DNA of 64,000 nt from Nocardioides sp. IC4_145 (GTDB lineage Bacteria; Actinomycetota; Actinomycetes; Propionibacteriales; Nocardioidaceae), in contig NZ_JAANMS010000005.1 of assembly GCF_011250565.1 (NCBI RefSeq), positions 62,001 to 126,000 of the forward strand, given 5' to 3'. A program made the translations under genes and the position numbers. Shown here one piece after another: positions 1 through 64,000 of this stretch (positions are counted from its first letter, which is position 1; every line of letters begins with the position of its first letter). The notes below the pieces were generated by a model. That model did no database searches. It worked only from the letters and a program-made list of their open reading frames with translations, and was not told the origin of the DNA.

Positions 1-408
1 CTTGTCGCCGCGGGGGCGCTCGACGGTCGCCGCGAGCGTCCAGGGGCCGGCGACCTGGACCTTGAACGTGCCGCCCGTCGCCGGCAGCACGTCCCCGGCC
101 TGCTCCTCGAGGGTGTCGAGGTCCTGCGCGAGCAGGCTGCGCGTCCGGCGGTGGTCGACGCCCGGCGAGCCGGAGGAACCGGTGAGTCGCCAGCCGGCCG
201 GCTGGAGGTCCGCGTCGAGGCCGTCGAGCACGGCCAGCCCGCGGCCGGTCATCGTGGCGGTGGCGCCGCGGCCGGGCACCTCGGGGAGGTACGGCAGGCC
301 GGGGTCCTCCCCCAGCTCGCCGAGCACCACGCGGACGGCCTCGTCGAAGGCGTGCTGGTCCTCACCCGGGTGCGAGCCGACGCCGGTGGCCGTGGTCGTG
401 GCACTCAT
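1..408 (-). CDS. Methionine synthase (cobalamin-independent) family protein, partial
   Basis: The gene is cut by the left edge; its N-terminal 136 codons are visible. Recognisable blocks are GSHPGE at residues 11-16, [10 protein letters not shown] at 39-48, LQPAGWRL at 68-75 and [11 protein letters not shown] at 116-126. These match the short UROD/MetE-like proteins that follow mnmA in many actinobacteria. Members resemble the catalytic half of MetE, but their own reaction is not established. The ATG (406-408) overlaps the mnmA stop as ATGA, so the gene is translationally coupled to mnmA and is the last visible member of the iscS-mnmA operon. The Zn-binding C-terminal half lies outside the window, so catalytic competence cannot be judged. 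Confidence 0.75.
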
Positions 409-1523
409 GCGGGGACCCGCTCGGTGGCGGCGATGGTGGCCGAGCCGACGACCCGCGTGCCGTCGTAGACGACGACGGCCTGGCCGGGGGCGATGCCGTA
501 CGCCGGGTCGAGCAGCTCGACCTCCACCTGGGTGTCGGGGCCGTCGGGCGTGACGACGACGCGGGCGCGGTGCTCGTCGCCGTGGGCGCGCAGCTGGACG
601 GTCACGCCCGGCCCCTCGAGGGTGCCGGGCACCGTGCCGCACCAGCGCGGGCGGATGCCGCGCAGGCCGGTCACGGCGAGCCGCTCGCGCGGGCCGACGC
701 GGACGGTGCCTGCGACCGGCTCGATGTCGAGGACGAAGCGCGGCTTGCCGTCCGGTGCGGGCGTGCCGATCCGCAGCCCCTTGCGCTGGCCGATCGTGTA
801 GCCGTAGGTCCCGCCGTGCTGTCCGAGCACCTCGCCGGTCGCGTCGTCGACGATGTCGCCGCCGTGGTTGGGGGCGCGGTCGCCGAGCTTCTCGCGCAGC
901 CAGCCGGCGTTGTCGCCGTCGGCGACGAAGCAGATGTCGTGGCTGTCGGGCTTGTCCGCGACGAGCAGCCCACGGCGGGCCGCCTCCACGCGCACGAGCG
1001 CCTTGGGGGTGTCGCCGAGGGGGAAGAGCGAGTGCCGCAGCTGCTCCTGGTCGAGCACGCCGAGCACGTAGGACTGGTCCTTGCCGCCGTCGACCGCGCG
1101 GTGCATCTCGACCAGGCCGTCGGCGCCGGTGCGCAGCTGCGCGTAGTGCCCGGTCGCCACCGCGTCGAACCCGAGGGCGAGCGCCCGGTCGAGCACCGCG
1201 GCGAACTTGATCTTCTCGTTGCACCGCAGGCACGGGTTGGGCGTGCGCCCGGCGGCGTACTCGTCCATGAAGTCCTCGACCACGTCCTCGTGGAACCGGT
1301 CGCTCATGTCCCAGACGTAGAACGGGATGCCGATGACGTCGGCCGCGCGGCGCGCGTCGTTGCTGTCCTCGATCGTGCAGCAGCCGCGGGCGCCGGTGCG
1401 GTACGACGCGGGGTTGCGCGAGAGGGCCAGGTGCACGCCGGTGACCTCGTGACCGGCCTCGGCGGCCCGCGCGGCGGCGACGGCGGAGTCGACGCCGCCG
1501 GACATGGCGGCGAGAACCCTCAT
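405..1523 (-). CDS. mnmA: tRNA-specific 2-thiouridylase MnmA
   Basis: A 372-residue cytoplasmic enzyme that adenylates and thiolates U34 of Lys, Glu and Gln tRNAs to give s2U. The PP-loop SGGVDS is at residues 8-13. The two catalytic cysteines lie in [12 protein letters not shown] (C101) and SHDICF (C198), and TGHY and GKDQSY tRNA/ATP motifs are also present. The length fits the family. The ATG at 1523 overlaps the iscS stop as ATGA, so the sulfur donor (cysteine desulfurase) and the thiolase are made together. The frame stays open upstream through the antisense of iscS, but homology begins at [10 protein letters not shown], which fixes the start. Confidence 0.96.
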
Positions 1524-2707
1524 GCGCGTGCGGCCCGCGCCCGCTCGACGACGGGCGCGATGGCCGCGACGACCGCGTCGACGTCCGCCGCGGTGCTGGT
1601 GTGGCCGAGCGAGAAGCGGAGCGAGTGGCGGGCGGACTCCTCGTCGCAGCCCATCGCCAGCAGCACGTGGCTGGCCTGCGGCACGCCCGCGGAGCAGGCC
1701 GAGCCGGTCGAGCACTCGATGCCGCGCGCGTCGAGCAGCATCAGCAGCGAGTCGCCCTCGCAGCCGGGGAAGCCGAGGTGGGCGTTGCCGGGGAGCCGGC
1801 CCGTCCCCGCGCCGTCGAGCGGGGATCCGTGCAGGTGGACGTCCGGCACCTCCTCGACGACGCGGCGGACCAGGTCGTCGCGGAGGGCGGAGACGCGAGC
1901 GGCGTGCTCGGCCTGGTTCTTGACCGCCAGCTCGACCGCGGCGGCGAAGCCCGCGATCGCCGGCACGTCGAGCGTGCCGCTGCGGATGTCGCGCTCCTGC
2001 CCGCCGCCGTGGACGATCGGGGTCACGCCGAGCTCGCGACGCACGACGAGCGCGCCGACGCCGCAGGGACCGCCGAGCTTGTGCCCGGTCAGCGTGAGCG
2101 CGTCGACGCCGGTGCGCGCGAAGTCGACCGGCACCTGCCCGACGGCCTGGACGGCGTCGGTGTGCACGGGGATGCCGTGCGGGCCGACGATCGCCACGAC
2201 CTCCTCGAGCGGCTGGAGGCTGCCGACCTCGTTGTTGGCCCACATCACCGAGACGACCGCGACGCTGGCAGGGTCGCGGTCGACCGAGGTCCGCAGCGCG
2301 TCGAGGTCGAGCACGCCGTGGGAGTCGACCGGGAGCAGCTCGACCTCGGCGCCCTCGTGCTCCTCGAGCCAGTGGACGGTGTCGAGCACGGCGTGGTGCT
2401 CGATCGCCGTGGTCAGCACGCGGGTGCGGCGCGGGTCGGCATCGCGGCGGGCCCAGAAGACGCCCTTGACCGCGAGGTTGTCGGCCTCGGTGCCGCCGGA
2501 GGTGAACACCACCTCGCCGGGCCGGCAGCCGACCGCCTGCGCGATCGTCTCCCGCGACTCCTCCACGACCCGGCGCGCCTGCCGGCCCGAGGCGTGCAGC
2601 GAGCTGGGGTTGCCGACCTCGAGCATCCGGGCCGTCATGGCCTCGACCGCCGCGGGGACCATCGGGGTGGTCGCGGCGTGGTCGAGGTAGACGGTCCTGC
2701 TGGTCAT
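1520..2707 (-). CDS. iscS: Cysteine desulfurase (IscS/NifS family)
   Basis: A 395-residue PLP enzyme that converts cysteine to alanine plus an enzyme persulfide. It starts [14 protein letters not shown], the family hallmark. K210 in TGHKLGGP is the PLP lysine, and C338 in STGSACSAG is the persulfide cysteine, in a loop of the IscS type. No iscU or other Fe-S assembly genes are adjacent. Coupling to mnmA suggests the main job here is sulfur supply for tRNA 2-thiolation, although wider use is likely. A TAGGCT box 9 nt before the ATG marks the probable operon promoter. The gene's 5' side abuts the large 22-bp repeat array. Confidence 0.95.
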
Positions 2708-2716
2708 GACGCCCCC

Positions 2717-2722
2717 AGCCTA
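2717..2722 (-). promoter_or_regulatory. Candidate -10 box of the iscS-mnmA operon
   Basis: TAGGCT on the minus strand, ending 9 nt before the iscS ATG. It matches the TANNNT boxes placed before other apparently leaderless genes in this window, though the spacing is 2-3 nt longer. The 22-bp repeat array begins about 20 bp upstream of it. Confidence 0.45.
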
Positions 2723-2741
2723 CGGCGCCCCCTACACCCCC

Positions 2742-3008
2742 GCCGAGGTGGCACTCCCGCAGGGCCGAGGTGGCGCTCCCGCAGGGCCGAGGTGGCGCTG
2801 GCGCAGGGCCGAGGTGGCGCTCCCGCAGGGCCGAGGTGGCGCTCCCGCAGAGACCGGACCTGCCGTCCTGCCACCCCGACCCTGCACGGGTGCCACGTCG
2901 ACCCTGCACGGGTGCCACGTCGACCCTGCACGGGTGCCACTCCGACCCTGCACGGGTGCCACTCCGACCCTGCACGGGTGCCACGTCGACCCTGCACGGG
3001 TGCCACTT
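2742..3008. repeat. Bipartite 22-bp tandem repeat array 1 (5 units forward, 6 units inverted)
   Basis: This fills almost the whole 315-bp gap between iscS and the EEP gene. Five 22-bp units begin at 2742, 2764, 2786, 2808 and 2830, with the core GAGGTGGC followed by GCAGG. After a 25-bp centre (2852-2876), six 22-bp units begin at 2877, 2899, 2921, 2943, 2965 and 2987. These are the same element in the opposite orientation (CCTGC then GCCAC). Forward units and reverse-complemented inverted units match at about 16 of 22 positions, so the whole array is a large imperfect inverted repeat. The 22-bp period is not a multiple of three and has no stops, so the open frames across it are artefacts. 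A second array with the same plan is at 56071-56325. Confidence 0.93.
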
Positions 3009-3022
3009 GGGCGGGAAGGGGG

Positions 3023-4027
3023 CTACTTGCGGGCAAGCTCGGCGACGACGGCGCGGTGGTCGGTGCCGCCGAGGGCGACGGTGCGGGCGGAGCGGGCGGC
3101 GAGGTCCTCGCCGACGAGCACGTGGTCGATCGCGACGAGCGCGGGGAGGAACCGGAGCGGGCCGAAGAGCCCGTTCTCCGGCCAGGTGGGCTGGAAGCCG
3201 GCGTTGGCGAGCTCGACCGCGTCGCGGTAGCCCGCATCGACCAGCCGCCGCAGCGGGGTGTGGTCGAGGGTCGCGTTGAGGTCGCCGACGACCAGGTCGG
3301 CGTCCGACCGCACGGCCGCCCGGCGCACGGTGCGGTGGTCGCGACGCCAGTCCGCGGCGTCCGTCGGCGCGGAGGGGTGCACCGCGAGCAGGGTCAGCCC
3401 GCCCGGTCCCCCGACGTCGACCTGGTACGACGCCAGCGGGGTGTCGAGCCGGACCGCCTCGGACAGCGGGACGCGGCTGAAGACCATCGTGCCGACGGTC
3501 GGGTCCGCCTCGGGCCGGCCGACGGAGTACGGCAGCACGTCGGCCAACCCCGCCGCGCGCATCCGTCGCAGCGCCGGCCCCGTGACCTCGTTGACCACGA
3601 GCAGGTCGGCCTGCTCGGCGCTCGCCAGCTCGACCAGCCCGAGCGCGTCACCCTCGCCCCCGAACAGGTTCGACGTGACGACCACGATCGGCTCGGCGCC
3701 GCCTGGAGCGGGCGGGTTCGGGCCGAGCCAGTACGGCGCGACCCACCAGCCGTGCGCGGCGAGGCCGGCCGCGGCGAGCACCACCGGCACGAGCCGCAGC
3801 CTGGTCCGCCACCGGGCGTGGCCGATCCCGGCGACGACCAGCGCGGCGGCGTACACCGGCAGGGCGTAGGGGACGAAGGACGTCAGCCGCACCGCCGGTC
3901 CCCAGGTGGCGTCGGTCAGCCGCAGGGTCGTGAGCACCGCCGCGGGGAGGAGCAGCAGGAGCAGGACCACCGGGCCGGCGTGGTCGCGCAGCCACCACCC
4001 GACCGCCGCGAGCGCGCGTCGGACCAC
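3023..4027 (-). CDS. Membrane-anchored endonuclease/exonuclease/phosphatase (EEP) family protein
   Basis: 334 residues with a GTG start. Three hydrophobic helices (about residues 16-37, 51-71 and 76-96) are followed by an EEP fold carrying [11 protein letters not shown] (about 118), the metal-binding Glu in [16 protein letters not shown] (Asp/Asn pair) and the terminal GTDHRAV (catalytic His). The catalytic domain should face outward after the third helix. The substrate is unknown; family members cleave phosphodiesters in nucleic acids or lipids, or phosphate esters. It lies 10 nt downstream of proB and is probably the last gene of the obg-proB run. A second EEP gene of similar architecture lies at 13239. 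Confidence 0.85.
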
Positions 4028-4037
4028 CGGGCGGGCC

Positions 4038-5177
4038 TCAGACCAGGACGAGGTCGTCGCGGTGGACGACCTCGCGCTCGTACGCCGCGCCCAGCTCGCG
4101 TGCCAGGTCGTGCGAGGAGCGACCGAGCAGGTCGGGCAGCTCCTCGGCGTCGAAGTTGACCAGCCCGCGGCCCACGACGGTGCCGTCGGGGCCGACCACG
4201 TCGACCGGGTCGCCGGCGTGGAACGAGCCGGTCACGCCGGTGATCCCGGCCGCGAGCAGCGAGGCACGGCGCTCGACGACCGCGCGGACCGCCCCCGCGT
4301 CCAGCACCAGCGAGCCCATCGGCTCGGTCGCGTGCGCCAACCACAGCAGCCGGGTCGGGCGGCGCCGACCGGTCGCGTGGAACAACGTGCCGACCTGCTC
4401 GCCGGCCAGCGCCGAGCCGGCCCGGTCGGCGGAGGTGAGCACGACGGGGATGCCGGCTCCGGTGGCGATCCGCGCGGCGTCGACCTTGGTCCGCATGCCG
4501 CCGGTGCCGACGCCGGCCGTCCCGGTGCCGCCGATGTCGACCGCGGCCAGGTCGGCGTCGGAGACCACGTCGGCGAGCAGCCGGCTGCCGGGGCTGGACG
4601 GCGCGGCGTCGTACAACCCGTCGACGTCGGAGAGCAGCACCAGCAGGTCGGCGTGGACCAGGTGGGCCACCAGCGCGGCGAGGCGGTCGTTGTCGCCGAA
4701 GCGGATCTCGGTGGTGGCGACCGTGTCGTTCTCGTTGACGATCGGGAGCACGCCGAGCTCGAGCAGCTTGGCGAAGGTCTGGTGAGCGTTGCGGTAGTGC
4801 GAGCGCCGCGTCACGTCGTCGACGGTGAGCAGCACCTGGCCGGCGACGACGCCATGCCGCGCGAGCTCCTCGGTGTAGCGGTGGACGAGCAGTCCCTGCC
4901 CCACCGACGCGGCGGCCTGCTGCGCCGCGAGGCCGCGCGGGCGCTTGCGTAGCCCCAGCGGGGACAGCCCCGCCGCGATGGCGCCGGAGGAGACCAGCAC
5001 GACCTCGGCACCGCGGGCCCGGGTCGCCGCGAGCACGTCGACGAGCCGGCTGACCCGCTCGGGGTCGATCCCGCCGGCCGCCGTGGTCAGCGACGACGAG
5101 CCGACCTTGACCACCACGCGGCGCGCGTCGGTGACCGCCGCACGGTCCGCCACGGCCGTGCTCACCGGCTCACTCAC
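4038..5177 (-). CDS. proB: Glutamate 5-kinase ProB
   Basis: 379 residues. It phosphorylates glutamate in the first step of proline synthesis. The amino-acid kinase domain starts [11 protein letters not shown] (about 22-32), with [28 protein letters not shown] and [11 protein letters not shown]-terminal PUA domain (about 290-370) is typical of bacterial ProB. The GTG start overlaps the obg stop by 8 nt (GTGAGTGA), so it is coupled to obg, as in many actinobacteria. proA is not in the window. Feedback inhibition by proline is known for the family but cannot be read from the sequence. Confidence 0.96.
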
Positions 5178-6699
5178 CCGGGTCGTCCTCGGCCCAGTCG
5201 GGGTCGTCCGCGCTGCCGATCTCGTACGACGTCGGGCCGCCCGGCCGGTCGAGGCGGCGGGCCACGTCGGCGCGCGTCTCGTTCTCGTCCCGCTCGTCCA
5301 TCAGCTCGTCGATCGCCCGGCGGCGGCGCGCCGCCGGTCGCGACTCGTCGAAGCGCTGGTCCTCGCCCCGGCGGCCGAGCATCTCCGCGCCGGCCTCGAT
5401 GCCCGGCTTGAAGTCGAAGACGACGGCGTTGTCCGGGTGGCCGATGAGGACGGTGTCGCCCTCCTCCGCGCCGAGCTTGACCAGCCGCTCCTCGACGCCG
5501 AGGCGGTTGAGCCGGTCGGCGAGGAAACCGACGGCCTCGTCGTTGCTGAAGTCGGTCTGGCGGACCCAGCGCTCGGGCTTGGTGCCTCGGACGCGCCAGC
5601 CCTCGTTGGTCGCGGTGACGGTGAAGTCGTCGCCGCCGTCGACCGCGGCCGGGCGGATGACGATCCGCTCGCCCTGCACGACCGGCTTCTCGGCGCGAGC
5701 GGCCTCAACGATGCCGGCCATGGCGAAGGTCAGCTCGCGCAGCCCGGCGCCCGAGGCGGCCGAGACCGGGATGACCCGCAGGCCGCGGGCGCGGAGGTCG
5801 TCGATGGTGATGTCGGCGAGGTCGGAGCCGTCGGGGACGTCGGTCTTGTTGAGCGCGACGAGGCGGGGCCGGTCCTCGAGGCCGCCGTACCGCGCCAACT
5901 CGTTCTCGATGACGTCGAGGTCGTCGAGCGGGTTGCGGCCGGGCTCGATGGTGGCGGTGTCGACGACGTGGACGATCGCCGCGCACCGCTCGATGTGGCG
6001 CAGGAAGTCGTGGCCGAGGCCGCGGCCCTCGCTGGCGCCCTCGATCAGGCCGGGCACGTCGGCGACGGTGAAGGTGGTGTCGCCGGCGGTGACCACACCG
6101 AGGTTCGGCACCAGCGTGGTGAACGGGTAGTCCGCGATCTTGGGCCGGGCCCGCGAGATCGCGGCGATCAGGCTGGACTTGCCGGCGCTCGGGAAGCCGA
6201 CGAGGCCGATGTCGGCGACGACCTTGAGCTCGAGGACGATGTCGAGCTCCTCGCCGGGCTCGCCGAGCAGGGCGAAGCCGGGCGCCTTGCGCTTGCTGCT
6301 GGCCAGCGCCGCGTTGCCGAGCCCGCCGCGACCGCCCTGGGCGATGACCAGCTCGGTGCCGGCGCCGACGAGGTCGGCGAGGACCGTGCCGTCGCGCAGG
6401 CTGACGACCGTGCCGTCGGGGACCGGCAGCACCAGGTCGGCACCGTGGCCGCCGTTGCGGTGCGCGCCCGCGCCGTGGCCGCCGTGCTCGGCGCGGCGCT
6501 TGGGGCTGTGGTGGTAGTCGACCAGCGTGGTGACCTGCGGCTCGACGCGGAGGATGACCGACCCACCCGGGCCGCCGTTGCCGCCGTCGGGGCCGCCCAG
6601 CGGCTTGAACTTCTCGCGGTGGACGGACGCGACGCCGTTCCCACCGCGCCCGGCTGCGACGTGCAGGGTCACGCGGTCGACGAACGTGGGGACGGCCAT
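5170..6699 (-). CDS. obgE: GTPase Obg/CgtA
   Basis: 509 residues; an essential GTPase tied to 50S ribosome maturation and stress signalling. The Gly-rich Obg fold (residues 1-157, with GGNGGPGG-type repeats) is followed by a G domain with G1 GFPSAGKS (168-175), a DVPG switch and NKTD. A C-terminal OCT domain and a charged tail rich in Glu, Asp and Arg follow. The ATG at 6699 has no strong Shine-Dalgarno. A hairpin (6730-6755) sits between rpmA and this gene, so expression may come partly from read-through of the ribosomal protein genes. Confidence 0.97.
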
Positions 6700-6729
6700 G
6701 GTGCTACCTACTTCGGGGAGAAATGACGG

Positions 6730-6755
6730 AGGGCGCCCCGGAACCGGGGCGCCCT
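6730..6755 (-). terminator. Hairpin between rpmA and obg
   Basis: Perfect 12-bp arms (AGGGCGCCCCGG and its complement) around AA. It starts about 40 nt past the rpmA stop, with TTTCT a few bases further along the transcript. It is probably a partial terminator or attenuator that lowers obg expression relative to L21/L27. Confidence 0.7.
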
Positions 6756-6797
6756 ACGGTGGTCGGCACGGGCCGACCGACGATGTGTCGCCTCAGG

Positions 6798-7052
6798 TCA
6801 CTCGCCCGGGACGATGTTCACGACGCGACGACCACGGCGGGTGCCGAACTCGACCGCACCGGGAACCAGCGCGAACAGCGTGTCGTCGCCGCCACGGCCG
6901 ACGCCGCTGCCCGGGTGGAAGTGGGTGCCGCGCTGGCGGACGATGATCTCGCCGGCGTTGACGGCCTGGCCGCCGAAGCGCTTGACGCCCAGACGCTGCG
7001 CGTTGGAGTCGCGACCGTTCTTGGTCGACGCCGCGCCCTTCTTGTGTGCCAT
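6798..7052 (-). CDS. rpmA: 50S ribosomal protein L27
   Basis: 84 residues starting [20 protein letters not shown], the universal bacterial L27 N-terminus without the cleaved extension seen in Firmicutes. The N-terminal tail reaches the peptidyl-transferase centre. The ATG has AAGGA 7 nt upstream. It lies 43 nt after rplU in the standard rplU-rpmA-obg order. Confidence 0.98.
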
Positions 7053-7095
7053 GTCGTGTCCTTGGGTGTGGGTTGCTGACCTCGAGCGGTGAGGC

Positions 7096-7404
7096 TCAGA
7101 GGGAGATGTCGGTGACCTTGACCTGGGTGTACTTCTGGCGGTGACCCTGGCGCTTCTTGTAGCCGGTCTTGTTCTTGTACTTCTGGATGATGATCTTCGG
7201 GCCCTTGGTGGCACCGACGACCTCGACGGTCACCGACGCCTTGTCCAGCGCCGCGGCGTCGGAGGTGACGGTCTCGCCGTCGACCACGAGCACGACGGGG
7301 AGGGTGACCGAGTCACCGGCGGCCGTCGCGACCTTGTCGATCTCGATGACGTCGCCCACGGCAACCTTCTGCTGCTTGGCGCCTGCGCGCACGATCGCGT
7401 ACAC
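7096..7404 (-). CDS. rplU: 50S ribosomal protein L21
   Basis: 102 residues; binds 23S rRNA. The protein reads [14 protein letters not shown] from a GTG start, and the C-terminus carries the basic motif [12 protein letters not shown]. The GTG at 7404 is chosen because AAGGAGA lies about 7 nt before it. A frame open further upstream (to 7500) would add 32 residues without L21 similarity. It is the first gene of rplU-rpmA-(obg-proB). Confidence 0.97.
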
Positions 7405-7520
7405 CGCGGTCTCCTTCGTCGGTCTCTGCATTACGTCGGGGTCCCCGGGCGCGCACGCTTGCGCGCCGCACGGAGAGAGGGCGCGCCGTCCAGCGCGCAC
7501 CGAGGGTCAATAGTACGGAC

Positions 7521-7559
7521 GCGGGGCGGCCACCGCAAAACGCCGGTACGCCGCCCCGC
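7521..7559 (-). terminator. Probable rne terminator
   Basis: A 10-bp G+C-rich stem (GCGGGGCGGC with GCCGCCCCGC) around an A-rich loop, beginning 9 nt after the rne stop. It separates rne from rplU transcription. No U-tract follows, which is usual in actinobacteria. Confidence 0.6.
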
Positions 7560-7568
7560 CCCTGCTGG

Positions 7569-10500
7569 CTACCGCTTGCGCGGGCCCTTCTTCTTCACCG
7601 GCACGTGCTCCACCGACGCCGCGTCGGCGTCCTCGGCGGACTCGGTGCCGTCGGTCGCGGGTACGCCGTCGGCCGGGCCGTCGTGGCCCGCGGCCCCGCT
7701 CGCGGAGCCACCGGCCGCCCCGGCCGGCGGGCCGGCCGGACGGGTGGCACTGCGGCCGCGGGTGCGGGTCACGACCTTCGGCGCCGGCGGCGCCGCCGTC
7801 TCCGCAGCGGCGGGTGCGGCGGCGACCGGCTCGGCCTCCGCCGTGGCGGGCTCGCTCGCCACGACCGGCTCGGGCGCGGTCACGGTGGCCGGCTGGCCCG
7901 CGGGCCGGCTGGCCGCGCGGCGGCGCGTCCGGGTCACCACGCGCGGCGCGGCGGGCTCGGCCGGCGGCTGGGTCGCCTCCGGCTCCGGCTCGGGCTGCTC
8001 CGGAGCGGCCTGCTCGGGGGCTGCCGGCTCCGGGGCTGCCTGCTCGGCCTGCTCGGCCTGCTCGGCCGGGGCTGCGCCCCCGCGACGGCGTCGGGTGCGG
8101 GTCACCACGCGCGGCGCGGCGGGCTCGGCGGCCTGCTCCGGCTGCTCCGGCACCGCGGTCACGTCGCTGCCGGCCGTCGTCTCGGCGGGCTCGTCCCCGC
8201 CCTTGTCGGCGGGCCTGTCGGCAGGCTTGTCCTCGGGCTTGTCCTCGTGGCGCGCCATCGCGGCGAGCTCGGCGGGCGTCGGCACCTTGCCGGCACCGCC
8301 CTGACCGCCACCGTTCTGGCTGCCGTTCTGGCCGCCGCGGCCGGACTGCTGCCCGGACTGCTGGCCGGACTGCTCGTCGTCGCCCTTGCCCTTGCCGCCG
8401 CGCCGGCGACCGCCGCCACGGCTGCCACCGCGGCCGTCGTCCTCGCTGCGGGGGGCGACCGGGGCGTCGTGGATGACGACGCCGCGGCCCTGGCAGTGCT
8501 CGCAGTTCTCGCTGAACGACTCGACCAGGCCCGTGCCGATCCGCTTGCGGGTCATCTGCACCAGGCCGAGCGAGGTGACCTCGGCGACCTGGTGGCGGGT
8601 CCGGTCGCGGCCCAGGCACTCCACCAGGCGGCGGAGGACGAGGTCGCGGTTGGACTCCAGGACCATGTCGATGAAGTCGACGACGATGATGCCGCCGATG
8701 TCGCGCAACCGGAGCTGGCGCACGACCTCCTCGGCCGCCTCCAGGTTGTTCTTGGTGACCGTCTCCTCGAGGTTGCCCCCGGAGCCGGTGAACTTCCCGG
8801 TGTTGACGTCGATGACCGTCATCGCCTCGGTGCGGTCGATGATCAGCGACCCGCCGGAGGGCAGCCAGACCTTGCGGTCGAGCGCCTTGGCGATCTGCTC
8901 CTCGACCCGGTAGGTCGCGAAGACGTCCTTGCCGTCGTGCTCGGACGGCTCGTAGCGCTCGAGGCGCTCGGCCAGGTCGGGCGCGACGTGCTCGACGTAC
9001 CCCTGCACCGTGTCCCAGGCGTCCGGGCCCTCGATGACGAGCTTGGAGAAGTCCTCGGTGAACAGGTCGCGGACCACCTTGAGGGTGAGGTCCGGCTCGC
9101 CGTACAGCAGCTGCGGGCCGCTGCCCTTGGCCTTCTTCTCGATGTCCTCCCAGCGGGCCTTGAGCCGCTCGACGTCGCGGGTCAGCTCGTCCTCGCTGGC
9201 GCCCTCGGCCGCCGTGCGCACGATGACGCCGGCGGAGTCCGGGACGATCTCCTTGAGCAGCGTCTTGAGGCGGCTGCGCTCGGTGTCGGGCAGCTTGCGG
9301 GAGATGCCGCTGGTGGTGCCGTCGGGCACGTAGACCAGGAACCGGCCCGCGAGGCTGATCTGGCTGGTCAGCCGGGCGCCCTTGTGGCCGATCGGGTCCT
9401 TGGTGACCTGCACGAGCACCGACTGGCCCGAGGAGAGGACCGACTCGATCTTGCGGGGCTGGCCCTCGCGGTGGCCGAGCGCGGACCAGTTGACCTCGCC
9501 GGCGTACAGCACCGCGTTGCGGCCCTTGCCGATGTCGATGAACGCCGCCTCCATGGAGGGCAGCACGTTCTGGACCCGGCCGAGGTAGACGTTGCCGATG
9601 AGGGAGGTCTGCGACTCACGGGCGACGTAGTGCTCGACGAGCACCTTGTCCTCGAGCACGCCGATCTGGGTGAGCTCGTCGCGCTGGCGGATGACCATGA
9701 CCCGGTCCACGGCCTCGCGGCGGGCGAGGAACTCCGCTTCGCTCACGATCGGGGCGCGGCGGCGGCCGGCCTCGCGGCCCTCGCGGCGACGCTGCTTCTT
9801 GGCCTCCAGGCGGGTGGAGCCGGAGACCGCGGTGATCTGGTCGTCACCGGTGCGGCTCTGGCGGGCGCGGGGGGAGGTCTTGTCCGACGACTCCTCGCCC
9901 TCGCCGTTGTCGCCACCGTTGTCCCCGGAGCGACGACGGCGCCGACGCCGACGCGAGGACGAGCCCTCGCCGGACTCCTGCTCGTCCTTGTCCTGCTCCT
10001 GGCCGCCCTGGTCGCCGGACTTGTCGGTCTTGCCTGCCTTGTCGGCCTTGTCAGCCTTGTCACTGGTCTGGTCGCCGGACTCGCCCTGCTGGCCGCCCTG
10101 GTCCGAGCCGTTCGCGTCGCCGGACTCGGCGTCGTCGGAGCCCCCGCCGGACTTGCGACGACGGCGTCCGCCACGACGACGGCGGCGACGGCCGGCGCCG
10201 TTGCCCTCGCCGTCCTGGCTCTCGTCCTGGTCGTCGTCCTGGTCGGTGTCCTGGTCGGTGTCCTGGTCGTCGGCCCCGGCCTCGGCATCCTCCGAGGTCT
10301 CGGCGGTGGCCTCCTCCTGGGCGGGCGGCTCGACCGTGGGCTCACCGGGGGCGACCTCGGTGAGCGCGGCGTCCTCGGCCTCGTCCTCGGTGGGCTCCTC
10401 CTCGAGCACGGGCTCCGGCTCGGGGGCGGGCGCGGCCTTCTTGCGGGTCCGGCGCGCGGGGGCCTTGACCGGCTCGGGCGCCTGGAAGAGCGGTACGGCG

Positions 10501-10970
10501 GCGGAGCGCGCGGCCGGCGCGGCCTCTTCCGCCGGCTGCTCGGCGGGCTGCTCGGCCTGCTCGGCGGCCTGCTCGGCGGCGGGGTCGGTCGCGCGCGGCT
10601 CGTCGGCCGGCTGCTCCGGCGCGGCGGCGGTCTTCTTCGCGGCGGCCTTCTTGGTGGTGGTCCGCTTGGTCGTCCGCTTCGCGGCGGCCTTCTTGGCCGG
10701 CGCCTCGGCCGGGGCCTCGAGCGGCACGTCGACGGACTCGGCCGGCGTGCCGGCGGGCGCGTCCTCGACGGCCGCGGCGGCGGCCTTCTTGGTGGTCCGC
10801 TTGGCCGGCGCCTTCTTCGCGGCGGCCTTCTTGGCGGTGGTCGTCTTCGCCGCCGTCTTCTTGGCGGCGGTCTTGCGCGCGGCGGCCTTCTTGGCCGGCG
10901 CGGCGTCCGCGGGGGCGTCCCCCGCGGCGGTGGTCTCGGTGGGGGCGACCTGCAGGTCGTCGTCAGCCAT
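7569..10970 (-). CDS. rne: Ribonuclease E/G with long disordered N- and C-terminal extensions
   Basis: 1133 residues. The catalytic core (about 420-830) has an S1 RNA-binding domain (455-545), catalytic Asp residues D721 in DVNTG and D765 in VVDFIDM, and the Zn-link CEHC (C823, C826). The first 400 residues are low complexity: Lys/Ala repeats like histone H1 tails (25-120), then acidic Glu/Asp/Gln runs and two poly-Arg blocks (about 261-273 and 330-337). The C-terminal 300 residues are Pro/Ala/Glu-rich, with three copies of VVTRTR (955, 1011, 1066). Two flanking extensions around a central core are known in actinobacterial RNase E. It starts the mRNA-decay and rRNA-processing pathway. The ATG has GAGGAG 6 nt upstream. 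Confidence 0.96.
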   Translation of the reverse strand: MADDDLQVAPTETTAAGDAPADAAPAKKAAARKTAAKKTAAKTTTAKKAAAKKAPAKRTTKKAAAAAVEDAPAGTPAESVDVPLEAPAEAPAKKAAAKRTTKRTTTKKAAAKKTAAAPEQPADEPRATDPAAEQAAEQAEQPAEQPAEEAAPAARSAAVPLFQAPEPVKAPARRTRKKAAPAPEPEPVLEEEPTEDEAEDAALTEVAPGEPTVEPPAQEEATAETSEDAEAGADDQDTDQDTDQDDDQDESQDGEGNGAGRRRRRRGGRRRRKSGGGSDDAESGDANGSDQGGQQGESGDQTSDKADKADKAGKTDKSGDQGGQEQDKDEQESGEGSSSRRRRRRRRSGDNGGDNGEGEESSDKTSPRARQSRTGDDQITAVSGSTRLEAKKQRRREGREAGRRRAPIVSEAEFLARREAVDRVMVIRQRDELTQIGVLEDKVLVEHYVARESQTSLIGNVYLGRVQNVLPSMEAAFIDIGKGRNAVLYAGEVNWSALGHREGQPRKIESVLSSGQSVLVQVTKDPIGHKGARLTSQISLAGRFLVYVPDGTTSGISRKLPDTERSRLKTLLKEIVPDSAGVIVRTAAEGASEDELTRDVERLKARWEDIEKKAKGSGPQLLYGEPDLTLKVVRDLFTEDFSKLVIEGPDAWDTVQGYVEHVAPDLAERLERYEPSEHDGKDVFATYRVEEQIAKALDRKVWLPSGGSLIIDRTEAMTVIDVNTGKFTGSGGNLEETVTKNNLEAAEEVVRQLRLRDIGGIIVVDFIDMVLESNRDLVLRRLVECLGRDRTRHQVAEVTSLGLVQMTRKRIGTGLVESFSENCEHCQGRGVVIHDAPVAPRSEDDGRGGSRGGGRRRGGKGKGDDEQSGQQSGQQSGRGGQNGSQNGGGQGGAGKVPTPAELAAMARHEDKPEDKPADRPADKGGDEPAETTAGSDVTAVPEQPEQAAEPAAPRVVTRTRRRRGGAAPAEQAEQAEQAAPEPAAPEQAAPEQPEPEPEATQPPAEPAAPRVVTRTRRRAASRPAGQPATVTAPEPVVASEPATAEAEPVAAAPAAAETAAPPAPKVVTRTRGRSATRPAGPPAGAAGGSASGAAGHDGPADGVPATDGTESAEDADAASVEHVPVKKKGPRKR

Positions 10971-11266
10971 GTGCTGCTCCTCGGCCCGGTCCCCCGCAGG
11001 GCGGCCGGGCGGTCAGACGCCGCGGACCCGCGTGCACAAGGTCGACGGCGCAAAGCCTTCGGTGGCGGCGACACCCTCCGCGGTGTGCGTCACTGGGTGT
11101 GGGAGGTCACCTGCCGCGGTCGCTGGGCCCTGTCACGGCCGCGTCGCGGTCTGGCGACGACCTGCACCCACCGTGCTCGGCCCGCAGGCTGCGGGCCGGG
11201 CGAGAACGTCGTCGGGTCGACGGGGTCGACCGTCGCCGAGTATCGCACACCACACCCCCGTTGCAG
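10971..11266 (-). other. 296-bp leader region of rne
   Basis: No gene is supported here. It holds a short perfect hairpin (11180-11196, GCCCGCA/TGCGGGC) and a possible extended -10 (TGCGATACT, with the hexamer at 11239-11244, minus strand). That would give rne a 5' leader of about 260 nt. Autoregulation through a long leader is known for E. coli rne; extension to this gene is inference. Confidence 0.35.
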
Positions 11267-11995
11267 TCATGCTCGGGGGCGCAGCGGGTCGCGGACCTCT
11301 CCGGTCGTGGTGTCGAGCGGACCCTGTGCGACGCGGGTCAGCAGCGGTGCCGGGCCGACCGCCAGCGCGGAGACCGCGGCGAGCCCGCTGAGCACGTCGT
11401 CGGGACGGATCGACGGCACGGCGTGTCGCAGCACCAGGTCGAGCCGGGCACCGGCCGGCGAGCCCTCCGGAGCGGGGCCGGCGACGAGCGAGACGACCGG
11501 CACCCGGCAGTCGAGCTCGCGCAGCCCCTTCTTCGTCATCCGCTCCACGACGACGGACTCCGCGGCCAGGAACGCGTCGATCGCGATCGCCGCCTCGGTC
11601 GGCTGCGCCGCGACGTCGGCCCACCAGTGGCTGGCCTCCAGCAGGTCGGCCAGCGACCCGCCCGCCGACTCGACGACCTCCAGCACGTCGAGGCCGGGCG
11701 GCAGGGCCTCCTCGAGGCTGGCATGGATGGAGGCCGGGTCGACGACCTCGGCCAACCCGATCTCGAGGTACTCCGCCTCGCTGGCCGACCCCGTCGGTGC
11801 GGCGCCGGCGTACGAGATGCGCGGGTGGGGGTTGAAGCCCGAGGAGTACGCCATCGGCACCCGCGCGCGGAACACCGCGCGCTCGAAGGCCCGGCTGAAG
11901 TCGCGGTGGCTGGTGAACCGGAGCCGGCCGCGCTTGGCGTACCGGATCCGCAGCCGCTGGACGGGCGGGGCCTGCTGCTCGGGCTGCTGACGCAC
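11267..11995 (-). CDS. TIGR03936-family (DUF2344) radical-SAM-associated protein
   Basis: 242 residues. Conserved blocks are RLRIRYAKRGRLRFTSHRDF near the N-terminus, MAYSSGFNPHPRISYA and EYLEIGL. This family normally sits beside, or is fused to, a B12-binding radical SAM protein of the TIGR03960 type. That partner is here at 16974-18965, about 5 kb away. The pair is presumed to act on RNA or a ribosomal component because it clusters with rne-rplU-rpmA, but no reaction is established. The GTG start has TAGGAT 6 nt before it, so the gene is probably leaderless. Confidence 0.88.
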   Translation of the reverse strand: MRQQPEQQAPPVQRLRIRYAKRGRLRFTSHRDFSRAFERAVFRARVPMAYSSGFNPHPRISYAGAAPTGSASEAEYLEIGLAEVVDPASIHASLEEALPPGLDVLEVVESAGGSLADLLEASHWWADVAAQPTEAAIAIDAFLAAESVVVERMTKKGLRELDCRVPVVSLVAGPAPEGSPAGARLDLVLRHAVPSIRPDDVLSGLAAVSALAVGPAPLLTRVAQGPLDTTTGEVRDPLRPRA

Positions 11996-12001
11996 CCGCG
12001 G

Positions 12002-12007
12002 ATCCTA
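12002..12007 (-). promoter_or_regulatory. -10 box for the leaderless TIGR03936 gene
   Basis: TAGGAT (minus strand) followed by 6 nt and then GTG. Transcription would start at or next to the start codon. Confidence 0.6.
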
Positions 12008-12056
12008 CGGCCCGCGGTCCTCGCCCAGCGGATCGGCGGAGGTCAGGCGCCGTTCT

Positions 12057-13211
12057 TCACGACCGGTCCCTCATCGCCGGCGAGGGGTAGACGGTGCCGA
12101 CCCGCTCCCCCGCGAGCCACGCCGTGAGCCGGGCCGCCTCGGCGTCGAGCTGCGCGCGGGCTGCGACGGGGACGTCCTCGACGAGCCGCACCGCCACCGT
12201 GCCGGCGGCGTCCTGCACCCAGCAGCCGACGACGCGGCCGTTCCACCAGGCGGTCGTGCCGGCATTGCCGTTGCGGTCGAAGAGCAGCGGGGCGTGCGGC
12301 CCGAGGTACCACCCGCGTTCCTTCCACCCCATCACCGCGGCGTCGAGCACCGGCAGCAGCGCGGCCCAGTCCGCGGGCGTGGCGACCGGCTCCAGGTCGT
12401 CGGGGAGCAGCCAGCCGGTGCCGCCGCCGTCGACCGTGACCTCGACGGCGCCGACGTCGGCGAGGGCGGCCCGGACGGCCCCCTTGGTCGCGCCGAGCCA
12501 CCAGACCAGGTCGGCCTCGGTGCCGGGCCCGAAGGACCACAGCCAGCGGCGCACCAGCGCGGCGTACCCCTCCGCGGTCGGGAGCGGCGCGGGCACCTCG
12601 CCGAGCCAGTGCTCCACGAGCGTCCACCGGGGGCGGGAGACCCGCCAGTGCTGGGTGTTGGTGCCGCGGACGACGAGGGCGTCCGCGCCGAGGCCGGTGA
12701 GGGTGCGGTTGGTGTACGTCGGGCCGATGCCGCCCGCCGTGGCGACCGCGGCGAGGGCCGGCAGGCCGGCCCGGATCTCCGCGGCGGTCAGCCCGTCGGG
12801 CCGGGTGGCGAGCAGCGCGAGCACCTCGTCGCGGACCGCCCGCACCCACGTCTCGCCGTCCTCGACGTGCCCCTCGCGCACGACGTCCTTGACCATCCGG
12901 GCACGCTCGGTCGCCGCGACCCGTGCGGACGCGCTGCCCCACGCTGCCGGCAGCAGGTCGCGGGGGAAGACGAAGAGCGTCCGTCGCATCGCCAGCTGCT
13001 TGACCAGCGTCCGGTCCGTCTCGAGCGCCCGGTCGAGGTCGGCGCGGACGAAGCCCTCGACGCGCGCCCACAGGGAGAGGTACGGCGTCGCCGGCTCCGT
13101 CGAGTGCAGCACCGTGACCGCCGCCGTGGCCGTCTCCGGGTCCGGCAGCCGCGAGCCGGGCGCCAGCCCGTGCCGCACCCCCAGCCGCGCCCGCCTCTCC
13201 TCGTCGGTCAC
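12057..13211 (-). CDS. Winged-helix DNA-binding domain protein (crosslink-repair glycosylase YcaQ-like)
   Basis: 384 residues. The family (PF06224) is built from tandem winged-helix folds and includes the interstrand-crosslink glycosylases AlkX/YcaQ and AZL. Visible motifs are LAMRRTLFVFPRDLLP (about 80-95), DGLTAAEIR, PTYTNRTL and a C-terminal LFDRNGNAGTTAWWNGRVVG. The catalytic QxQ of YcaQ is not evident; QLAMRR is the nearest stretch, so DNA repair is an inference from the fold. The GTG at 13211 is preferred over frames reaching 13256, which would run into the divergent EEP gene's promoter. Confidence 0.75.
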   Translation of the reverse strand: MTDEERRARLGVRHGLAPGSRLPDPETATAAVTVLHSTEPATPYLSLWARVEGFVRADLDRALETDRTLVKQLAMRRTLFVFPRDLLPAAWGSASARVAATERARMVKDVVREGHVEDGETWVRAVRDEVLALLATRPDGLTAAEIRAGLPALAAVATAGGIGPTYTNRTLTGLGADALVVRGTNTQHWRVSRPRWTLVEHWLGEVPAPLPTAEGYAALVRRWLWSFGPGTEADLVWWLGATKGAVRAALADVGAVEVTVDGGGTGWLLPDDLEPVATPADWAALLPVLDAAVMGWKERGWYLGPHAPLLFDRNGNAGTTAWWNGRVVGCWVQDAAGTVAVRLVEDVPVAARAQLDAEAARLTAWLAGERVGTVYPSPAMRDRS

Positions 13212-13226
13212 GTGGCGCACGGCGCC

Positions 13227-13232
13227 TATCCT
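13227..13232 (+). promoter_or_regulatory. -10 box for the leaderless EEP gene
   Basis: TATCCT followed by 6 nt (GCACGA) and the GTG start at 13239. Confidence 0.6.
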
Positions 13233-13238
13233 GCACGA

Positions 13239-14234
13239 GTGCTTCGCTGGGTCCACGGGCTCTTCGCGCTCCTCGCCCTGGCGACGATCGTGGCGCTCGT
13301 CGTGCTCTGGCCCCGACCCGACCGCGTGCCCGACGGGCAGCCGGGACCGCCCAGCGCCATCCCGCAGCCGACCGGCCCGTCGGCCACCGGGACCCCCGGC
13401 GCGCCGTCCCCGAGCGGATCATCCGGGCCGACCGGGCCGCCGACCCTCCCCACCGAGCCGACCCAGACCTGCGTCGACCCGGCCCCCGACCGCGTGGTCG
13501 TGCTGAGCTTCAACATCCACGGCGGGCTCGGCGGCGGGGGGCTGAACCTCGAGCGGATCGCCCAGGAGATCGAGGCCTGGGACGCCGACGTGGTGCTGCT
13601 GCAGGAGGTCGACCGGTTCCGCGCGCGGTCGGCCTTCGTCGACGAGCCGACCTGGCTGGGCACGCGGCTGGACATGAACGTCGTCTTCGGGCGCAATGTC
13701 GTCCGCAACCCCGAGCGGCGCGGTGCCCCGAGGTCGGAGTACGGCACCGCGCTCCTCAGCCGGCTGCCCGTCGAGCGCTGGGAGAACCGGATGCTCCCCC
13801 GGTGGCCCGGCCAGGAGCAGCGCGGCCTGCTCCGCGCGACGCTCGACCTCCACGGCCGGTCGCTCGACGTCTACGGCACGCACCTCCAGCACACGCGCGG
13901 CAGCATCCGGATCGTCCAGCTCCGCGCGGTGCGCCGGATGGTGGCGCAGCGGTCCGGCTCGGAGGTGCCGTTCGTCCTCGGCGGCGACCTCAACGCCACG
14001 CCGGACTCCCCCGCGATGGACGTGGCGCGCACCTTCGCCCTGGACCCGTGGCCCGTCGTCGGCGAAGGGAGGGGGCTGACGGTCCCGCCCCGGGTGCCCC
14101 GACGGAGAATCGACTACGTGCTGCACTCCCCCCACCTCCTCCCGACGAGCGCGCAGGTGCTGCGCTCGGCGATCAGCGACCACCGCGCCGTGCGCGTGAC
14201 CTTCGACGTGCCGCGACCCGGGTGCGGGCGGTGA
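13239..14234 (+). CDS. Secreted/anchored endonuclease/exonuclease/phosphatase family protein
   Basis: 331 residues. An N-terminal hydrophobic anchor (about 8-26) and a Pro/Ser/Thr-rich linker (about 30-85) lead to a full EEP domain: LSFNIHGGLG, the metal Glu in LLQEVDRF, YGTHLQHT, GGDLNATPDSP and the terminal SDHRAVRVTF. All catalytic residues are present, so it should be an active extracytoplasmic phosphodiesterase or phosphatase of unknown substrate. The GTG start is set by the TATCCT box 6 nt upstream and by loss of homology beyond it. The stop overlaps the MFS gene's GTG (GTGA), so the two are cotranscribed. Confidence 0.87.
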   Translation: MLRWVHGLFALLALATIVALVVLWPRPDRVPDGQPGPPSAIPQPTGPSATGTPGAPSPSGSSGPTGPPTLPTEPTQTCVDPAPDRVVVLSFNIHGGLGGGGLNLERIAQEIEAWDADVVLLQEVDRFRARSAFVDEPTWLGTRLDMNVVFGRNVVRNPERRGAPRSEYGTALLSRLPVERWENRMLPRWPGQEQRGLLRATLDLHGRSLDVYGTHLQHTRGSIRIVQLRAVRRMVAQRSGSEVPFVLGGDLNATPDSPAMDVARTFALDPWPVVGEGRGLTVPPRVPRRRIDYVLHSPHLLPTSAQVLRSAISDHRAVRVTFDVPRPGCGR

Positions 14235-15442
14235 CCGCGCGGCGTACCTCCCTGCTCCTGGTCGCCGGCGTCCTGCTGCTCTCGCTCAACCTCCGCCCGG
14301 CCGCGGTCAGCGTCGGGCCGGTGCTGGGCGAGGTGCGCGACGCGTTCGGGATGTCCGGCGCGACCGCGGGCCTGCTGACCTCGTTGCCCGTCCTGGCGTT
14401 CGCGCTGTTCGGCGCGCTCGCGCCCACGGCCGCGCGGGTCGTCGGGGTGCACCGGGTGACCCTGCTGGCGCTGCTGGTCGTCGGCGGCGGGCTGCTCGGC
14501 CGCTCCGCCACCGACAGCGAGACGCTCTTCCTGGTGCTGTCGCTGCTGGCGCTGGCCGGGATGGCGATGGCGAACGTGCTGCTGCCGTCGCTGGTCAAGC
14601 TGCACTTCCCCGACCGGATCGGGGCGATGACCGCGGCGTACACCACCGCGCTCGCCGTCGGCCTGACCGCCTCGCTCGCGCTCACCGTGCCCGTCGCGGA
14701 GGCGGCCGGGAGCTGGCGCACCGGCCTCGGCGTCTGGGCTGTCCTCGCGCTCCTCGCGGCGCTGCCGTGGCTGGGGCTCGTCGCGCACGACCGGCGCCCG
14801 CCCGACGGCCCGGCCGGGCGCGCGGTGCGCTACCTCGACGTCGCGCGGACGCCGCTCGGCATCGCGATGGCGGTGTTCTTCGGGCTGCAGTCGCTCCAGG
14901 CGTACGCCGTGTTCGGCTGGTTCGCGCAGCTGTGGCGCGACAGCGGGTGGTCCCCGACGGCGGCCGGCCTGCTCGTCGCGCTGATCGCCGGCGTCAGCAT
15001 CCCGCTCTCGCTGTGGCTGCCGCGGCTGCTCGCCTCGCGGGACAACCCGCTCGGCGTGCTGCTCGCGGTCATCGCCTGCTACCCGATCGGCTACGGCGGG
15101 ATGCTCGTCGCGCCCTACTCCCTCGCCCCGCTGTGGGCGGTGCTCGTCGGCACGGCCGCCTGCACCTTCCCGCTGATCCTCACGCTCGTCGGCCTGCGCG
15201 CCCGCACCGCCGAGGGGACCGCGACGCTGTCGGCGTTCACCCAGTCGGCCGGCTACCTGCTCGCCGCCCTCGGTCCGTTCGCCATCGGGGTGGTCCACGA
15301 CGCCACCGGCGGCTGGGACTGGCCGGTCGCCCTGCTGCTCGTCCTCAGCCTGCCGCTGGGGTTGCTCGCGGCGTACGTCGCCAAGCCGCACGCGATCGAG
15401 GACCAGCTCGACCGGCGCACCCCGGAGCGTGTCGCGTCGTAG
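14231..15442 (+). CDS. MFS transporter, CynX/NimT (cyanate permease) type
   Basis: 403 residues with about 12 membrane helices. The N-terminal LLSLNLRPAAVSVGPVL motif is characteristic of the CynX/NimT/YycB subfamily, whose members move small anions such as cyanate or act as nitroimidazole efflux pumps. The cargo cannot be told from sequence. It is coupled to the upstream EEP gene by a 4-nt overlap. Its stop codon TAG is part of a TAGGGT box (15440-15445) that may drive the next gene. Confidence 0.85.
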   Translation: MTARRTSLLLVAGVLLLSLNLRPAAVSVGPVLGEVRDAFGMSGATAGLLTSLPVLAFALFGALAPTAARVVGVHRVTLLALLVVGGGLLGRSATDSETLFLVLSLLALAGMAMANVLLPSLVKLHFPDRIGAMTAAYTTALAVGLTASLALTVPVAEAAGSWRTGLGVWAVLALLAALPWLGLVAHDRRPPDGPAGRAVRYLDVARTPLGIAMAVFFGLQSLQAYAVFGWFAQLWRDSGWSPTAAGLLVALIAGVSIPLSLWLPRLLASRDNPLGVLLAVIACYPIGYGGMLVAPYSLAPLWAVLVGTAACTFPLILTLVGLRARTAEGTATLSAFTQSAGYLLAALGPFAIGVVHDATGGWDWPVALLLVLSLPLGLLAAYVAKPHAIEDQLDRRTPERVAS

Positions 15443-15445
15443 GGT
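15440..15445 (+). promoter_or_regulatory. Candidate -10 box of the Rv2525c-like gene
   Basis: TAGGGT overlapping the MFS stop codon, about 30 nt before the next ATG, which also has GGGAGG at good spacing. The leader would be about 24 nt. Confidence 0.4.
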
Positions 15446-15475
15446 GACGCGACGCTAAGGCCTCGGGAGGCTTCG

Positions 15476-16819
15476 ATGACCGGTCCGCTCCGACCGCCGC
15501 TCGGCGTGTTCGTCGCCGCTCTCGCGATGCTGGCGCTGCTCGGCGGCCTGCTGGCGCCGGCCTCTGCGGCGCCCCCCGGCCCGGCGGCGCGGCCGATGCC
15601 CGGTGCGTTCACGGGGTACGCCTTCGACGCCCGGTGCGCGCCGACCCAGGCCGAGATGGACGTGTGGCGCCGGCACTCGCCGTTCTGGGGAGTCGGGGTG
15701 TACGTCGGCGGCTCGACGATGGCGTGCCGGCCCGACCCCGCCGACCCGGCCTCCGGGCAGCCCCACCTGGACGCGACCTGGGTGCGGCGCCAGACCGCCG
15801 CCGGCTGGCGGGTCCTGCCGATCTGGGTCGGTCCGCAGGCCTCGTGCTCGGGCTACGCCGACCGGATCGACCCCGCGCCCGCCGGCGCATACGCCGCGGC
15901 GGACGCGCAGGGCCGTGCCGAGGCGACCGCGGCGGTCGAGCGCGCCCGCGCGCTGGGCATCGACGCCCGCAGCACGCTCTGGTACGACCTCGAGGACTTC
16001 GACCTCGCCGGCGACGACTGCCGCCGCTCCGCGCTGCGGTTCCTCTCCGGCTGGACCGAGGCACTGCACGACCTCGGCCACCGCTCGGGGGTCTACTCCA
16101 ACATCGCCGCCGGCATCCACGCGCTCGACAACGCCGACAACCTCTCCCCCGGCTCCTACACGATGCCCGACCAGGTCTGGTTCGCCTGGGCCAACGGCCG
16201 CGCGGACACCGTCGTCTCCGACAAGGTCCGACCGGGCAGCTGGGCCGGCGAGCGCGTGCACCAGTACGCCCTCGACGAGACCGCGACGTACGGCGGCGTC
16301 ACCCTGACCATCGACCGCAACTACCTCGAGGTCGGCGGTGGCTCGGTCGCTCCGCCGGCGCCGCGCGCCTGCGGCGGGGTGCGGTTGGACCGCGTCTCCT
16401 ACCCGACGCTGGCGAAGGGTCGCCGCGGCCAGGTCGTCCGCACCGCGCAGTGCCTGCTGCGCAAGGCCGCGGCGTACCGCGGCAAGGTCGACGGCCGGTT
16501 CGACGCCGACGTCGCCCGCGTGGTCCGCCGGCACCAGCGGCTGACGGGGCTGCCCGTCTCCGGCCGGGTCGACCGCCGCACCTGGGTCTCGCTGCTGGCC
16601 CGCGGCCAGGCTCCCCTGCTCAAGGAGGGCTCGGCCGAGGACGCCGTGCGCCGCCTCCAGCGCTCGCTCGTCGCCACCGGCGCCCGGCTCCGCGTCACCG
16701 GCGTGCTCGACCGGGCGACCTCGCGCGCGGTCGCGACCTACCAGCGCCGGGCCGGGCTCACCGCCGACGGCGTCGTCGCGCCCGACACCTGGGCGGCGCT
16801 GCGTCGCGGGCGGGTCTGA
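15476..16819 (+). CDS. Secreted DUF1906 (Rv2525c-like glycoside hydrolase-like) protein with peptidoglycan-binding repeats
   Basis: 447 residues. A signal peptide (about 1-32, ending ASA) leads to a DUF1906 TIM-barrel-like domain (about 42-290) with GYAFDARCAPT, LWYDLEDFD and YSNIAAG. It is followed by two PG_binding_1 domains (about 310-375 and 380-445; VDGRFDADVARVVRRHQ and TADGVVAPDTWAALR). M. tuberculosis Rv2525c has this glycosidase-like fold and is Tat-exported. Here a cell-wall target is strongly suggested by the two binding domains. No twin-arginine motif is seen, so Sec export is likelier. GGGAGG precedes the ATG. Confidence 0.88.
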   Translation: MTGPLRPPLGVFVAALAMLALLGGLLAPASAAPPGPAARPMPGAFTGYAFDARCAPTQAEMDVWRRHSPFWGVGVYVGGSTMACRPDPADPASGQPHLDATWVRRQTAAGWRVLPIWVGPQASCSGYADRIDPAPAGAYAAADAQGRAEATAAVERARALGIDARSTLWYDLEDFDLAGDDCRRSALRFLSGWTEALHDLGHRSGVYSNIAAGIHALDNADNLSPGSYTMPDQVWFAWANGRADTVVSDKVRPGSWAGERVHQYALDETATYGGVTLTIDRNYLEVGGGSVAPPAPRACGGVRLDRVSYPTLAKGRRGQVVRTAQCLLRKAAAYRGKVDGRFDADVARVVRRHQRLTGLPVSGRVDRRTWVSLLARGQAPLLKEGSAEDAVRRLQRSLVATGARLRVTGVLDRATSRAVATYQRRAGLTADGVVAPDTWAALRRGRV

Positions 16820-16872
16820 CCGCTCGGCTCAGGCGCCGCCGGCCTGGGGGCGAGGTGGCTCCTCGGGCGACA

Positions 16873-16958
16873 CAACCGCGCCATTGCGCTGGAATGTCGC
16901 GCCACCGGCTCAGACCGGCGCTACAACCGCGCAATTGCGCCGGAATGTCGCGCCACCG
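16873..16958. repeat. Two 36-bp direct repeats between convergent genes
   Basis: Copies at 16873-16908 and 16923-16958 differ at two positions and start 50 bp apart. Each holds a GCGC-A/C-ATTGCGC core; in the second copy GCGCAATTGCGC is a perfect palindrome. They occupy the gap between the Rv2525c-like gene and the radical SAM gene, both of which end here. Confidence 0.85.
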
Positions 16959-16973
16959 ACCGCCAGCGACAGC

Positions 16974-18965
<1,992 letters not shown>

Positions 18966-19031
18966 GCGGGACCTCACGAGGGACGGCGGGGAGCGTGCTG
19001 GGGACCGGCCAAGCCTACGTGCGGGGACCGA

Positions 19032-19037
19032 TAGGTT
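19032..19037 (+). promoter_or_regulatory. -10 box for leaderless chaA
   Basis: TAGGTT, then 8 nt, then ATG at 19046. No Shine-Dalgarno is seen. Confidence 0.5.
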
Positions 19038-19045
19038 GGGAACTG

Positions 19046-20167
19046 ATGAGTGCCCCCGCCGTCCGCGGCCCGTTCCAGTGGTCGGTGGTCGTCCCCGTCG
19101 TCGCCGCCGTCGTCCTCACCGCCACCTGGCTGCACCACGAGCACTGGGCGGTCCTGGTGGCGATCGGCGCGGCGCTGGTCGGCGCGGTGCTCGCCGCGGT
19201 CCACCACGCCGAGGTGGTGGCGCACAAGGTGGGTGAGCCGTTCGGGTCGCTGATCCTCGCGGTCGCCGTGACCGTCATCGAGGTCGGCCTGATCGTGATG
19301 CTGATGACCAGCGGCGGCGAGGGCACCAGCACCTACGCCCGCGACACGGTCTTCGCGGCGGTGATGATCACCCTCAACGGCATCGTCGGCATCTCGCTGC
19401 TGGTCGGCGCGCTCAAGCACCACCTGGTCAGCTTCAACCCCTCGGGCACCGGCTCGGCGCTCACCACCGTCGTCGCCCTGGCCTCGTTGACGATGGTGCT
19501 GCCGTCGTTCACGACGTCCGGGCAGGGGCTGGAGTTCTCCGGCTCGCAGCTGGCGTTCGCGGCGGTCGCCTCGCTGGTGCTGTACGTCGGGTTCGTGCTC
19601 ACCCAGACCGTGCGGCACCGCGACTTCTTCGTGCCGGTCTCCAGCGACGAGTACGGCCTGATGACCGGGCTGCTCGACGCGGACGGCGACGACCACGCCG
19701 ACCCGCCGTCGCGCCGCGAGACGCTGCTGAGCCTGGTCCTGCTCGTCGTCTCGCTGCTCTCGGTCGTCGGCCTGGCCAAGCTGCTCTCCCCCACGATCGA
19801 GGACGCCGTGCAGGCGATGGGTGCGCCGTACGCCGTCGTCGGCGTCGTCATCGCACTGCTCGTGCTCGCGCCGGAGTCGATCGCGGCCGTCCGCAACGCG
19901 TCCCGCGACCGCGTGCAGGTCAGCCTCAACCTCGGGTACGGCTCCGCGATGGCCTCGATCGGCCTGACCGTCCCCACCATCGCCGTCGCCTCGATCTGGC
20001 TGGACGGCCCGCTCGAGCTCGGCCTGGAGACCACCCAGCTGGTGCTGCTGTGCATCACCGTCGTCGTCTCGGTGCTCACCGTCGCCCAGGGCCGGGCCAA
20101 GGCGCAGCAGGGGCTGGTGCACCTGGTGCTGCTCGGCGCGTTCCTGTTCCTGTCCGTCGTGCCCTGA
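19046..20167 (+). CDS. chaA: Ca2+(Na+)/H+ antiporter, ChaA/CaCA family
   Basis: 373 residues with about 11 membrane helices. It carries both CaCA alpha-repeats: HKVGEPFGSLILAVAVTVIEVGLI in the first half and LAPESIAAVRNA with a downstream GSAMASIGLTVP in the second. An acidic loop (LDADGDDHADPP, about 212-223) divides the halves, as in E. coli ChaA. Its role is cation extrusion and alkaline pH tolerance. It stands alone, divergent from the radical SAM gene, with a probable leaderless start. Confidence 0.9.
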   Translation: MSAPAVRGPFQWSVVVPVVAAVVLTATWLHHEHWAVLVAIGAALVGAVLAAVHHAEVVAHKVGEPFGSLILAVAVTVIEVGLIVMLMTSGGEGTSTYARDTVFAAVMITLNGIVGISLLVGALKHHLVSFNPSGTGSALTTVVALASLTMVLPSFTTSGQGLEFSGSQLAFAAVASLVLYVGFVLTQTVRHRDFFVPVSSDEYGLMTGLLDADGDDHADPPSRRETLLSLVLLVVSLLSVVGLAKLLSPTIEDAVQAMGAPYAVVGVVIALLVLAPESIAAVRNASRDRVQVSLNLGYGSAMASIGLTVPTIAVASIWLDGPLELGLETTQLVLLCITVVVSVLTVAQGRAKAQQGLVHLVLLGAFLFLSVVP

Positions 20168-20225
20168 CCCCGGCCTCCAGCGGCCCCGCGGCGCGAGGCG
20201 ACCGCGGCGCCCAACCCGAGGCCGG

Positions 20226-20275
20226 GGGTCGTGTGCCTCGGGACGCGGGTCGGCACGTCCCCAGGCACACGACCC
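20226..20275. terminator. Bidirectional hairpin between chaA and rodA
   Basis: Arms GGGTCGTGTGCCT and AGGCACACGACCC (13 bp), with a second 6-bp stem GGGACG/CGTCCC inside. It lies between two convergent genes, so it can serve both. Confidence 0.75.
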
Positions 20276-20311
20276 CGTCGCGCGACGTTCCCAGGTCGAC
20301 CCGGGGCGGGG

Positions 20312-21541
20312 TCAGCGGCCGGACAGGCCCGCGAACCGGGTGGCGGCGGGGGCGGTGGCGCGCAGGTGGATGTTCTGCAGCAGGCCGACGGCGAGCATGC
20401 TCGCGAACATCGAGGAGCCGCCGTACGACACGAACGGCAGCGGCACGCCGGTGACCGGCATGATGCCCAGGCACATCCCGATGTTCTGGAACGCCTGGAA
20501 GCCGAACCAGCAGGCGATGCCGGCGGCCGCGACCCGGCCGAAGACGTCGTCGGTGCGGGCGGCGATCACGAGCGCCCGCCACAGCACGACGACGAGCAGG
20601 CCGATGAGCGCGCCCGCGCCGAGCAGGCCGAGCTCCTCGCCGGCGACGGTGAAGATGAAGTCGGTGTGCTGCTCGGGCACGAACCCCGAGCGGGTCTGCG
20701 AGCCGTCGAAGAGCCCCTGGCCGAAGAGGCCGCCGTTGCCGACCGCGATGCGTGCCTGCTCGACGTTGTAGCCGGCGCCGCGGGGGTCGAGGTCGGGGTT
20801 AGTGAAGGCGAGGAACCGGTCGACCTGGTACTGCTTCAGCGCGCCGCCGGCCACCGCTGCGACCGCCGCGGTGACGCCGCCGCCGACCAGCAGCACCAGC
20901 CAGCGGCGCGGTGCGCCGGACACGGCCAGCACGCCGAAGACGGTGGCGGCGAGGACGAGCATCGTGCCGAGGTCGGGCTGGAGCATGATCAGCGCGGCCG
21001 GCAGCGCGGCGATCGCCAGCATGCCGACGACCTCGCCGAGCCCGACGCGGGCGCGCCAGCGGCCCTCGGCCCGCTCGGCGACGACGAGCGCCATGCCGAT
21101 GACGACCGCGAGCTTGGCGAACTCCGAGGGCTGGATCGACATGCCCCCGAGGTCGATCCACGACCGGGAGCCGTTGATCGTGCTGCCCAACGGCGAGAGC
21201 ACCAGCCCGAGCCCGACCACCGAGCCGAGGTAGACCAGTGGCGCGACGATCCGCACCCACCGGTGGTCGGTCGCCATGACCAGCACCATGAGCACGACGC
21301 CGATGGCGACATTCGTGACCTGCTTGGAGAGGTACGCCGTGGAGTCACCGCCGGTGAGCGTGTCGCGCGCCGACGTCGCGGACCAGACGAGCAGCGTGCC
21401 GACGACCACGAGCGCGGCGACGGCGCCGAGCAGCCACCAGTCGAGGCCGGGCGCGCGGACGCTGGTGCGCACCGCGGTGCGGGTGGCGCCGCGGTTCGCG
21501 GGCTGGACGGGGACGCGGGGGCTGAGCCGGGTGACGGTCAC
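20312..21541 (-). CDS. rodA: Peptidoglycan glycosyltransferase RodA (SEDS family)
   Basis: 409 residues with about ten membrane helices. It polymerises lipid II for lateral wall growth together with PBP2. SEDS signatures are RSWIDLGGMSIQPSEFAKL, LQPDLGTMLV, GLFGQGLF, FVPEQHTDFIF and VTGVPLPFVSYGGSS. Its GTG overlaps the PBP2 stop by 4 nt (GTGA), so transglycosylase and transpeptidase are made as a pair. It is the last gene of mreBCD-pbp2-rodA and is followed by a strong hairpin. Confidence 0.95.
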   Translation of the reverse strand: MTVTRLSPRVPVQPANRGATRTAVRTSVRAPGLDWWLLGAVAALVVVGTLLVWSATSARDTLTGGDSTAYLSKQVTNVAIGVVLMVLVMATDHRWVRIVAPLVYLGSVVGLGLVLSPLGSTINGSRSWIDLGGMSIQPSEFAKLAVVIGMALVVAERAEGRWRARVGLGEVVGMLAIAALPAALIMLQPDLGTMLVLAATVFGVLAVSGAPRRWLVLLVGGGVTAAVAAVAGGALKQYQVDRFLAFTNPDLDPRGAGYNVEQARIAVGNGGLFGQGLFDGSQTRSGFVPEQHTDFIFTVAGEELGLLGAGALIGLLVVVLWRALVIAARTDDVFGRVAAAGIACWFGFQAFQNIGMCLGIMPVTGVPLPFVSYGGSSMFASMLAVGLLQNIHLRATAPAATRFAGLSGR

Positions 21542-23706
21542 CGGTCGCCGCCCTTCTTGCCGGCCGTCGCGTCGGCCTCGTCGGAGTCGCGGCGGCCCGG
21601 CGGCAGGATCGATCCGTCGGCGGTGAACGTGGGCAGCTCGGCCGGCGGCTTCGTGCCGGGAATGAACGCCCTGCGCGGGTCGACGGTCGATCCCTCGACG
21701 CCGTACAACGCCTCGTAGATGCGGCGGATCGAGTCACCGTTGCGGCCGGAGCCGGTGCCGCCCTGGCTCACCATCATCACGACCACGTAGTCGTCGGTGT
21801 AGGAGGCGACCCACGAGGTCGACTGCTTGCCGTAGACCTCCGCGGAGCCGGTCTTCGAGCGGATCTGGACCTCTTCGAGCGGGAAGCCGGGCAGCTTCCA
21901 GGCCATGGTCCCGCGGCTGCTGACGCTCTTCAGCGCGGTGTCGATGTAGGAGAGCACGGACTTCGGGAGGTCGACCGTCCCGGCCTTCTTCGGCTTGATC
22001 TCCTTGATCGTCCGCCCGGTCGGGTCCACGATCGCCTTGCCGATCCGCGGCTCCCACAGGGTGCCGCCGTTGGCCAGCGCGGCGTACGCCCGGGCCAGCT
22101 GGAGCGGGGTCACGATCGTGTCGCCCTGCCCGATCGAGAAGTTGACCGCGTCACCGGCGCGGTAGGCGAAGCCCTCGATGCAGAACTCGCGGGCGAACCT
22201 GTAGACGAAGTCGGACGTCTTGTCGTCCTGCGGCTTCTCGCTGATGCCGCAGTAGTAGTCCTTCATCGAGTCGTAGTAGGCGCGCTTCCACGTCCGGTCC
22301 GCGATCCGGCCCGACGCCTCGCCGGGCAGGTCGATGCCGGTCTCGTCGCCGAAGCCGAAGTCCTTCGCCTCCTCCACCAGCGGGTCCTTGGCGTCGACGT
22401 CGTCGACGTCGGAGCCGAAGCGCTGCCAGTAGTCGTAGCCGATCCGGTAGAAGAAGGTGTTGCACGAGACCTCGAGCGCCTTGTCGAAGCCGATGTGGCC
22501 GTAGGCGCCGGACTCGTAGTTCTTGAACACCCGGTTGCCGACCTGGAAGCCCGAGGAGCAGGCGAGCCGGGCGTCGGTGGTGTAGCCGTTGGTCAGCGCG
22601 CCGGACGTCATGAACGGCTTCCACGTCGACCCCGGCGCGAACTGGCCCTGGGTCGCGCGGCCGAGCAGCGGGGTTCCGGCGGCCTCGGAGTAGAGCCGGG
22701 CGAGCTGCTTCTTGGTGATGCCGCCGACCCACACGCCGGGGTCGTACGTCGGCTGGCTGGCCATCGCGACGACGCGACCGGTCCCCGCCTCCATGACCAC
22801 GACTGCGCCGGAGTCGGCCTCGTACTTCCGCCCGGTCACGGTGTCGGTCTCGGTGCGGGCCTTCGCGATCGCGCCGGCCAGCTCCTTCTCCACCAGCCCC
22901 TGCACGCGCGCGTCGATCGAGGTGACCAGCGTGGCGCCCGGCGTGGCCTCGACCTCGCCGTCGTCGCCGAGCACGCGGCCCATCGAGTCGACCGCGACGC
23001 TGCGGTAGCCGGGCATCCCGCGCAACCACGCGTCGTACTGCTTCTCCACGCCCGCGCGGCCGACCGAGGAGGCGCCGTTGACCGAGTCGTCCTCGTCCTC
23101 CTCCGCGGCGTCGAGCTCGTCCTCGGTGATCGGGCTGAGGTAGCCGAGGACGTGGGCGAGGTTCACGCCGTAGGGGCGCGGGTAGTTGCGGACGGTCTGC
23201 TGCTCGGCGAGCACGGCCGGGAAGTCCTCGGGCTGCTCGAGCACGCGCAGCGCGACCGACTGGTCGACGTCGGTGGCGACGGGGACCGGCTGGTAGGGCG
23301 AGCCGTTCCAGCAGGCGCCGGTCACGCTGCCCTCGTCGCCGCAGGTCACCAGCCGCTTGCGGATCATCGCGGCGCGCACGCCGGTCACCTGCGCGACCCG
23401 CTCGACGAGCTTGTCCTGCTGGGGCTCGGTCATCTTGTCGAGCATGCTGCGGTCGATCGAGACCACCCACGCGGTGCGGTTGGTGACGAGCGGGCGGCCC
23501 ATGTCGTCGACGATGAGGCCGCGCTGCGGCTGCACCACGATGTCGCGCACGGACTGGTTGGCCGCCTGCGCGGTGTACTGCTCACCGCTGACCACCTGCA
23601 GGTAGTACAGCCGCACGAACAGCGTCGCGAAGAGCGAGAACACCAGCGCCTGCACGACCACCAGGCGCAGCCGGCTGCGGCGGCTGGCCGCCTCGGCAGC
23701 ACTCAT
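21538..23706 (-). CDS. mrdA: Penicillin-binding protein 2 (class B, elongasome transpeptidase)
   Basis: 722 residues. One N-terminal membrane anchor (about 13-32) and a dimerisation domain starting QPQRGLIVDDMGRPL are followed by the transpeptidase domain with SxxK at S360-TWK, SxN at S414-CN and KTG at K618. The length is above typical E. coli PBP2 because of inserts, including an acidic AEEDEDD loop (about 201-207) and a cysteine-containing segment near 476-509. It crosslinks new glycan made by RodA. AGGAG lies 6 nt before the ATG. The gap to mreD is 19 nt. Confidence 0.96.
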   Translation of the reverse strand: MSAAEAASRRSRLRLVVVQALVFSLFATLFVRLYYLQVVSGEQYTAQAANQSVRDIVVQPQRGLIVDDMGRPLVTNRTAWVVSIDRSMLDKMTEPQQDKLVERVAQVTGVRAAMIRKRLVTCGDEGSVTGACWNGSPYQPVPVATDVDQSVALRVLEQPEDFPAVLAEQQTVRNYPRPYGVNLAHVLGYLSPITEDELDAAEEDEDDSVNGASSVGRAGVEKQYDAWLRGMPGYRSVAVDSMGRVLGDDGEVEATPGATLVTSIDARVQGLVEKELAGAIAKARTETDTVTGRKYEADSGAVVVMEAGTGRVVAMASQPTYDPGVWVGGITKKQLARLYSEAAGTPLLGRATQGQFAPGSTWKPFMTSGALTNGYTTDARLACSSGFQVGNRVFKNYESGAYGHIGFDKALEVSCNTFFYRIGYDYWQRFGSDVDDVDAKDPLVEEAKDFGFGDETGIDLPGEASGRIADRTWKRAYYDSMKDYYCGISEKPQDDKTSDFVYRFAREFCIEGFAYRAGDAVNFSIGQGDTIVTPLQLARAYAALANGGTLWEPRIGKAIVDPTGRTIKEIKPKKAGTVDLPKSVLSYIDTALKSVSSRGTMAWKLPGFPLEEVQIRSKTGSAEVYGKQSTSWVASYTDDYVVVMMVSQGGTGSGRNGDSIRRIYEALYGVEGSTVDPRRAFIPGTKPPAELPTFTADGSILPPGRRDSDEADATAGKKGGDR

Positions 23707-23725
23707 GACGGCTCCTGCCGGGCGC

Positions 23726-24238
23726 TCATGCCGTGGCCCGGACGGGCTCGAGCCGGCGGAAGGTGCCCATCACGACCGGCAGCACGAACGGGGTGAGGAG
23801 GACGTCCAGGAAGACGCCGATCGCGATCACCTGGAGCACCTCGCCGACGCCGAGGGCCGGGTCCTGCAGGAGCACGCCGGTGAGCGCGAAGACGGAGGTG
23901 CCGACGAAGGAGCACGCCGCGACGGTCGCCACGACCGAGCCGGCGGTGGGCCGGACGTCCTGGCGCACCCGCCCGGCGACGTAGCCCACGACGACGAGGG
24001 CGAGCGCCCAGCGGCCGGCCACGTGGTCGGCCGGCGGGGCGAGGTCGAGCAGGACGCCGGCGACGAAACCGAGCACCATGGCCGCCTGCGCGCCGCGGAC
24101 CAGCCCGGTGGCGACGACGACCAGCAGCACGAGATTCGGCACGACGCCGGCCCACGAGACGTGGGAGAAGACCGTCACCTGCAGCACGAGCGCCACGACG
24201 ACGGCGGCGAGCGCGACGGCGGCGCGTCCGGGGTTCAT
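23726..24238 (-). CDS. mreD: Rod shape-determining protein MreD
   Basis: 170 residues, hydrophobic throughout with about five helices, and low sequence conservation typical of MreD. Assignment rests on position (mreB-mreC-mreD-pbp2-rodA), size and topology. It bridges MreC to the membrane elongasome. The ATG overlaps the mreC stop (ATGA). Confidence 0.9.
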   Translation of the reverse strand: MNPGRAAVALAAVVVALVLQVTVFSHVSWAGVVPNLVLLVVVATGLVRGAQAAMVLGFVAGVLLDLAPPADHVAGRWALALVVVGYVAGRVRQDVRPTAGSVVATVAACSFVGTSVFALTGVLLQDPALGVGEVLQVIAIGVFLDVLLTPFVLPVVMGTFRRLEPVRATA

Positions 24239-25227
24239 CGAACGCTCCCGTCGGCCTCGATGACGGCGCGGTCGCTGGCGGTGCCCGAGGGGACGACGAC
24301 GCCGACGAGGTCGAGCGCGGCGAAGTCGACGTACGGCTCGACCACCGCGCGCTGCGCGGTCTCGCGGAGGCTGGAGTAGACGGCCGTGACGCGGCCGATC
24401 GGGACGCCGGCGACGTACGGCGCGCCGCCCTCGCTCCCCCACGTGACGACCGCGTCGTCGCGCTTCGGCACGTCCGAGGAGTCGATCAGCTCGAGGTCGA
24501 GGCGGCCGGTGGAGCCGAGCTGGCCCCGGCCCTCGACCGACCCGAGCTCCATCGACGAGCCGACGCGGCCGCCGACGACGGAGTCCGCGTCGACGATGAG
24601 CAGCACGGTGGCGGTGGTGCGGGTGACGCGGACGACCCGGCCGACGAGCCCGTCGTTGTTGAGGACCGTCATGTCCGGGCGCAGGCCCGACTGCGAGCCG
24701 GCGTCGATGGTGACCGTGCTCGAGAACGACTGCGCCGGGCCGAGCCCGACCACGCGCGCCGGCACCAGCGAGTAGCCGAGGTCCTCGGCGGAGGCGGTGA
24801 GGCCGTCGTACTCCTTCAGGCGGTTGCGGTCGTAGTCGGCGGTGTTGACCTCGGTGCGCAGGCGGGCGTTCTCGGCCTCGAGGTCGCCGATCTCGCCGCG
24901 CAGGTCGGCGTGGGTGCGGAACCAGGACGGCACCGCGACGAAGGGGCGTACGACGGCGGCGGCGCCGACCTCGACCGGGCCGAGGACCTCGCCGACCGCG
25001 CGGCGCACCGGCTCGACGGGCGAGTCGTCCCCGGCCGTGGAGTCGAGGGTGATCAGGCTCAGGCAGGCCAGCACGAGGGCGACGACCAGCGAGCGGGACG
25101 GCCGTCCGCGGTCCTCGAGCCGCTCGGTGACGCGCCAGCGGCGCTCGCGCTTCATCGGGCCGCGGGGCGGCTGCTGTCCCTGGCCGCTGCGCTGCCGGGT
25201 CGGTCGCTCGAAGAGGTCGACCGCCAT
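24235..25227 (-). CDS. mreC: Rod shape-determining protein MreC
   Basis: 330 residues. A cytoplasmic Arg-rich tail (1-50), one membrane helix (about 54-72), a coiled coil around LRGEIGDLEAENARLRTEV and then the paired beta-barrel MreC core with VTIDAGSQSGLRPDMTV and GLVGRV. It scaffolds PBP2 outside the membrane. The start is the ATG sharing its A with the mreB stop (TGATG); a longer upstream frame belongs to the mreB antisense. Confidence 0.94.
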   Translation of the reverse strand: MAVDLFERPTRQRSGQGQQPPRGPMKRERRWRVTERLEDRGRPSRSLVVALVLACLSLITLDSTAGDDSPVEPVRRAVGEVLGPVEVGAAAVVRPFVAVPSWFRTHADLRGEIGDLEAENARLRTEVNTADYDRNRLKEYDGLTASAEDLGYSLVPARVVGLGPAQSFSSTVTIDAGSQSGLRPDMTVLNNDGLVGRVVRVTRTTATVLLIVDADSVVGGRVGSSMELGSVEGRGQLGSTGRLDLELIDSSDVPKRDDAVVTWGSEGGAPYVAGVPIGRVTAVYSSLRETAQRAVVEPYVDFAALDLVGVVVPSGTASDRAVIEADGSVR

Positions 25228-26255
25228 CAGAACCGCCTCGGCTCGGTGACCAGCACCTGCTGGAGCGCCTCGAACTCCTCCACGCACTTGCCGGCGCCCA
25301 GCGCGACGGAGCTGAGCGGGTCCTCGGCGACGTGGACGGGCATGCCGGTCTCGTGCCGGATCCGCTCGTCGAGACCGCGCAGCAGCGCTCCCCCACCGGT
25401 GAGCACGATGCCGCGGTCCATGATGTCACCGGCGAGCTCCGGCGGGGTCTGGTCGAGCGTGGCGCGGACCGCGTCGACGATCGCGTGCAGCGGCTCCTCG
25501 AGCGCTTGGCGGATCTCCGAGCTCGACACCACGACGGTGCGCGGCAGTCCGGAGACCATGTCGCGCCCGCGGATCTCCGCCTCGGGCTCCTGGGCCATCG
25601 GGAACGCCGAGCCGAGGGTCGTCTTGACCTCCTCGGCGGTGCGCTCGCCGAGCATGAGGGAGTACTCCTTCTTCATCCACGCCACGATCGCGGCGTCGAG
25701 GTCGTCGCCGGCGGTGCGGATGCTCAGGCTGGTGACGATGCCGCCGAGGGAGATGACCGCGACCTCGGTCGTGCCGCCGCCGACGTCGACCACCATGTTG
25801 CCGGTGGCCTGGTGCACCGGGAGTCCGGCGCCGATCGCGGCCGCCATCGGCTCCTCGACGATGTAGACCCGGCGCGCGCCGGCCTGGTAGCCGGCCTCCT
25901 TGACCGCCCGCTGCTCCACCGCGGTGATGCCGCTCGGCACGCAGATGACCATGCGCGGCTTGGCGAAGTACCGCCGCTTATGGACCTGCTGGATGAAGAA
26001 CCGTAGCATCTGCTCGGTCGCCTCGAAGTCGGCGATCACGCCGTCCTTGAGCGGCCGGATCGCGGTGATCCCGTCCGGCGTGCGCCCGATCATCCGCTTG
26101 CCCTCGTGGCCGACCGCCAGCACCTCGCCGGTCGCGACGTTCATCGCCACCACGCTCGGCTCGTCGAGCACCACGCCCTTGCCGCGGACGTAGACCAGCG
26201 TGTTGGCGGTGCCGAGGTCCACGGCCATGTCGCGGCCGATGAAGCTGTTCGCCAT
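25227..26255 (-). CDS. mreB: Rod shape-determining protein MreB
   Basis: 342 residues; actin-like ATPase. Phosphate-1 VDLGTANTLVYV (about 12-23), phosphate-2 VVDVGGGTTEVAV and the adenosine motif LTGGGALLRGLD are all intact. It positions the lateral wall machinery, which in actinobacteria often matters for sporulation or stress rather than simple rod growth. It heads the mreBCD-pbp2-rodA operon; the 290-bp gap upstream holds several hairpins and its promoter, which I could not place. Confidence 0.97.
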   Translation of the reverse strand: MANSFIGRDMAVDLGTANTLVYVRGKGVVLDEPSVVAMNVATGEVLAVGHEGKRMIGRTPDGITAIRPLKDGVIADFEATEQMLRFFIQQVHKRRYFAKPRMVICVPSGITAVEQRAVKEAGYQAGARRVYIVEEPMAAAIGAGLPVHQATGNMVVDVGGGTTEVAVISLGGIVTSLSIRTAGDDLDAAIVAWMKKEYSLMLGERTAEEVKTTLGSAFPMAQEPEAEIRGRDMVSGLPRTVVVSSSEIRQALEEPLHAIVDAVRATLDQTPPELAGDIMDRGIVLTGGGALLRGLDERIRHETGMPVHVAEDPLSSVALGAGKCVEEFEALQQVLVTEPRRF

Positions 26256-26441
26256 GCCGAGTGCCTCGCAGGTCCGTCGCGTCCGGGGAAGTCGCGGGCG
26301 CGGCGTACCCCTCGGTGCGTGCCGTGGTGCCTACGTCGGCGCCCACCGGGAGCGTAAGGACCGGACCACCTCTGCCTCGGGAGGCACGCCGGGGTTCGGG
26401 GCGTGTCTGCTGCGGAGACGGGTGTGGCTCGTGGGGCTGAT

Positions 26442-26502
26442 GTGGCGGCGCGCGGCGCAATGTGCGGCCATTGCCGCCACTTCTCGGCCGTTGCGATGGC
26501 CG
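26442..26502. repeat. Two successive hairpins in the ndk-mreB gap
   Basis: An 8-bp stem GTGGCGGC/GCCGCCAC (26442-26480), with an inner CAATG/CATTG pair, is followed by a CGGCC/GGCCG stem (26485-26502). Together with the ndk terminator just beyond, they make a run of three foldable elements. The GCAAT/ATTGC sequences recall the repeats at 16873-16958. Confidence 0.55.
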
Positions 26503-26508
26503 CAAAGC

Positions 26509-26540
26509 GTCAGCATCCCAAGTCAACTTGGGATGCTGAC
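26509..26540 (-). terminator. ndk terminator
   Basis: Perfect 15-bp arms (GTCAGCATCCCAAGT and complement) around CA, beginning 6 nt after the ndk stop. GCTTTGCGG follows. It is less G+C-rich than its surroundings and stands out by eye. Confidence 0.85.
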
Positions 26541-26546
26541 CCCGTC

Positions 26547-26960
26547 CTACAGCGCCAGCTGCGGGAACCAGATCGCGATCTCGCGGGCGGCGGAGTCGGG
26601 CGAGTCGGAGCCGTGGACGAGGTTCTCGCGGTTGGAGAGCGACAGGTCGCCGCGGATGGTGCCGGGGGCGGCCTTGCGGCCGTCGGTGGCGCCGTTGAGG
26701 GCGCGGACGACCTCGATCGCCTCGTCACCCTCGAGGACCATCGCGACGAGCGGGCCGCTGGTGACGAAGTCGCGCAGCGGCGGGTAGAAGTCGCGCTCGA
26801 CGTGCTCGGCGTAGTGCTCGTCGGCCTTGGCGGCGTCGATGTGGCGCAGCTCCATCGCGACGATGGACAGCCCCTTGGCCTCGAAGCGGGACAGGACCTC
26901 GCCGACCAGGCCGCGGCGGACGGTGTCGGGCTTGAGGAGGACCAGGGTGCGCTGCGTCAT
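26547..26960 (-). CDS. ndk: Nucleoside diphosphate kinase
   Basis: 137 residues. It balances NTP/dNTP pools by phosphohistidine transfer. It starts MTQRTLVLLKPD; the active-site motif RENLVHGSDS has catalytic H116. The length and the end at IWFPQLAL are normal for bacterial Ndk. The ATG at 26960 is the first Met of the conserved sequence. In most actinobacteria ndk follows folC-DUF4233 directly; here the MocR and PNPOx-like genes lie between. Confidence 0.97.
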   Translation of the reverse strand: MTQRTLVLLKPDTVRRGLVGEVLSRFEAKGLSIVAMELRHIDAAKADEHYAEHVERDFYPPLRDFVTSGPLVAMVLEGDEAIEVVRALNGATDGRKAAPGTIRGDLSLSNRENLVHGSDSPDSAAREIAIWFPQLAL

Positions 26961-26970
26961 GGCCCGGACC

Positions 26971-27666
26971 CTACCGAGCGGCCAGCGCCGCGGCACGCGC
27001 GGCCACGTCGGCCGGCACCGGACCGGTCGCCTCGGGCGCCGGCACCACGGTTTCCGCGACGCGGCGCAGCGGGACGTGCCCGGCCCAGGTGCCGGCGGCG
27101 ACGTCCTCGGGGTCGTCGCCGGGGCCGCCGGCGCGAGCCTTCATCGACGCCTCGTGGAGAGGTACGGCGAGCACGGCGGTCGCCGCGAGCTCCTTGCGGG
27201 TGCTGGGGCGCAGCGTCGCGGCCCGGCCCGGCACCATCTGGTCGACGACCAGGTCGAGCGCCCGCCCCCGCTCGGCCTCGTCCTCGACCAGGCGGGCGCG
27301 GCCGATGACGACGGCGGAGCGGTAGTTCATCGAGTGGTGGAAGGCCGACCGCGCCGCGACGAGCCCGTCGAGCTCGGTGACGGTCACGCAGACCGTCGAC
27401 CCGACGGCGTGCCGCAGCCACACCGAGGCGACCGACCCGTGCACGTAGAGCGAACCGCCCCCGTCGGGACCGGCCGGGTCGACGGCGTACGCGCAGGGCA
27501 GCACGACCGGGTGGTCGCCCACCACGACGCCGACGTGCGCGACGAGCGCCTCGGCCAGGAACGCGTGCAGCTGCTCGCGGTCGTCGACCACGCGGTGCTT
27601 GCCGCGCTGGACGGTCGTGCGGTCGGTGGGCGAGAGCGGGGCGAGCGGGGCGGCGTTCCTGGTCAC
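26971..27666 (-). CDS. Pyridoxamine 5'-phosphate oxidase-like FMN-binding protein
   Basis: 231 residues. A split-barrel flavin-binding protein of the type annotated as pyridoxamine 5'-phosphate oxidase-related, with PCAYAVDP, LYVHGSVASVWLR, the NYRSAVVIGRARLV strand and KARAGGPGDDPED. Substrates of such proteins include FMN/F420-linked reductions, and true PNPOx activity is not assured. It is divergent from a MocR-type regulator, a family that often controls B6 genes, so a link to PLP homeostasis is plausible. The GTG at 27666 is used because longer starts run into the shared operator. Confidence 0.78.
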   Translation of the reverse strand: MTRNAAPLAPLSPTDRTTVQRGKHRVVDDREQLHAFLAEALVAHVGVVVGDHPVVLPCAYAVDPAGPDGGGSLYVHGSVASVWLRHAVGSTVCVTVTELDGLVAARSAFHHSMNYRSAVVIGRARLVEDEAERGRALDLVVDQMVPGRAATLRPSTRKELAATAVLAVPLHEASMKARAGGPGDDPEDVAAGTWAGHVPLRRVAETVVPAPEATGPVPADVAARAAALAAR

Positions 27667-27682
27667 ACGCCCAGCATGGCCG

Positions 27683-27736
27683 ACGAGTGGCCTAGGCTCA
27701 GCAGCCACTTCGCCAGCAAAGAGGAAGGCCACTCGT
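27683..27736. promoter_or_regulatory. Inverted-repeat operator of the MocR/PNPOx-like divergon
   Basis: A perfect 11-bp inverted repeat, ACGAGTGGCCT (27683-27693) and AGGCCACTCGT (27726-27736), with centres 43 bp apart, about four helical turns. A partial copy GCCACTTCG lies between them. TAGGCT (27693-27698) is the likely -10 for the regulator. The right arm overlaps the regulator's GTG start, suggesting autorepression. Confidence 0.65.
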
Positions 27737-29084
27737 GCAGACCCTCGCCGTCGTCCTCGACCGCTCCGACCGGCGGGCGCTCGGCGTGCAGCTCGCCGAC
27801 GAGATCCGCCGCCAGGTCGGCAACGGCCGGCTTCCGGTCGGCAGCCGCCTGCCCAGCTCCCGCGCGCTGGCCGGCGAGCTCGGCGTCGCCCGCGCCGTCG
27901 CCGAGCGCGCCTACGCGCAGCTGGTCGCCGAGGGCTGGCTCGAGGGCCGCCACGGGTCCGGGACGTTCGTGGCCGGCGGCACCGGCCTGGCGCCCCGTCC
28001 GCGGCGCCGCGGCTCCCCCGCGCCGGCGGCTCCGGCGCTCGTGCGCCTGGACACGGGCACGCCCTGGATCGATCCGCGGTACGCCGACGCGTGGCGCCGC
28101 GCCTGGCGCGACGTCGGTGCGGCGCGCCCGCCGGAGGGGTACGACGACCCGCGCGGCCTGCCCGCCCTGCGGGCCGAGCTGGCGACCCGGCTCGCGCGCG
28201 CCCGCGGCCTCGACGTCGAGCCCGACGACGTGCGGGTGACCGCCGGCACCGGCGACGGGCTCCGCCACGTCCTGACGGCGCTGCCGCCCGGGCCGGTCGG
28301 CGTGGAGGACCCCGGTTACCGGTCGGCGGCCGCCGTCGCCGGACTGGCCGGCCGCACCGTGGTGGACCTGCCGGCCGAGGACCCCGCCGGTTGGGACCTG
28401 CGCGGGCTCGCGGCGGCGTACGTCACGCCGGCCCACCAGCACCCGCTCGGGCACACGATGCCGGGCCACGCCCGCGTCTCGCTCCTGGCGGCGGCCCGGG
28501 CCGCCGGGACGCTCGTCGTGGAGGACGACTACGACTCGGAGTTCCGCTACGACGTCGCGCCGGTCCCCGCACTGGCGAGCCTCGACCGCGAGCACGTGGC
28601 GTACCTCGGGACGGCCAGCAAGACCGTCGCCCCGAGCATGCGCCTGGGCTGGCTGGTCGCGCCCCCGGCGGTGCTCGACCGGGTGGACCGGACGCGGGAG
28701 ATCACGCACGACGCCGCCGCGTGGCCGGTGCAGCGGGCCTTCCTCTCCCTCCTGCGCGAGGGCTACGTCGACCGCGTGGTCCGGTCGGCTCGGCGTCGCT
28801 ACGCCCAGCGAGCGGAGCGGGTCGCCGCGGCGCTCGGGCCGTACGGCGGGGTGGCCGGCCCGATCGCCGGGATGTACGCCACCATCCGGCTCGACGAGGC
28901 GCGAGCGGTCCGCGCACACGAGGCGGCGCGGGCGGCGGGGTTCGACGTCCCGCTCCTGGCCGGGTACGGCCGCAGCGCCGGGCTGCACGGGCTGGTCGTC
29001 GGGTTCGGCGGGTGCACGGACCAGCAGCTCGACGCCGCGCTGGGTGCCCTCACCGCCGCGCTCGACCGGCCCGACCGGGCCTGA
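27735..29084 (+). CDS. MocR/PdxR-type GntR regulator with aminotransferase-like domain
   Basis: 449 residues. An N-terminal GntR winged helix (about 15-80; PVGSRLPSSRALAGELGVAR) is fused to a fold-type I aminotransferase-like domain. The domain keeps the PLP lysine K296 in GTASKTVAPSMRLGW and the Asp-rich VVEDDYDSEFRY. MocR proteins sense PLP or PLP adducts; PdxR members control pyridoxal synthesis. The divergent PNPOx-like gene is the obvious target. The GTG start has GAGGAAGG upstream and is covered by one operator arm. Confidence 0.9.
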   Translation: MQTLAVVLDRSDRRALGVQLADEIRRQVGNGRLPVGSRLPSSRALAGELGVARAVAERAYAQLVAEGWLEGRHGSGTFVAGGTGLAPRPRRRGSPAPAAPALVRLDTGTPWIDPRYADAWRRAWRDVGAARPPEGYDDPRGLPALRAELATRLARARGLDVEPDDVRVTAGTGDGLRHVLTALPPGPVGVEDPGYRSAAAVAGLAGRTVVDLPAEDPAGWDLRGLAAAYVTPAHQHPLGHTMPGHARVSLLAAARAAGTLVVEDDYDSEFRYDVAPVPALASLDREHVAYLGTASKTVAPSMRLGWLVAPPAVLDRVDRTREITHDAAAWPVQRAFLSLLREGYVDRVVRSARRRYAQRAERVAAALGPYGGVAGPIAGMYATIRLDEARAVRAHEAARAAGFDVPLLAGYGRSAGLHGLVVGFGGCTDQQLDAALGALTAALDRPDRA

Positions 29085-29108
29085 CCTGCGCGGGTCCGAC
29101 GTCGCGGC

Positions 29109-29495
29109 TCAGGCCTCGGGCGCGGCCTGCTCCGCAGCGAAGGCGGCGTACGCCTCCGCGCGCTCGCGCTCGATCTTGCGGCCGAGGAAGTCGGCGGTGC
29201 CCCACAGCAGCGCGAAGATGCCGCCGAGCACGAACATGATCGGCACGACGAAGCCGAGCCCGACCGCCGCGACCTGCACGAGCCAGCCGGCGGTGTAGGC
29301 CCACGGCTTGCGGAGCATGCCGGCGAGCAGCAGGCACGCGAGCGTCAGGCCGAGCCCGATCGCGAGCGCGAGGCCGGTGTCGACGTCGGCGATGGTGATC
29401 ATCACCGGCGTGGTCAGGCCGAGGGCGATCGCCTCGAGGCACAGGATCGCCGCGCACATGCCGCGACGCGGCGAGCGCTGCTCGGGGTTGCTCAT
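29109..29495 (-). CDS. DUF4233 membrane protein
   Basis: 128 residues with about four membrane helices between residues 14 and 105 and a charged C-terminal tail (GRKIERERAEAYAAF). The family is found downstream of folC in actinobacteria; its function is unknown. The ATG overlaps the folC stop (ATGA), so it is co-translated with folC. Confidence 0.85.
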   Translation of the reverse strand: MSNPEQRSPRRGMCAAILCLEAIALGLTTPVMITIADVDTGLALAIGLGLTLACLLLAGMLRKPWAYTAGWLVQVAAVGLGFVVPIMFVLGGIFALLWGTADFLGRKIERERAEAYAAFAAEQAAPEA

Positions 29496-30871
29496 CGGGG
29501 TCCTCCCAGCAGGGTGCGGGCCTCGCCGACGGTGACGACGGAGCCGGTCACGAGCACGGCGCCGGAGCCGAGCGGGCTGCCGAGCGCCTCGCCGGCCTCG
29601 GCCAGCGCGGCGGCGGCGTCGATCGCGTCGGCCAGCCGCGGAGCGACGGTGACCCGGTCCTCGCCGTAGATGCCGCGCGCGACCTCGGCGAGCTCCTCGG
29701 CGGGCATCGCGCGCGAGGTGCTGTTCTGGGTGACGACCAGGTGGGCGAGGGCCGGCTCGAAGGCCGCGAGCAGCCCCTCGGCGTCCTTGTCGCCCATCAC
29801 GCCGACGACGCCGATCAGCGGGGAGAACGTGAAGGAGTCCTCGAGGGCCGCGGCGGTCGCCTCGGCGCCGGCGGGGTTGTGCGCGGCGTCGAGCACGATG
29901 CTCGGCGAGCGGCGCACCACCTCGAGGCGGCCCGGCGAGGTCACCTCGGCGAACGCCCCGCGGACAAGCTCCTCGTCGAGCGGCTCGCCGGCGTCACCGC
30001 CGGAGAGGAACGCCTCGACGGTCGCCAGCGCCACCGCCGCGTTCTGCGCCTGGTGAGCGCCGTGCAGGGGCAGGAAGACGTCGTCGTACCGACCGCGCAG
30101 CCCCTGCAGCGACAGCAGCTGGCCGCCGACGCCGGGCACGCGGGAGATCACGCCGAAGTCCAGCCCCTCGCGCACCACCGTCGCGCCCACCTCGGCGGCC
30201 CGCTCGAGCAGCACGACGGCGGCCTCCTGCGGCTGCTGCGCCAGCACGACCTGGGCGCCGGGCTTGATGATGCCGGCCTTCTCCTGCGCGATCGCGGCGA
30301 CCGACTCCCCGAGGTAGCGAGCGTGGTCGACGGCGATCGGCGTGACCACCGCGACCGCCCCGTCGGCGACGTTGGTGGCGTCCCACGAGCCGCCCATGCC
30401 GACCTCGACGACCGCGACCTCGACCGGGGCGTCGGCGAACGCGGCGTACGCCATGCCCACCACGGTCTCGAAGAAGGACAGCGGGTGCGGCTGGTCCTCG
30501 TCCACGAGGTGGGTGTACGCCGCGACGTCGTTGAAGGCGCGCACGAACGCCTCGTCGTCGAGCGGCTCCCCGTCGATGCTGATCCGCTCGGTCATCCGCT
30601 CCACGTGCGGGCTGGTGAAGCGGCCGGTGCGCAGCTCGAGGGTGGTCAGCAGCGCGTCGACCATGCGGGAGGTGGACGTCTTGCCGTTGGTGCCGGTCAG
30701 GTGGATGACCGGGTAGGACCGCTGCGGGTCGCCGAGCACCTCGGTGAACGCGCGGATCCGGTCCAGCGACGGCTCCAGCCGGGTCTCGGGCCACCGGGAG
30801 AGAAGAGCGTCCTCGACCTCGGCGTAGGTCTCGGCGAGGCGGGGGGCGTCGGGCGCGCTGGAGTCGGTCAT
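29492..30871 (-). CDS. folC: Dihydrofolate synthase/folylpolyglutamate synthase
   Basis: 459 residues. It adds glutamate to dihydropteroate and tetrahydrofolate. The Mur-ligase-like ATP site reads HLTGTNGKTSTSRM, followed by TSPHVERMTERI, VEVGMGGSWDATN and LDAAHNPAGAEA. The ATG at 30871 is preferred (MTDSSAPDAP) with GGGAG just upstream; a further in-frame extension would cross the promoter of the divergent dehydrogenase. In many actinobacteria valS precedes folC; here valS is 2 kb away on the other strand. Confidence 0.95.
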   Translation of the reverse strand: MTDSSAPDAPRLAETYAEVEDALLSRWPETRLEPSLDRIRAFTEVLGDPQRSYPVIHLTGTNGKTSTSRMVDALLTTLELRTGRFTSPHVERMTERISIDGEPLDDEAFVRAFNDVAAYTHLVDEDQPHPLSFFETVVGMAYAAFADAPVEVAVVEVGMGGSWDATNVADGAVAVVTPIAVDHARYLGESVAAIAQEKAGIIKPGAQVVLAQQPQEAAVVLLERAAEVGATVVREGLDFGVISRVPGVGGQLLSLQGLRGRYDDVFLPLHGAHQAQNAAVALATVEAFLSGGDAGEPLDEELVRGAFAEVTSPGRLEVVRRSPSIVLDAAHNPAGAEATAAALEDSFTFSPLIGVVGVMGDKDAEGLLAAFEPALAHLVVTQNSTSRAMPAEELAEVARGIYGEDRVTVAPRLADAIDAAAALAEAGEALGSPLGSGAVLVTGSVVTVGEARTLLGGPR

Positions 30872-30913
30872 CGTGCTCCCGAGTGTAGGGAGCGGAGAAC
30901 GGATGACAGGAGT

Positions 30914-30927
30914 TGGAACACGTTCTA
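30914..30927. promoter_or_regulatory. Palindromic TetR-type operator (KstR-like consensus) upstream of the dehydrogenase
   Basis: TGGAACACGTTCTA fits the KstR consensus TNNAACNNGTTNNA exactly, with the core GAACACGTTC nearly palindromic. It overlaps the -10 box TAGGTT (30926-30931), where a bound repressor would block transcription. The assignment to KstR rather than another TetR repressor is inference. Confidence 0.6.
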
Positions 30928-30931
30928 GGTT
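30926..30931 (+). promoter_or_regulatory. -10 box for the leaderless alcohol dehydrogenase gene
   Basis: TAGGTT, 7 nt, then ATG at 30939. It shares two bases with the operator. Confidence 0.6.
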
Positions 30932-30938
30932 GACCGCC

Positions 30939-32048
30939 ATGCGAACCACCGCCGCCGTCGTGAACGGCCCTGGTCAGGACTTCGTGCTCGAGGACGTCGA
31001 GCTCGAGGGCCCGCGCGCCGACGAGGTGCTGGTGCGGATCGTCGCCACCGGCCTGTGCCACACCGACGTGACGATGGCGTCGATGCTGCCCGCCGAGATG
31101 TACCCGAACGTCTTCGGCCACGAGGGCGCCGGCGTCGTCGAGGCGGTCGGGCCGGACGTGACCGGCATCGAGCCCGGCGACCACGTGGTGCTCAGCTTCC
31201 GCTCGTGCCGGCAGTGCGACCGGTGCCGCGCCGGTGAGGTCGGCTACTGCGACTCCTCGCTGCTGCTCAACTACATGGGCATGCGCATGGACGGCTCGAC
31301 CGCCTACTCCCGCGAGTCGGGACCGGTCTTCTCCAACTTCTTCGGCCAGTCCTCGTTCTCCCGGCACGCGATCGCGTACGCCGACAACTGCGTCGTCGTC
31401 GACGAGCAGCTCGACCTGACGCGGGTCGCGCCGTACGGCTGCGGGTTCCAGACCGGCGCCGGCACCGTGCTCAACGTGCTCCGGCCCGGCCCGTCCGACA
31501 GCCTGGTCGTCTGGGGCGCCGGGGCGGTCGGCCTCGCGGCCATCGCCGCGGCCGCCACGACCGGCACCGGGACCGTCGTCGCGGTCGACCTCGTGGACAG
31601 CCGGCTCGAGCAGGCCGCCGCGCTCGGCGCGCTCGTCGTGAACCCGTCCGCGCTCGGGACCGAGGAGGGCGCGCCGTCGGTCGTGGACCGCGTCAGGGAG
31701 CTGACCGGCGGCGGGGCGACGTACGCCATCGACACGACCGCGGTCCCGGCTGTCGTCAAGCAGGCGCAGCAGGCGCTCGGCATCCGCGGCGAGCTCGTGG
31801 TGCTGGGCCTCGGCGCCGAGGAGTACCAGCTCGACGCCATCGACATGCTGCAGAACGGCAAGGTCGTCAAGGGCTCCATCGAGGGCGACTCCGACCCGCA
31901 GGAGATGGTGCCCCGGCTGATCGCGATGAACGCGGCCGGGGAGTTCCCGGTCGACGACTGGATCCGCACCTACCCCTTCGAGGAGATCGGCACGGCCGTC
32001 GCCGACCTGCACGACGGCAGGGTGGTCAAGGCCGTCCTGGTCTGGTGA
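30939..32048 (+). CDS. Zn-dependent NAD(P) alcohol dehydrogenase, aryl-alcohol dehydrogenase type
   Basis: 369 residues. Medium-chain dehydrogenase with catalytic-zinc ligands C40 and H61-E62 (GHEGAGVVE), structural-zinc cysteines C90, C93, C96 and C104, and the nucleotide fold VVWGAGAVGLAAIAAA. The SRHAIAYADNCVVV and YGCGFQTGAGTVLNV segments resemble benzyl-alcohol/aryl-alcohol dehydrogenases and mycobacterial AdhD. The physiological alcohol is unknown. The KstR-like operator over its leaderless promoter suggests control with lipid or sterol catabolism. Confidence 0.88.
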   Translation: MRTTAAVVNGPGQDFVLEDVELEGPRADEVLVRIVATGLCHTDVTMASMLPAEMYPNVFGHEGAGVVEAVGPDVTGIEPGDHVVLSFRSCRQCDRCRAGEVGYCDSSLLLNYMGMRMDGSTAYSRESGPVFSNFFGQSSFSRHAIAYADNCVVVDEQLDLTRVAPYGCGFQTGAGTVLNVLRPGPSDSLVVWGAGAVGLAAIAAAATTGTGTVVAVDLVDSRLEQAAALGALVVNPSALGTEEGAPSVVDRVRELTGGGATYAIDTTAVPAVVKQAQQALGIRGELVVLGLGAEEYQLDAIDMLQNGKVVKGSIEGDSDPQEMVPRLIAMNAAGEFPVDDWIRTYPFEEIGTAVADLHDGRVVKAVLVW

Positions 32049-32067
32049 GCCCGGCCCGGCCGGACGG

Positions 32068-32982
32068 TCACCGCAGCACGAGGTTGGCGGTCTCCGCGAC
32101 GGGTCGGTAGCCGATCGCGGCGTAGATCTTGTTCGAGGTCGGGTTCGCCCGGTCGGTGAACAGGCACGCCCGGTCCCCCGCCTCGAGGACGCGACGGGTG
32201 ACCTGCGCGACGGCGGCACTCGCGTAGCCGTGGCCGCGGTGCTGGCGCGGGGTGTAGACGGGGCCGACCCGGACCACGCCGTACGCCGACCCCGTGTGCG
32301 CCGTCAGGTGCACGACCTCGCCCCCGGGCGACTCCCACAGCCGCACCAGCCCGGCCGCCACCCGCTGCGCCATCCCCTCCTCGGTCGCACGGTCCATCGG
32401 GTGCGCACCCTCGCGGCCGCCCTGCTCGGCGGAGTCGACGGCGAAGGCGTCCCACCACCGCACGCACAACGGCACGTCGTCGGGCTCCGCGGCGCGCAGC
32501 CGGCCCGGGGCGTCGTGGTCGACCAGCGCGGCCAGGCCTGGCAGCTCCCACAGGACCAGGTGCTCGTCGACGACGGCCTCGGCCCCGGCAAGCGCGGCCG
32601 CCTCGTCGGCGACCACCCGGGCGGCCGGCAGCGCACCGTTGACCCCGTCGAGGCGCTCGCCGCGCTCGTGGACCGCGCGCGCCAGTGCGCGGGCCGCCTC
32701 CTCCGGCATCGGCAGGACGTACGCCGGGTGCGGCTCGAACGGCGCGGTCCGCATCGCCGCGCCGACCACCGTCCCGGCGCCGTCGCGCACGACCGCCCAC
32801 CACCGCGGGTGGTGGGGCGCCGGGTCACCGGCCGCGTCGGCGGCGACCGCCTGCTGGGTCACCGTCGCGACCACCGAGGTGACGACCGGGTCGGCCGCGA
32901 GGAGGTCGCTGGCCTCGCGCAGGAACGCCGCCGGGTCGGTGGTGAGCGTGACGGCGTACGCCGTGCCGGGCGAGTCGGGCAT
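32068..32982 (-). CDS. GNAT family N-acetyltransferase
   Basis: 304 residues. The C-terminal half is a GNAT domain: VYTPRQHRGHGYASAAVAQV is the acetyl-CoA motif A, and FTDRANPTSNKIYAAIGYRPV is the terminal motif. The N-terminal half is probably a degenerate GNAT-like domain, as in other actinobacterial members of this size. The acceptor substrate is unknown. The ATG at 32982 is set by TACCCT 7 nt upstream; longer frames would include the promoter. Confidence 0.83.
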   Translation of the reverse strand: MPDSPGTAYAVTLTTDPAAFLREASDLLAADPVVTSVVATVTQQAVAADAAGDPAPHHPRWWAVVRDGAGTVVGAAMRTAPFEPHPAYVLPMPEEAARALARAVHERGERLDGVNGALPAARVVADEAAALAGAEAVVDEHLVLWELPGLAALVDHDAPGRLRAAEPDDVPLCVRWWDAFAVDSAEQGGREGAHPMDRATEEGMAQRVAAGLVRLWESPGGEVVHLTAHTGSAYGVVRVGPVYTPRQHRGHGYASAAVAQVTRRVLEAGDRACLFTDRANPTSNKIYAAIGYRPVAETANLVLR

Positions 32983-32989
32983 GCCGCGG

Positions 32990-32995
32990 AGGGTA
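32990..32995 (-). promoter_or_regulatory. -10 box for the leaderless GNAT gene
   Basis: TACCCT on the minus strand, 7 nt before ATG. It lies in the 79-bp divergent gap shared with valS. Confidence 0.6.
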
Positions 32996-33049
32996 TGTGC
33001 CACGGTCGCCGGAGTGGCAACCGGTTTCCGCAGGTCGGAGCGGCCGAAC

Positions 33050-33055
33050 TAGGCT
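33050..33055 (+). promoter_or_regulatory. -10 box for leaderless valS
   Basis: TAGGCT followed by 6 nt and the valS ATG. No Shine-Dalgarno is visible. Confidence 0.65.
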
Positions 33056-33061
33056 TCGCCC

Positions 33062-35692
33062 ATGACCGAGACCCCGCAGCAGCAGGCCCCCGACACGCCG
33101 AGCGCCCCGCCCGCGCTCGCCGTACCGGAGAAGCCCGCGCTGGAGGGGCTGGAGCAGAAGTGGGCCGAGCGCTGGAAGGCCGATCGCACCTACGCGTTCG
33201 ACCGCACCCAGCCGCGCGAGAACGTCTTCTCCATCGACACCCCGCCGCCGACCGTCAGCGGCAGCCTCCACGTCGGCCACGTCTTCTCCTACACCCACAC
33301 CGACGTCGTCGCCCGCTTCCAACGGATGCGCGGCAAGTCGGTCTTCTACCCGATGGGCTGGGACGACAACGGCCTGCCGACCGAGCGCCGGGTGCAGAAC
33401 TACTTCGGCGTCCGCTGCGACCCCTCGCTCCCCTACGACGCCGATTTCACGCCGCCGGCCAAGCCCGACCCGAAGAAGCAGGTGCCGATCAGCCGGCCCA
33501 ACTTCGTCGAGCTCTGCGAGCAGCTGGTCCAGGAGGACGAGCAGGTCTTCGAGTCGCTGTGGCGCACCCTCGGCCTCTCGGTCGACTGGGAGCAGCACTA
33601 CACGACGATCGGCCCGAAGGCGCAGACCGCCAGCCAGCGCGCGTTCCTGCGCAACTTCGCCCGCGGCGAGGCCTACCTCCAGGAGGCGCCGACCCTCTGG
33701 GACGTCACCTTCCAGACCGCGGTCGCCCAGGCCGAGCTCGAGGCGCGGGAGTACGCCGGCGCCTACCACCGCGTGGCCTTCCACCGCACTGACGGCGAGC
33801 CTGGCCAGGAGACGGTGTGGATCGAGACCACCCGCCCCGAACTCGTCCCGGCCGTCGTCGCCCTGATCGCGCACCCCGACGACGAGCGCTACCAGCCGCT
33901 CTTCGGCTCCACGGTCACCTCGCCGGTCTTCGGCGTCGAGATCCCCGTCGTGGCGCACCCCGCGGCCGAGATGGACAAGGGCGCCGGCATCGCCATGTGC
34001 TGCACCTTCGGGGACCTGACCGACGTGCAGTGGTGGCGCGAGCTGCAGCTGCCGGTCCGCACCGTCATCGGCCGCGACGGCCGCCTGCTCCGCGAGACCC
34101 CCGAGTGGCTCGCGGCCGCGCCCGCCACGGCGGCGTACGAGCGCCTCGCCGGCAAGACCACCTTCTCCGCACGCGAGGAGATGGTCACCATGCTGCGCGA
34201 GACCGGCGACCTCGACGGCGACCCCAAGCCGACGCAGCGGATGACGAACTTCTTCGAGAAGGGCGACAAGCCGCTCGAGATCGTCGCGACCCGCCAGTGG
34301 TACATCCGCAACGGCGGCCGCGACACCGACCTGCGCGACGAGCTCGTCGCGCGCGGCTCCGACATCACCTGGGTCCCGACCCACATGAAGCACCGGTACG
34401 ACAACTGGGTCGGCGGCCTCAACGGCGACTGGCTGATCTCGCGCCAGCGCTTCTTCGGCATCCCGTTCCCGGTCTGGTACCCGCTCGACGACCAGGGCGA
34501 GCCCGACTACGACCACCCGCTCCTCCCGTCAGAGGCGGAGCTCCCGATCGACCCCTCGACCGACGCCCCGCGCGGCTACGCCGAGGACCAGCGCGGCAGG
34601 GCCGGCGGCTTCATCGGCGACCCCGACGTCATGGACACCTGGGCGACCTCCTCGCTGACGCCCCAGATCGCCGGCGGCTGGGAGGAGGACCCGGACCTCT
34701 TCGAGAGGGTCTTCCCGATGGACCTCGCCACCCAGGCGCACGACATCATCCGCACCTGGCTGTTCTCCCGCGTGGTCCGCGCCCACTTCGAGCAGGGCGT
34801 CACCCCCTGGAGCCACGCTCTGATCTCCGGCTTCGTGGTCGACCCCGACCGCAAGAAGATGTCGAAGTCCAAGGGCAACGTGGTCGTCCCGACCGAGATC
34901 CTCGACAAGTTCGGCGCCGACGCCGTCCGCTGGCGCGCTGCGATGTCCCGCCCCGGGCTGGACTCGCCCTTCGACGAGAGCCAGATGAAGGTCGGTCGCC
35001 GGCTGGCGATGAAGGTCCTCAACGCCTCGAAGTTCGTCCTCGGCGGCGTGGGTGCCTCCGCGCTCAACCCGTTCGAGGTCTCCGAGCCGATCGACTGCGC
35101 GCTCCTGGGCCGCCTCGCCGAGGTCATCACGAAGGCCACGGAGGCGTTCGAGGCCTACGACTACACGACGGCGCTCGAGACGATCGAGAAGTTCTTCTGG
35201 GAGTTCTGCGACGACTACCTCGAGCTGGTCAAGGAGCGGGCGTACGCCGAGGACGGCGGCACCGCGACCGCCTCGGCGAAGGCGACGCTGGCCATCGCCC
35301 TGCACAAGCAGCTGCGCCTGCTCGCCCCCTTCCTGCCCTACGTGACCGAGGAGGTCTGGTCGTGGTGGCAGGAAGGCTCGGTCCACCACGCCTCCTGGCC
35401 CGGCGTCCTCGAGCTCGGCTCCCCCGCCGCCGCTGACGCGGCGACGGTCGACGCCGTCGCCGCCGCCCTGGCGGGCATCCGCGGCGCCAAGTCGCAGGCG
35501 AAGGTCTCCATGCGAGCCGAGCTGTCCCGGGTCGAGGTGAGCGGTCCCGAGACGCTCGTCCGCGCAGCCGAGCTCGCCGCCGACGACCTGCGCCGCAGCG
35601 GCAAGGTGACCGGCGACCTGGTCTTCACCGTCGACGGCTCCGCCACCGAGCTGTCCGTCGCCGCCGAGCTGGCCCCGGTCGCCCAGGACTGA
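33062..35692 (+). CDS. valS: Valyl-tRNA synthetase, archaeal/rickettsial type
   Basis: 876 residues; class I synthetase. The HIGH-type motif is [12 protein letters not shown], and [11 protein letters not shown] closes the active site. The segment [18 protein letters not shown] is typical of the archaeal-type ValRS also found in Rickettsia; the usual bacterial enzyme has a GTDHAG motif there. The long C-terminal coiled-coil arm of bacterial ValRS is not evident. An editing (CP1) domain with WIETTRPE is present. It is transcribed opposite to the surrounding folC and clpX blocks, from a leaderless promoter. Confidence 0.93.
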
Positions 35693-35732
35693 CGTCGGCG
35701 CGTCGGCCGCTGGCCCCCTGCGGCCGGCCGGC

Positions 35733-36311
35733 TCAGGGAGTCGGCGCGGTCGAGGTCGGGGTCGAGCTGGGCTCGACCGGACGCTCGGCGCCCGAGGTCG
35801 CGGTGGGGCTGGTCGAGCCGGACGGCGACGCACCGGGCGACGGCTCACCCGACGGGGCGGGCTGCTCGCTCGGCGGCGTGGTCGGGCCGGGCGACGGCGA
35901 GGGCCCGCTGGTGCTGCCGAGGTCGATGCCGGGCGACGGCTGCTCCGGCTGGAAGGACGGGCTGGGTGCGCTGTCTCCGGTGAGGAACGCCGCGAGCCCG
36001 GGGATGGCGCCGAAGACCTCCACCGGCAGCACGGGGCGTACGTCGCCGGGCCGGTCGGCGGGGGCGGCCGCGGTCGAGGAGCCCGGCATCGTGGGGGCCG
36101 ACGTGCGGACCGAGGTGGGGACGCCGGTCGGGGTCGGCGCGGCGGACCCGTTCGTGCTCGGCCGGCTGGTCGGTGCGACGGTCGTGACGGCCACCGTCTC
36201 GTCGACGTCGGGTCGCGGGTCGTCGCCGGCCAAGGACTGCACGACGACGCCGCCGGCGATCATCGTCACGAGGGCGAACGCGGCCAGGGGCGCTCGGTGC
36301 TGGTCGCTCAC
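35733..36311 (-). CDS. Membrane-anchored Pro/Ser/Thr-rich protein of unknown function
   Basis: 192 residues. A short cytoplasmic start (VSDQHRAP), one hydrophobic segment (about residues 7-25, AAFALVTMIAGGVVVQSL) and then a low-complexity extracytoplasmic region of Pro, Ser, Thr and Gly with repeated PSPS/PTP motifs. No catalytic domain is visible; it could be a wall-spanning or O-mannosylated stalk. The GTG at 36311 has a strong GGAGGA upstream. It stands alone between valS and clpX. Confidence 0.65.
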   Translation of the reverse strand: MSDQHRAPLAAFALVTMIAGGVVVQSLAGDDPRPDVDETVAVTTVAPTSRPSTNGSAAPTPTGVPTSVRTSAPTMPGSSTAAAPADRPGDVRPVLPVEVFGAIPGLAAFLTGDSAPSPSFQPEQPSPGIDLGSTSGPSPSPGPTTPPSEQPAPSGEPSPGASPSGSTSPTATSGAERPVEPSSTPTSTAPTP

Positions 36312-36502
36312 GGGCGGTTCCTCCTCCCGGCGCTTGGTCCGCCGACGGACACGAGTCTCCCCCACCCCGAGTGTGGGCGCGACATCACCGATGCGTCCAT
36401 GGCCTGAACGGGCCATGACCAGCCGGTAGCGGAGCGGCCTCGTTCCGGGTGCCGTCCGTGGTGCCTGTTCCGTGGTGGGGGCGCCCGCGGGTCGGCCCGG
36501 GC

Positions 36503-37786
<1,284 letters not shown>

Positions 37787-37829
37787 GGCCGGTCATCCTC
37801 CTCAACAGTGCTGAAACTCAGGAGACGGT

Positions 37830-37866
37830 ACCCCGTGCCGGCCCCGCGAGGGGGCCGACACGGGGT
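37830..37866 (-). terminator. Hairpin between clpP2 and clpX
   Basis: Outer 8-bp stem ACCCCGTG/CACGGGGT and inner 7-bp stem CGGCCCC/GGGGCCG with a 5-nt loop, starting 6 nt past the clpP2 stop. It acts as a terminator or attenuator. Confidence 0.75.
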
Positions 37867-37872
37867 GACGCG

Positions 37873-38487
37873 TCAGGACGTGGCGAACGCCGGGGTCGCC
37901 TTGCGGGACTCGACGACCGTGTCGATCAGGCCGTAGTCCAGAGCCTGGTCGGCGGTGAGGATCTTGTCGCGCTCGATGTCGCGGCTGACCTGCTCCATGT
38001 CCTTGCCGGAGTGGGTGCTGATCATCTGCTCGAGCAGCTCACGCATCCGCAGGATCTCGTTGGCCTGGATCTCGATGTCGGAGGTCTGGCCGAAGGTGCC
38101 CTCGGTGTAGGGCTGGTGGATCAGGATGCGGCTGTTGGGCAGCGCCAGGCGCTTGCCCTTGGTGCCGGCGGCCAGCAGGATCGCCGCGGCCGAGGCGGCC
38201 TGGCCGATGCACACCGTCTGCACGTCGGGCTTGATGAAGTTCATCGTGTCGTAGATGGCCGTCAGCGCGGTGAACGAGCCACCGGGGCTGTTGATGTAGA
38301 TCTGCACGTCCTGGTCGGGGTTCATCGACTCCAGGCACATGAGCTGGGCGATGACCGCGTTCGCGACGTCGTCGGAGATCGGCGTGCCGAGGTAGATGAT
38401 GCGGTCCTCGAACAGCTTCGCGTAGGGATCGATGCGACGGAAGCCGTAGGAGGTGCGCTCTTCCCACTGCGGGATGTAGTAGTTCAT
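37873..38487 (-). CDS. clpP2: ATP-dependent Clp protease proteolytic subunit ClpP2
   Basis: 204 residues. The catalytic Ser is S99 (GQAASAAA) and the His is H124 (LIHQP). The MNYYIPQWEERTSYGFRRIDPYAKLFEDR start is characteristic of actinobacterial ClpP2. It pairs with ClpP1 to form the active mixed tetradecamer that docks ClpX. It lies 4 nt after the clpP1 stop, so it is translationally linked. Confidence 0.96.
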   Translation of the reverse strand: MNYYIPQWEERTSYGFRRIDPYAKLFEDRIIYLGTPISDDVANAVIAQLMCLESMNPDQDVQIYINSPGGSFTALTAIYDTMNFIKPDVQTVCIGQAASAAAILLAAGTKGKRLALPNSRILIHQPYTEGTFGQTSDIEIQANEILRMRELLEQMISTHSGKDMEQVSRDIERDKILTADQALDYGLIDTVVESRKATPAFATS

Positions 38488-38491
38488 GCGT

Positions 38492-39133
38492 TCAGTCCTT
38501 CTGGTGGGCCGGACGGCCCTCGTCGGCGGCGTCGCGGGCAGACTTCACGACCTGGTCGACCAGGCCGTACTCCATCGCCTGCTGGGCGGTGAACCAGCGG
38601 TCGCGGTCGGCGTCGGCCTCGACCTGCTCGCGGGACTGGCCCGTGTGCTCGGCGATGAGGTCGAGCAGCACCTGCTTGATGTGCAGCGACTGCTGGGCCT
38701 GGATCTTGATGTCGGAGGCGGAGCCGCCCATGCCCGAGGAGGGCTGGTGCATCATGATCCGCGCGTGCGGCAGGGCGTAGCGCTTGCCCTTGGTGCCGGC
38801 GCACAGCAGGAACTGGCCCATCGAGGCGGCCAGACCCATGCCGACGGTCGCGACGTCGTTGGGGATGTAGTTCATCGTGTCGTAGATCGCCATGCCGGCG
38901 TCCACGGAACCACCCGGGCTGTTGATGTGCAGGAAGATGTCGGCCTCGGGGTCCTCCGCCGAGAGCAGCAGCAGCTGGGCACAGATCGCGTTGGCGTTCT
39001 GGTCGCGGACCTCCGAGCCGAGGAACACGATCCGCTCGCGCAGCAGGCGCTGGTAGATGTGGTCGTCGAGGACGTTCAGGCCTGCGCCACCGTTCATCTC
39101 AGGGGCGCCGGAGAGGCTGGGGTTCTGGGTCAC
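38492..39133 (-). CDS. clpP1: ATP-dependent Clp protease proteolytic subunit ClpP1
   Basis: 213 residues. Catalytic S104 (GLAASMGQ) and H129 (MMHQP). The paralogous pair clpP1-clpP2 is essential in mycobacteria. The GTG at 39133 is chosen because TAGGGT lies 7 nt upstream (leaderless); an in-frame start at 39169 would add 12 unconserved residues and include the promoter. It heads the clpP1-clpP2-(clpX) transcript. Confidence 0.95.
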
Positions 39134-39140
39134 GTCGTCG

Positions 39141-39146
39141 ACCCTA
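39141..39146 (-). promoter_or_regulatory. -10 box for leaderless clpP1
   Basis: TAGGGT on the minus strand followed by 7 nt and GTG. No ClgR-type GTTCGC palindrome was recognised next to it. Confidence 0.6.
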
Positions 39147-39202
39147 GCCCGCAGCACCGACACTTCCACGGGTTGTCCCCCGCTGTTCGCCGACAGCGGA
39201 TT

Positions 39203-39721
39203 TCACCCGGCCCGCACGCCCTCCGCAGCCGCCTTGAGCCGCCCGACCGTCTGGACCATGGCCTGCTCCAGCTCGTCGGCGTGCGCTGCGGAACCGCCGA
39301 GCGCGAGCGGCGCGAAGACCTTGCTCACAGCGGTCAGCCGACGCGGCACGGGGCGGCGGTGGACCACGCGCGTGGACCGCCCGTCCGGCCCCTCCGGCGA
39401 CAGCTCCCACACCCACCGGGCGCCGCTCGAGGTCGTCAGCCAGGCGAGCGTGCTGCCGGGCACGAGCTCGTCGACCACGTTGCGGGTGGGCCACACGGCC
39501 AGGCCGCGGCGGTTGATCCCGAGGTACCACTGCCCCACCCGCAGCCCGCCGCGCTTGAGCGGCACCATCCGCACCAGCTCCGGGCTGCGCTCCGGCATCC
39601 GGTCGAGGTCGGTCAGCAGGTCCCACACGGCGGCGGGCGGGGCCGCGACGACGGTCTCGGCGCGCAGCTCACGGTCGGGGGCGCCGGTCGAGCCGGCGAG
39701 AGGGGCGGTCACGGCAGCCAT
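39203..39721 (-). CDS. SRPBCC (polyketide cyclase/START-like) family protein
   Basis: 172 residues. It starts with a disordered tail; the core opens ELRAETVVAAPPAAVWDLLTDLDRMPERSP, the classic START-like strand and helix, and ends in a long helix (ELEQAMVQTVGRLKAAAEG). It forms a ligand-binding cavity for a hydrophobic molecule that cannot be guessed. Its start lies 13 nt inside the 3' end of the upstream lipase gene, so the two are tightly coupled. Confidence 0.8.
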   Translation of the reverse strand: MAAVTAPLAGSTGAPDRELRAETVVAAPPAAVWDLLTDLDRMPERSPELVRMVPLKRGGLRVGQWYLGINRRGLAVWPTRNVVDELVPGSTLAWLTTSSGARWVWELSPEGPDGRSTRVVHRRPVPRRLTAVSKVFAPLALGGSAAHADELEQAMVQTVGRLKAAAEGVRAG

Positions 39722-40887
39722 CGTCGCAGGGCGCGGTGGACCTCGGGGTGGTTGAGCAGGCCGAAGTGGTCGGTGCGGCCCACGTGCAGCACCTCCCCGC
39801 CCGGGAACAGCGTGCGCCCGCGCCGGTCCCGGCCGTACGCCGATCGCGGCCGCACCAGCAGGTCGCCGACCACGTCGCCCACCGGGTGCCGCTGCGACCT
39901 CGTCAGCGTCGCCGCGACCAGGCGATAGCGGGCGTGCGGCAACGGCGGCACGTCGTGGGCGAGGCCGGCGACCAGGTCGTGCACCCCGACCGAGCGCCAG
40001 TCGAGGATCCGGCCGAACGCGGCGGTCTCCGGGAGCACCCCGAGCCCGCGGCTGCCGTGGCCGATGCCCCACGCGATCGGCGCGCCGAGGTGCGGGGTGC
40101 CCAGGGTGACCACGTCGGTGACCCGCTCGGTCCACGGCCGCTCGGCCTCCGTCGCCACCGCTCCGGCGGCGCGCACCACCAGCCCGCCGAGCGAGTGCCC
40201 GACGAGCGCGACCTGCTCGACCTCGACCGGCCAGCCGTCGACCAGCCGCTGCATGAGCCCGGCGAGCGCGACGCCGTTCTCGCGCAGGCCGAGCCCGGTG
40301 TTGGCGCGGAGGAAGACCGGCGTCCACCCGCGGCCCGCCAGCGCCTCGCCGTACGTCGTGCCGGTGCGCTCGCGCCAGCGGTTCCAGTACGACTCGTTCT
40401 CGCACAGGCCGTGGAGGAGCACCACGACCTTGCCGGTGGCGGCCGGGAACGCCTCCGCCAGCCCGTCGAGCGGCACGTCGCGGCCGCCCCTGCGCACGGC
40501 CATCGGGATCGCCATCTGCGGCCGCTCGCGCAGCAGCCGGTCCCCGATCAGGCCGTTGACCGCGGAGCTGACGAACCGCCCTCGCGGCCCGTCCTCCAGA
40601 CGAGGACCCACCCCGGTCGCCGCGGCCCTGTCGAGCCCGGTCGAGGCGGCGCGCAGGCCGGCCGACACCCCGGCGTACACCGCGCCGGCGATGCCACGGT
40701 GCAGCCGCTCGGGCACGCTCGCGGCGCCTCCGGTCGCGGGGCGCGCCACGGCATGGACCCGGTCGGCCCAGGCGGTGTGGGTGTCGCGGACGCTGCGCAC
40801 GACCAGCTCGTCGGCGACCTGGCCCAGCAGCGAGAGCGCGTCGAGGTACGTCGGGCCGGCTGCCGCGGGGGCGTGCGGAACGGGCAT
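39709..40887 (-). CDS. Alpha/beta hydrolase (PGAP1/lipase-like)
   Basis: 392 residues. The N-terminal 140 residues are helical and unassigned. The hydrolase domain then begins KVVVLLHGLCENESYW, with the nucleophile elbow GHSLGG and the terminal His in GRTDHFGLLNHPEV; TLGTPHLGAP is typical of lipases. It is probably a cytoplasmic esterase or lipase; no signal peptide is seen. The ATG at 40887 has TATCGT 6 nt upstream. A strong palindrome (40900-40933) abuts this box. Confidence 0.82.
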   Translation of the reverse strand: MPVPHAPAAAGPTYLDALSLLGQVADELVVRSVRDTHTAWADRVHAVARPATGGAASVPERLHRGIAGAVYAGVSAGLRAASTGLDRAAATGVGPRLEDGPRGRFVSSAVNGLIGDRLLRERPQMAIPMAVRRGGRDVPLDGLAEAFPAATGKVVVLLHGLCENESYWNRWRERTGTTYGEALAGRGWTPVFLRANTGLGLRENGVALAGLMQRLVDGWPVEVEQVALVGHSLGGLVVRAAGAVATEAERPWTERVTDVVTLGTPHLGAPIAWGIGHGSRGLGVLPETAAFGRILDWRSVGVHDLVAGLAHDVPPLPHARYRLVAATLTRSQRHPVGDVVGDLLVRPRSAYGRDRRGRTLFPGGEVLHVGRTDHFGLLNHPEVHRALRRWLP

Positions 40888-40893
40888 GGGACG

Positions 40894-40899
40894 ACGATA
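40894..40899 (-). promoter_or_regulatory. -10 box for the leaderless lipase gene
   Basis: TATCGT on the minus strand, 6 nt before ATG. Confidence 0.55.
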
Positions 40900-40933
40900 C
40901 CCGCCTGGGTGCACACATGTGCACCCAAGCGGG
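40900..40933. terminator. Palindrome serving as tig terminator and possible lipase operator
   Basis: 16-bp arms (CCCGCCTGGGTGCACA against TGTGCACCCAAGCGGG, one mismatch) around CA. It begins 19 nt after the tig stop and directly abuts the lipase -10 box, so it may do both jobs. Confidence 0.7.
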
Positions 40934-40952
40934 CATCGGCGAGGCGTGGGGG

Positions 40953-42353
40953 TCAGTCGTCCTTCGAGGACTCCTCCTCGGTGGTCTCCTCGGCGGCGGC
41001 GTCGCCCGTCTCCTCGGTGACCTCCATGATCGTGCCGTCGGGCTGCAGGTTCTTCAGCTCGACCACGTTGCCCGAGGCGTCCTTGACGACCGCGGTCTCG
41101 ACGATCGTCGCGAGCGCCTTGCCGCGCAGGATCTCCTGCACGAGGTCGGGGATGTGGTTGTGCTCGAACATGTGGTTCGCGAACTCCTGCGGGTTCTGCC
41201 CCGACTGCTGGGCACGCCGCACGAGGTGCTGGGAGAGCTCCTGCTGGTCGACGCCGAGCTCCTCGTTCTTCGCGATCTCGTCGAGGAGGAACTGCGCGGC
41301 GACGGCGTCGCGGACCCGGCGCTCGAGGTCGGCCTCGAACTCGTCCTGGGTCTGGCCCTCGTCCTCGAGGTACTTCTCCATCGTGATGCCGGCGAACGCG
41401 AGCTGCTGCTCGATGTTCTGGCGGCGCGCGTTGAGCTCGTCGGTGACGATGCCCTCGGGCAGCGGCACCTCGACCTTCTCGAGCAGCGCCTCGAGGACGG
41501 CGTCGCGGGCCTCGGCGGCCTGCTCGAGGCGCTTGCCCCGGCCGAGCCGCTCGCGCACGTCGGCGGTGAGCTCGTCGATGGTGTCGAACTCGGAGGCGAG
41601 CTGGGCGAACTCGTCGTCGTACTCCGGCAGCTCCTGCTGCTGGACCTGGGTGACCTTGACCCGGACCTCGACCTCCTGGCCGACCAGGTCGCCGCCCACG
41701 AGCTGGGTGGTGAAGGTCTTCTCCTCGCCGGCGGCCATGCCGGTCAGCGCCTCGTCGAGCCCGTCGATCATGCCGCCGCGGCCGACCTGGTAGCTCATGC
41801 CGCTGACCTCGGCGCCGTCGACGACCTCGCCGTCCTTGGTGGCGACCAGGTCGAGCACGACGAAGTCGTCCTCGGCAGCCGGGCGCTCGACGTCGGACAG
41901 GGTCGCGAAGCGCTCGCGCAGGGCCTTGACCTGCTCCTCGACGTCCTCGTCGGAGATCTCGACGTCGTCCACGGAGGCCTCGAGACCCTCGTAGGAGGGG
42001 AGGTCGATCTGCGGACGGATGTCGACCTCGGCGGTGAACTCGAGGACCTCGTTGTCCTCGAACTTCGTGACCTCGATCTCCGGCTGCGCCAGCGGGCTCA
42101 GCGAGTTCTCCTCGAGCGCCGCGACGTACTGCTTCGGCAGCACGTCGTTGATCGCCTCGTCGAGGACGGCGCCGCGCCCGACCTGGCGGTCGATGACCAT
42201 CGGGGGCACCTTGCCGCGGCGGAAGCCGGGCACGTTGATCTGCTGGGCGATCTTCTTGTACGCCGCGTCGAGGCTCGGCTTGAGCTCCTCGAAGGGCACC
42301 TCGACGGTCAGCTTGGCCCGGGTCGGGCTCAAGGTCTCGACGGCGCTCTTCAC
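40953..42353 (-). CDS. tig: Trigger factor
   Basis: 466 residues. Ribosome-bound chaperone and prolyl isomerase. The ribosome-docking motif GFRRGKVPP is at about 43-51, the PPIase/FKBP domain at about 155-235 (EDDFVVLDL, GRGGMIDGLDEAL), and the chaperone C-domain follows. The tail is acidic (EETTEEESSKDD), as in other actinobacteria. GTG start with AGGAGA upstream. It lies in the conserved tig-clpP1-clpP2-clpX order, here with the lipase/SRPBCC pair inserted. Confidence 0.96.
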   Translation of the reverse strand: MKSAVETLSPTRAKLTVEVPFEELKPSLDAAYKKIAQQINVPGFRRGKVPPMVIDRQVGRGAVLDEAINDVLPKQYVAALEENSLSPLAQPEIEVTKFEDNEVLEFTAEVDIRPQIDLPSYEGLEASVDDVEISDEDVEEQVKALRERFATLSDVERPAAEDDFVVLDLVATKDGEVVDGAEVSGMSYQVGRGGMIDGLDEALTGMAAGEEKTFTTQLVGGDLVGQEVEVRVKVTQVQQQELPEYDDEFAQLASEFDTIDELTADVRERLGRGKRLEQAAEARDAVLEALLEKVEVPLPEGIVTDELNARRQNIEQQLAFAGITMEKYLEDEGQTQDEFEADLERRVRDAVAAQFLLDEIAKNEELGVDQQELSQHLVRRAQQSGQNPQEFANHMFEHNHIPDLVQEILRGKALATIVETAVVKDASGNVVELKNLQPDGTIMEVTEETGDAAAEETTEEESSKDD

Positions 42354-42412
42354 AGGTTGTCTCCTGTCAATCGTTTCTCGGTCACCGGTCGGTGAGGGTG
42401 GTGTGTGGTGCG

Positions 42413-42485
42413 TCGGGGCGACAGGACTCGAACCTGCGGTCTCCTGCTCCCAAAGCAGGCGCGCTAGCCACTACGCTACGCCCCG
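42413..42485 (-). tRNA. tRNA-Pro (anticodon TGG)
   Basis: 73 nt without encoded CCA. Acceptor stem CGGGGCG/CGCCCCG, anticodon stem CCTGC/GCAGG with loop TTTGGGA, and T-arm GTTCGAGTC. Discriminator A. Confidence 0.97.
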
Positions 42486-42521
42486 CCAAGAGGCCCACCG
42501 GGGGTCCGGCCGGCTCCTGAG

Positions 42522-42592
42522 AGCGGATGACGGGAATCGAACCCGCGTAGCCAGTTTGGAAGACTGGGGCTCTACCATTGAGCTACATCCGC
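42522..42592 (-). tRNA. tRNA-Gly (anticodon TCC)
   Basis: 71 nt without encoded CCA. Acceptor stem GCGGATG/CATCCGC with discriminator T, anticodon stem CCAGT/ACTGG with loop CTTCCAA, and GTTCGATTC in the T-arm. It lies 36 nt upstream of tRNA-Pro and is probably cotranscribed with it toward tig. Confidence 0.97.
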
Positions 42593-42696
42593 GCGCCGTC
42601 ATCAGGGCATGCGAGCACGCCTGAGTCCTGCTCGGGTCATCGTGCCACACGGCCGCGGGCCGCTCCCAAACGGCCTCAGGGCACGCTCCGACACGC

Positions 42697-43788
42697 TCAG
42701 CGCCGGTTGACCACGACCACCGCGCGGTCGTCGTCGCGGGAGCCGAGGGCGGCGACGAGCTTGTCGGCCGCGCCGCGGAAGTCGCCGCGGAGCAGGCGCT
42801 CGGCCTCGCCGAGCATCCGGTCGATGCCGAGGTCGATGTCGCGCTGGGGCTCCTCGACCATGCCGTCGGTGTAGAGCAGCAGCGCGTCGCCGGCCTGGAG
42901 GTGCCCGGTGGCGGCGGTGAACACGGCCTCGTCGATGAGCCCGAGGAACGGGCCGCTGCTGTCGAGCACCGACCAGCGGCCGCTGCCGGCGGCGCGGACC
43001 ACGGCCGGCGGGTGGCCGGCCGAGCGGACGGCGTACGCACCGGTGACGAGGTCGAGGGAGAGGTGGACGGCGGTCGCGAACCCCTCCTCCCACTCCTGCT
43101 GGAGCAGGTAGGCGTTGGCGGCGGGCAGGAACTGCTCGGGCGGGAGGGCGCCGAGGAGCCCGCCGAAGGCGCCGGAGAGCAGCAGGGCACGGGTGCCCGC
43201 CTGCTCGCCCTTGCCCGAGACGTCCACGACCACGACCTCGAGCCGGTCGGTGCCGTGGGGCCGCACGGAGACGACGAAGTCACCGGCGAACGGGGTGCCG
43301 CCGGCCGAGCGCAGCGCCGTCTGGACCTGCCAGCCGTCGGGCAGGTCCGGGCCCCCGCCCTGGTTGAGGATGCGGTCACGCAGGTCGACGAGCATCGACT
43401 CCCCCAGCACGTTCGCCACGCCGAGCCGCGAGCGCCGGAACGACGTGAGCAGCACGATGAAGCCCATGACGAACTGGATGCTGACCGTGCCGACCGTCCG
43501 CGCCGTGATGGTGTCCTGCACAGCCAGCGAGACGGTGAGCAGCAGCATCACCACGATGACGAACCACGGCAGCGTCCGCGGGCCGAGCACCAGGCTGCCG
43601 AGCAGCAGCGGCACCATCTGCGCGGACAGCGGCATGCCGTCCGGGTAGAGCGCGACCAGCACGGTCGAGAGGACCCCGAGCCCGATCAGGCCCACCGCCC
43701 ACCGGGTCTCGAGCGGGAAGCGGCGGCGGAGCACGGAGGCGTACCCGCGACGGGAGGCCACGCGCCGGGCGTCGTGCGCAGCCGTCAT
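42697..43788 (-). CDS. Membrane SpoIIE-type PP2C serine/threonine phosphatase
   Basis: 363 residues. About four helices in residues 25-115 (WAVGLIGLGVLSTVLVAL through FVMGFIVLLTS) precede a SpoIIE/RsbU phosphatase domain. Metal Asp motifs are FAGDFVVSV, VVVDVSGKG, LLYTDGMVE and DDRAVVVV. The family dephosphorylates anti-sigma antagonists. No partner anti-sigma or STAS gene lies nearby, so the target is unknown. It has no sensor domain beyond the membrane segment. Confidence 0.88.
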   Translation of the reverse strand: MTAAHDARRVASRRGYASVLRRRFPLETRWAVGLIGLGVLSTVLVALYPDGMPLSAQMVPLLLGSLVLGPRTLPWFVIVVMLLLTVSLAVQDTITARTVGTVSIQFVMGFIVLLTSFRRSRLGVANVLGESMLVDLRDRILNQGGGPDLPDGWQVQTALRSAGGTPFAGDFVVSVRPHGTDRLEVVVVDVSGKGEQAGTRALLLSGAFGGLLGALPPEQFLPAANAYLLQQEWEEGFATAVHLSLDLVTGAYAVRSAGHPPAVVRAAGSGRWSVLDSSGPFLGLIDEAVFTAATGHLQAGDALLLYTDGMVEEPQRDIDLGIDRMLGEAERLLRGDFRGAADKLVAALGSRDDDRAVVVVNRR

Positions 43789-43867
43789 GGTCGCCTCGCG
43801 GGAGTCGTGTGGTTCCGGGGGGCCGACGCGACGGCGCCGAGCGCCGTCCGCGCAGGTGGGGGCGGGT

Positions 43868-44710
43868 TCACTGTACGGCGCGGGAGCGGAACGTCGGCTG
43901 ACAACGCGGGCACCAGAACACGTTGCGTGCCTGGAGCACCTCGGTGCGCACCTTCGCGCCGCAGACCAGGCAGGGCTGGCCGTGGCGGCGGTAGACGTAG
44001 ACCTCGCCGCCGTGGTCGTCCTTGCGGGGCGGACGGCCCATCGCCTCGGGGGTGTGCTCCGGGCGGACCGTGTCGATCCGGCCGGTGCGCACGCCCTCGG
44101 CCATCAGCACCACCAGGTCGTCCCACATCGCCTGCCACTGCGACTGCCGCAGCGTGCTGCCCGGCCGGAGCGGGTGCATCCGGTGCCGGTAGAGCAGCTC
44201 GGCGCGGTAGACGTTGCCGACGCCGGCCAGCACGGTCTGGTCCATGAGCAGCCCGCCGATGGGCGCGCGGCTGCGACGGATCCGCTGCCAGGCGCGGTCG
44301 GGGTCGGCGTCCGGGCGGATCGGGTCGGGCCCGGACCGCGCCACGACGAGGTCGCGCTGCTCGGCGGTGACCAGCTCGCACGTCGTCGCGCCGCGGAGAT
44401 CGGCGTACGCCGTGCCGTCGGCGCGCACCAGGCGCATCCGCACCTGGCCGACCGGGTCGGGCACCTCCTCGACGCCCGTGCGGACGTCGAGCTTGCCGTA
44501 GAGCCCCAGGTGCACGTGCACGAACCGCTCGCCGGCGAACCCGACGAACAGGTGCTTGCCCCACGCCTCGGCGCCCTCGAGCACCTGGCCGTCGACCAGC
44601 GCCGCGGACTCCGCGAAGCGCCCCTGCGGGCTGCCGACGCGCACGACGCTGCCGGCGAAGGCGTCGGTCAGCTCCAGCGCGAGCCGGTGGAGGGTGTGTC
44701 CCTCGGGCAT
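43868..44710 (-). CDS. nei2: DNA glycosylase/AP lyase, endonuclease VIII family (Nei2-like)
   Basis: 280 residues. It starts MPEGHTLHR with catalytic Pro2 and Glu3, and the conserved Lys is in GKHLFVGF. The helix-two-turn-helix includes GVGNVYRAELL. The terminal zinc finger is CLVCG...FWCPRC. It excises oxidised pyrimidines. The finger runs straight to the C-terminus (TFRSRAVQ). It lies 10 nt after rpiB, the last gene of a four-gene run. Confidence 0.92.
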   Translation of the reverse strand: MPEGHTLHRLALELTDAFAGSVVRVGSPQGRFAESAALVDGQVLEGAEAWGKHLFVGFAGERFVHVHLGLYGKLDVRTGVEEVPDPVGQVRMRLVRADGTAYADLRGATTCELVTAEQRDLVVARSGPDPIRPDADPDRAWQRIRRSRAPIGGLLMDQTVLAGVGNVYRAELLYRHRMHPLRPGSTLRQSQWQAMWDDLVVLMAEGVRTGRIDTVRPEHTPEAMGRPPRKDDHGGEVYVYRRHGQPCLVCGAKVRTEVLQARNVFWCPRCQPTFRSRAVQ

Positions 44711-44720
44711 CGCGGTTGGG

Positions 44721-45227
44721 TCAGCCCTGCTCGTGGCCGCGCGCCGAGTCCGGCAGCGGCGGCAGCTCGCGGGTGGTCTCGTACGACGCCAGCTGGCCGA
44801 TCCGGCGCACGTGCCGCTCGTCGCCGGTGAAGTCGGTGCCGAGGAACACCTCGACGAAGCGGGTCATGTCGTCGACGGAGTGCATCCGGCCCCCGACCGA
44901 CACGACGTTGGCGTCGTTGTGCTCGCGGGCCAGCACGGCGGTCTCCTCCGACCACACCAGCGCGCAGCGGACGCCCTGGACCTTGTTGGCCGCCATCTGC
45001 TCGCCGTTGCCCGAGCCGCCGATCACCACGCCGAGGGAGTCCTCCCCCGCCACGCGCTCCGCCGCGACCGCCTCGGCCGCGCGCAGGCAGAAGACCGGGT
45101 AGTCGTCGAGCGCGTCGTGGACGAACGGGCCGTGGTCGACCGGCTCGTGCCCCTGCTCCCGCAACCAGGCGACCAGGTGGTCCTTGAGCTCGAGGCCGGC
45201 ATGGTCGGAACCGAGGTGCACGCGCAT
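44721..45227 (-). CDS. rpiB: Ribose-5-phosphate isomerase B
   Basis: 168 residues. RpiB/LacAB fold: MRVHLGSDHAGLELK, DYPVFCLRAAEAV, GGSGNGEQMAANK and the actinobacterial VREHNDANV-like AREHNDANVVSVGGRM. It interconverts ribulose- and ribose-5-phosphate. The active-site Glu (SGNGEQ) replaces the Cys of E. coli RpiB, as in mycobacteria. AGAGGAT precedes the ATG. It lies 13 nt after the esterase gene. Confidence 0.95.
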   Translation of the reverse strand: MRVHLGSDHAGLELKDHLVAWLREQGHEPVDHGPFVHDALDDYPVFCLRAAEAVAAERVAGEDSLGVVIGGSGNGEQMAANKVQGVRCALVWSEETAVLAREHNDANVVSVGGRMHSVDDMTRFVEVFLGTDFTGDERHVRRIGQLASYETTRELPPLPDSARGHEQG

Positions 45228-45240
45228 GGCCCCGATCCTC

Positions 45241-46110
45241 TCAGGGGACGTGCTGGCGGACGAAGCCGGCCACCTGGCCCATCATCGGCTCCGCGGCCGG
45301 GAAGACCGACGGGTGGCGCCAGAAGCCGTGCAGCTGTCCCTGGTAGCGGGTCGAGACGACCTCGACGCCCTCCTCCGCGAGCCGCAGCGCGAGGTGCTCC
45401 GCCTCGTCGCGGAGCGGGTCGTGCTCGGCGGTGACCACCAGGGTCGGCGGGAGCGTGCCGAGCCGGTCCGAGCGGAGCGGCGCCAGGTCGGGGTGCTCGA
45501 GGTCGGCCGGCGTGGCGGCGTACTGCTCCCAGTACCAGGCGGCCTCGCGCGGGTCGAAGCCGTCGGTCGCGGTCGCGTAGGAGTCGAAGCCGGCCGTCGG
45601 GTCGAGGAAGGGGTAGATGAGCACGGCCGCGGCGAACGCCCCGGGGTGCCGGAGCGCGGCCACGAGCGCCAGGTTGCCGCCGGCGCTGTCGCCGTGCACG
45701 ACGAACGGCCCGGGCTCGTGCGCCTGCAGCCAGCCGAGCGCGGTCGAGACGTCGTCGGGCGCGGCGGGGAACGGGTCCTCGGGCGGTCGGCGGTAGTCGA
45801 CGCTCAGCACGGCCAGCCCGGTGCGGTTCGCGAGCCGGCGGGCCGAGGCGTCGTGCACCTCGACGTCGTGGAAGACGAAGCCGCCGCCGTGCAGGTGCAC
45901 GACCACGCCGGGGCGGGCGCCCGCGGGGCGGTAGAGGCGGCACGGCACGCCGTCCGCGTCGACGTCGACGACCTCGGCGACGTCCTCGCGCGGCTCGGCG
46001 AGGGCTTCCTCGCGCGCCCGGGCCCGCTCGGCCACCAGGTCGTGCTCGTCGGACCACGCCGGCGGGCCGGACGGCTGCTCGAGCGCGCGGCGGGACTCCG
46101 GGAAGAGCAT
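45241..46110 (-). CDS. Alpha/beta hydrolase, hormone-sensitive-lipase family
   Basis: 289 residues. Oxyanion-hole HGGGF, nucleophile GDSAGG, acid in TAEHDPLRDE and base His in QGQLHGFW make a complete triad of the HSL (family IV) esterases. Cytoplasmic, with short-chain ester or amide substrates. GAGGAGG precedes the ATG. It lies 11 nt downstream of the LURP-one gene. Confidence 0.9.
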   Translation of the reverse strand: MLFPESRRALEQPSGPPAWSDEHDLVAERARAREEALAEPREDVAEVVDVDADGVPCRLYRPAGARPGVVVHLHGGGFVFHDVEVHDASARRLANRTGLAVLSVDYRRPPEDPFPAAPDDVSTALGWLQAHEPGPFVVHGDSAGGNLALVAALRHPGAFAAAVLIYPFLDPTAGFDSYATATDGFDPREAAWYWEQYAATPADLEHPDLAPLRSDRLGTLPPTLVVTAEHDPLRDEAEHLALRLAEEGVEVVSTRYQGQLHGFWRHPSVFPAAEPMMGQVAGFVRQHVP

Positions 46111-46121
46111 CGTCGTCCTCC

Positions 46122-46691
46122 TCAGCGCTGCATGAGCGCGTCGAGGCCGACCGCGATCGCCGCGGCGACGCGGAAGTCCACCCGCTGGTCGGGCACGTTC
46201 ACGGTGTACTTGTCGCGCATCGAGGCCTGCCGCTCGACGCTGAGCAGCGGCTGCCCGTCGCTGCCCACGAAGTCGAAGTGGATCGGCAGGAACGGGATGT
46301 CGGTGAACCGCCGGACCAGCGCCACCGCCTGGCTGCGCTCCTGGCCGGTGCCGGCGTAGCCCGGACCCTCCACGTGGAACGTCGAGCGCATCAGGCTCGC
46401 CCCGAAGTCCTTGCGGAAGAACCCGATCTGCTGGCCGGTCTCGTCGGTGATGTCGTAGCCGGCGTTGAGGTCGAGCTTGCGGCGCGCCTTGAACGCGAAG
46501 ACCGCCCGGCTCTTGCTGGCGTCGCTGAAGAACGTCACCTGCTCCTTGAACGCCAGCCGCTTCTGCTCGGCCAGGCCGTACAGCTGTCCGAACGAACCGT
46601 CCGGGTTCGCGGCGTACAGCTCGTAGCGGTTGGTGGTCATCGCGAGCTTCTGCTTGACGTAGAACGTCGGCAGGTACATCTGCGCCGTCAT
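46122..46691 (-). CDS. LURP-one-related/DUF567 (tubby-like) family protein
   Basis: 189 residues. Tubby-like beta-barrel with central helix; blocks YVKQKLAMTTNRYELY, KRRLxx-like FAFKARRKLDLNAGYDI and FVGSDGQPLLSVERQASMRDKYTV. Related proteins include phospholipid scramblases, but the bacterial role is unknown. The ATG has TAGGCT 7 nt upstream (leaderless). It is the first gene of LURP-esterase-rpiB-nei2. Confidence 0.8.
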   Translation of the reverse strand: MTAQMYLPTFYVKQKLAMTTNRYELYAANPDGSFGQLYGLAEQKRLAFKEQVTFFSDASKSRAVFAFKARRKLDLNAGYDITDETGQQIGFFRKDFGASLMRSTFHVEGPGYAGTGQERSQAVALVRRFTDIPFLPIHFDFVGSDGQPLLSVERQASMRDKYTVNVPDQRVDFRVAAAIAVGLDALMQR

Positions 46692-46698
46692 GCCCCGC

Positions 46699-46704
46699 AG
46701 CCTA
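46699..46704 (-). promoter_or_regulatory. -10 box for the leaderless LURP-one operon
   Basis: TAGGCT on the minus strand, 7 nt before ATG. Confidence 0.6.
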
Positions 46705-46756
46705 GGGGCACAGCCGCCGCGCGCCGCGCGCCGGCGGGCGGTGGGGTCCAGGTGGT

Positions 46757-47035
46757 TCAGGCGCCGCCGTTGTCCCCGCCGAGGGAGCCGGGCGTCGTGG
46801 GCTCCTCGTCCGCCGGGACGGGCTCGAACGACAGGTGGTGCCCCGAGCGGATCGCACGGACGACCTCGCGCACCCACGAGTCGTCGTCCAGCGCCATGCC
46901 GCGCTGCGCCATCTCCCGGCGCAGGGTGTCCTCGAGGTCGATCGAGGCGTCCTCCGTGTACGCCGTCGCGGTCGCGTCGACCGCCTGCTGCGTCGCCGTG
47001 CGCAGGTCGTCCTCGTCGGTGCGTTCGCTCGTCAT
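46757..47035 (-). CDS. Small acidic protein of unknown function downstream of metG
   Basis: 92 residues, hydrophilic, no membrane segment. The middle (SIDLEDTLRREMAQRGMALDDDSWVREVVRAIRSGH) looks like two helices. The tail is Pro/Gly-rich. Not recognised. It lies 17 nt after the metG stop on the same strand, so it is probably cotranscribed. Confidence 0.7.
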   Translation of the reverse strand: MTSERTDEDDLRTATQQAVDATATAYTEDASIDLEDTLRREMAQRGMALDDDSWVREVVRAIRSGHHLSFEPVPADEEPTTPGSLGGDNGGA

Positions 47036-47052
47036 GACGGTCCGGTACCCCC

Positions 47053-48849
47053 TCACTCGCCCGCGAGGCGGGCGAGCTCCTCGTCCACGACGGACGGGTC
47101 GAGCTTGGTGAACACCGGCGTCGGCTTGGCGACCGGGGTGCCGGCGACGACGGGACGCCGCTCCCACCGCGGGGTCGCGGAGTAGTCCCCGGTGATGATC
47201 GGGTAGCCCGCACCGCCGTCGAGGTCCTCGACCTCCTCCAGCCGCGGCATCGGCGCCACGTCCCCCGCGCCGCCGAGCGCCTGGTCGACGAGGTTCGCCG
47301 AGAACGGCAGGAACGGTGCGAGCACGAGGTTGAGGTCGGCCACGCACTGGGCCATCACGTGCAGGATCGTCGCGAGCCGCTCGCGCTGGTCCTCGCCCTT
47401 GAGCTTCCAGGGCTCGGAGTCCGAGACGTACTTGTTGACCTCGGCGACCGCGCGCATCGCCTCGCCGATCGCCTGCTTCTGGCGGTGCCGGCCGATGAGG
47501 TCGCCGACCGTGCCGAAGGCCTCCTCGACGACCGCGAGCACGGCTTCGTCCTCCGGCGCGAGCGGGCCAGCGGCCGGGATCTCGCCGAAGTTCTTCGCGA
47601 TCAGGTTGGCCGTGCGGTTGACCAGGTTGCCCCAACCGGCGACCAGCTCGTCGTTGGTGCGCCGGACGAACTCCGACCAGGTGAAGTCGGCGTCCTGGTT
47701 CTCCGGGCCGGCCGCCGCGACGAAGTAGCGGAACGCGTCCGGCTGGTAGCGGCTGAGCAGGTCGCGCACGTAGATGACGACGCGCTTGGAGGAGGAGAAC
47801 TTCTTGCCCTCCATGGTGAGGAACTCCGAGGAGACGACCTCGGTCGGCAGGTTGAGCTCGCCGTACTCCCGCGGCTCGCCGCCCTTGGCCCCCTTGCCGG
47901 CGTAGGCCAGGAGCTCGGCCGGCCAGATCTGGGAGTGGAAGGTGATGTTGTCCTTGCCCATGAAGTAGTACGACAGCGCCTCGGGGTCGTTCCACCAGTC
48001 CCGCCAGCGGTCCGGCTCGCCGAGGCGGCGCGCCCACTCGATCGAGGCCGAGAGGTACCCGATGACGGCGTCGAACCAGACGTAGAGCTTCTTGGTCGGG
48101 TTGTCCTGCCAGCCCTCGAGGGGGACGGCGATCCCCCAGTCGATGTCGCGCGTCATCGCGCGCGGACGGATCTCCTTGAGGATGTTCTGGCTGAACCGGA
48201 TGACGTTCGGCCGCCACAGGCCGGTCGCCTCCCGCTCGTCGAGCCACTCCCCCAGCGCCTCGGCCAACGCCGGCAGGTCGAGGAAGAAGTGCTGGGTCTC
48301 GACGAACTCCGGGGTCTCGCCGTTGATCCGCGAGACGGGGTTCTTCAGGTCGGCGGGGTCGAGCTGGTTGCCGCAGTTGTCGCACTGGTCGCCGCGCGCG
48401 CCGTCGTACCCGCAGATCGGGCAGGTGCCCTCGATGTAGCGGTCGGGCAGGGTGCGCCCGGTGGACGGCGAGATGGCGCCGTACGTCGTCTGCTCGACGA
48501 AGTAGCCGTTCTGGTGGACGCCGAGGAAGAGCTCCTGCACGACCGCGTGGTGGTTGCGCGTGGTGGTGCGCGTGTAGAGGTCGTACGACACGCCCAGCGC
48601 CGCGAGGTCCTCGGCGATGATCCGGTGGTTGCGGTCGGCGAGCCCCTGGGGCGACAGCCCGGCCTCGTCGGCGGCGATGAGGATCGGGGTGCCGTGCTCG
48701 TCGGTGCCGGAGACCATGAGGACGTCGTGCCCGGCCATCCGCATGTAGCGGCTGAAGACGTCGGAGGGCACACCGAAACCGGCCACGTGGCCGATGTGGC
48801 GCGGGCCGTTGGCGTACGGCCAGGCGACGGCGGACAGGACTCGACTCAT
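47053..48849 (-). CDS. metG: Methionyl-tRNA synthetase
   Basis: 598 residues. HIGH motif intact at 18-21 (RHIGHVAGF); the KMSKS loop reads KKFSSSK. Zinc knuckle CPIC...CDNC. The GTDEHGTP block is conserved. There is no C-terminal tRNA-binding (EMAP/Trbp111) domain; the protein ends after the anticodon-binding helices and a short tail. The ATG has TAGGAT 6 nt upstream, so it is probably leaderless. Confidence 0.96.
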
Positions 48850-48855
48850 GGGCCG

Positions 48856-48861
48856 ATCCTA
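48856..48861 (-). promoter_or_regulatory. -10 box for leaderless metG
   Basis: TAGGAT on the minus strand, 6 nt before ATG. Confidence 0.65.
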
Positions 48862-48909
48862 GGGTCGTGGCCCGCTCGCTCCCGCGCCGGTGCGGGGCGC
48901 GGACGGCGC

Positions 48910-48915
48910 TAGCGT
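48910..48915 (+). promoter_or_regulatory. -10 box for the leaderless GPP34 gene
   Basis: TAGCGT followed by 7 nt and ATG at 48923, in the 73-bp gap divergent from metG. Confidence 0.55.
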
Positions 48916-48922
48916 GACGTGC

Positions 48923-49597
48923 ATGACGCTCATCGCGGAGGACCTGCTGCTCCTGCTCCTCGACGACGAGAAGGGGACGCTCGCCGCGAGCAGCTACCTG
49001 CAGTCCGCGCTCGGCGGCGCGCTGCTGGTCGAGCTGGCCCTCGCCGGCGCCGTGGAGGTCGAGGAGAAGCGCGGCTTCTGGCACTCCGCCAAGGTGCGGG
49101 CCACGAGCACGGCGACGCCGACGGACCCGCTGCTCGCGGCGGCGCTGGCGACGGTCAGCGAGAAGGAACGCAGCGCCCAGGACCTGGTCAACCGGCTCGG
49201 CAAGGACGTCAAGGACGACCTGCTCGCGAGCCTCCAGCGGCGCGGGATGGTCGAGCCACGGCGCGACAAGGTCCTCGGCCTGTTCCCGCGGACCACCTGG
49301 CCGGCGGTCGACTCGACCCACGAGGACGCGGTACGCCGTGCCCTCACCGCCGCGCTCGTCTCCGGCGCCGAGCCGGACGAGCGGACGCGGGCACTCGTCG
49401 CCCTGCTCGACGCGCTCGGTCGCGCGCACAAGAGCGTCGAGCACCAAGGCATGTCCGCCGGCGAGGTCCGCAAGCGGGCGAAGGCGCTCGCCGACGGCGA
49501 CTGGGCGGCGAAGGCGGTCAAGGACGCCATCGCCGCCTCCACCGCTGCCATGACCGCCGCCGTCGCCGCCGGCGGCGCCGCGGCCGGGTCGTCCTGA
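48923..49597 (+). CDS. GPP34 (GOLPH3/Vps74-like) family phosphoprotein
   Basis: 224 residues. The N-terminal MTLIAEDLLLLLLDDEKG is the signature opening of bacterial GPP34 proteins. It continues with ALGGALLVELALAGAVEV and PRTTWPAVD, and ends in an Ala/Gly-rich tail. The eukaryotic relatives bind phosphoinositides and Golgi glycosyltransferases. In actinobacteria the family is common and uncharacterised; membrane association is inference. Confidence 0.85.
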   Translation: MTLIAEDLLLLLLDDEKGTLAASSYLQSALGGALLVELALAGAVEVEEKRGFWHSAKVRATSTATPTDPLLAAALATVSEKERSAQDLVNRLGKDVKDDLLASLQRRGMVEPRRDKVLGLFPRTTWPAVDSTHEDAVRRALTAALVSGAEPDERTRALVALLDALGRAHKSVEHQGMSAGEVRKRAKALADGDWAAKAVKDAIAASTAAMTAAVAAGGAAAGSS

Positions 49598-49609
49598 GGC
49601 GCCGCGCGG

Positions 49610-50212
49610 CTAGCTGAAGTCGAGCTCGGCGTTCCGCGAGCGCTTGAGCTCGAAGAAGTGTGGGTAGCCGGCGAGCAGGACCGCGCCGTCCCAGACCTTG
49701 CCGGCTTCCTCCCCCTTGGGGATCGAGGAGAGCACGGGGCCGAAGAACGCGGTGCCCTCGATGGCGATGGTCGGCGTGCCGACCTCGTCGCCGACCTGGT
49801 CCATGCCGAGGTGGTGGGACTTCTTGATGGCCTCGTCGTAGGACGAGTCGTCCATGGCGTCGGCCAGCGAGGTGGGCAGGCCGGCCTCCTCCAGCGCGGA
49901 CTCGATGACCTCGCGGGTGAAGTCCTGCTCCCGGTTGTGCCGGCGGGTGCCGAGGGCGGTGTAGAGCGGCAGCAGCGCCTCCTTGCCGTGGGCCTGCTCG
50001 GCGGCCATCACGACCCGCACGGGCTGCCACGCGGTCTTGAGGAACTCGCGGTACTCCTCGGGGATGTCCTTGTCCTGGTTGAGGTAGGCCAGCGACATCA
50101 GGTGCCAGGTGACGGAGATGTCGCGGACCTTCTCCACCTCGAGGATCCAGCGCGAGGTGATCCACGCGAACGGGCAGGCGGGGTCGAACCAGAAGTCGGC
50201 GTTGGTCGTCAT
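49610..50212 (-). CDS. DsbA-family protein related to mycothiol-dependent nitroreductase Rv2466c
   Basis: 200 residues. It is close to M. tuberculosis Rv2466c across its length as I recall it: [34 protein letters not shown] and [18 protein letters not shown] (cis-Pro loop). Rv2466c has a CPWC active site; here it reads CPFA, so only the first cysteine remains. A one-cysteine enzyme could still form a mixed disulfide with mycothiol. The ATG at 50212 is preferred over a GTG five codons upstream because the conserved sequence begins there. Confidence 0.85.
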
Positions 50213-50248
50213 GACCGCAGTCAACACCGGGCGCCCAGCGGCTGTTCC

Positions 50249-51601
50249 TCAGCCCGTCGCCAGGTGAAGCGCCAACCCGAGGAGCGCGCACACGCCGAGG
50301 GTCCGCAGCACCGACCACCGCAGCCGCAGCACCAGCACCAGCGCGACGGCGACGACGACCATCGCCGGCCACGACCACGACGACCACACGGGCAGCTCGA
50401 GGCCGAGGTGGTCCCGGCCGACGCGTCGCGTGTCGGAGAAGAGCGTGTGGACGGCGAAGAACAGCGCGAGGTTCGCGATGACGCCGACGACCGCGGCCGT
50501 CACGCCGGCCAGCGCGGCGGTGAGACCGGCGCTCCCGCGCAACCGCTCGACGTACGGCGCGCCGAGGTAGATGAACAAGAAGCTGGGCACGAACGTCACC
50601 CACACGACCAGCAGCGAGGCGACGACCGCCCCGAGCCAGGGGTCCAGGCCGCCGGGGTCGCGGTGACCGCCCAGGAAGGCCACGAACTGCACGACCATGA
50701 TGAGCGGCCCGGGCGTCGACTCGGCGAGCGCGAGCCCACGGGCCATCTCGCCCGCCCCGAGCCAGCCGTAGGTCTCCACGGCCGCCTCCGCGACGTAGGA
50801 CAGCACCGCGTAGGCGCCCCCGAAGGTCACCAGTGCCATGCCGCCGAAGAACACCCCCTGGTCGGTGTAGACGCTGCGTCCGCCCCCGAGCGCCCAGGCG
50901 AGCACGACGGGTGTCACCCAGAGGACGACGCCGAGCGCGAGAACCACGACGTTGCGCCGCCACCCGGGCGCGGCGGTGTGGAGGGCGTCGTCCGGCACCA
51001 GCGGCGGCGGCGCGTCGGAGGCGGCCTTCGTTTGCGGAGCGGCCAGCGCCGGGACGCGGCGGCCCACGAGCCAGCCGACCAGGCCGGCGCCCAGCACGAC
51101 GGCGGGGAACGGCACGTCGAGGACGGCCAGGCACAGGAACGCTGCGACGGCCAGTGCGACGAGGGCCGGGTGGCGCAGGGCCCGCCCGCCGATCCGCAGC
51201 ACGGCCTGCAGGACGACCGCGACCACCGCCGGCGCGAGACCGAGGAACAGGCCGGTGACCACCACGGTGTCACCCTGGGCGACGTAGAGCCACGAGAGCC
51301 CGAGCAGGGCCACCAGGCCGGGCAGCACGAACAGCACCCCCGCCACCAGGCCGCCGAGCCAGCCGTTGAGGAGCCATCCGGCGTAGACGGCCAGCTGTTG
51401 TGCCTCCGGGCCGGGCAGCAGCATGCAGTAGCTCAGCGCGTGCAGGAACCGCCGCTCCCCCAGCCACCGCCGCTCGTCGACGAGCTCGCGCTGCATGACC
51501 GCGATCTGGCCCGCCGGGCCCCCGAAGGTCTGCAGCGAGATCCGGAACCACGCGCGGGTCGCCTCGCGCAGGGGGACGACCTGGGTCGCACGTCGGCTCA
51601 C
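50249..51601 (-). CDS. chrA: Chromate transporter ChrA
   Basis: 450 residues with two homologous CHR domains. First: FRISLQTFGGPAGQIAVMQRELVDE and LPGPEAQQLAVYAGW. Second: FFGGMALVTFGGAYAVLSYV and LAESTPGPLIMVVQFVAFLGG. Bidomain members expel chromate by proton exchange. There is no chrB-type regulator beside it. The GTG at 51601 is chosen over an upstream frame; a weak CAGGAT box lies 6 nt before it. Confidence 0.92.
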   Translation of the reverse strand: MSRRATQVVPLREATRAWFRISLQTFGGPAGQIAVMQRELVDERRWLGERRFLHALSYCMLLPGPEAQQLAVYAGWLLNGWLGGLVAGVLFVLPGLVALLGLSWLYVAQGDTVVVTGLFLGLAPAVVAVVLQAVLRIGGRALRHPALVALAVAAFLCLAVLDVPFPAVVLGAGLVGWLVGRRVPALAAPQTKAASDAPPPLVPDDALHTAAPGWRRNVVVLALGVVLWVTPVVLAWALGGGRSVYTDQGVFFGGMALVTFGGAYAVLSYVAEAAVETYGWLGAGEMARGLALAESTPGPLIMVVQFVAFLGGHRDPGGLDPWLGAVVASLLVVWVTFVPSFLFIYLGAPYVERLRGSAGLTAALAGVTAAVVGVIANLALFFAVHTLFSDTRRVGRDHLGLELPVWSSWSWPAMVVVAVALVLVLRLRWSVLRTLGVCALLGLALHLATG

Positions 51602-51661
51602 CCGGGGATCCTGACAGATCCCGGCCGGGCGCGAGCCCGGGTCCGGGCGTCGGGCCACGGC

Positions 51662-53299
51662 TCAGCGGACGACGACGAACCCCTCGGCGCGGCTGCTGCG
51701 GACGACGTCGGTGCCGCGGTAGAGCACGACGACCGGGAGCCGGCCGGCCTTGACGTTCCGGACGACGACGCGAGCGCGTCCGCCGGTGACCGTCGCCTCG
51801 ACGATCCGCTTGGCGACCTTGATCTTCGCCGTGCCGTCGGGCGCGGCGACACCCGGTGCCGTGACGTCGACGACGACCACCGCGCGGCCCTTCTTGCCGT
51901 TGGTGCGCAGCGCGACCTCCGACGTCGTCGCGACCCGGCCGTCGGGGCGGACCGTGGTCGACGCGCTGCGGAAGTGGGGCGCGGTGAGGTCGACGCGCAG
52001 CGTGATCGCGTGACCGACGTCCTCGGGCGTGAGGTCGTACGACGTGCCGGTGCCGATGGGCGTGCCGTCGCGGAGCCACGTGTGCTCGACCTTCGCGTCG
52101 GCGGGCGTGTACGTGCCAGCCACGGCCTTGAGCGTGCGGCCGGTCCGCAGGACACCGCGGACGCCGAAGTCGCGGCGCACCTCGATCGTGCCCGCGATGA
52201 CGCGGGGGGTGGGGCCGGTCTCGACGACGACCTTCTGGTAGCCCGCCGCCCGCGCCGTGACCCGCGCCGAGACGACGGTCCCGATCTGCTCCTGGCCGAG
52301 CACCAGCCGCTCGCCGGTCGCACCCGCGATCGGCCGCCCGTCGGCCAGCCACTCGACCTTGAGCTTCTCGGCCGCGGGCGTGAACGCCGGCTGCGAGAGC
52401 GTCAGCGTCTGGTCGACCTCGGCGGTGCCGCTGACCACCGGCCCGGCGGTCTGCGCGAGGACGCCCGGCGCCACCGCGGGCGCGGTCGGCGAGGTCGCCG
52501 ACGCGGCGGCGTACCCCTTGCGCTGGGCGGTGACCTTGACCGCGAGCCGCTTGCCCTTGAGGTCCGGCGTCGGGGTGAAGGTGGCCGACGTCGCGCCGGC
52601 GACGGCCTTGCCGCCGGCGAGCCACTGGTAGCGGTAGGTCGCGGTCGGCTGCCACGCGCCGGGCTCGGCGGTGACCGGCTGCCCGACGGTGGGCGTGCCG
52701 ACGACCGCCGGCGGCGCGTCGTTGACGACGGCCTTGTCGTTGAAGTGGATGAAGCCGCTGGGCCAGCTGTTGCCGGTCTTGGTGATGCGGCGCCAGTGGA
52801 AGTCACCGCCCCAGCTGTCCTCGGACACGATGATCTCGGTCGGGGAAACGACCTGCTCGACGTACGCCACGTGGCCGGCCGAGCCGGCGCCCCCGGTGTT
52901 CTGCTTCCACCACGCGACCGCGCCGACGGCCGGGACGTCGTCGGTGATCGACGACATTGCGCGGCCCCAGTTCTCGGCGTTGCCGCTGCCGGACCACGGC
53001 CGCTCGTTCGGCATGCCGCTGGAGACGAGGCGGTAGGCGACGTAGTTGGTGCAGTTGTGCCCGGCGTACATCCGCCAGAACATCTGCTTGCTCACGGCCT
53101 GGTAGCCGCCGTTGGGGTAGCCCGCGTCGCGGCACGCCTTGTAGCCGGTGCACAGGTACGTCGACGCAGCACCGGCTGGCGCCACGGGCACTGCGACCAG
53201 GCCGGCCAGGACGGTGCCGAGCAGCAGCACGACAGACGCGAGCGGGCGCGCCGAACGGGTGATCCGGGGCGCGTGGGACGGCTGTGACTGCTGAGGCAC
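51662..53299 (-). CDS. Secreted CHAP-domain amidase/endopeptidase with Ig-like repeats
   Basis: 545 residues. Signal peptide (about 1-44, AGA/AST). CHAP domain (about 60-190) with catalytic C83 in HNCTNYVAYR and H143 in AGHVAYVEQV. It is followed by three to four Ig-like repeats of about 90 residues (for example VGTPTVGQPVTAEPGAW and YRYQWLAGGKAVAGAT) and a beta-sandwich tail (VVLYRGTDVVRSS). It probably cleaves peptidoglycan peptides at the cell surface. The GTG start has TAGAGT 6 nt upstream (leaderless). It is divergent from pepN. Confidence 0.88.
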   Translation of the reverse strand: MPQQSQPSHAPRITRSARPLASVVLLLGTVLAGLVAVPVAPAGAASTYLCTGYKACRDAGYPNGGYQAVSKQMFWRMYAGHNCTNYVAYRLVSSGMPNERPWSGSGNAENWGRAMSSITDDVPAVGAVAWWKQNTGGAGSAGHVAYVEQVVSPTEIIVSEDSWGGDFHWRRITKTGNSWPSGFIHFNDKAVVNDAPPAVVGTPTVGQPVTAEPGAWQPTATYRYQWLAGGKAVAGATSATFTPTPDLKGKRLAVKVTAQRKGYAAASATSPTAPAVAPGVLAQTAGPVVSGTAEVDQTLTLSQPAFTPAAEKLKVEWLADGRPIAGATGERLVLGQEQIGTVVSARVTARAAGYQKVVVETGPTPRVIAGTIEVRRDFGVRGVLRTGRTLKAVAGTYTPADAKVEHTWLRDGTPIGTGTSYDLTPEDVGHAITLRVDLTAPHFRSASTTVRPDGRVATTSEVALRTNGKKGRAVVVVDVTAPGVAAPDGTAKIKVAKRIVEATVTGGRARVVVRNVKAGRLPVVVLYRGTDVVRSSRAEGFVVVR

Positions 53300-53305
53300 G
53301 AGGGG

Positions 53306-53311
53306 ACTCTA
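53306..53311 (-). promoter_or_regulatory. -10 box for the leaderless CHAP gene
   Basis: TAGAGT on the minus strand, 6 nt before GTG. Confidence 0.6.
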
Positions 53312-53442
53312 GTGGCAGAAAGTCAAGCACCGACACGCCGGCCAAGAACTTCAATCATGTAATTTTCGGGCTCTGTGCCCGCCCGGGGACGGTGGAGACG
53401 CCGGATGGGGGCACGTCCCCGTCCGGTGGCAGGATGCGGCGC

Positions 53443-55998
53443 ATGCCTGGAACGAACCTCACCCGGGACGAGGCCGCCACCCGCGCCGCCCTCCTGGACG
53501 TCACGTCGTACACCATCGACCTGGACCTCACCGGCGCCACCGCGACCGATGCGAGCACCTTCGGCTCGACCACCACCCTCGAGTTCACCTGCCGCGAGCC
53601 GGGAGCGGAGACGTTCGCCGACCTCGTCGACGCCACCGTGCACGAGATCACCCTGAACGGCGAGAGCCTCGACCCCGCGACGGCGTACGCCGACAGCCGG
53701 ATCACCCTCACCGGGCTGCAGGAGACGAACACGCTGGTCGTCCGGGCCGACTGCACCTACTCCCACACCGGGGAGGGCCTGCACCGCTTCGTGGACCCCG
53801 CGGACGACCGGGTCTACCTCTACTCGCAGTTCGAGGTGCCGGACGCCCGCCGGGTCTTCACCACCTTCGAGCAGCCCGACCTCAAGGCGCCGTTCACGTT
53901 CCGGGTCTCCGCGCCGGCGCACTGGGCCGTGGTGTCCAACTCCCCCACGCCCGAGCCGCGCCCGCTCGCGGAGGGCACCGCGGTCTGGCAGTTCGAGCCG
54001 ACCAAGCCGATGTCGACGTACATCACCGCGATCGTCGCCGGCGAGTATCACGCCGAGCACGACGTCTACGAGGGCAAGCACGGCTCGATCCCGCTGGGCC
54101 ACTACTGCCGACAGTCGCTCGTCGAGCACATGGACACCGACGAGCTGGTGAAGCTCACCAAGCAGAGCTTCGCGTTCTTCGAGGAGAAGTTCGACTACCC
54201 CTACCCGTTCGGCAAGTACGACCAGCTCTACGTGCCGGAGTACAACATGGGCGCGATGGAGAACGCCGGGTGCGTGACGCTCCGCGACGAGTACCTCCCG
54301 CGCAGCCGCCAGCCGCGGTCGTTCTACGAGTTCCGCACCTCCGTCATCACCCACGAGATGGCACACATGTGGTTCGGCGACCTCGTGACGATGAAGTGGT
54401 GGGACGACCTCTGGCTCAACGAGTCGTTCGCCGAGTGGGCCTGCTACTGGTGCGAGGCCGAGGCCACCGAGTTCGACGACGCGTGGACCGGCTTCGCGAA
54501 CGCCCGCAAGCAGACCGGCTACCGCGCCGACCAGCTGCCCTCGACCCACCCGATCGCGGCCGACAACGTCGACCTGCACGCGGTCGAGGTCAACTTCGAC
54601 ATGATCACCTACGCCAAGGGCGCCTCGGTGCTCAAGCAGCTGGTCGCCTGGGTGGGTCTCGACCCGTTCGTGGCCGGTCTGCGCCAGTACTTCAAGGACC
54701 ACGCGTTCTCCAACGCGACCTTCGCCGACCTGCTCGCCGCGCTCGAGAAGTCCTCGGGCCGCGAGCTCAAGGGCTGGGCGCAGGAGTGGCTCCAGACGGC
54801 CGGCGTCAACACGCTCGCGCCGCGCTTCGAGCTCGACGACCAGGGTCGCTACGCGTCGTTCTCGGTCGAGCAGTCCGCCCACCCGGACTGGCCGACGCTG
54901 CGCCGCCACCGCCTGGGCATCGGCCTGTACGACGAGCGCGACGGCGGGTTGGTCCGTCGCCAGTACGTCGAGGTCGACGTCGAGGGCGCCTCGACCGCGA
55001 TCGAGGAGCTCGTCGGCGTGGAGCAGCCCGCGCTGCTGCTGCTCAACGACGAGGACCACGCCTACGCCAAGATCCGCCTCGACGAGCGGTCGCTGCAGAC
55101 CGTGATCGGTGGGCTGTCGAGGCTCGAGGACTCGCTGCCCCGGGCCGTCGCCTGGACCGCCACGTGGGACATGACCCGCGACGGCGAGATGGCCGCCACC
55201 GACTGGGTGCGCCTGGTGCTGGCCAACATCGGCCAGGAGACCGACGCCTGGGGCGTCACGCGGATCCCCGCGTCGACCGCGCTGGCCGTCGAGCTCTACT
55301 CCGACCCGGCCGGTCGCGCCGCGCTCAAGGGCGAGTGGGAGTCCGGCCTGCGCGAGCTGCTGCTCGCCGCCGAGGCCGGCAGCGACCACCAGCTCACCTT
55401 CGCCCGGTCCTACGCGCTCGCCGCGCACTCCGACCAGGCGGTCGCCGACCTGCGCGGCCTGCTCGACGGGTCGTTCGCCGTGGAGGGCCTCGCGGTCGAC
55501 CAGGACCTGCGCTGGGCGCTGGTGACGAACCTGGCCCGCCTCGGCGTCTTCACCGACGCCGACATCGACGCCGAGCTCGACCGCGACCCGACCAGCGCCG
55601 GCCGCGAGAAGGCCGCCGCCGCGCGGGTCGCCCAGCCGACCGCCGAGGCCAAGGAGGCCGGCTGGGCCGCGATCATGGACCCCGCCACCCCGAACGAGAC
55701 CTCGCGCGAGATGGTGCTGTCGATCTTCCGCCCCGGCCAGGTCGAGGTCGCGGCGCCGTACCTCGAGAAGTACCTCGAGGCCGCGGAGACCGCCATCGAC
55801 CGCCTCGGCTTCCACAAGGGCTCGGTCGTCCTCGAGCACGGCTTCCCGCGACTCCTGGCCTCCCCCGAGACCGTCGCGCGCCTGGACGCCTGGCTCGCGG
55901 ACAACACCGCCCCCAAGGGCGCCCAGCGGTACGTCGGCGAGGCCCGCGCCGAGCTCGCCCGCGCCCTCACCGCCCAGGAGCGCGACGCCCGCGCCTGA
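53443..55998 (+). CDS. pepN: Aminopeptidase N (M1 family)
   Basis: 851 residues. GAMEN exopeptidase motif at 270-274; zinc site HEMAH (H304, E305, H308) with the third ligand E327 in LWLNESFAEW. The C-terminal half is the ERAP-like helical domain. Cytoplasmic; trims N-terminal residues from peptides made by Clp and the proteasome. The ATG at 53443 (MPGTNLTRDEA) is chosen because CAGGAT sits 7 nt upstream and similarity starts there. An imperfect palindrome at 53401-53426 just upstream may be regulatory. Confidence 0.95.
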   Translation: MPGTNLTRDEAATRAALLDVTSYTIDLDLTGATATDASTFGSTTTLEFTCREPGAETFADLVDATVHEITLNGESLDPATAYADSRITLTGLQETNTLVVRADCTYSHTGEGLHRFVDPADDRVYLYSQFEVPDARRVFTTFEQPDLKAPFTFRVSAPAHWAVVSNSPTPEPRPLAEGTAVWQFEPTKPMSTYITAIVAGEYHAEHDVYEGKHGSIPLGHYCRQSLVEHMDTDELVKLTKQSFAFFEEKFDYPYPFGKYDQLYVPEYNMGAMENAGCVTLRDEYLPRSRQPRSFYEFRTSVITHEMAHMWFGDLVTMKWWDDLWLNESFAEWACYWCEAEATEFDDAWTGFANARKQTGYRADQLPSTHPIAADNVDLHAVEVNFDMITYAKGASVLKQLVAWVGLDPFVAGLRQYFKDHAFSNATFADLLAALEKSSGRELKGWAQEWLQTAGVNTLAPRFELDDQGRYASFSVEQSAHPDWPTLRRHRLGIGLYDERDGGLVRRQYVEVDVEGASTAIEELVGVEQPALLLLNDEDHAYAKIRLDERSLQTVIGGLSRLEDSLPRAVAWTATWDMTRDGEMAATDWVRLVLANIGQETDAWGVTRIPASTALAVELYSDPAGRAALKGEWESGLRELLLAAEAGSDHQLTFARSYALAAHSDQAVADLRGLLDGSFAVEGLAVDQDLRWALVTNLARLGVFTDADIDAELDRDPTSAGREKAAAARVAQPTAEAKEAGWAAIMDPATPNETSREMVLSIFRPGQVEVAAPYLEKYLEAAETAIDRLGFHKGSVVLEHGFPRLLASPETVARLDAWLADNTAPKGAQRYVGEARAELARALTAQERDARA

Positions 55999-56020
55999 CG
56001 CGTCCCGCACGAACGACCGG

Positions 56021-56052
56021 ACGGCCGGCCTCCCTCAGGGGAGGCCGGCCGT
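56021..56052 (+). terminator. pepN terminator
   Basis: Perfect 14-bp arms ACGGCCGGCCTCCC/GGGAGGCCGGCCGT with loop TCAG, 22 nt past the pepN stop. Confidence 0.85.
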
Positions 56053-56070
56053 TCGCCGTCCGACCACCCC

Positions 56071-56325
56071 GCCGAGGTGGCACCCCGGCAGGGTCGAGGT
56101 GGCACTCCTGCAGGGTCGAGGTGGCACCCCCGCAGGGTCCAGGTGGCACCCCCGCAGGGTCGAGGTGGCACTCCTGCAGGATTGAGGAGGAACACCTGTG
56201 CACGTGCCACTTCCGCCCTGCGCACGTGCCACCTCGGCCCTGCGCACGTGCCACCTCGGCCCTGCGCATGCGCCACCTCGGCCCTGCGCATGCGCCACCT
56301 CGGCCCTGCGCACGCGCCGCCTCGG
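56071..56325. repeat. Bipartite 22-bp tandem repeat array 2
   Basis: This fills the gap between the pepN terminator and DUF5130, which converge here. Five 22-bp units start at 56071, 56093, 56115, 56137 and 56159 (core GAGGTGGCAC and GCAGG), then a degenerate unit at about 56181. The opposite orientation follows from a partial unit near 56203 and full units at 56216, 56238, 56260, 56282 and 56304 (CCCTGCGCA then GCCACCTCGG). Neighbouring units share variants (two ACGTG, two ATGCG, one ACGCG), which points to local duplication. It has the same plan and period as the array at 2742-3008, with different variable positions. Confidence 0.93.
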
Positions 56326-56335
56326 CGCGGGGCGG

Positions 56336-56734
56336 TCAGGCGTCGCGGGCGTGCAGCGTCTGCGGCGGGCGGGCGTGGTCGGCGAGCATGTGGATGCCGC
56401 GGACCAGGCCGCCGACGAGGTCGTCCTCGGCGAACGCCTGCTGCATGTGCAGGGCCGCGAGCTCGACCTCCTTGTCGGTGAGCGTGCGGCGCACCCACCC
56501 GCCGGTGACGATCTCGAGCGCCCGAGCGGTGGGGTCGACCAGCACCAGGATGCTGCGGGCCGGCGCGACCAGCGAGTTGTGCAGCTGGGTGGCGAACGCG
56601 CGCGGGTCGCCCTCCGCCCTACCGAGGAAGACGGAGAACTCCACGCGCGAGTGACGCTCGGCCGCGCGGATCGCCTCGTCGAGGCGGGTCCGTTGGGCCT
56701 CGGTCAGCAGCTCACCAGCGGGCACTGGCGCCAC
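56336..56734 (-). CDS. DUF5130 (TPM-like) family protein
   Basis: 132 residues. Blocks LTEAQRTRLDEAIRAAERHSRVEFSVF, LHNSLVAPARSILVLVDP and a helical C-terminus match the DUF5130 family, whose fold resembles TPM phosphatase domains. No function is known. The GTG at 56734 overlaps the upstream membrane-protein gene by 23 nt; an in-frame GTG at 56725 would shorten the overlap and cannot be excluded. Confidence 0.8.
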   Translation of the reverse strand: MAPVPAGELLTEAQRTRLDEAIRAAERHSRVEFSVFLGRAEGDPRAFATQLHNSLVAPARSILVLVDPTARALEIVTGGWVRRTLTDKEVELAALHMQQAFAEDDLVGGLVRGIHMLADHARPPQTLHARDA

Positions 56735-57074
56735 CGGCCTGCGACTGGTCGCCGTCGGGGCCGGCCAGCTCGGAGGTCGTCTTGCGCGGGCCGCCGATCC
56801 ACTGGTCCTCGACGGTGGCCGAACCGGCGGAGACGCGCTCGCCGCGGGCGATCGCCGGGAGGTACACGGCGGCCCAGATCAGCACGAAGAGCAGCAGCGG
56901 GATGCCGACGAAGATCAGCAGCGCCTCGAGCGTGCTGACCGGGTCCGGGTCGGACCAGCCCTCGGGCACGTCCGCGGTGGCCGGAGCGGCCAGCACGACG
57001 CCGGAGGTCAGGACGACGAGGAGGCCGGCGAGCAGGGCGGCGGCGCGACGAAGGAGGCTGGTCGAAGCGGTCAC
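56712..57074 (-). CDS. Small membrane protein of unknown function upstream of DUF5130
   Basis: 120 residues. Signal-like helix (about 7-28, ending ATA), a short acidic outer segment (DVPEGWSDPDPV), a second helix (about 45-63, LLIFVGIPLLLFVLIWAAVYL) and a cytoplasmic Gly/Ser tail. Not recognised beyond co-occurrence with DUF5130. The GTG has TACCCT 6 nt upstream (leaderless). The overlap with DUF5130 implies coupled translation. Confidence 0.75.
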   Translation of the reverse strand: MTASTSLLRRAAALLAGLLVVLTSGVVLAAPATADVPEGWSDPDPVSTLEALLIFVGIPLLLFVLIWAAVYLPAIARGERVSAGSATVEDQWIGGPRKTTSELAGPDGDQSQAGGASARW

Positions 57075-57080
57075 GGGGCC

Positions 57081-57086
57081 AGGGTA
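57081..57086 (-). promoter_or_regulatory. -10 box for the leaderless membrane protein/DUF5130 pair
   Basis: TACCCT on the minus strand, 6 nt before GTG. Confidence 0.6.
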
Positions 57087-57188
57087 TCGGCACCTCCCGA
57101 CGCACCCCGAGCGGCGTCCGGTCGGATGGGTCACACCGGGCCGCGAGCCCTTCGGCAGCCCCCGGGCGACCTGTTAGACATGGCCCCC

Positions 57189-58223
57189 ATGTTCTCCGCG
57201 TCTCCCGGGTATCCCGCCGCCGCCGACCCCTGCGAGGAGGGCCAGCAGACCTGCGAGGTCGCCCTCAAGTGGTTCGGCAACGACACGGTCGCCGAGGTCG
57301 CCGACGTCATCATCGGCAAACCGCTCGCGATCACCGGCCTGCTGGTCCTGGGCCTGGTCGTCCGCTGGGCCCTGCACAAGCTCGTCGACCGCCTCGTCGC
57401 GAGCGCCGAGGACGGCGTGCTGCCCGACCGGGTCACCCGGCTCCCGCGCCGCGGCCGGGCCGTGAACGTCGTGGCGGCCCGGGACGCGGCGACGCAGACA
57501 CGTCGCGTGCAGCGCGCCAAGACGATGGGCGACCTGCTCAAGAGCGTCATCACCGGCATCCTGGTCGCGATCATCGGCACGATGGTGCTCTCGGAGCTGG
57601 GGGTGAACATCGCCCCGATCATCGCCAGCGCCGGCATCGTCGGCGTCGCGCTCGGCTTCGGCGCCCAGTCGCTGGTGAAGGACTTCCTGTCGGGGATCTT
57701 CATGATCTTCGAGGACCAGTACGGCGTCGGCGACGTCGTCGACCTGGGTGACGCCGTCGGCACGGTGGAGGCGGTCTCGCTGCGGGTCACCCGGCTCCGG
57801 TCGCTCGACGGCACCGTCTGGTACGTGCCCAACGGGGAGGTCCTCCGGGTGGGCAACCTCAGCCAGAACTGGTCGCGCGCCGTCATCGACGTGGGGGTCG
57901 CCTACAACACCGACCTCACCCTGGCCAAGCAGGTACTGGCCGAGGTCGGTAGGAGCATGTGGGAGGACGAGGACTACCGCCACCTGCTCATCGAGGAGCC
58001 GGAGGTGACCGGCGTGGAGATGCTTGCCGCGGACTCGATCAACCTGCGGATCATGGTCAAGACCGTGCCGCTGGAGAACTGGGCCGTCGCCCGCGAGCTG
58101 CGGCAGCGGATCAAGTCCCGCTTCGACCACGAGGGCATCGAGATCCCCTTCGCCCAGCGGGTGGTGTGGCACCGCGAGGAGTCCCGGGCCGGCGGCGGCC
58201 GCAGCTCCGACGAGGACGCCTGA
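57189..58223 (+). CDS. Mechanosensitive ion channel, MscS family
   Basis: 344 residues with about three membrane helices. TM3 pore helix and beta domain: GIVGVALGFGAQSLVKDFLSGIFMIFEDQYGVGDVVDL, then WYVPNGEVLRVGNLSQ. It releases solutes on hypo-osmotic shock. The start is uncertain: ATG at 57189 has TAGACA 8 nt before it, whereas ATG at 57180 would overlap that box, so 57189 is used. A strong palindromic terminator follows. Confidence 0.9.
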   Translation: MFSASPGYPAAADPCEEGQQTCEVALKWFGNDTVAEVADVIIGKPLAITGLLVLGLVVRWALHKLVDRLVASAEDGVLPDRVTRLPRRGRAVNVVAARDAATQTRRVQRAKTMGDLLKSVITGILVAIIGTMVLSELGVNIAPIIASAGIVGVALGFGAQSLVKDFLSGIFMIFEDQYGVGDVVDLGDAVGTVEAVSLRVTRLRSLDGTVWYVPNGEVLRVGNLSQNWSRAVIDVGVAYNTDLTLAKQVLAEVGRSMWEDEDYRHLLIEEPEVTGVEMLAADSINLRIMVKTVPLENWAVARELRQRIKSRFDHEGIEIPFAQRVVWHREESRAGGGRSSDEDA

Positions 58224-58270
58224 GCACACGGCCCGCACCACACGGCGTACGACACGACGTACGACACGAC

Positions 58271-58304
58271 GACGGCCCGCCCGGATCGATCCGGGCGGGC
58301 CGTC
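58271..58304. terminator. Bidirectional terminator between mscS-type gene and osmC
   Basis: Perfect 17-bp inverted repeat GACGGCCCGCCCGGATC and complement, between convergent genes. Two 12-bp direct repeats (CGTACGACACGA, 58246-58269) precede it. Confidence 0.88.
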
Positions 58305-58330
58305 GCGCGTCGTGCGTCGGGTGCTGGGGG

Positions 58331-58759
58331 TCAGCCCTTGAGCGAGGCGTCCAGCGTGATGGTCGTGCCGGCGAGCGCCTGGCTGACCGGGCAGCCCTCC
58401 TTGGCGCCGTTGGCGGCCTCGACGAACTGCTCCTCGCTGACGCCTTCGACCGTGCCGACGACGGTCAGCTTGATGCCGGTGATGCCGGTGCCCGGGGTCA
58501 GCTCGACCTCGGCGCTGGTCTCGAGGGTGGTCGGCGGGGTGCCCGCCTTGGACAGCGCGGCGGACAGCGCCATCGAGAAGCACGAGGAGTGCGCGGCGGC
58601 GATGAGCTCCTCGGGGCTGGTCTTGCCGTTGGCCGACTCCGCTCGGGACGGCCAGGAGACGTCGAAGGTCCCCACGCCGGAGGACTGGAGCTCCACGGAG
58701 CCGGAGCCCTCCTGGAGGGAGCCCTGCCAGGTGGTCTGCGCGGTACGCGTCGTTGCCAT
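58331..58759 (-). CDS. OsmC/Ohr family peroxiredoxin
   Basis: 142 residues. Peroxidatic cysteine in AAHSSCFSMALS and resolving cysteine in EGCPVSQAL; NGKTSPEELIAAAHSSC is the OsmC-type signature. It reduces organic hydroperoxides. The ATG at 58759 has AGGAG upstream; the frame continues to 58867 but that part has no similarity. Confidence 0.93.
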   Translation of the reverse strand: MATTRTAQTTWQGSLQEGSGSVELQSSGVGTFDVSWPSRAESANGKTSPEELIAAAHSSCFSMALSAALSKAGTPPTTLETSAEVELTPGTGITGIKLTVVGTVEGVSEEQFVEAANGAKEGCPVSQALAGTTITLDASLKG

Positions 58760-58859
58760 GCGTCGATCACTCCTGTGCTTGGTGCGGCTTGAGGTCTGGT
58801 CGATCGCGAGTCTGGCACGCGGATTCAACGGGCTGGACGGGCGTCGGCAGAATGGACGC

Positions 58860-59252
58860 GTGACCACGTTCTACGAGGAGATCGGCGGCTTCGAGACGTT
58901 CCGGCGGATCGTTGCGAAGTTCTACGAGGGCGTGGCGACCGACGAGGTGCTGCGGCCGATGTACCCGGAGGAGGACCTCGGCCCCGCCGAGGAGCGGTTC
59001 CTGCTCTTCCTCGTGCAGTACTGGGGTGGCCCCACGACGTACTCCGAGAACCGTGGGCACCCGCGCCTGCGCATGCGGCACGCGCCGTTCAAGGTGACGC
59101 CGGAGTCGAAGGACCACTGGCTCCAGCACTTCCGCGCCGGCCTGGACTCCGTCGACCTCACGCCGGAGCAGGACGCGCAGTTCTGGGAGTACGTCACCCA
59201 CGCCGCGCAGTTCATGGTCAACACCTTCGACGAGCCGCCCGCCGCGACGTGA
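58860..59252 (+). CDS. glbO: Group II truncated hemoglobin GlbO
   Basis: 130 residues. Proximal His H74 in RLRMRHAPF, Tyr-B10 Y22 (AKFYEGV) and Trp-G8 W87 (DHWLQHF), the trHbO hallmark. Very close to M. tuberculosis GlbO, including VLRPMYPEEDLGPAEERF and QYWGGPTTYSENRGHPRLR. Binds O2; proposed roles are oxygen delivery and peroxide/NO chemistry. GTG start; a CAGAAT box lies 6 nt upstream. The neighbouring OsmC gene also belongs to oxidative defence. Confidence 0.94.
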   Translation: MTTFYEEIGGFETFRRIVAKFYEGVATDEVLRPMYPEEDLGPAEERFLLFLVQYWGGPTTYSENRGHPRLRMRHAPFKVTPESKDHWLQHFRAGLDSVDLTPEQDAQFWEYVTHAAQFMVNTFDEPPAAT

Positions 59253-59270
59253 CCTCCGGACCGGCGCCGC

Positions 59271-59957
59271 TCAGCCGGTGACCGCGGGGTCGAGGAAGTC
59301 GAGGTCGTCGGCCAGCTCGGGACGTACGTCGCCGCGCGACCCGACCCAGCCGACCCCCGCCTCGTAGCGCCGAACGACCCGCGCCGGGTTGCCGGCCACC
59401 ACCGCGTGGTCCTCGACGACGCCGCGCACGATCGACCCGGCCGCCACCACCACGTTGCGACCCAGCCGGGTCCCGGGCAGCAGGACGGCGTGGTGGCCGA
59501 TCCACGAGCCGGCGCCGACGACCACCGGGTCGGACGGTCCGAACTGCGCGCCGATCGGCCGGTCCGGCACCTGGTAGCCGTGGCTGGCGTCCGTGATGAA
59601 GACGCCCTGCCCGCAGAACACGTCGTCGCCCATCTCGACCGACTCGTGGGCCGTGATGCTGGTCCGCGCGCCCAGGATGCACCGGTCGCCGATGACCAGC
59701 CCTCGCGGCGGCAGCACCTGCTCCCCCACGCCCCAACCCACCGACAACGTCACCTGGCGCCCGACCAGCGTCCCGGCACCGAGGTGGATCGAGGACGGGT
59801 TGAGGATCGTCGCCGGCGGGAAGTCGATGCACGACCCCGCCCCGAACGACCCGAACTCCTCCGCCGCGCGCGTCCCCGGCACGATCTCCCCCGCCCGGTC
59901 CACCCACCGCCACCCGGCGTGGACGACTCGGTTCATCAGGCGGGCGGCTGGATGCAC
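59271..59957 (-). CDS. Left-handed beta-helix (hexapeptide) acyltransferase
   Basis: 228 residues. Hexapeptide repeats (IHLGAGTLVGRQVTLS, VIGDRCILGARTSI, VVVGAGSWIGHHAVLLPGT) with a catalytic-type His in ITDASHGYQ. It ends VVAGNPARVVRRYE, typical of NeuD/WbbJ-like O-acetyltransferases; probably modifies a surface sugar. The GTG at 59957 is chosen for TAGGGT 7 nt upstream; the frame stays open to 60227 only through the repeat element. Confidence 0.87.
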   Translation of the reverse strand: MHPAARLMNRVVHAGWRWVDRAGEIVPGTRAAEEFGSFGAGSCIDFPPATILNPSSIHLGAGTLVGRQVTLSVGWGVGEQVLPPRGLVIGDRCILGARTSITAHESVEMGDDVFCGQGVFITDASHGYQVPDRPIGAQFGPSDPVVVGAGSWIGHHAVLLPGTRLGRNVVVAAGSIVRGVVEDHAVVAGNPARVVRRYEAGVGWVGSRGDVRPELADDLDFLDPAVTG

Positions 59958-59964
59958 GCGCCGG

Positions 59965-59970
59965 ACCCTA
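59965..59970 (-). promoter_or_regulatory. -10 box for the leaderless acyltransferase gene
   Basis: TAGGGT on the minus strand, 7 nt before GTG. Confidence 0.6.
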
Positions 59971-59980
59971 GCGCCCGTCA

Positions 59981-60047
59981 GCTGGTTGAGGAGGCCGGCC
60001 ACGGCCGTCGGCTGGTCGAGGAGGCCGGCCACGGCCGTCTCGAAACC
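59981..60047. repeat. Tandem REP-like element
   Basis: Two copies with a 30-bp period: 59981-60009 (truncated) and 60011-60047 (complete). Each opens GCTGGTYGAGGAGGCCGGCC; the complete copy ends CTCGAAACC. The inner GGCCGGCCACGGCC folds on itself. The rest of the gap to 60227 shows only the promoter of the next gene. Confidence 0.8.
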
Positions 60048-60197
60048 CGCCGGGCCGATCGACCACGGGGCGCCGGCACGTCGCCCGGCGGTGGATGTAA
60101 CGCCGGACGGGGTCCGCGACAGGAAGCGGTGGAGCACCGACGCCCTCTGCGAGCCGCGCAGGGCGCACGGGCTGCGCACGGTGGCGCGCTCGGGCGC

Positions 60198-60203
60198 TAC
60201 CGT
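60198..60203 (+). promoter_or_regulatory. Candidate -10 box of the membrane protein/sigma factor pair
   Basis: TACCGT about 24 nt before ATG 60228, which has GGAGG 9 nt upstream; a short leader of about 18 nt. Confidence 0.4.
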
Positions 60204-60227
60204 TCGAGTGAACGGAGGCGGCGGCAC

Positions 60228-61130
60228 ATGGCACGACCCAGGACGGACCGGTTGCGGGTGGACCCGCCGGCGACCGCGCCCGACGACGCCTTCATCACCC
60301 GCCTCGCGAACCTTGCGGCCGCCTCGGCACCCACGGCCGCACCCGCCGGTCGGTCCCCGTGGATCCGCACGAGTGTCGTGGCGGGCACCGTCCTGGCGCT
60401 CGCGGGCAGCGGCGCCGCCATCGCCGCGGTCGTCGAGCAGCAGCGCTCGGCCCCCGAGGCCCCGCCCCCGACCCAGGCGCCGACCCAGGTCCCGAGCGAC
60501 GTACCAGGCGTCCCCGACGGGTCCGGCGCGTCCGAGCCCGGCGACACGCGCTCCGACGGCGACGGTGGGCCGAGTGCTCGGCCCTCGCGCTCGCCCTCTG
60601 CTGGGGCGTCATCGTCGGCGCAGAGCGGTGCACCCGGTCAGTCCGGCGACGCACCCGGCCAGTCCGGCACGCTGCCCTCCCCCGTCCCCACATCGGTCAC
60701 CCCGCCCGGGCTCGGCAACGGCCCCGGCAACGGCCCGGGGAACGGCAACGGGAACGGCAACGGGAACGGGAACGGCCCGGGCAGCAACCCCGGCCTCGGC
60801 CAGGGACAGGGCGGCGGCCAGTCCAACGGCCAGGGCCCTGGCACGGGCAACCCGGCGAACAACGGCCAGGGCAACAGCGGTGGCCAGGGCAGCGGCAACC
60901 CTGGCGGCTCCGGCAACCCCGCCCCCGGCAGCGGCGGTCCCGGCAACGGGAACGGGAACGGGAACGGGAACGCCCCAGGCGGCCCCGGCAGTGGCAACCA
61001 GGGCAACCAGGGCAACCAGGGCAACCAGGCGGACGGCAACGGGCAGGGCACCGGGCAGGGCAACGGCGGCAAGGGCGGCAAGGGCGGCTCGACCAACGGG
61101 GACCGTGGTTGGACGCCGACGACGAGCTGA
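60228..61130 (+). CDS. Single-pass membrane protein with Gly/Asn-rich outer domain
   Basis: 300 residues. A short cytoplasmic segment (1-48, with DDAFITRLANLAAAS), one membrane helix (about 49-68), then a Pro/Ser linker and a long Gly-Asn-Gln-rich tail with GNGNGNGN, NQGNQGNQGN and GQGTGQGNGGKGGKGG runs. No enzyme domain. The next gene is an ECF sigma factor that starts inside its 3' end, so the short cytoplasmic part may act as an anti-sigma, though it lacks a zinc anti-sigma motif. An alternative is a surface-exposed structural protein. Confidence 0.75.
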   Translation: MARPRTDRLRVDPPATAPDDAFITRLANLAAASAPTAAPAGRSPWIRTSVVAGTVLALAGSGAAIAAVVEQQRSAPEAPPPTQAPTQVPSDVPGVPDGSGASEPGDTRSDGDGGPSARPSRSPSAGASSSAQSGAPGQSGDAPGQSGTLPSPVPTSVTPPGLGNGPGNGPGNGNGNGNGNGNGPGSNPGLGQGQGGGQSNGQGPGTGNPANNGQGNSGGQGSGNPGGSGNPAPGSGGPGNGNGNGNGNAPGGPGSGNQGNQGNQGNQADGNGQGTGQGNGGKGGKGGSTNGDRGWTPTTS

Positions 61131-61690
61131 TCGAGCGCGCGAAGCGCGGTGACCAGGACGCCTGGCGCGAGCTGTACGTCGAGCACGGCGGCCGGCTCGT
61201 GGTGTGGCTCCAGGTGCGACCCTCCGGCGACTCGGCGATGGCGGCCGAGGACGTCGCGAGCGAGGCGTGGCTGACGGCGGCGACGAAGATCCACGAGTTC
61301 ACCGGCACCGGCGAGCAGTTCGCGGGCTGGCTGTTCGGCATCGCCCGCAACCTCGGGATGAACGCACGCCGCAAGACCGACCGGCGGCGCACGGACCCGG
61401 TCGGCGAGGACGGCGTCCACGAGGCCCACGAGCCCGTCGACGCGCCCGAGGCCTACCTCGTCGGGAAGGACTGGGTACGACAGGTGCTGGCGCAGCTGCC
61501 CCCGCGCGAGCGCGACGTGATCGGCTGCCTGGAGGTCGTGGGCCTCGACGTCGAGGCGACGTCCCGCGCGCTGGGCATCAGCGCGGTCGCCGTGCGCGTC
61601 GCGCGCCACCGCGGCCTGCGGCGGCTGCGCGGCCTCGGGCTGCTCGACCCCGGGTCCGAGGTCGCGACCAGCACCCAGCCGACCACCTGA
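61109..61690 (+). CDS. ECF-type RNA polymerase sigma factor
   Basis: 193 residues. Region 2 (about 1-85; GRLVVWLQVRP, AEDVASEAWLTAATKIHEFTG, FAGWLFGIARN) and region 4 (about 130-180; QVLAQLPPRERDVIGCLEVVGLDVEATSRALGISAVAVRVARHRGLRRLR). The only plausible start is a TTG at 61109 with GGGGA upstream, 22 nt inside the preceding gene, so synthesis is coupled to that membrane protein. TTG and overlap both suggest low, tied expression. Confidence 0.87.
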   Translation: MDADDELIERAKRGDQDAWRELYVEHGGRLVVWLQVRPSGDSAMAAEDVASEAWLTAATKIHEFTGTGEQFAGWLFGIARNLGMNARRKTDRRRTDPVGEDGVHEAHEPVDAPEAYLVGKDWVRQVLAQLPPRERDVIGCLEVVGLDVEATSRALGISAVAVRVARHRGLRRLRGLGLLDPGSEVATSTQPTT

Positions 61691-61717
61691 CCCACGCCCG
61701 GTCCGGACCCAGTCCAG

Positions 61718-61733
61718 CCCGGCTCAGGCCGGG
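61718..61733. terminator. Short hairpin between sigma factor and thioesterase genes
   Basis: CCCGGC/GCCGGG with loop TCAG between convergent genes; only 6 bp. Confidence 0.4.
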
Positions 61734-61739
61734 AACAGC

Positions 61740-62600
61740 TCAGCCCGGCAGCGCCGCGACCAGCGCGTCGCGGAACGGCGGCTCCGGCGGCGTCGGCCGC
61801 TGCGCGTCCGGGTCGACGACGACCACGGTGGTGTGCGCGCGAGCCAGCACCCTGTCGGCGTCGCACAGCTCGGACTGGACGTCGAACGACGTGTTGCCGA
61901 CCCGCGAGATCCAGGACCACGCGTCGTACGGCTCGGGACGGTGCAGCACCGGCACGCGGTACTCCACCTCCTTGCGCGCGATCACGAGCAGCGGCTGCGG
62001 GGCGGTCCGCGAGGCCTCCCGCCAGATCCCGTGGAAGTAGTGGATGCGCGCTTCCTGGAAGTACTCGAAGTACGTCACGTTGTTGACGTGGCGGTAGACG
62101 TCGACGTCGGAGAACCGGACCTGCACCGGGTAGTGGCCGGCGGTGGCGGGCCGCTCGGTGACGGGCACCCGCGGCGCCGGGTCGGTCGGCTCGAGGTACG
62201 CCGTGAGCGTCTCGCGCTCCGCGGCGGTGAGCCGGCGCGGCCGCTCCTCGGCGAACAGGTACGGCGTCAGCACCGTCGAGGCCTGGAGGTAGACCTTCCG
62301 GGAGCCGTCGGGCCGCTCGTGGAAGACCTCGTAGGCGAGGGTGAACGTCGCGGCGCGCAGCTCGGTGACCCAGCACTCGATGCGCACCGGCCGGAAGTCG
62401 AAGAACAGCGGCGCCCGGTAACCCACGTCGTTGCGCACGACGACGACGCCCTCGGCGAGGTCCTCGGCCTGGGACCGCCCGTGGGTGCGCAGCATGTCGA
62501 CCCGCGCCTCCTGGAGGTAGTCGACGTAGACCACGTTGTTGACGTGGCCCAGCAGGTCCTGGTCGCCCCAGCGGACGGGGCACTCGTAGACGTGACGCAC
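61740..62600 (-). CDS. Double-hotdog acyl-CoA thioesterase
   Basis: 286 residues with two 4HBT hotdog domains in tandem. The first opens VRWGDQDLLGHVNNVVYVDYLQEAR (about 9-33); the second repeats the pattern as VRFSDVDVYRHVNNVTYFEYFQEAR (about 158-182). Each keeps the Asp-His-Asn active-site pattern. It hydrolyses acyl-CoA thioesters of unknown chain length. GTG start with a CAGGAT box 6 nt upstream. It is divergent from the thiolase gene. Confidence 0.9.
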   Translation of the reverse strand: MRHVYECPVRWGDQDLLGHVNNVVYVDYLQEARVDMLRTHGRSQAEDLAEGVVVVRNDVGYRAPLFFDFRPVRIECWVTELRAATFTLAYEVFHERPDGSRKVYLQASTVLTPYLFAEERPRRLTAAERETLTAYLEPTDPAPRVPVTERPATAGHYPVQVRFSDVDVYRHVNNVTYFEYFQEARIHYFHGIWREASRTAPQPLLVIARKEVEYRVPVLHRPEPYDAWSWISRVGNTSFDVQSELCDADRVLARAHTTVVVVDPDAQRPTPPEPPFRDALVAALPG

Positions 62601-62628
62601 GTCCCGATCCTGTCAGCCGCTCCTGATC

Positions 62629-62634
62629 TAGGCT
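62629..62634 (+). promoter_or_regulatory. Candidate -10 box of the thiolase gene
   Basis: TAGGCT 34 nt before the ATG; the leader then carries GGAG 7 nt before the start. Confidence 0.45.
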
Positions 62635-62668
62635 GAGTCGGCACATCACCCGAGATCGGAGTACCTGC

Positions 62669-63883
62669 ATGCCCGAAGCCGTCATCGTCTCCGCGACGCG
62701 TTCCCCCATCGGCCGCGCGAACAAGGGGTCGCTGAAGGACCTGCGTCCCGACGACCTCACCGCGACCATCGTCCAGGCGGCGCTCGACAAGATCCCCGAG
62801 CTCGACCCCACGACCATCGACGACCACTACCTCGGCTGCGGCCTCCCGGGCGGTGAGTCGGGCAACAACATGGCGCGCATCGTCAACGTGCTCCTGGGCT
62901 ACGACCAGGTCCCGGGCGCCACGATCACCCGCTACTGCTCCTCGTCGGTGCAGACCAGCCGGATGGCGTTCCACGCCATCAAGGCCGGCGAGGGCGACGT
63001 GTTCATCTCGGCCGGCGTCGAGACCGTCTCCCGCTTCGCGAAGGGCACCTCGGACCACTGGCCCGACACCCACAACCCGAAGTTCGCGGAGGCGCAGGAG
63101 CGCACCAAGAAGACCGCCGAGGGCGGCGTGGACTGGCACGACCCGCGCGAGGACGGCCTGCTCCCCGACATCTACATCGCGATGGGCCAGACCGCCGAGA
63201 ACGTCGCCAAGCAGCGCGGCCTCTCCCGCCAGGAGCTCGACGAGTTCGGCGTCCGCTCGCAGAACCTCGCCGAGAAGGCGATCAACGACGGCTTCTGGGC
63301 GCGCGAGATCACGCCGGTCACCACCCCCGACGGCACCGTGGTCTCGACCGACGACGGCCCGCGCGCCGGCGTGACGTACGACGCGGTCAAGGACCTCAAG
63401 CCGGTCTTCCGTCCCGACGGCGTCGTGACGGCCGCGAACTGCTGCGCCCTCAACGACGGCGCCGCGGCGGTCATCATCATGTCTGACACCAAGGCCGCCG
63501 AGCTGGGCGTCACGCCGCTGGCCCGCATCGTCTCCACCGGCGTCTCGGGCCTCTCCCCCGAGATCATGGGCATGGGACCGGTCGAGGCGACCAGGAACGC
63601 GCTGAAGAACGCCGGCATGACCATCGGTGACATCGACCTGGTCGAGATCAACGAGGCGTTCGCGGCGCAGGTCGTGCCGTCCTACCAGGAGCTCGGCATC
63701 GACATCGAGCGGCTCAACGTCAACGGCGGCGCGATCGCGGTCGGCCACCCGTTCGGCATGACCGGCGCCCGCCTGCAGAACACCATGCTCAACTCGCTCG
63801 ACTGGCACGACAAGACCACCGGCCTCATCACCATGTGCGTCGGCGGCGGTCAGGGCATGGCGATGATCCTCGAGCGGATCTGA
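62669..63883 (+). CDS. Acetyl-CoA C-acetyltransferase (thiolase)
   Basis: 404 residues. Acyl-enzyme cysteine C90 in [15 protein letters not shown], the conserved VEINEAFA block, [10 protein letters not shown] with the active-site His, and the C-terminal [11 protein letters not shown] with the second cysteine. It cleaves beta-ketoacyl-CoA (beta-oxidation) or condenses acetyl-CoA. The class fits the FadA-like thiolases of actinobacteria. GGAG precedes the ATG. The adjacent double-hotdog thioesterase suggests fatty-acid metabolism. Confidence 0.94.
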
Positions 63884-63884
63884 G

Positions 63885-64000
63885 TCACTCCTCGACGAAC
63901 CCCGCGAACGCCTGGCCACGGAACGTGGCCAGGCGTTCTGCTTCCTGCTCCAGCGCACGACGTACGTCGGCGGTGGGCTCGTGGCCGTCCCACACCGTCA
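63885..64000 (-). CDS. Unidentified protein, C-terminal fragment
   Basis: Only the last 38 residues are visible, ending ALEQEAERLATFRGQAFAGFVEE. The reading frame has a clean stop (63885-63887) 1 nt after the thiolase stop. The ending resembles the C-terminus of the winged-helix protein at 12057 (AQLDAEAARLTAWL), so it may be another member of that family, but this is weak. Confidence 0.5.
   Translation of the reverse strand, partial: TVWDGHEPTADVRRALEQEAERLATFRGQAFAGFVEE
63906..63938. terminator. Thiolase terminator inside the 3' end of the convergent gene
   Basis: Perfect 14-bp arms GAACGCCTGGCCAC/GTGGCCAGGCGTTC around GGAAC, followed by TGCTTCCT. It lies in codons of the converging minus-strand gene, where it encodes ERLATFRGQAF. 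Confidence 0.8.

Follow-up and report, generated by a model that had tools for sequence, protein, structure and literature searches.

What is the long inverted repeat, built from short tandem units, that separates iscS from its upstream neighbour in Nocardioides sp. IC4_145, and why does it stand where it does? We established by computation its anatomy, dispersal and position, its polarity in three species, its presence and absence among relatives, the homogenisation of units within its blocks and the unlikeness of its arms. The repeat, called array 1 here, is one copy of a dispersed inverted-repeat element. Each arm of the element is built from tandem copies of a unit that is specific to the lineage and measures 22 bp in this genome. 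Throughout, the window denotes the whole stretch of 64,000 nucleotides that was analysed, and G000 the genome under study (4.27 Mb, a draft of 103 contigs); the two genomes with which it is mainly compared, G118 and G001, are single contigs.

Anatomy of array 1 and its place beside iscS

Five plus-strand units face seven minus-strand units in array 1 (2742-3012, by core scan). TRF reports the 22-bp unit in 5.0 copies at 2742-2850 and the inverted unit in 6.3 copies at 2869-3006, with 94% matches in both. In register, the plus units read GCCGAGGTGGCGCTCCCGCAGG or near variants of it, while the consensus of the seven inverted units, on their own strand, is GACGTGGCACCCGTGCAGGGTC. An earlier note on this DNA had described five forward units, a 25-bp centre and six inverted units; the forward block stands as described, but the centre is mostly a seventh inverted unit, 13 of 14 core letters matching at 2859-2877, so that the two blocks almost abut, in unit register. 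The note's observation that units are nearly identical within a block and differ at about 6 of 22 positions between blocks agrees with the two consensus units, which share 16 of 22 positions. The units are contiguous, without the unique spacers that alternate with identical repeats in a CRISPR array, and an Rfam scan of the window at the gathering threshold returned two tRNAs only, the arrays matching no structured RNA family. Array 1 is not a product of chance, since G000 has 59 occurrences of the exact core GAGGTGGC-N6-GCAGG and a single one of a reversed-pattern control, and shuffled gaps of the window are free of arrays (mean 0.0 over 45 gaps, three rounds).

Table 1. Coordinates of the two arrays and of the features flanking array 1 (window positions).
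Feature	Position	Strand	Basis or remark
IscS/NifS-type cysteine desulfurase gene	1520..2707	-	NCBIfam NifS 9.4e-124 and IscS models, below curated cut-offs
Gap between array 1 and iscS start, with TAGGCT box	2708..2741	-	Box ends 9 bp ahead of ATG
Array 1, forward block, five 22-bp units	2742..2851	+	Consensus GAGGTGGCGCTCCCGCAGGGCC; TRF, register, core scan
Array 1, centre, mostly innermost inverted unit, inner bases diverged	2852..2877	-	Core 2859-2877
Array 1, inverted block, six further 22-bp units	2878..3012	-	TRF, register, core scan, consensus
Upstream gene, endonuclease/exonuclease/phosphatase family	3023..4027	-	Pfam PF03372 9.5e-21; gene call
Array 2, forward block, five units	56071..56180	+	TRF, register, core scan
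Array 2, centre and inverted block, six units	56181..56326	-	TRF, register, core scan

Array 1 fills most of the gap between two co-directional minus-strand genes, its inverted block ending 10 bp short of the upstream gene's stop codon (3023) and its other edge being 34 bp from the iscS start (2707). A TA[GC]NCT box was seen by eye at the same place in all 17 iscS loci examined (L143-L159, our own locus included). The TAGGCT box here is probably a -10 element, and its distance from the ATG (Table 1) suggests a nearly leaderless iscS transcript. The sister genome G082 retains the box without any array, and the array is therefore not a required part of the iscS promoter. The earlier note's placing of the array next to the iscS promoter is corrected by this position between two co-directional genes. 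Among relatives whose IscS is 97% (G082), 94% (G121), 93% (G214) and 92% (G118) identical to that of G000, the same gap, read by eye, is 35 bp long and free of any array in G082, holds one simple hairpin directly behind the stop in G121 and a decayed half or remnant of an array in G214, and is occupied by full arrays in G118 and G000.

Dispersal in the genome and in relatives

When mismatches are permitted and the flanks inspected, G000 contains 16 arrays of at least two units, six of them with two facing blocks and ten with a single block. In G118 we counted 21 arrays at the 18 loci fetched: nine are compact two-block arrays and 12 have one block (split-pair members counted), including three pairs, six members in all, divided by 1.0-2.2 kb. 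G001, where only 1 of 24 arrays is single-block, had been picked for being a single contig in which motif searches show no GTGGC array. In a 200-kb stretch of it lie three arrays with a unit of 21 bp, GTCGAGACGTCACCCCTGCAG, similar to GTCGAGGTGGCACTCCTGCAGG of G000, and 108 tandem-pair matches of this unit were found in the genome. The further 20 sites that we used are the first 20 among the matches listed outside the 200-kb sample, a lone match at 1362176 being skipped. Nearly all arrays lie between predicted genes, and G000 and G118 have at least three sites in common (iscS, L029/L130 and L041/L137). The facing-block plan described in the earlier note recurs both in its own genome and in relatives. 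The array is not confined to one strain, one of the 21 arrays of G118 being located at the iscS site itself, nor are the units found elsewhere unrelated to it.

The second array of the window belongs to the same family and lies between converging genes for a peptidase M1 and a DUF5130/TPM-domain protein. The convergent gene at 56336 has its stop 9 bp beyond the inverted end of the array, and a separate simple hairpin of the left gene precedes the array. It is missing from the orthologous gap in G118 and G214, the two genomes covered by this comparison (the fetched stretches of G082 and G121 did not include that gap). Three motif searches, which arrays of other units could escape, returned no array in G082, G121 or G214, and since the sister G082 is without an array by the motifs searched, the family is dispensable. 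One filled and empty pair of sites (L142/L033, by eye) was seen: in G118 an array of about 78 bp lies between two stops that in G000 are 4 bp apart, with no evident target-site duplication.

Genes stand between the blocks at three G118 sites. At L140 (4251-5216) a gene between a forward and an inverted block has weak, below-cut-off matches to an MTES_1575 REase-like domain and to AbiEi antitoxin domains; at L134 (4362-5830) two copies of a 196-aa membrane-protein-like gene, alike at their starts, lie between facing blocks, and the second copy has no Pfam match at 0.001; L141 is the third such site. With weak Pfam matches at L140 and none at L134, an interpretation of the blocks as transposon ends around mobile cargo is unsupported.

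Position behind stop codons and polarity

Genes were called with our own simple codon-based finder, and the position count excludes three loci: L031 lies at the start of a contig, L035 is an isolated core match within a gene, and at L036 the called gene overlaps the array. Over G000, G118 and G001, in 67 of 88 cases (19/22, 19/27 and 29/39, respectively) the array edge lies within 15 bp of the flanking stop, overlaps included (the largest 30 bp). Gaps with arrays are convergent in 34 of 59 cases, against 40 of the 351 other adjacent gene pairs of the same loci, and this excess is found in each genome: 9/14 versus 13/131 in G000 (binomial P 1.2e-6), 9/21 versus 13/117 in G118 (P 2.2e-4) and 16/24 versus 14/103 in G001 (P 3.3e-9). 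Where the neighbours are co-directional, 17 of 20 arrays sit no more than 13 bp behind the upstream stop, though 12 to 564 bp are left to the next start; the exceptions are L131, L135 and L352. The first two of these are paralogous gene regions of G118, in each of which a gene for a short secreted-looking protein has a single-block array 100-215 bp downstream, antisense, as if gene and array had been duplicated together. The type of stop codon shows no clear difference, with TGA in 61 of 67 flush genes and in 363 of all 421 called genes.

All 38 compact two-block arrays (6 in G000, 9 in G118 and 23 in G001) have the plus block followed by the minus block, whatever the directions of the flanking genes. 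At L223 of G116 the block order is, by eye, reversed relative to GAAGTGGC, and polarity is therefore a property of each family and not of the motif across families. Position and polarity together are consistent with action on the transcript, or on the polymerase as it leaves a gene.

Turnover of the unit

When one consensus is taken per block (22 blocks of G000 and 30 of G118), positions G1, A2, 4-7 (GTGG) and A17 are invariant while the inner bases and the linker vary; conservation of the core is partly built in, the scan having detected units through their core while tolerating up to 4 of 14 mismatches. The block-wise homogenisation proposed in the earlier note is seen. Units of one block in G000 have an identity of 0.876, a value that falls to 0.702 against the opposite block of their site and to 0.761 against other sites. 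In G118 the corresponding values are 0.864, 0.710 and 0.788.

How far does the family extend? A tandem-array scan gave periods of 22, 51 and 22 bp in the window, 43 and 18 in G214, 22 in G116 and 14 and 22 in G118, with 0.0 arrays in shuffled controls. The 51-bp repeat of the window (16872-16958, 1.7 copies) lies between convergent genes; so does the 43-bp array of G214 (L261, 13322-13532), which has almost five copies, ends at a stop and is unrelated in sequence. In 15 further genomes of the genus, chosen by motif, an array passed the threshold in 29 of 30 loci. By a hand count, 22 of the 29 have an array edge that overlaps a predicted stop or is no more than 15 bp away from one. One fixed 20-kb stretch from each of 40 single-contig genomes of the genus contained nine arrays, with periods of 22, 26, 26, 30, 31, 32, 32, 41 and 53 bp, and on this evidence we gave up the view of 21-22 bp as a privileged period. 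Facing blocks are found with a 30-bp unit in a divergent gap of G012 and with a 32-bp unit in a convergent gap of G166, so that it is the facing plan, and not the 22-bp period, which recurs. With facing blocks also of 21 bp in G001, the earlier argument that a period of two helical turns would place a bound protein on one face of the helix finds no support.

Broader families were searched for and not upheld. A widespread single-hairpin founder (CGAGGTGGC-loop-GCCACCTCG) gave one to four matches in 7 of 14 genomes and hence is no common family, and a phylum-wide GTGGCNNCTCR array was present in 2 of 396 genomes. We make no claim for a broad actinobacterial family from the 54 stretches of the contig scan: its matches had been pre-selected for GARGTGGC at 22-bp spacing, and therefore only additional common letters, GARGTGGCNACTCR, hint at homology. 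These are common to units of Humibacillus, Sinomonas, Pseudonocardia and Nocardioides. Arrays of 22 bp whose unit starts with GARGTGGCNACTCR or close to it, some with facing blocks, were seen at L072, L080, L089, L090, L099, L107, L111 and L113, in Humibacillus, Pseudonocardia, Nocardioides abyssi, Sinomonas and N. daejeonensis, and it is possible that they form a wider family. Two uncultured genomes, RUG12190 and a Verrucomicrobia MAG, have dispersed 22-bp arrays that start with GARGTGGCAGGT (L071, L079, L085, L087, L093, L100, L110, L114 and L117, and L073, L074, L082, L086 and L097, respectively), a likeness possibly due to chance through the search motif. Viral contigs gave one match, whose unit has only the searched motif region in common.

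Facing arms are less alike than expected

In all three genomes the plus and minus blocks of a site resemble each other less than randomly re-paired blocks do. At unit level, facing blocks match at 15.99 of 22 positions over 6 sites of G000, compared to 16.59 when re-pairing keeps the strand and 17.08 when it is free (P 0.033 and 0.006); at 16.11 of 22 over 9 sites of G118, compared to 17.20 and 17.12 (P 0.0001 for both); and at 15.24 of 21 over 23 sites of G001, compared to 15.62 and 15.69 (P 0.0001 and <0.0001). The version based on consensus units gave strand-keeping and free P values of 0.068 and 0.013 in G000, <0.0001 and 0.0001 in G118, and 0.009 and 0.0015 in G001. The mismatch between blocks was first noticed in G000 and G118 and then repeated in G001, with the same statistics on all three. 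Facing arms are about 73% identical in the three species. G000, as a draft of many contigs, could have lost perfect palindromes in assembly, while the other two genomes are single contigs.

The 15 compact pairs of G000 and G118 all match at 15-17 of 22 positions. In the three G118 pairs whose blocks stand 1.0-2.2 kb apart, 18, 19 and 22 of 22 positions agree, as expected if only close facing arms are constrained. That core conservation stems from compensatory pairing between the arms is not supported at block level, where facing blocks show less likeness and not more. Long near-perfect palindromes are a known hazard in bacteria, and we infer that the unlikeness arises where homogenisation within each arm meets the loss of such palindromes. 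Against a simple version of palindrome loss stands G001. There the units that truly face each other match slightly better than those of the site that do not (15.44 versus 14.96 of 21, P 0.006; no such effect in G000 or G118), and the apical stem is often perfect.

Folding and the hairpin question

The earlier description of array 1 as a foldable inverted repeat is supported, as the whole array folds with z of -9.4 and -7.7 on its two strands. Six two-block arrays in all fold far better than dinucleotide shuffles (z -4.5 to -12.7, with -12.7 for array 2 and -4.5 to -10.4 for the four others), which is what any inverted repeat must show. Ten single blocks fold no better than their shuffles (z -2.0 to +3.5), and since many arrays consist of a single block, without excess structure, the hairpin is not the whole story.

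The centre of the G001 arrays is usually a distinct stem-loop, exactly 40 bp long in 16 of 23 cases, with an 18-bp stem and a 4-nt loop. Counted over these 16 centres (14 distinct rows, the seven centres of other length left out), 93.3% of cells are paired versus 88.1% in shuffles, and 15 cells are changed on both sides versus 6.0, with none of 500 shuffles as high; related sequences can exceed the shuffles of this test without any structure. By two other measures the excess is weaker, as five pairs changed on both sides were reached by 101 of 500 shuffles and 15 further pair types by 35 of 500. The paired changes could instead stem from copying between the arms.

No U-tract follows the arrays. 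Beyond the outer edges, T accounts for 34 of 300 bases over 15 sites of G000 and G118 and for 65 of 400 over 20 sites of G001, with at most three in the first eight in both sets; bases after the stem are G-rich at most edges examined. Within 2600-3150 there is no terminator-like site.

A possible role at mRNA 3' ends

What is the role of the element then? It lies mostly directly behind stop codons, often between convergent genes, and as the units of two adjacent arms point inward, a transcript leaving the gene could fold into a very long imperfect hairpin. Such a hairpin may act as 3'-end punctuation, with RNA polymerase slowed or stopped between neighbouring genes; in addition or instead, it might protect mRNA 3' ends or slow the last ribosome. 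The arms would grow and shrink by tandem duplication, and copies whose arms would make long perfect palindromes would be lost. We favour this REP/BIME-like role, played as an imperfect hairpin, over its rivals, and regard it as an evenly balanced proposition. Its mechanism is no more than moderately supported, as single blocks fold no better than shuffles, and the single-block arrays and the missing U-tract are its main difficulties.

The patchiness of the element (missing at iscS in G082, decayed in G214, array 2 missing in G118 and G214), the lineage-specific unit families in other members of the genus and the two paralogous gene regions each with an array (L131 and L135) would also suit a MITE- or minisatellite-like repeat that is neutral or selfish and is tolerated behind genes as the place of least harm. 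We consider this rather unlikely, because the arrays hug the upstream stop even when a long gap is free (17/20), avoidance of promoters explaining a part of the position but not the closeness to the stop, and because polarity is never reversed in 38 of 38 arrays; the paired changes in the G001 apical stem point the same way, though arm-to-arm copying could make them. These changes are also unneeded in a protein site, and they bear on the proposal that a putative DNA-binding protein reads the core GARGTGGC...GCAGG, the array serving as a polymerase roadblock or nucleoid organiser behind genes. Single-block arrays, which need no hairpin, and a place behind stop codons, which suits a roadblock, would be naturally explained in this way, as would core letters that are near-invariant (partly by construction of the scan) while inner bases and linker drift. 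Nevertheless, the unit is 21 bp long in G001, and facing blocks are built also from unrelated 30- and 32-bp units, which makes such a protein unlikely.

A canonical intrinsic terminator enlarged by repeats would account for the position and the hairpin, and for G121, in which a lone simple hairpin occupies the iscS site behind the stop, but with no T-run following, G-rich bases after the stem at most edges and single blocks without excess structure we find it highly improbable. Returning to the hairpin at mRNA 3' ends, we suggest, tentatively, that tandem-armed hairpins could be a new class of bacterial interspersed repeat. It would be tied to stop codons with no RAYT involved, and between lineages its unit would change in sequence and length while the plan stays fixed. 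Its arms would be held between homogenisation within each arm and selection against long perfect palindromes, and its punctuation of transcription or mRNA at 3' ends would be independent of any one unit sequence. The arrays bear on two unsettled questions, the ending of transcripts in high-GC actinobacteria where no U-tract takes part and the insulation of convergent neighbours. With a constant plan and changing sequence at gene ends, they provide dozens of natural variants for direct tests, among them the empty sites of close relatives, and the unlikeness of facing arms would be a mark, open to measurement, of palindromes being removed from natural chromosomes.

Comparison with known systems

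The arrays resemble the REP/BIME elements of enterobacteria and pseudomonads in being short, dispersed and extragenic, in forming inverted pairs (38 of 38 two-block arrays, yet 10 of the 16 G000 arrays have a single block) and in lying often near stop codons. They differ in that the arms are direct tandem arrays of 21-22-bp units. A REP is a single imperfect palindromic unit with a conserved 5' tetranucleotide. The units here are direct tandem repeats, and the ten single blocks folded have no excess structure. A RAYT-REP system was rejected, the Y1_Tnp transposase domain (PF01797), which marks RAYT, being found in 0 of 10 genomes and in 5 of 14 control genomes. MIRU minisatellites of mycobacteria are likewise tandem units dispersed at gene junctions, with longer units, and they are not known to occur as facing inverted blocks.

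For E. coli, PMC12306157 places 446 of 4,072 predicted REPs within 15 nt of a stop codon and cites earlier work in which REPs less than 16 nt from the stop codon can lower translation. An E. coli survey describes inverted repeats enriched behind stop codons, mostly intrinsic terminators (PMC6060812), and our arrays are alike in lying directly downstream of stops. Unlike intrinsic terminators, they have no U-tract, have arms of tandem units up to more than 100 bp long and exist in single-block forms. The uptake-sequence (DUS) repeats of Neisseria and Pasteurella are similarly short repeats in facing pairs, which form terminator-like hairpins (PMC2267715). Those hairpins, unlike the arrays, have no tandem arms. 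The copy number of DUS is also much higher. The open-access literature searched gave no description of such arrays, the tandem-armed form included.
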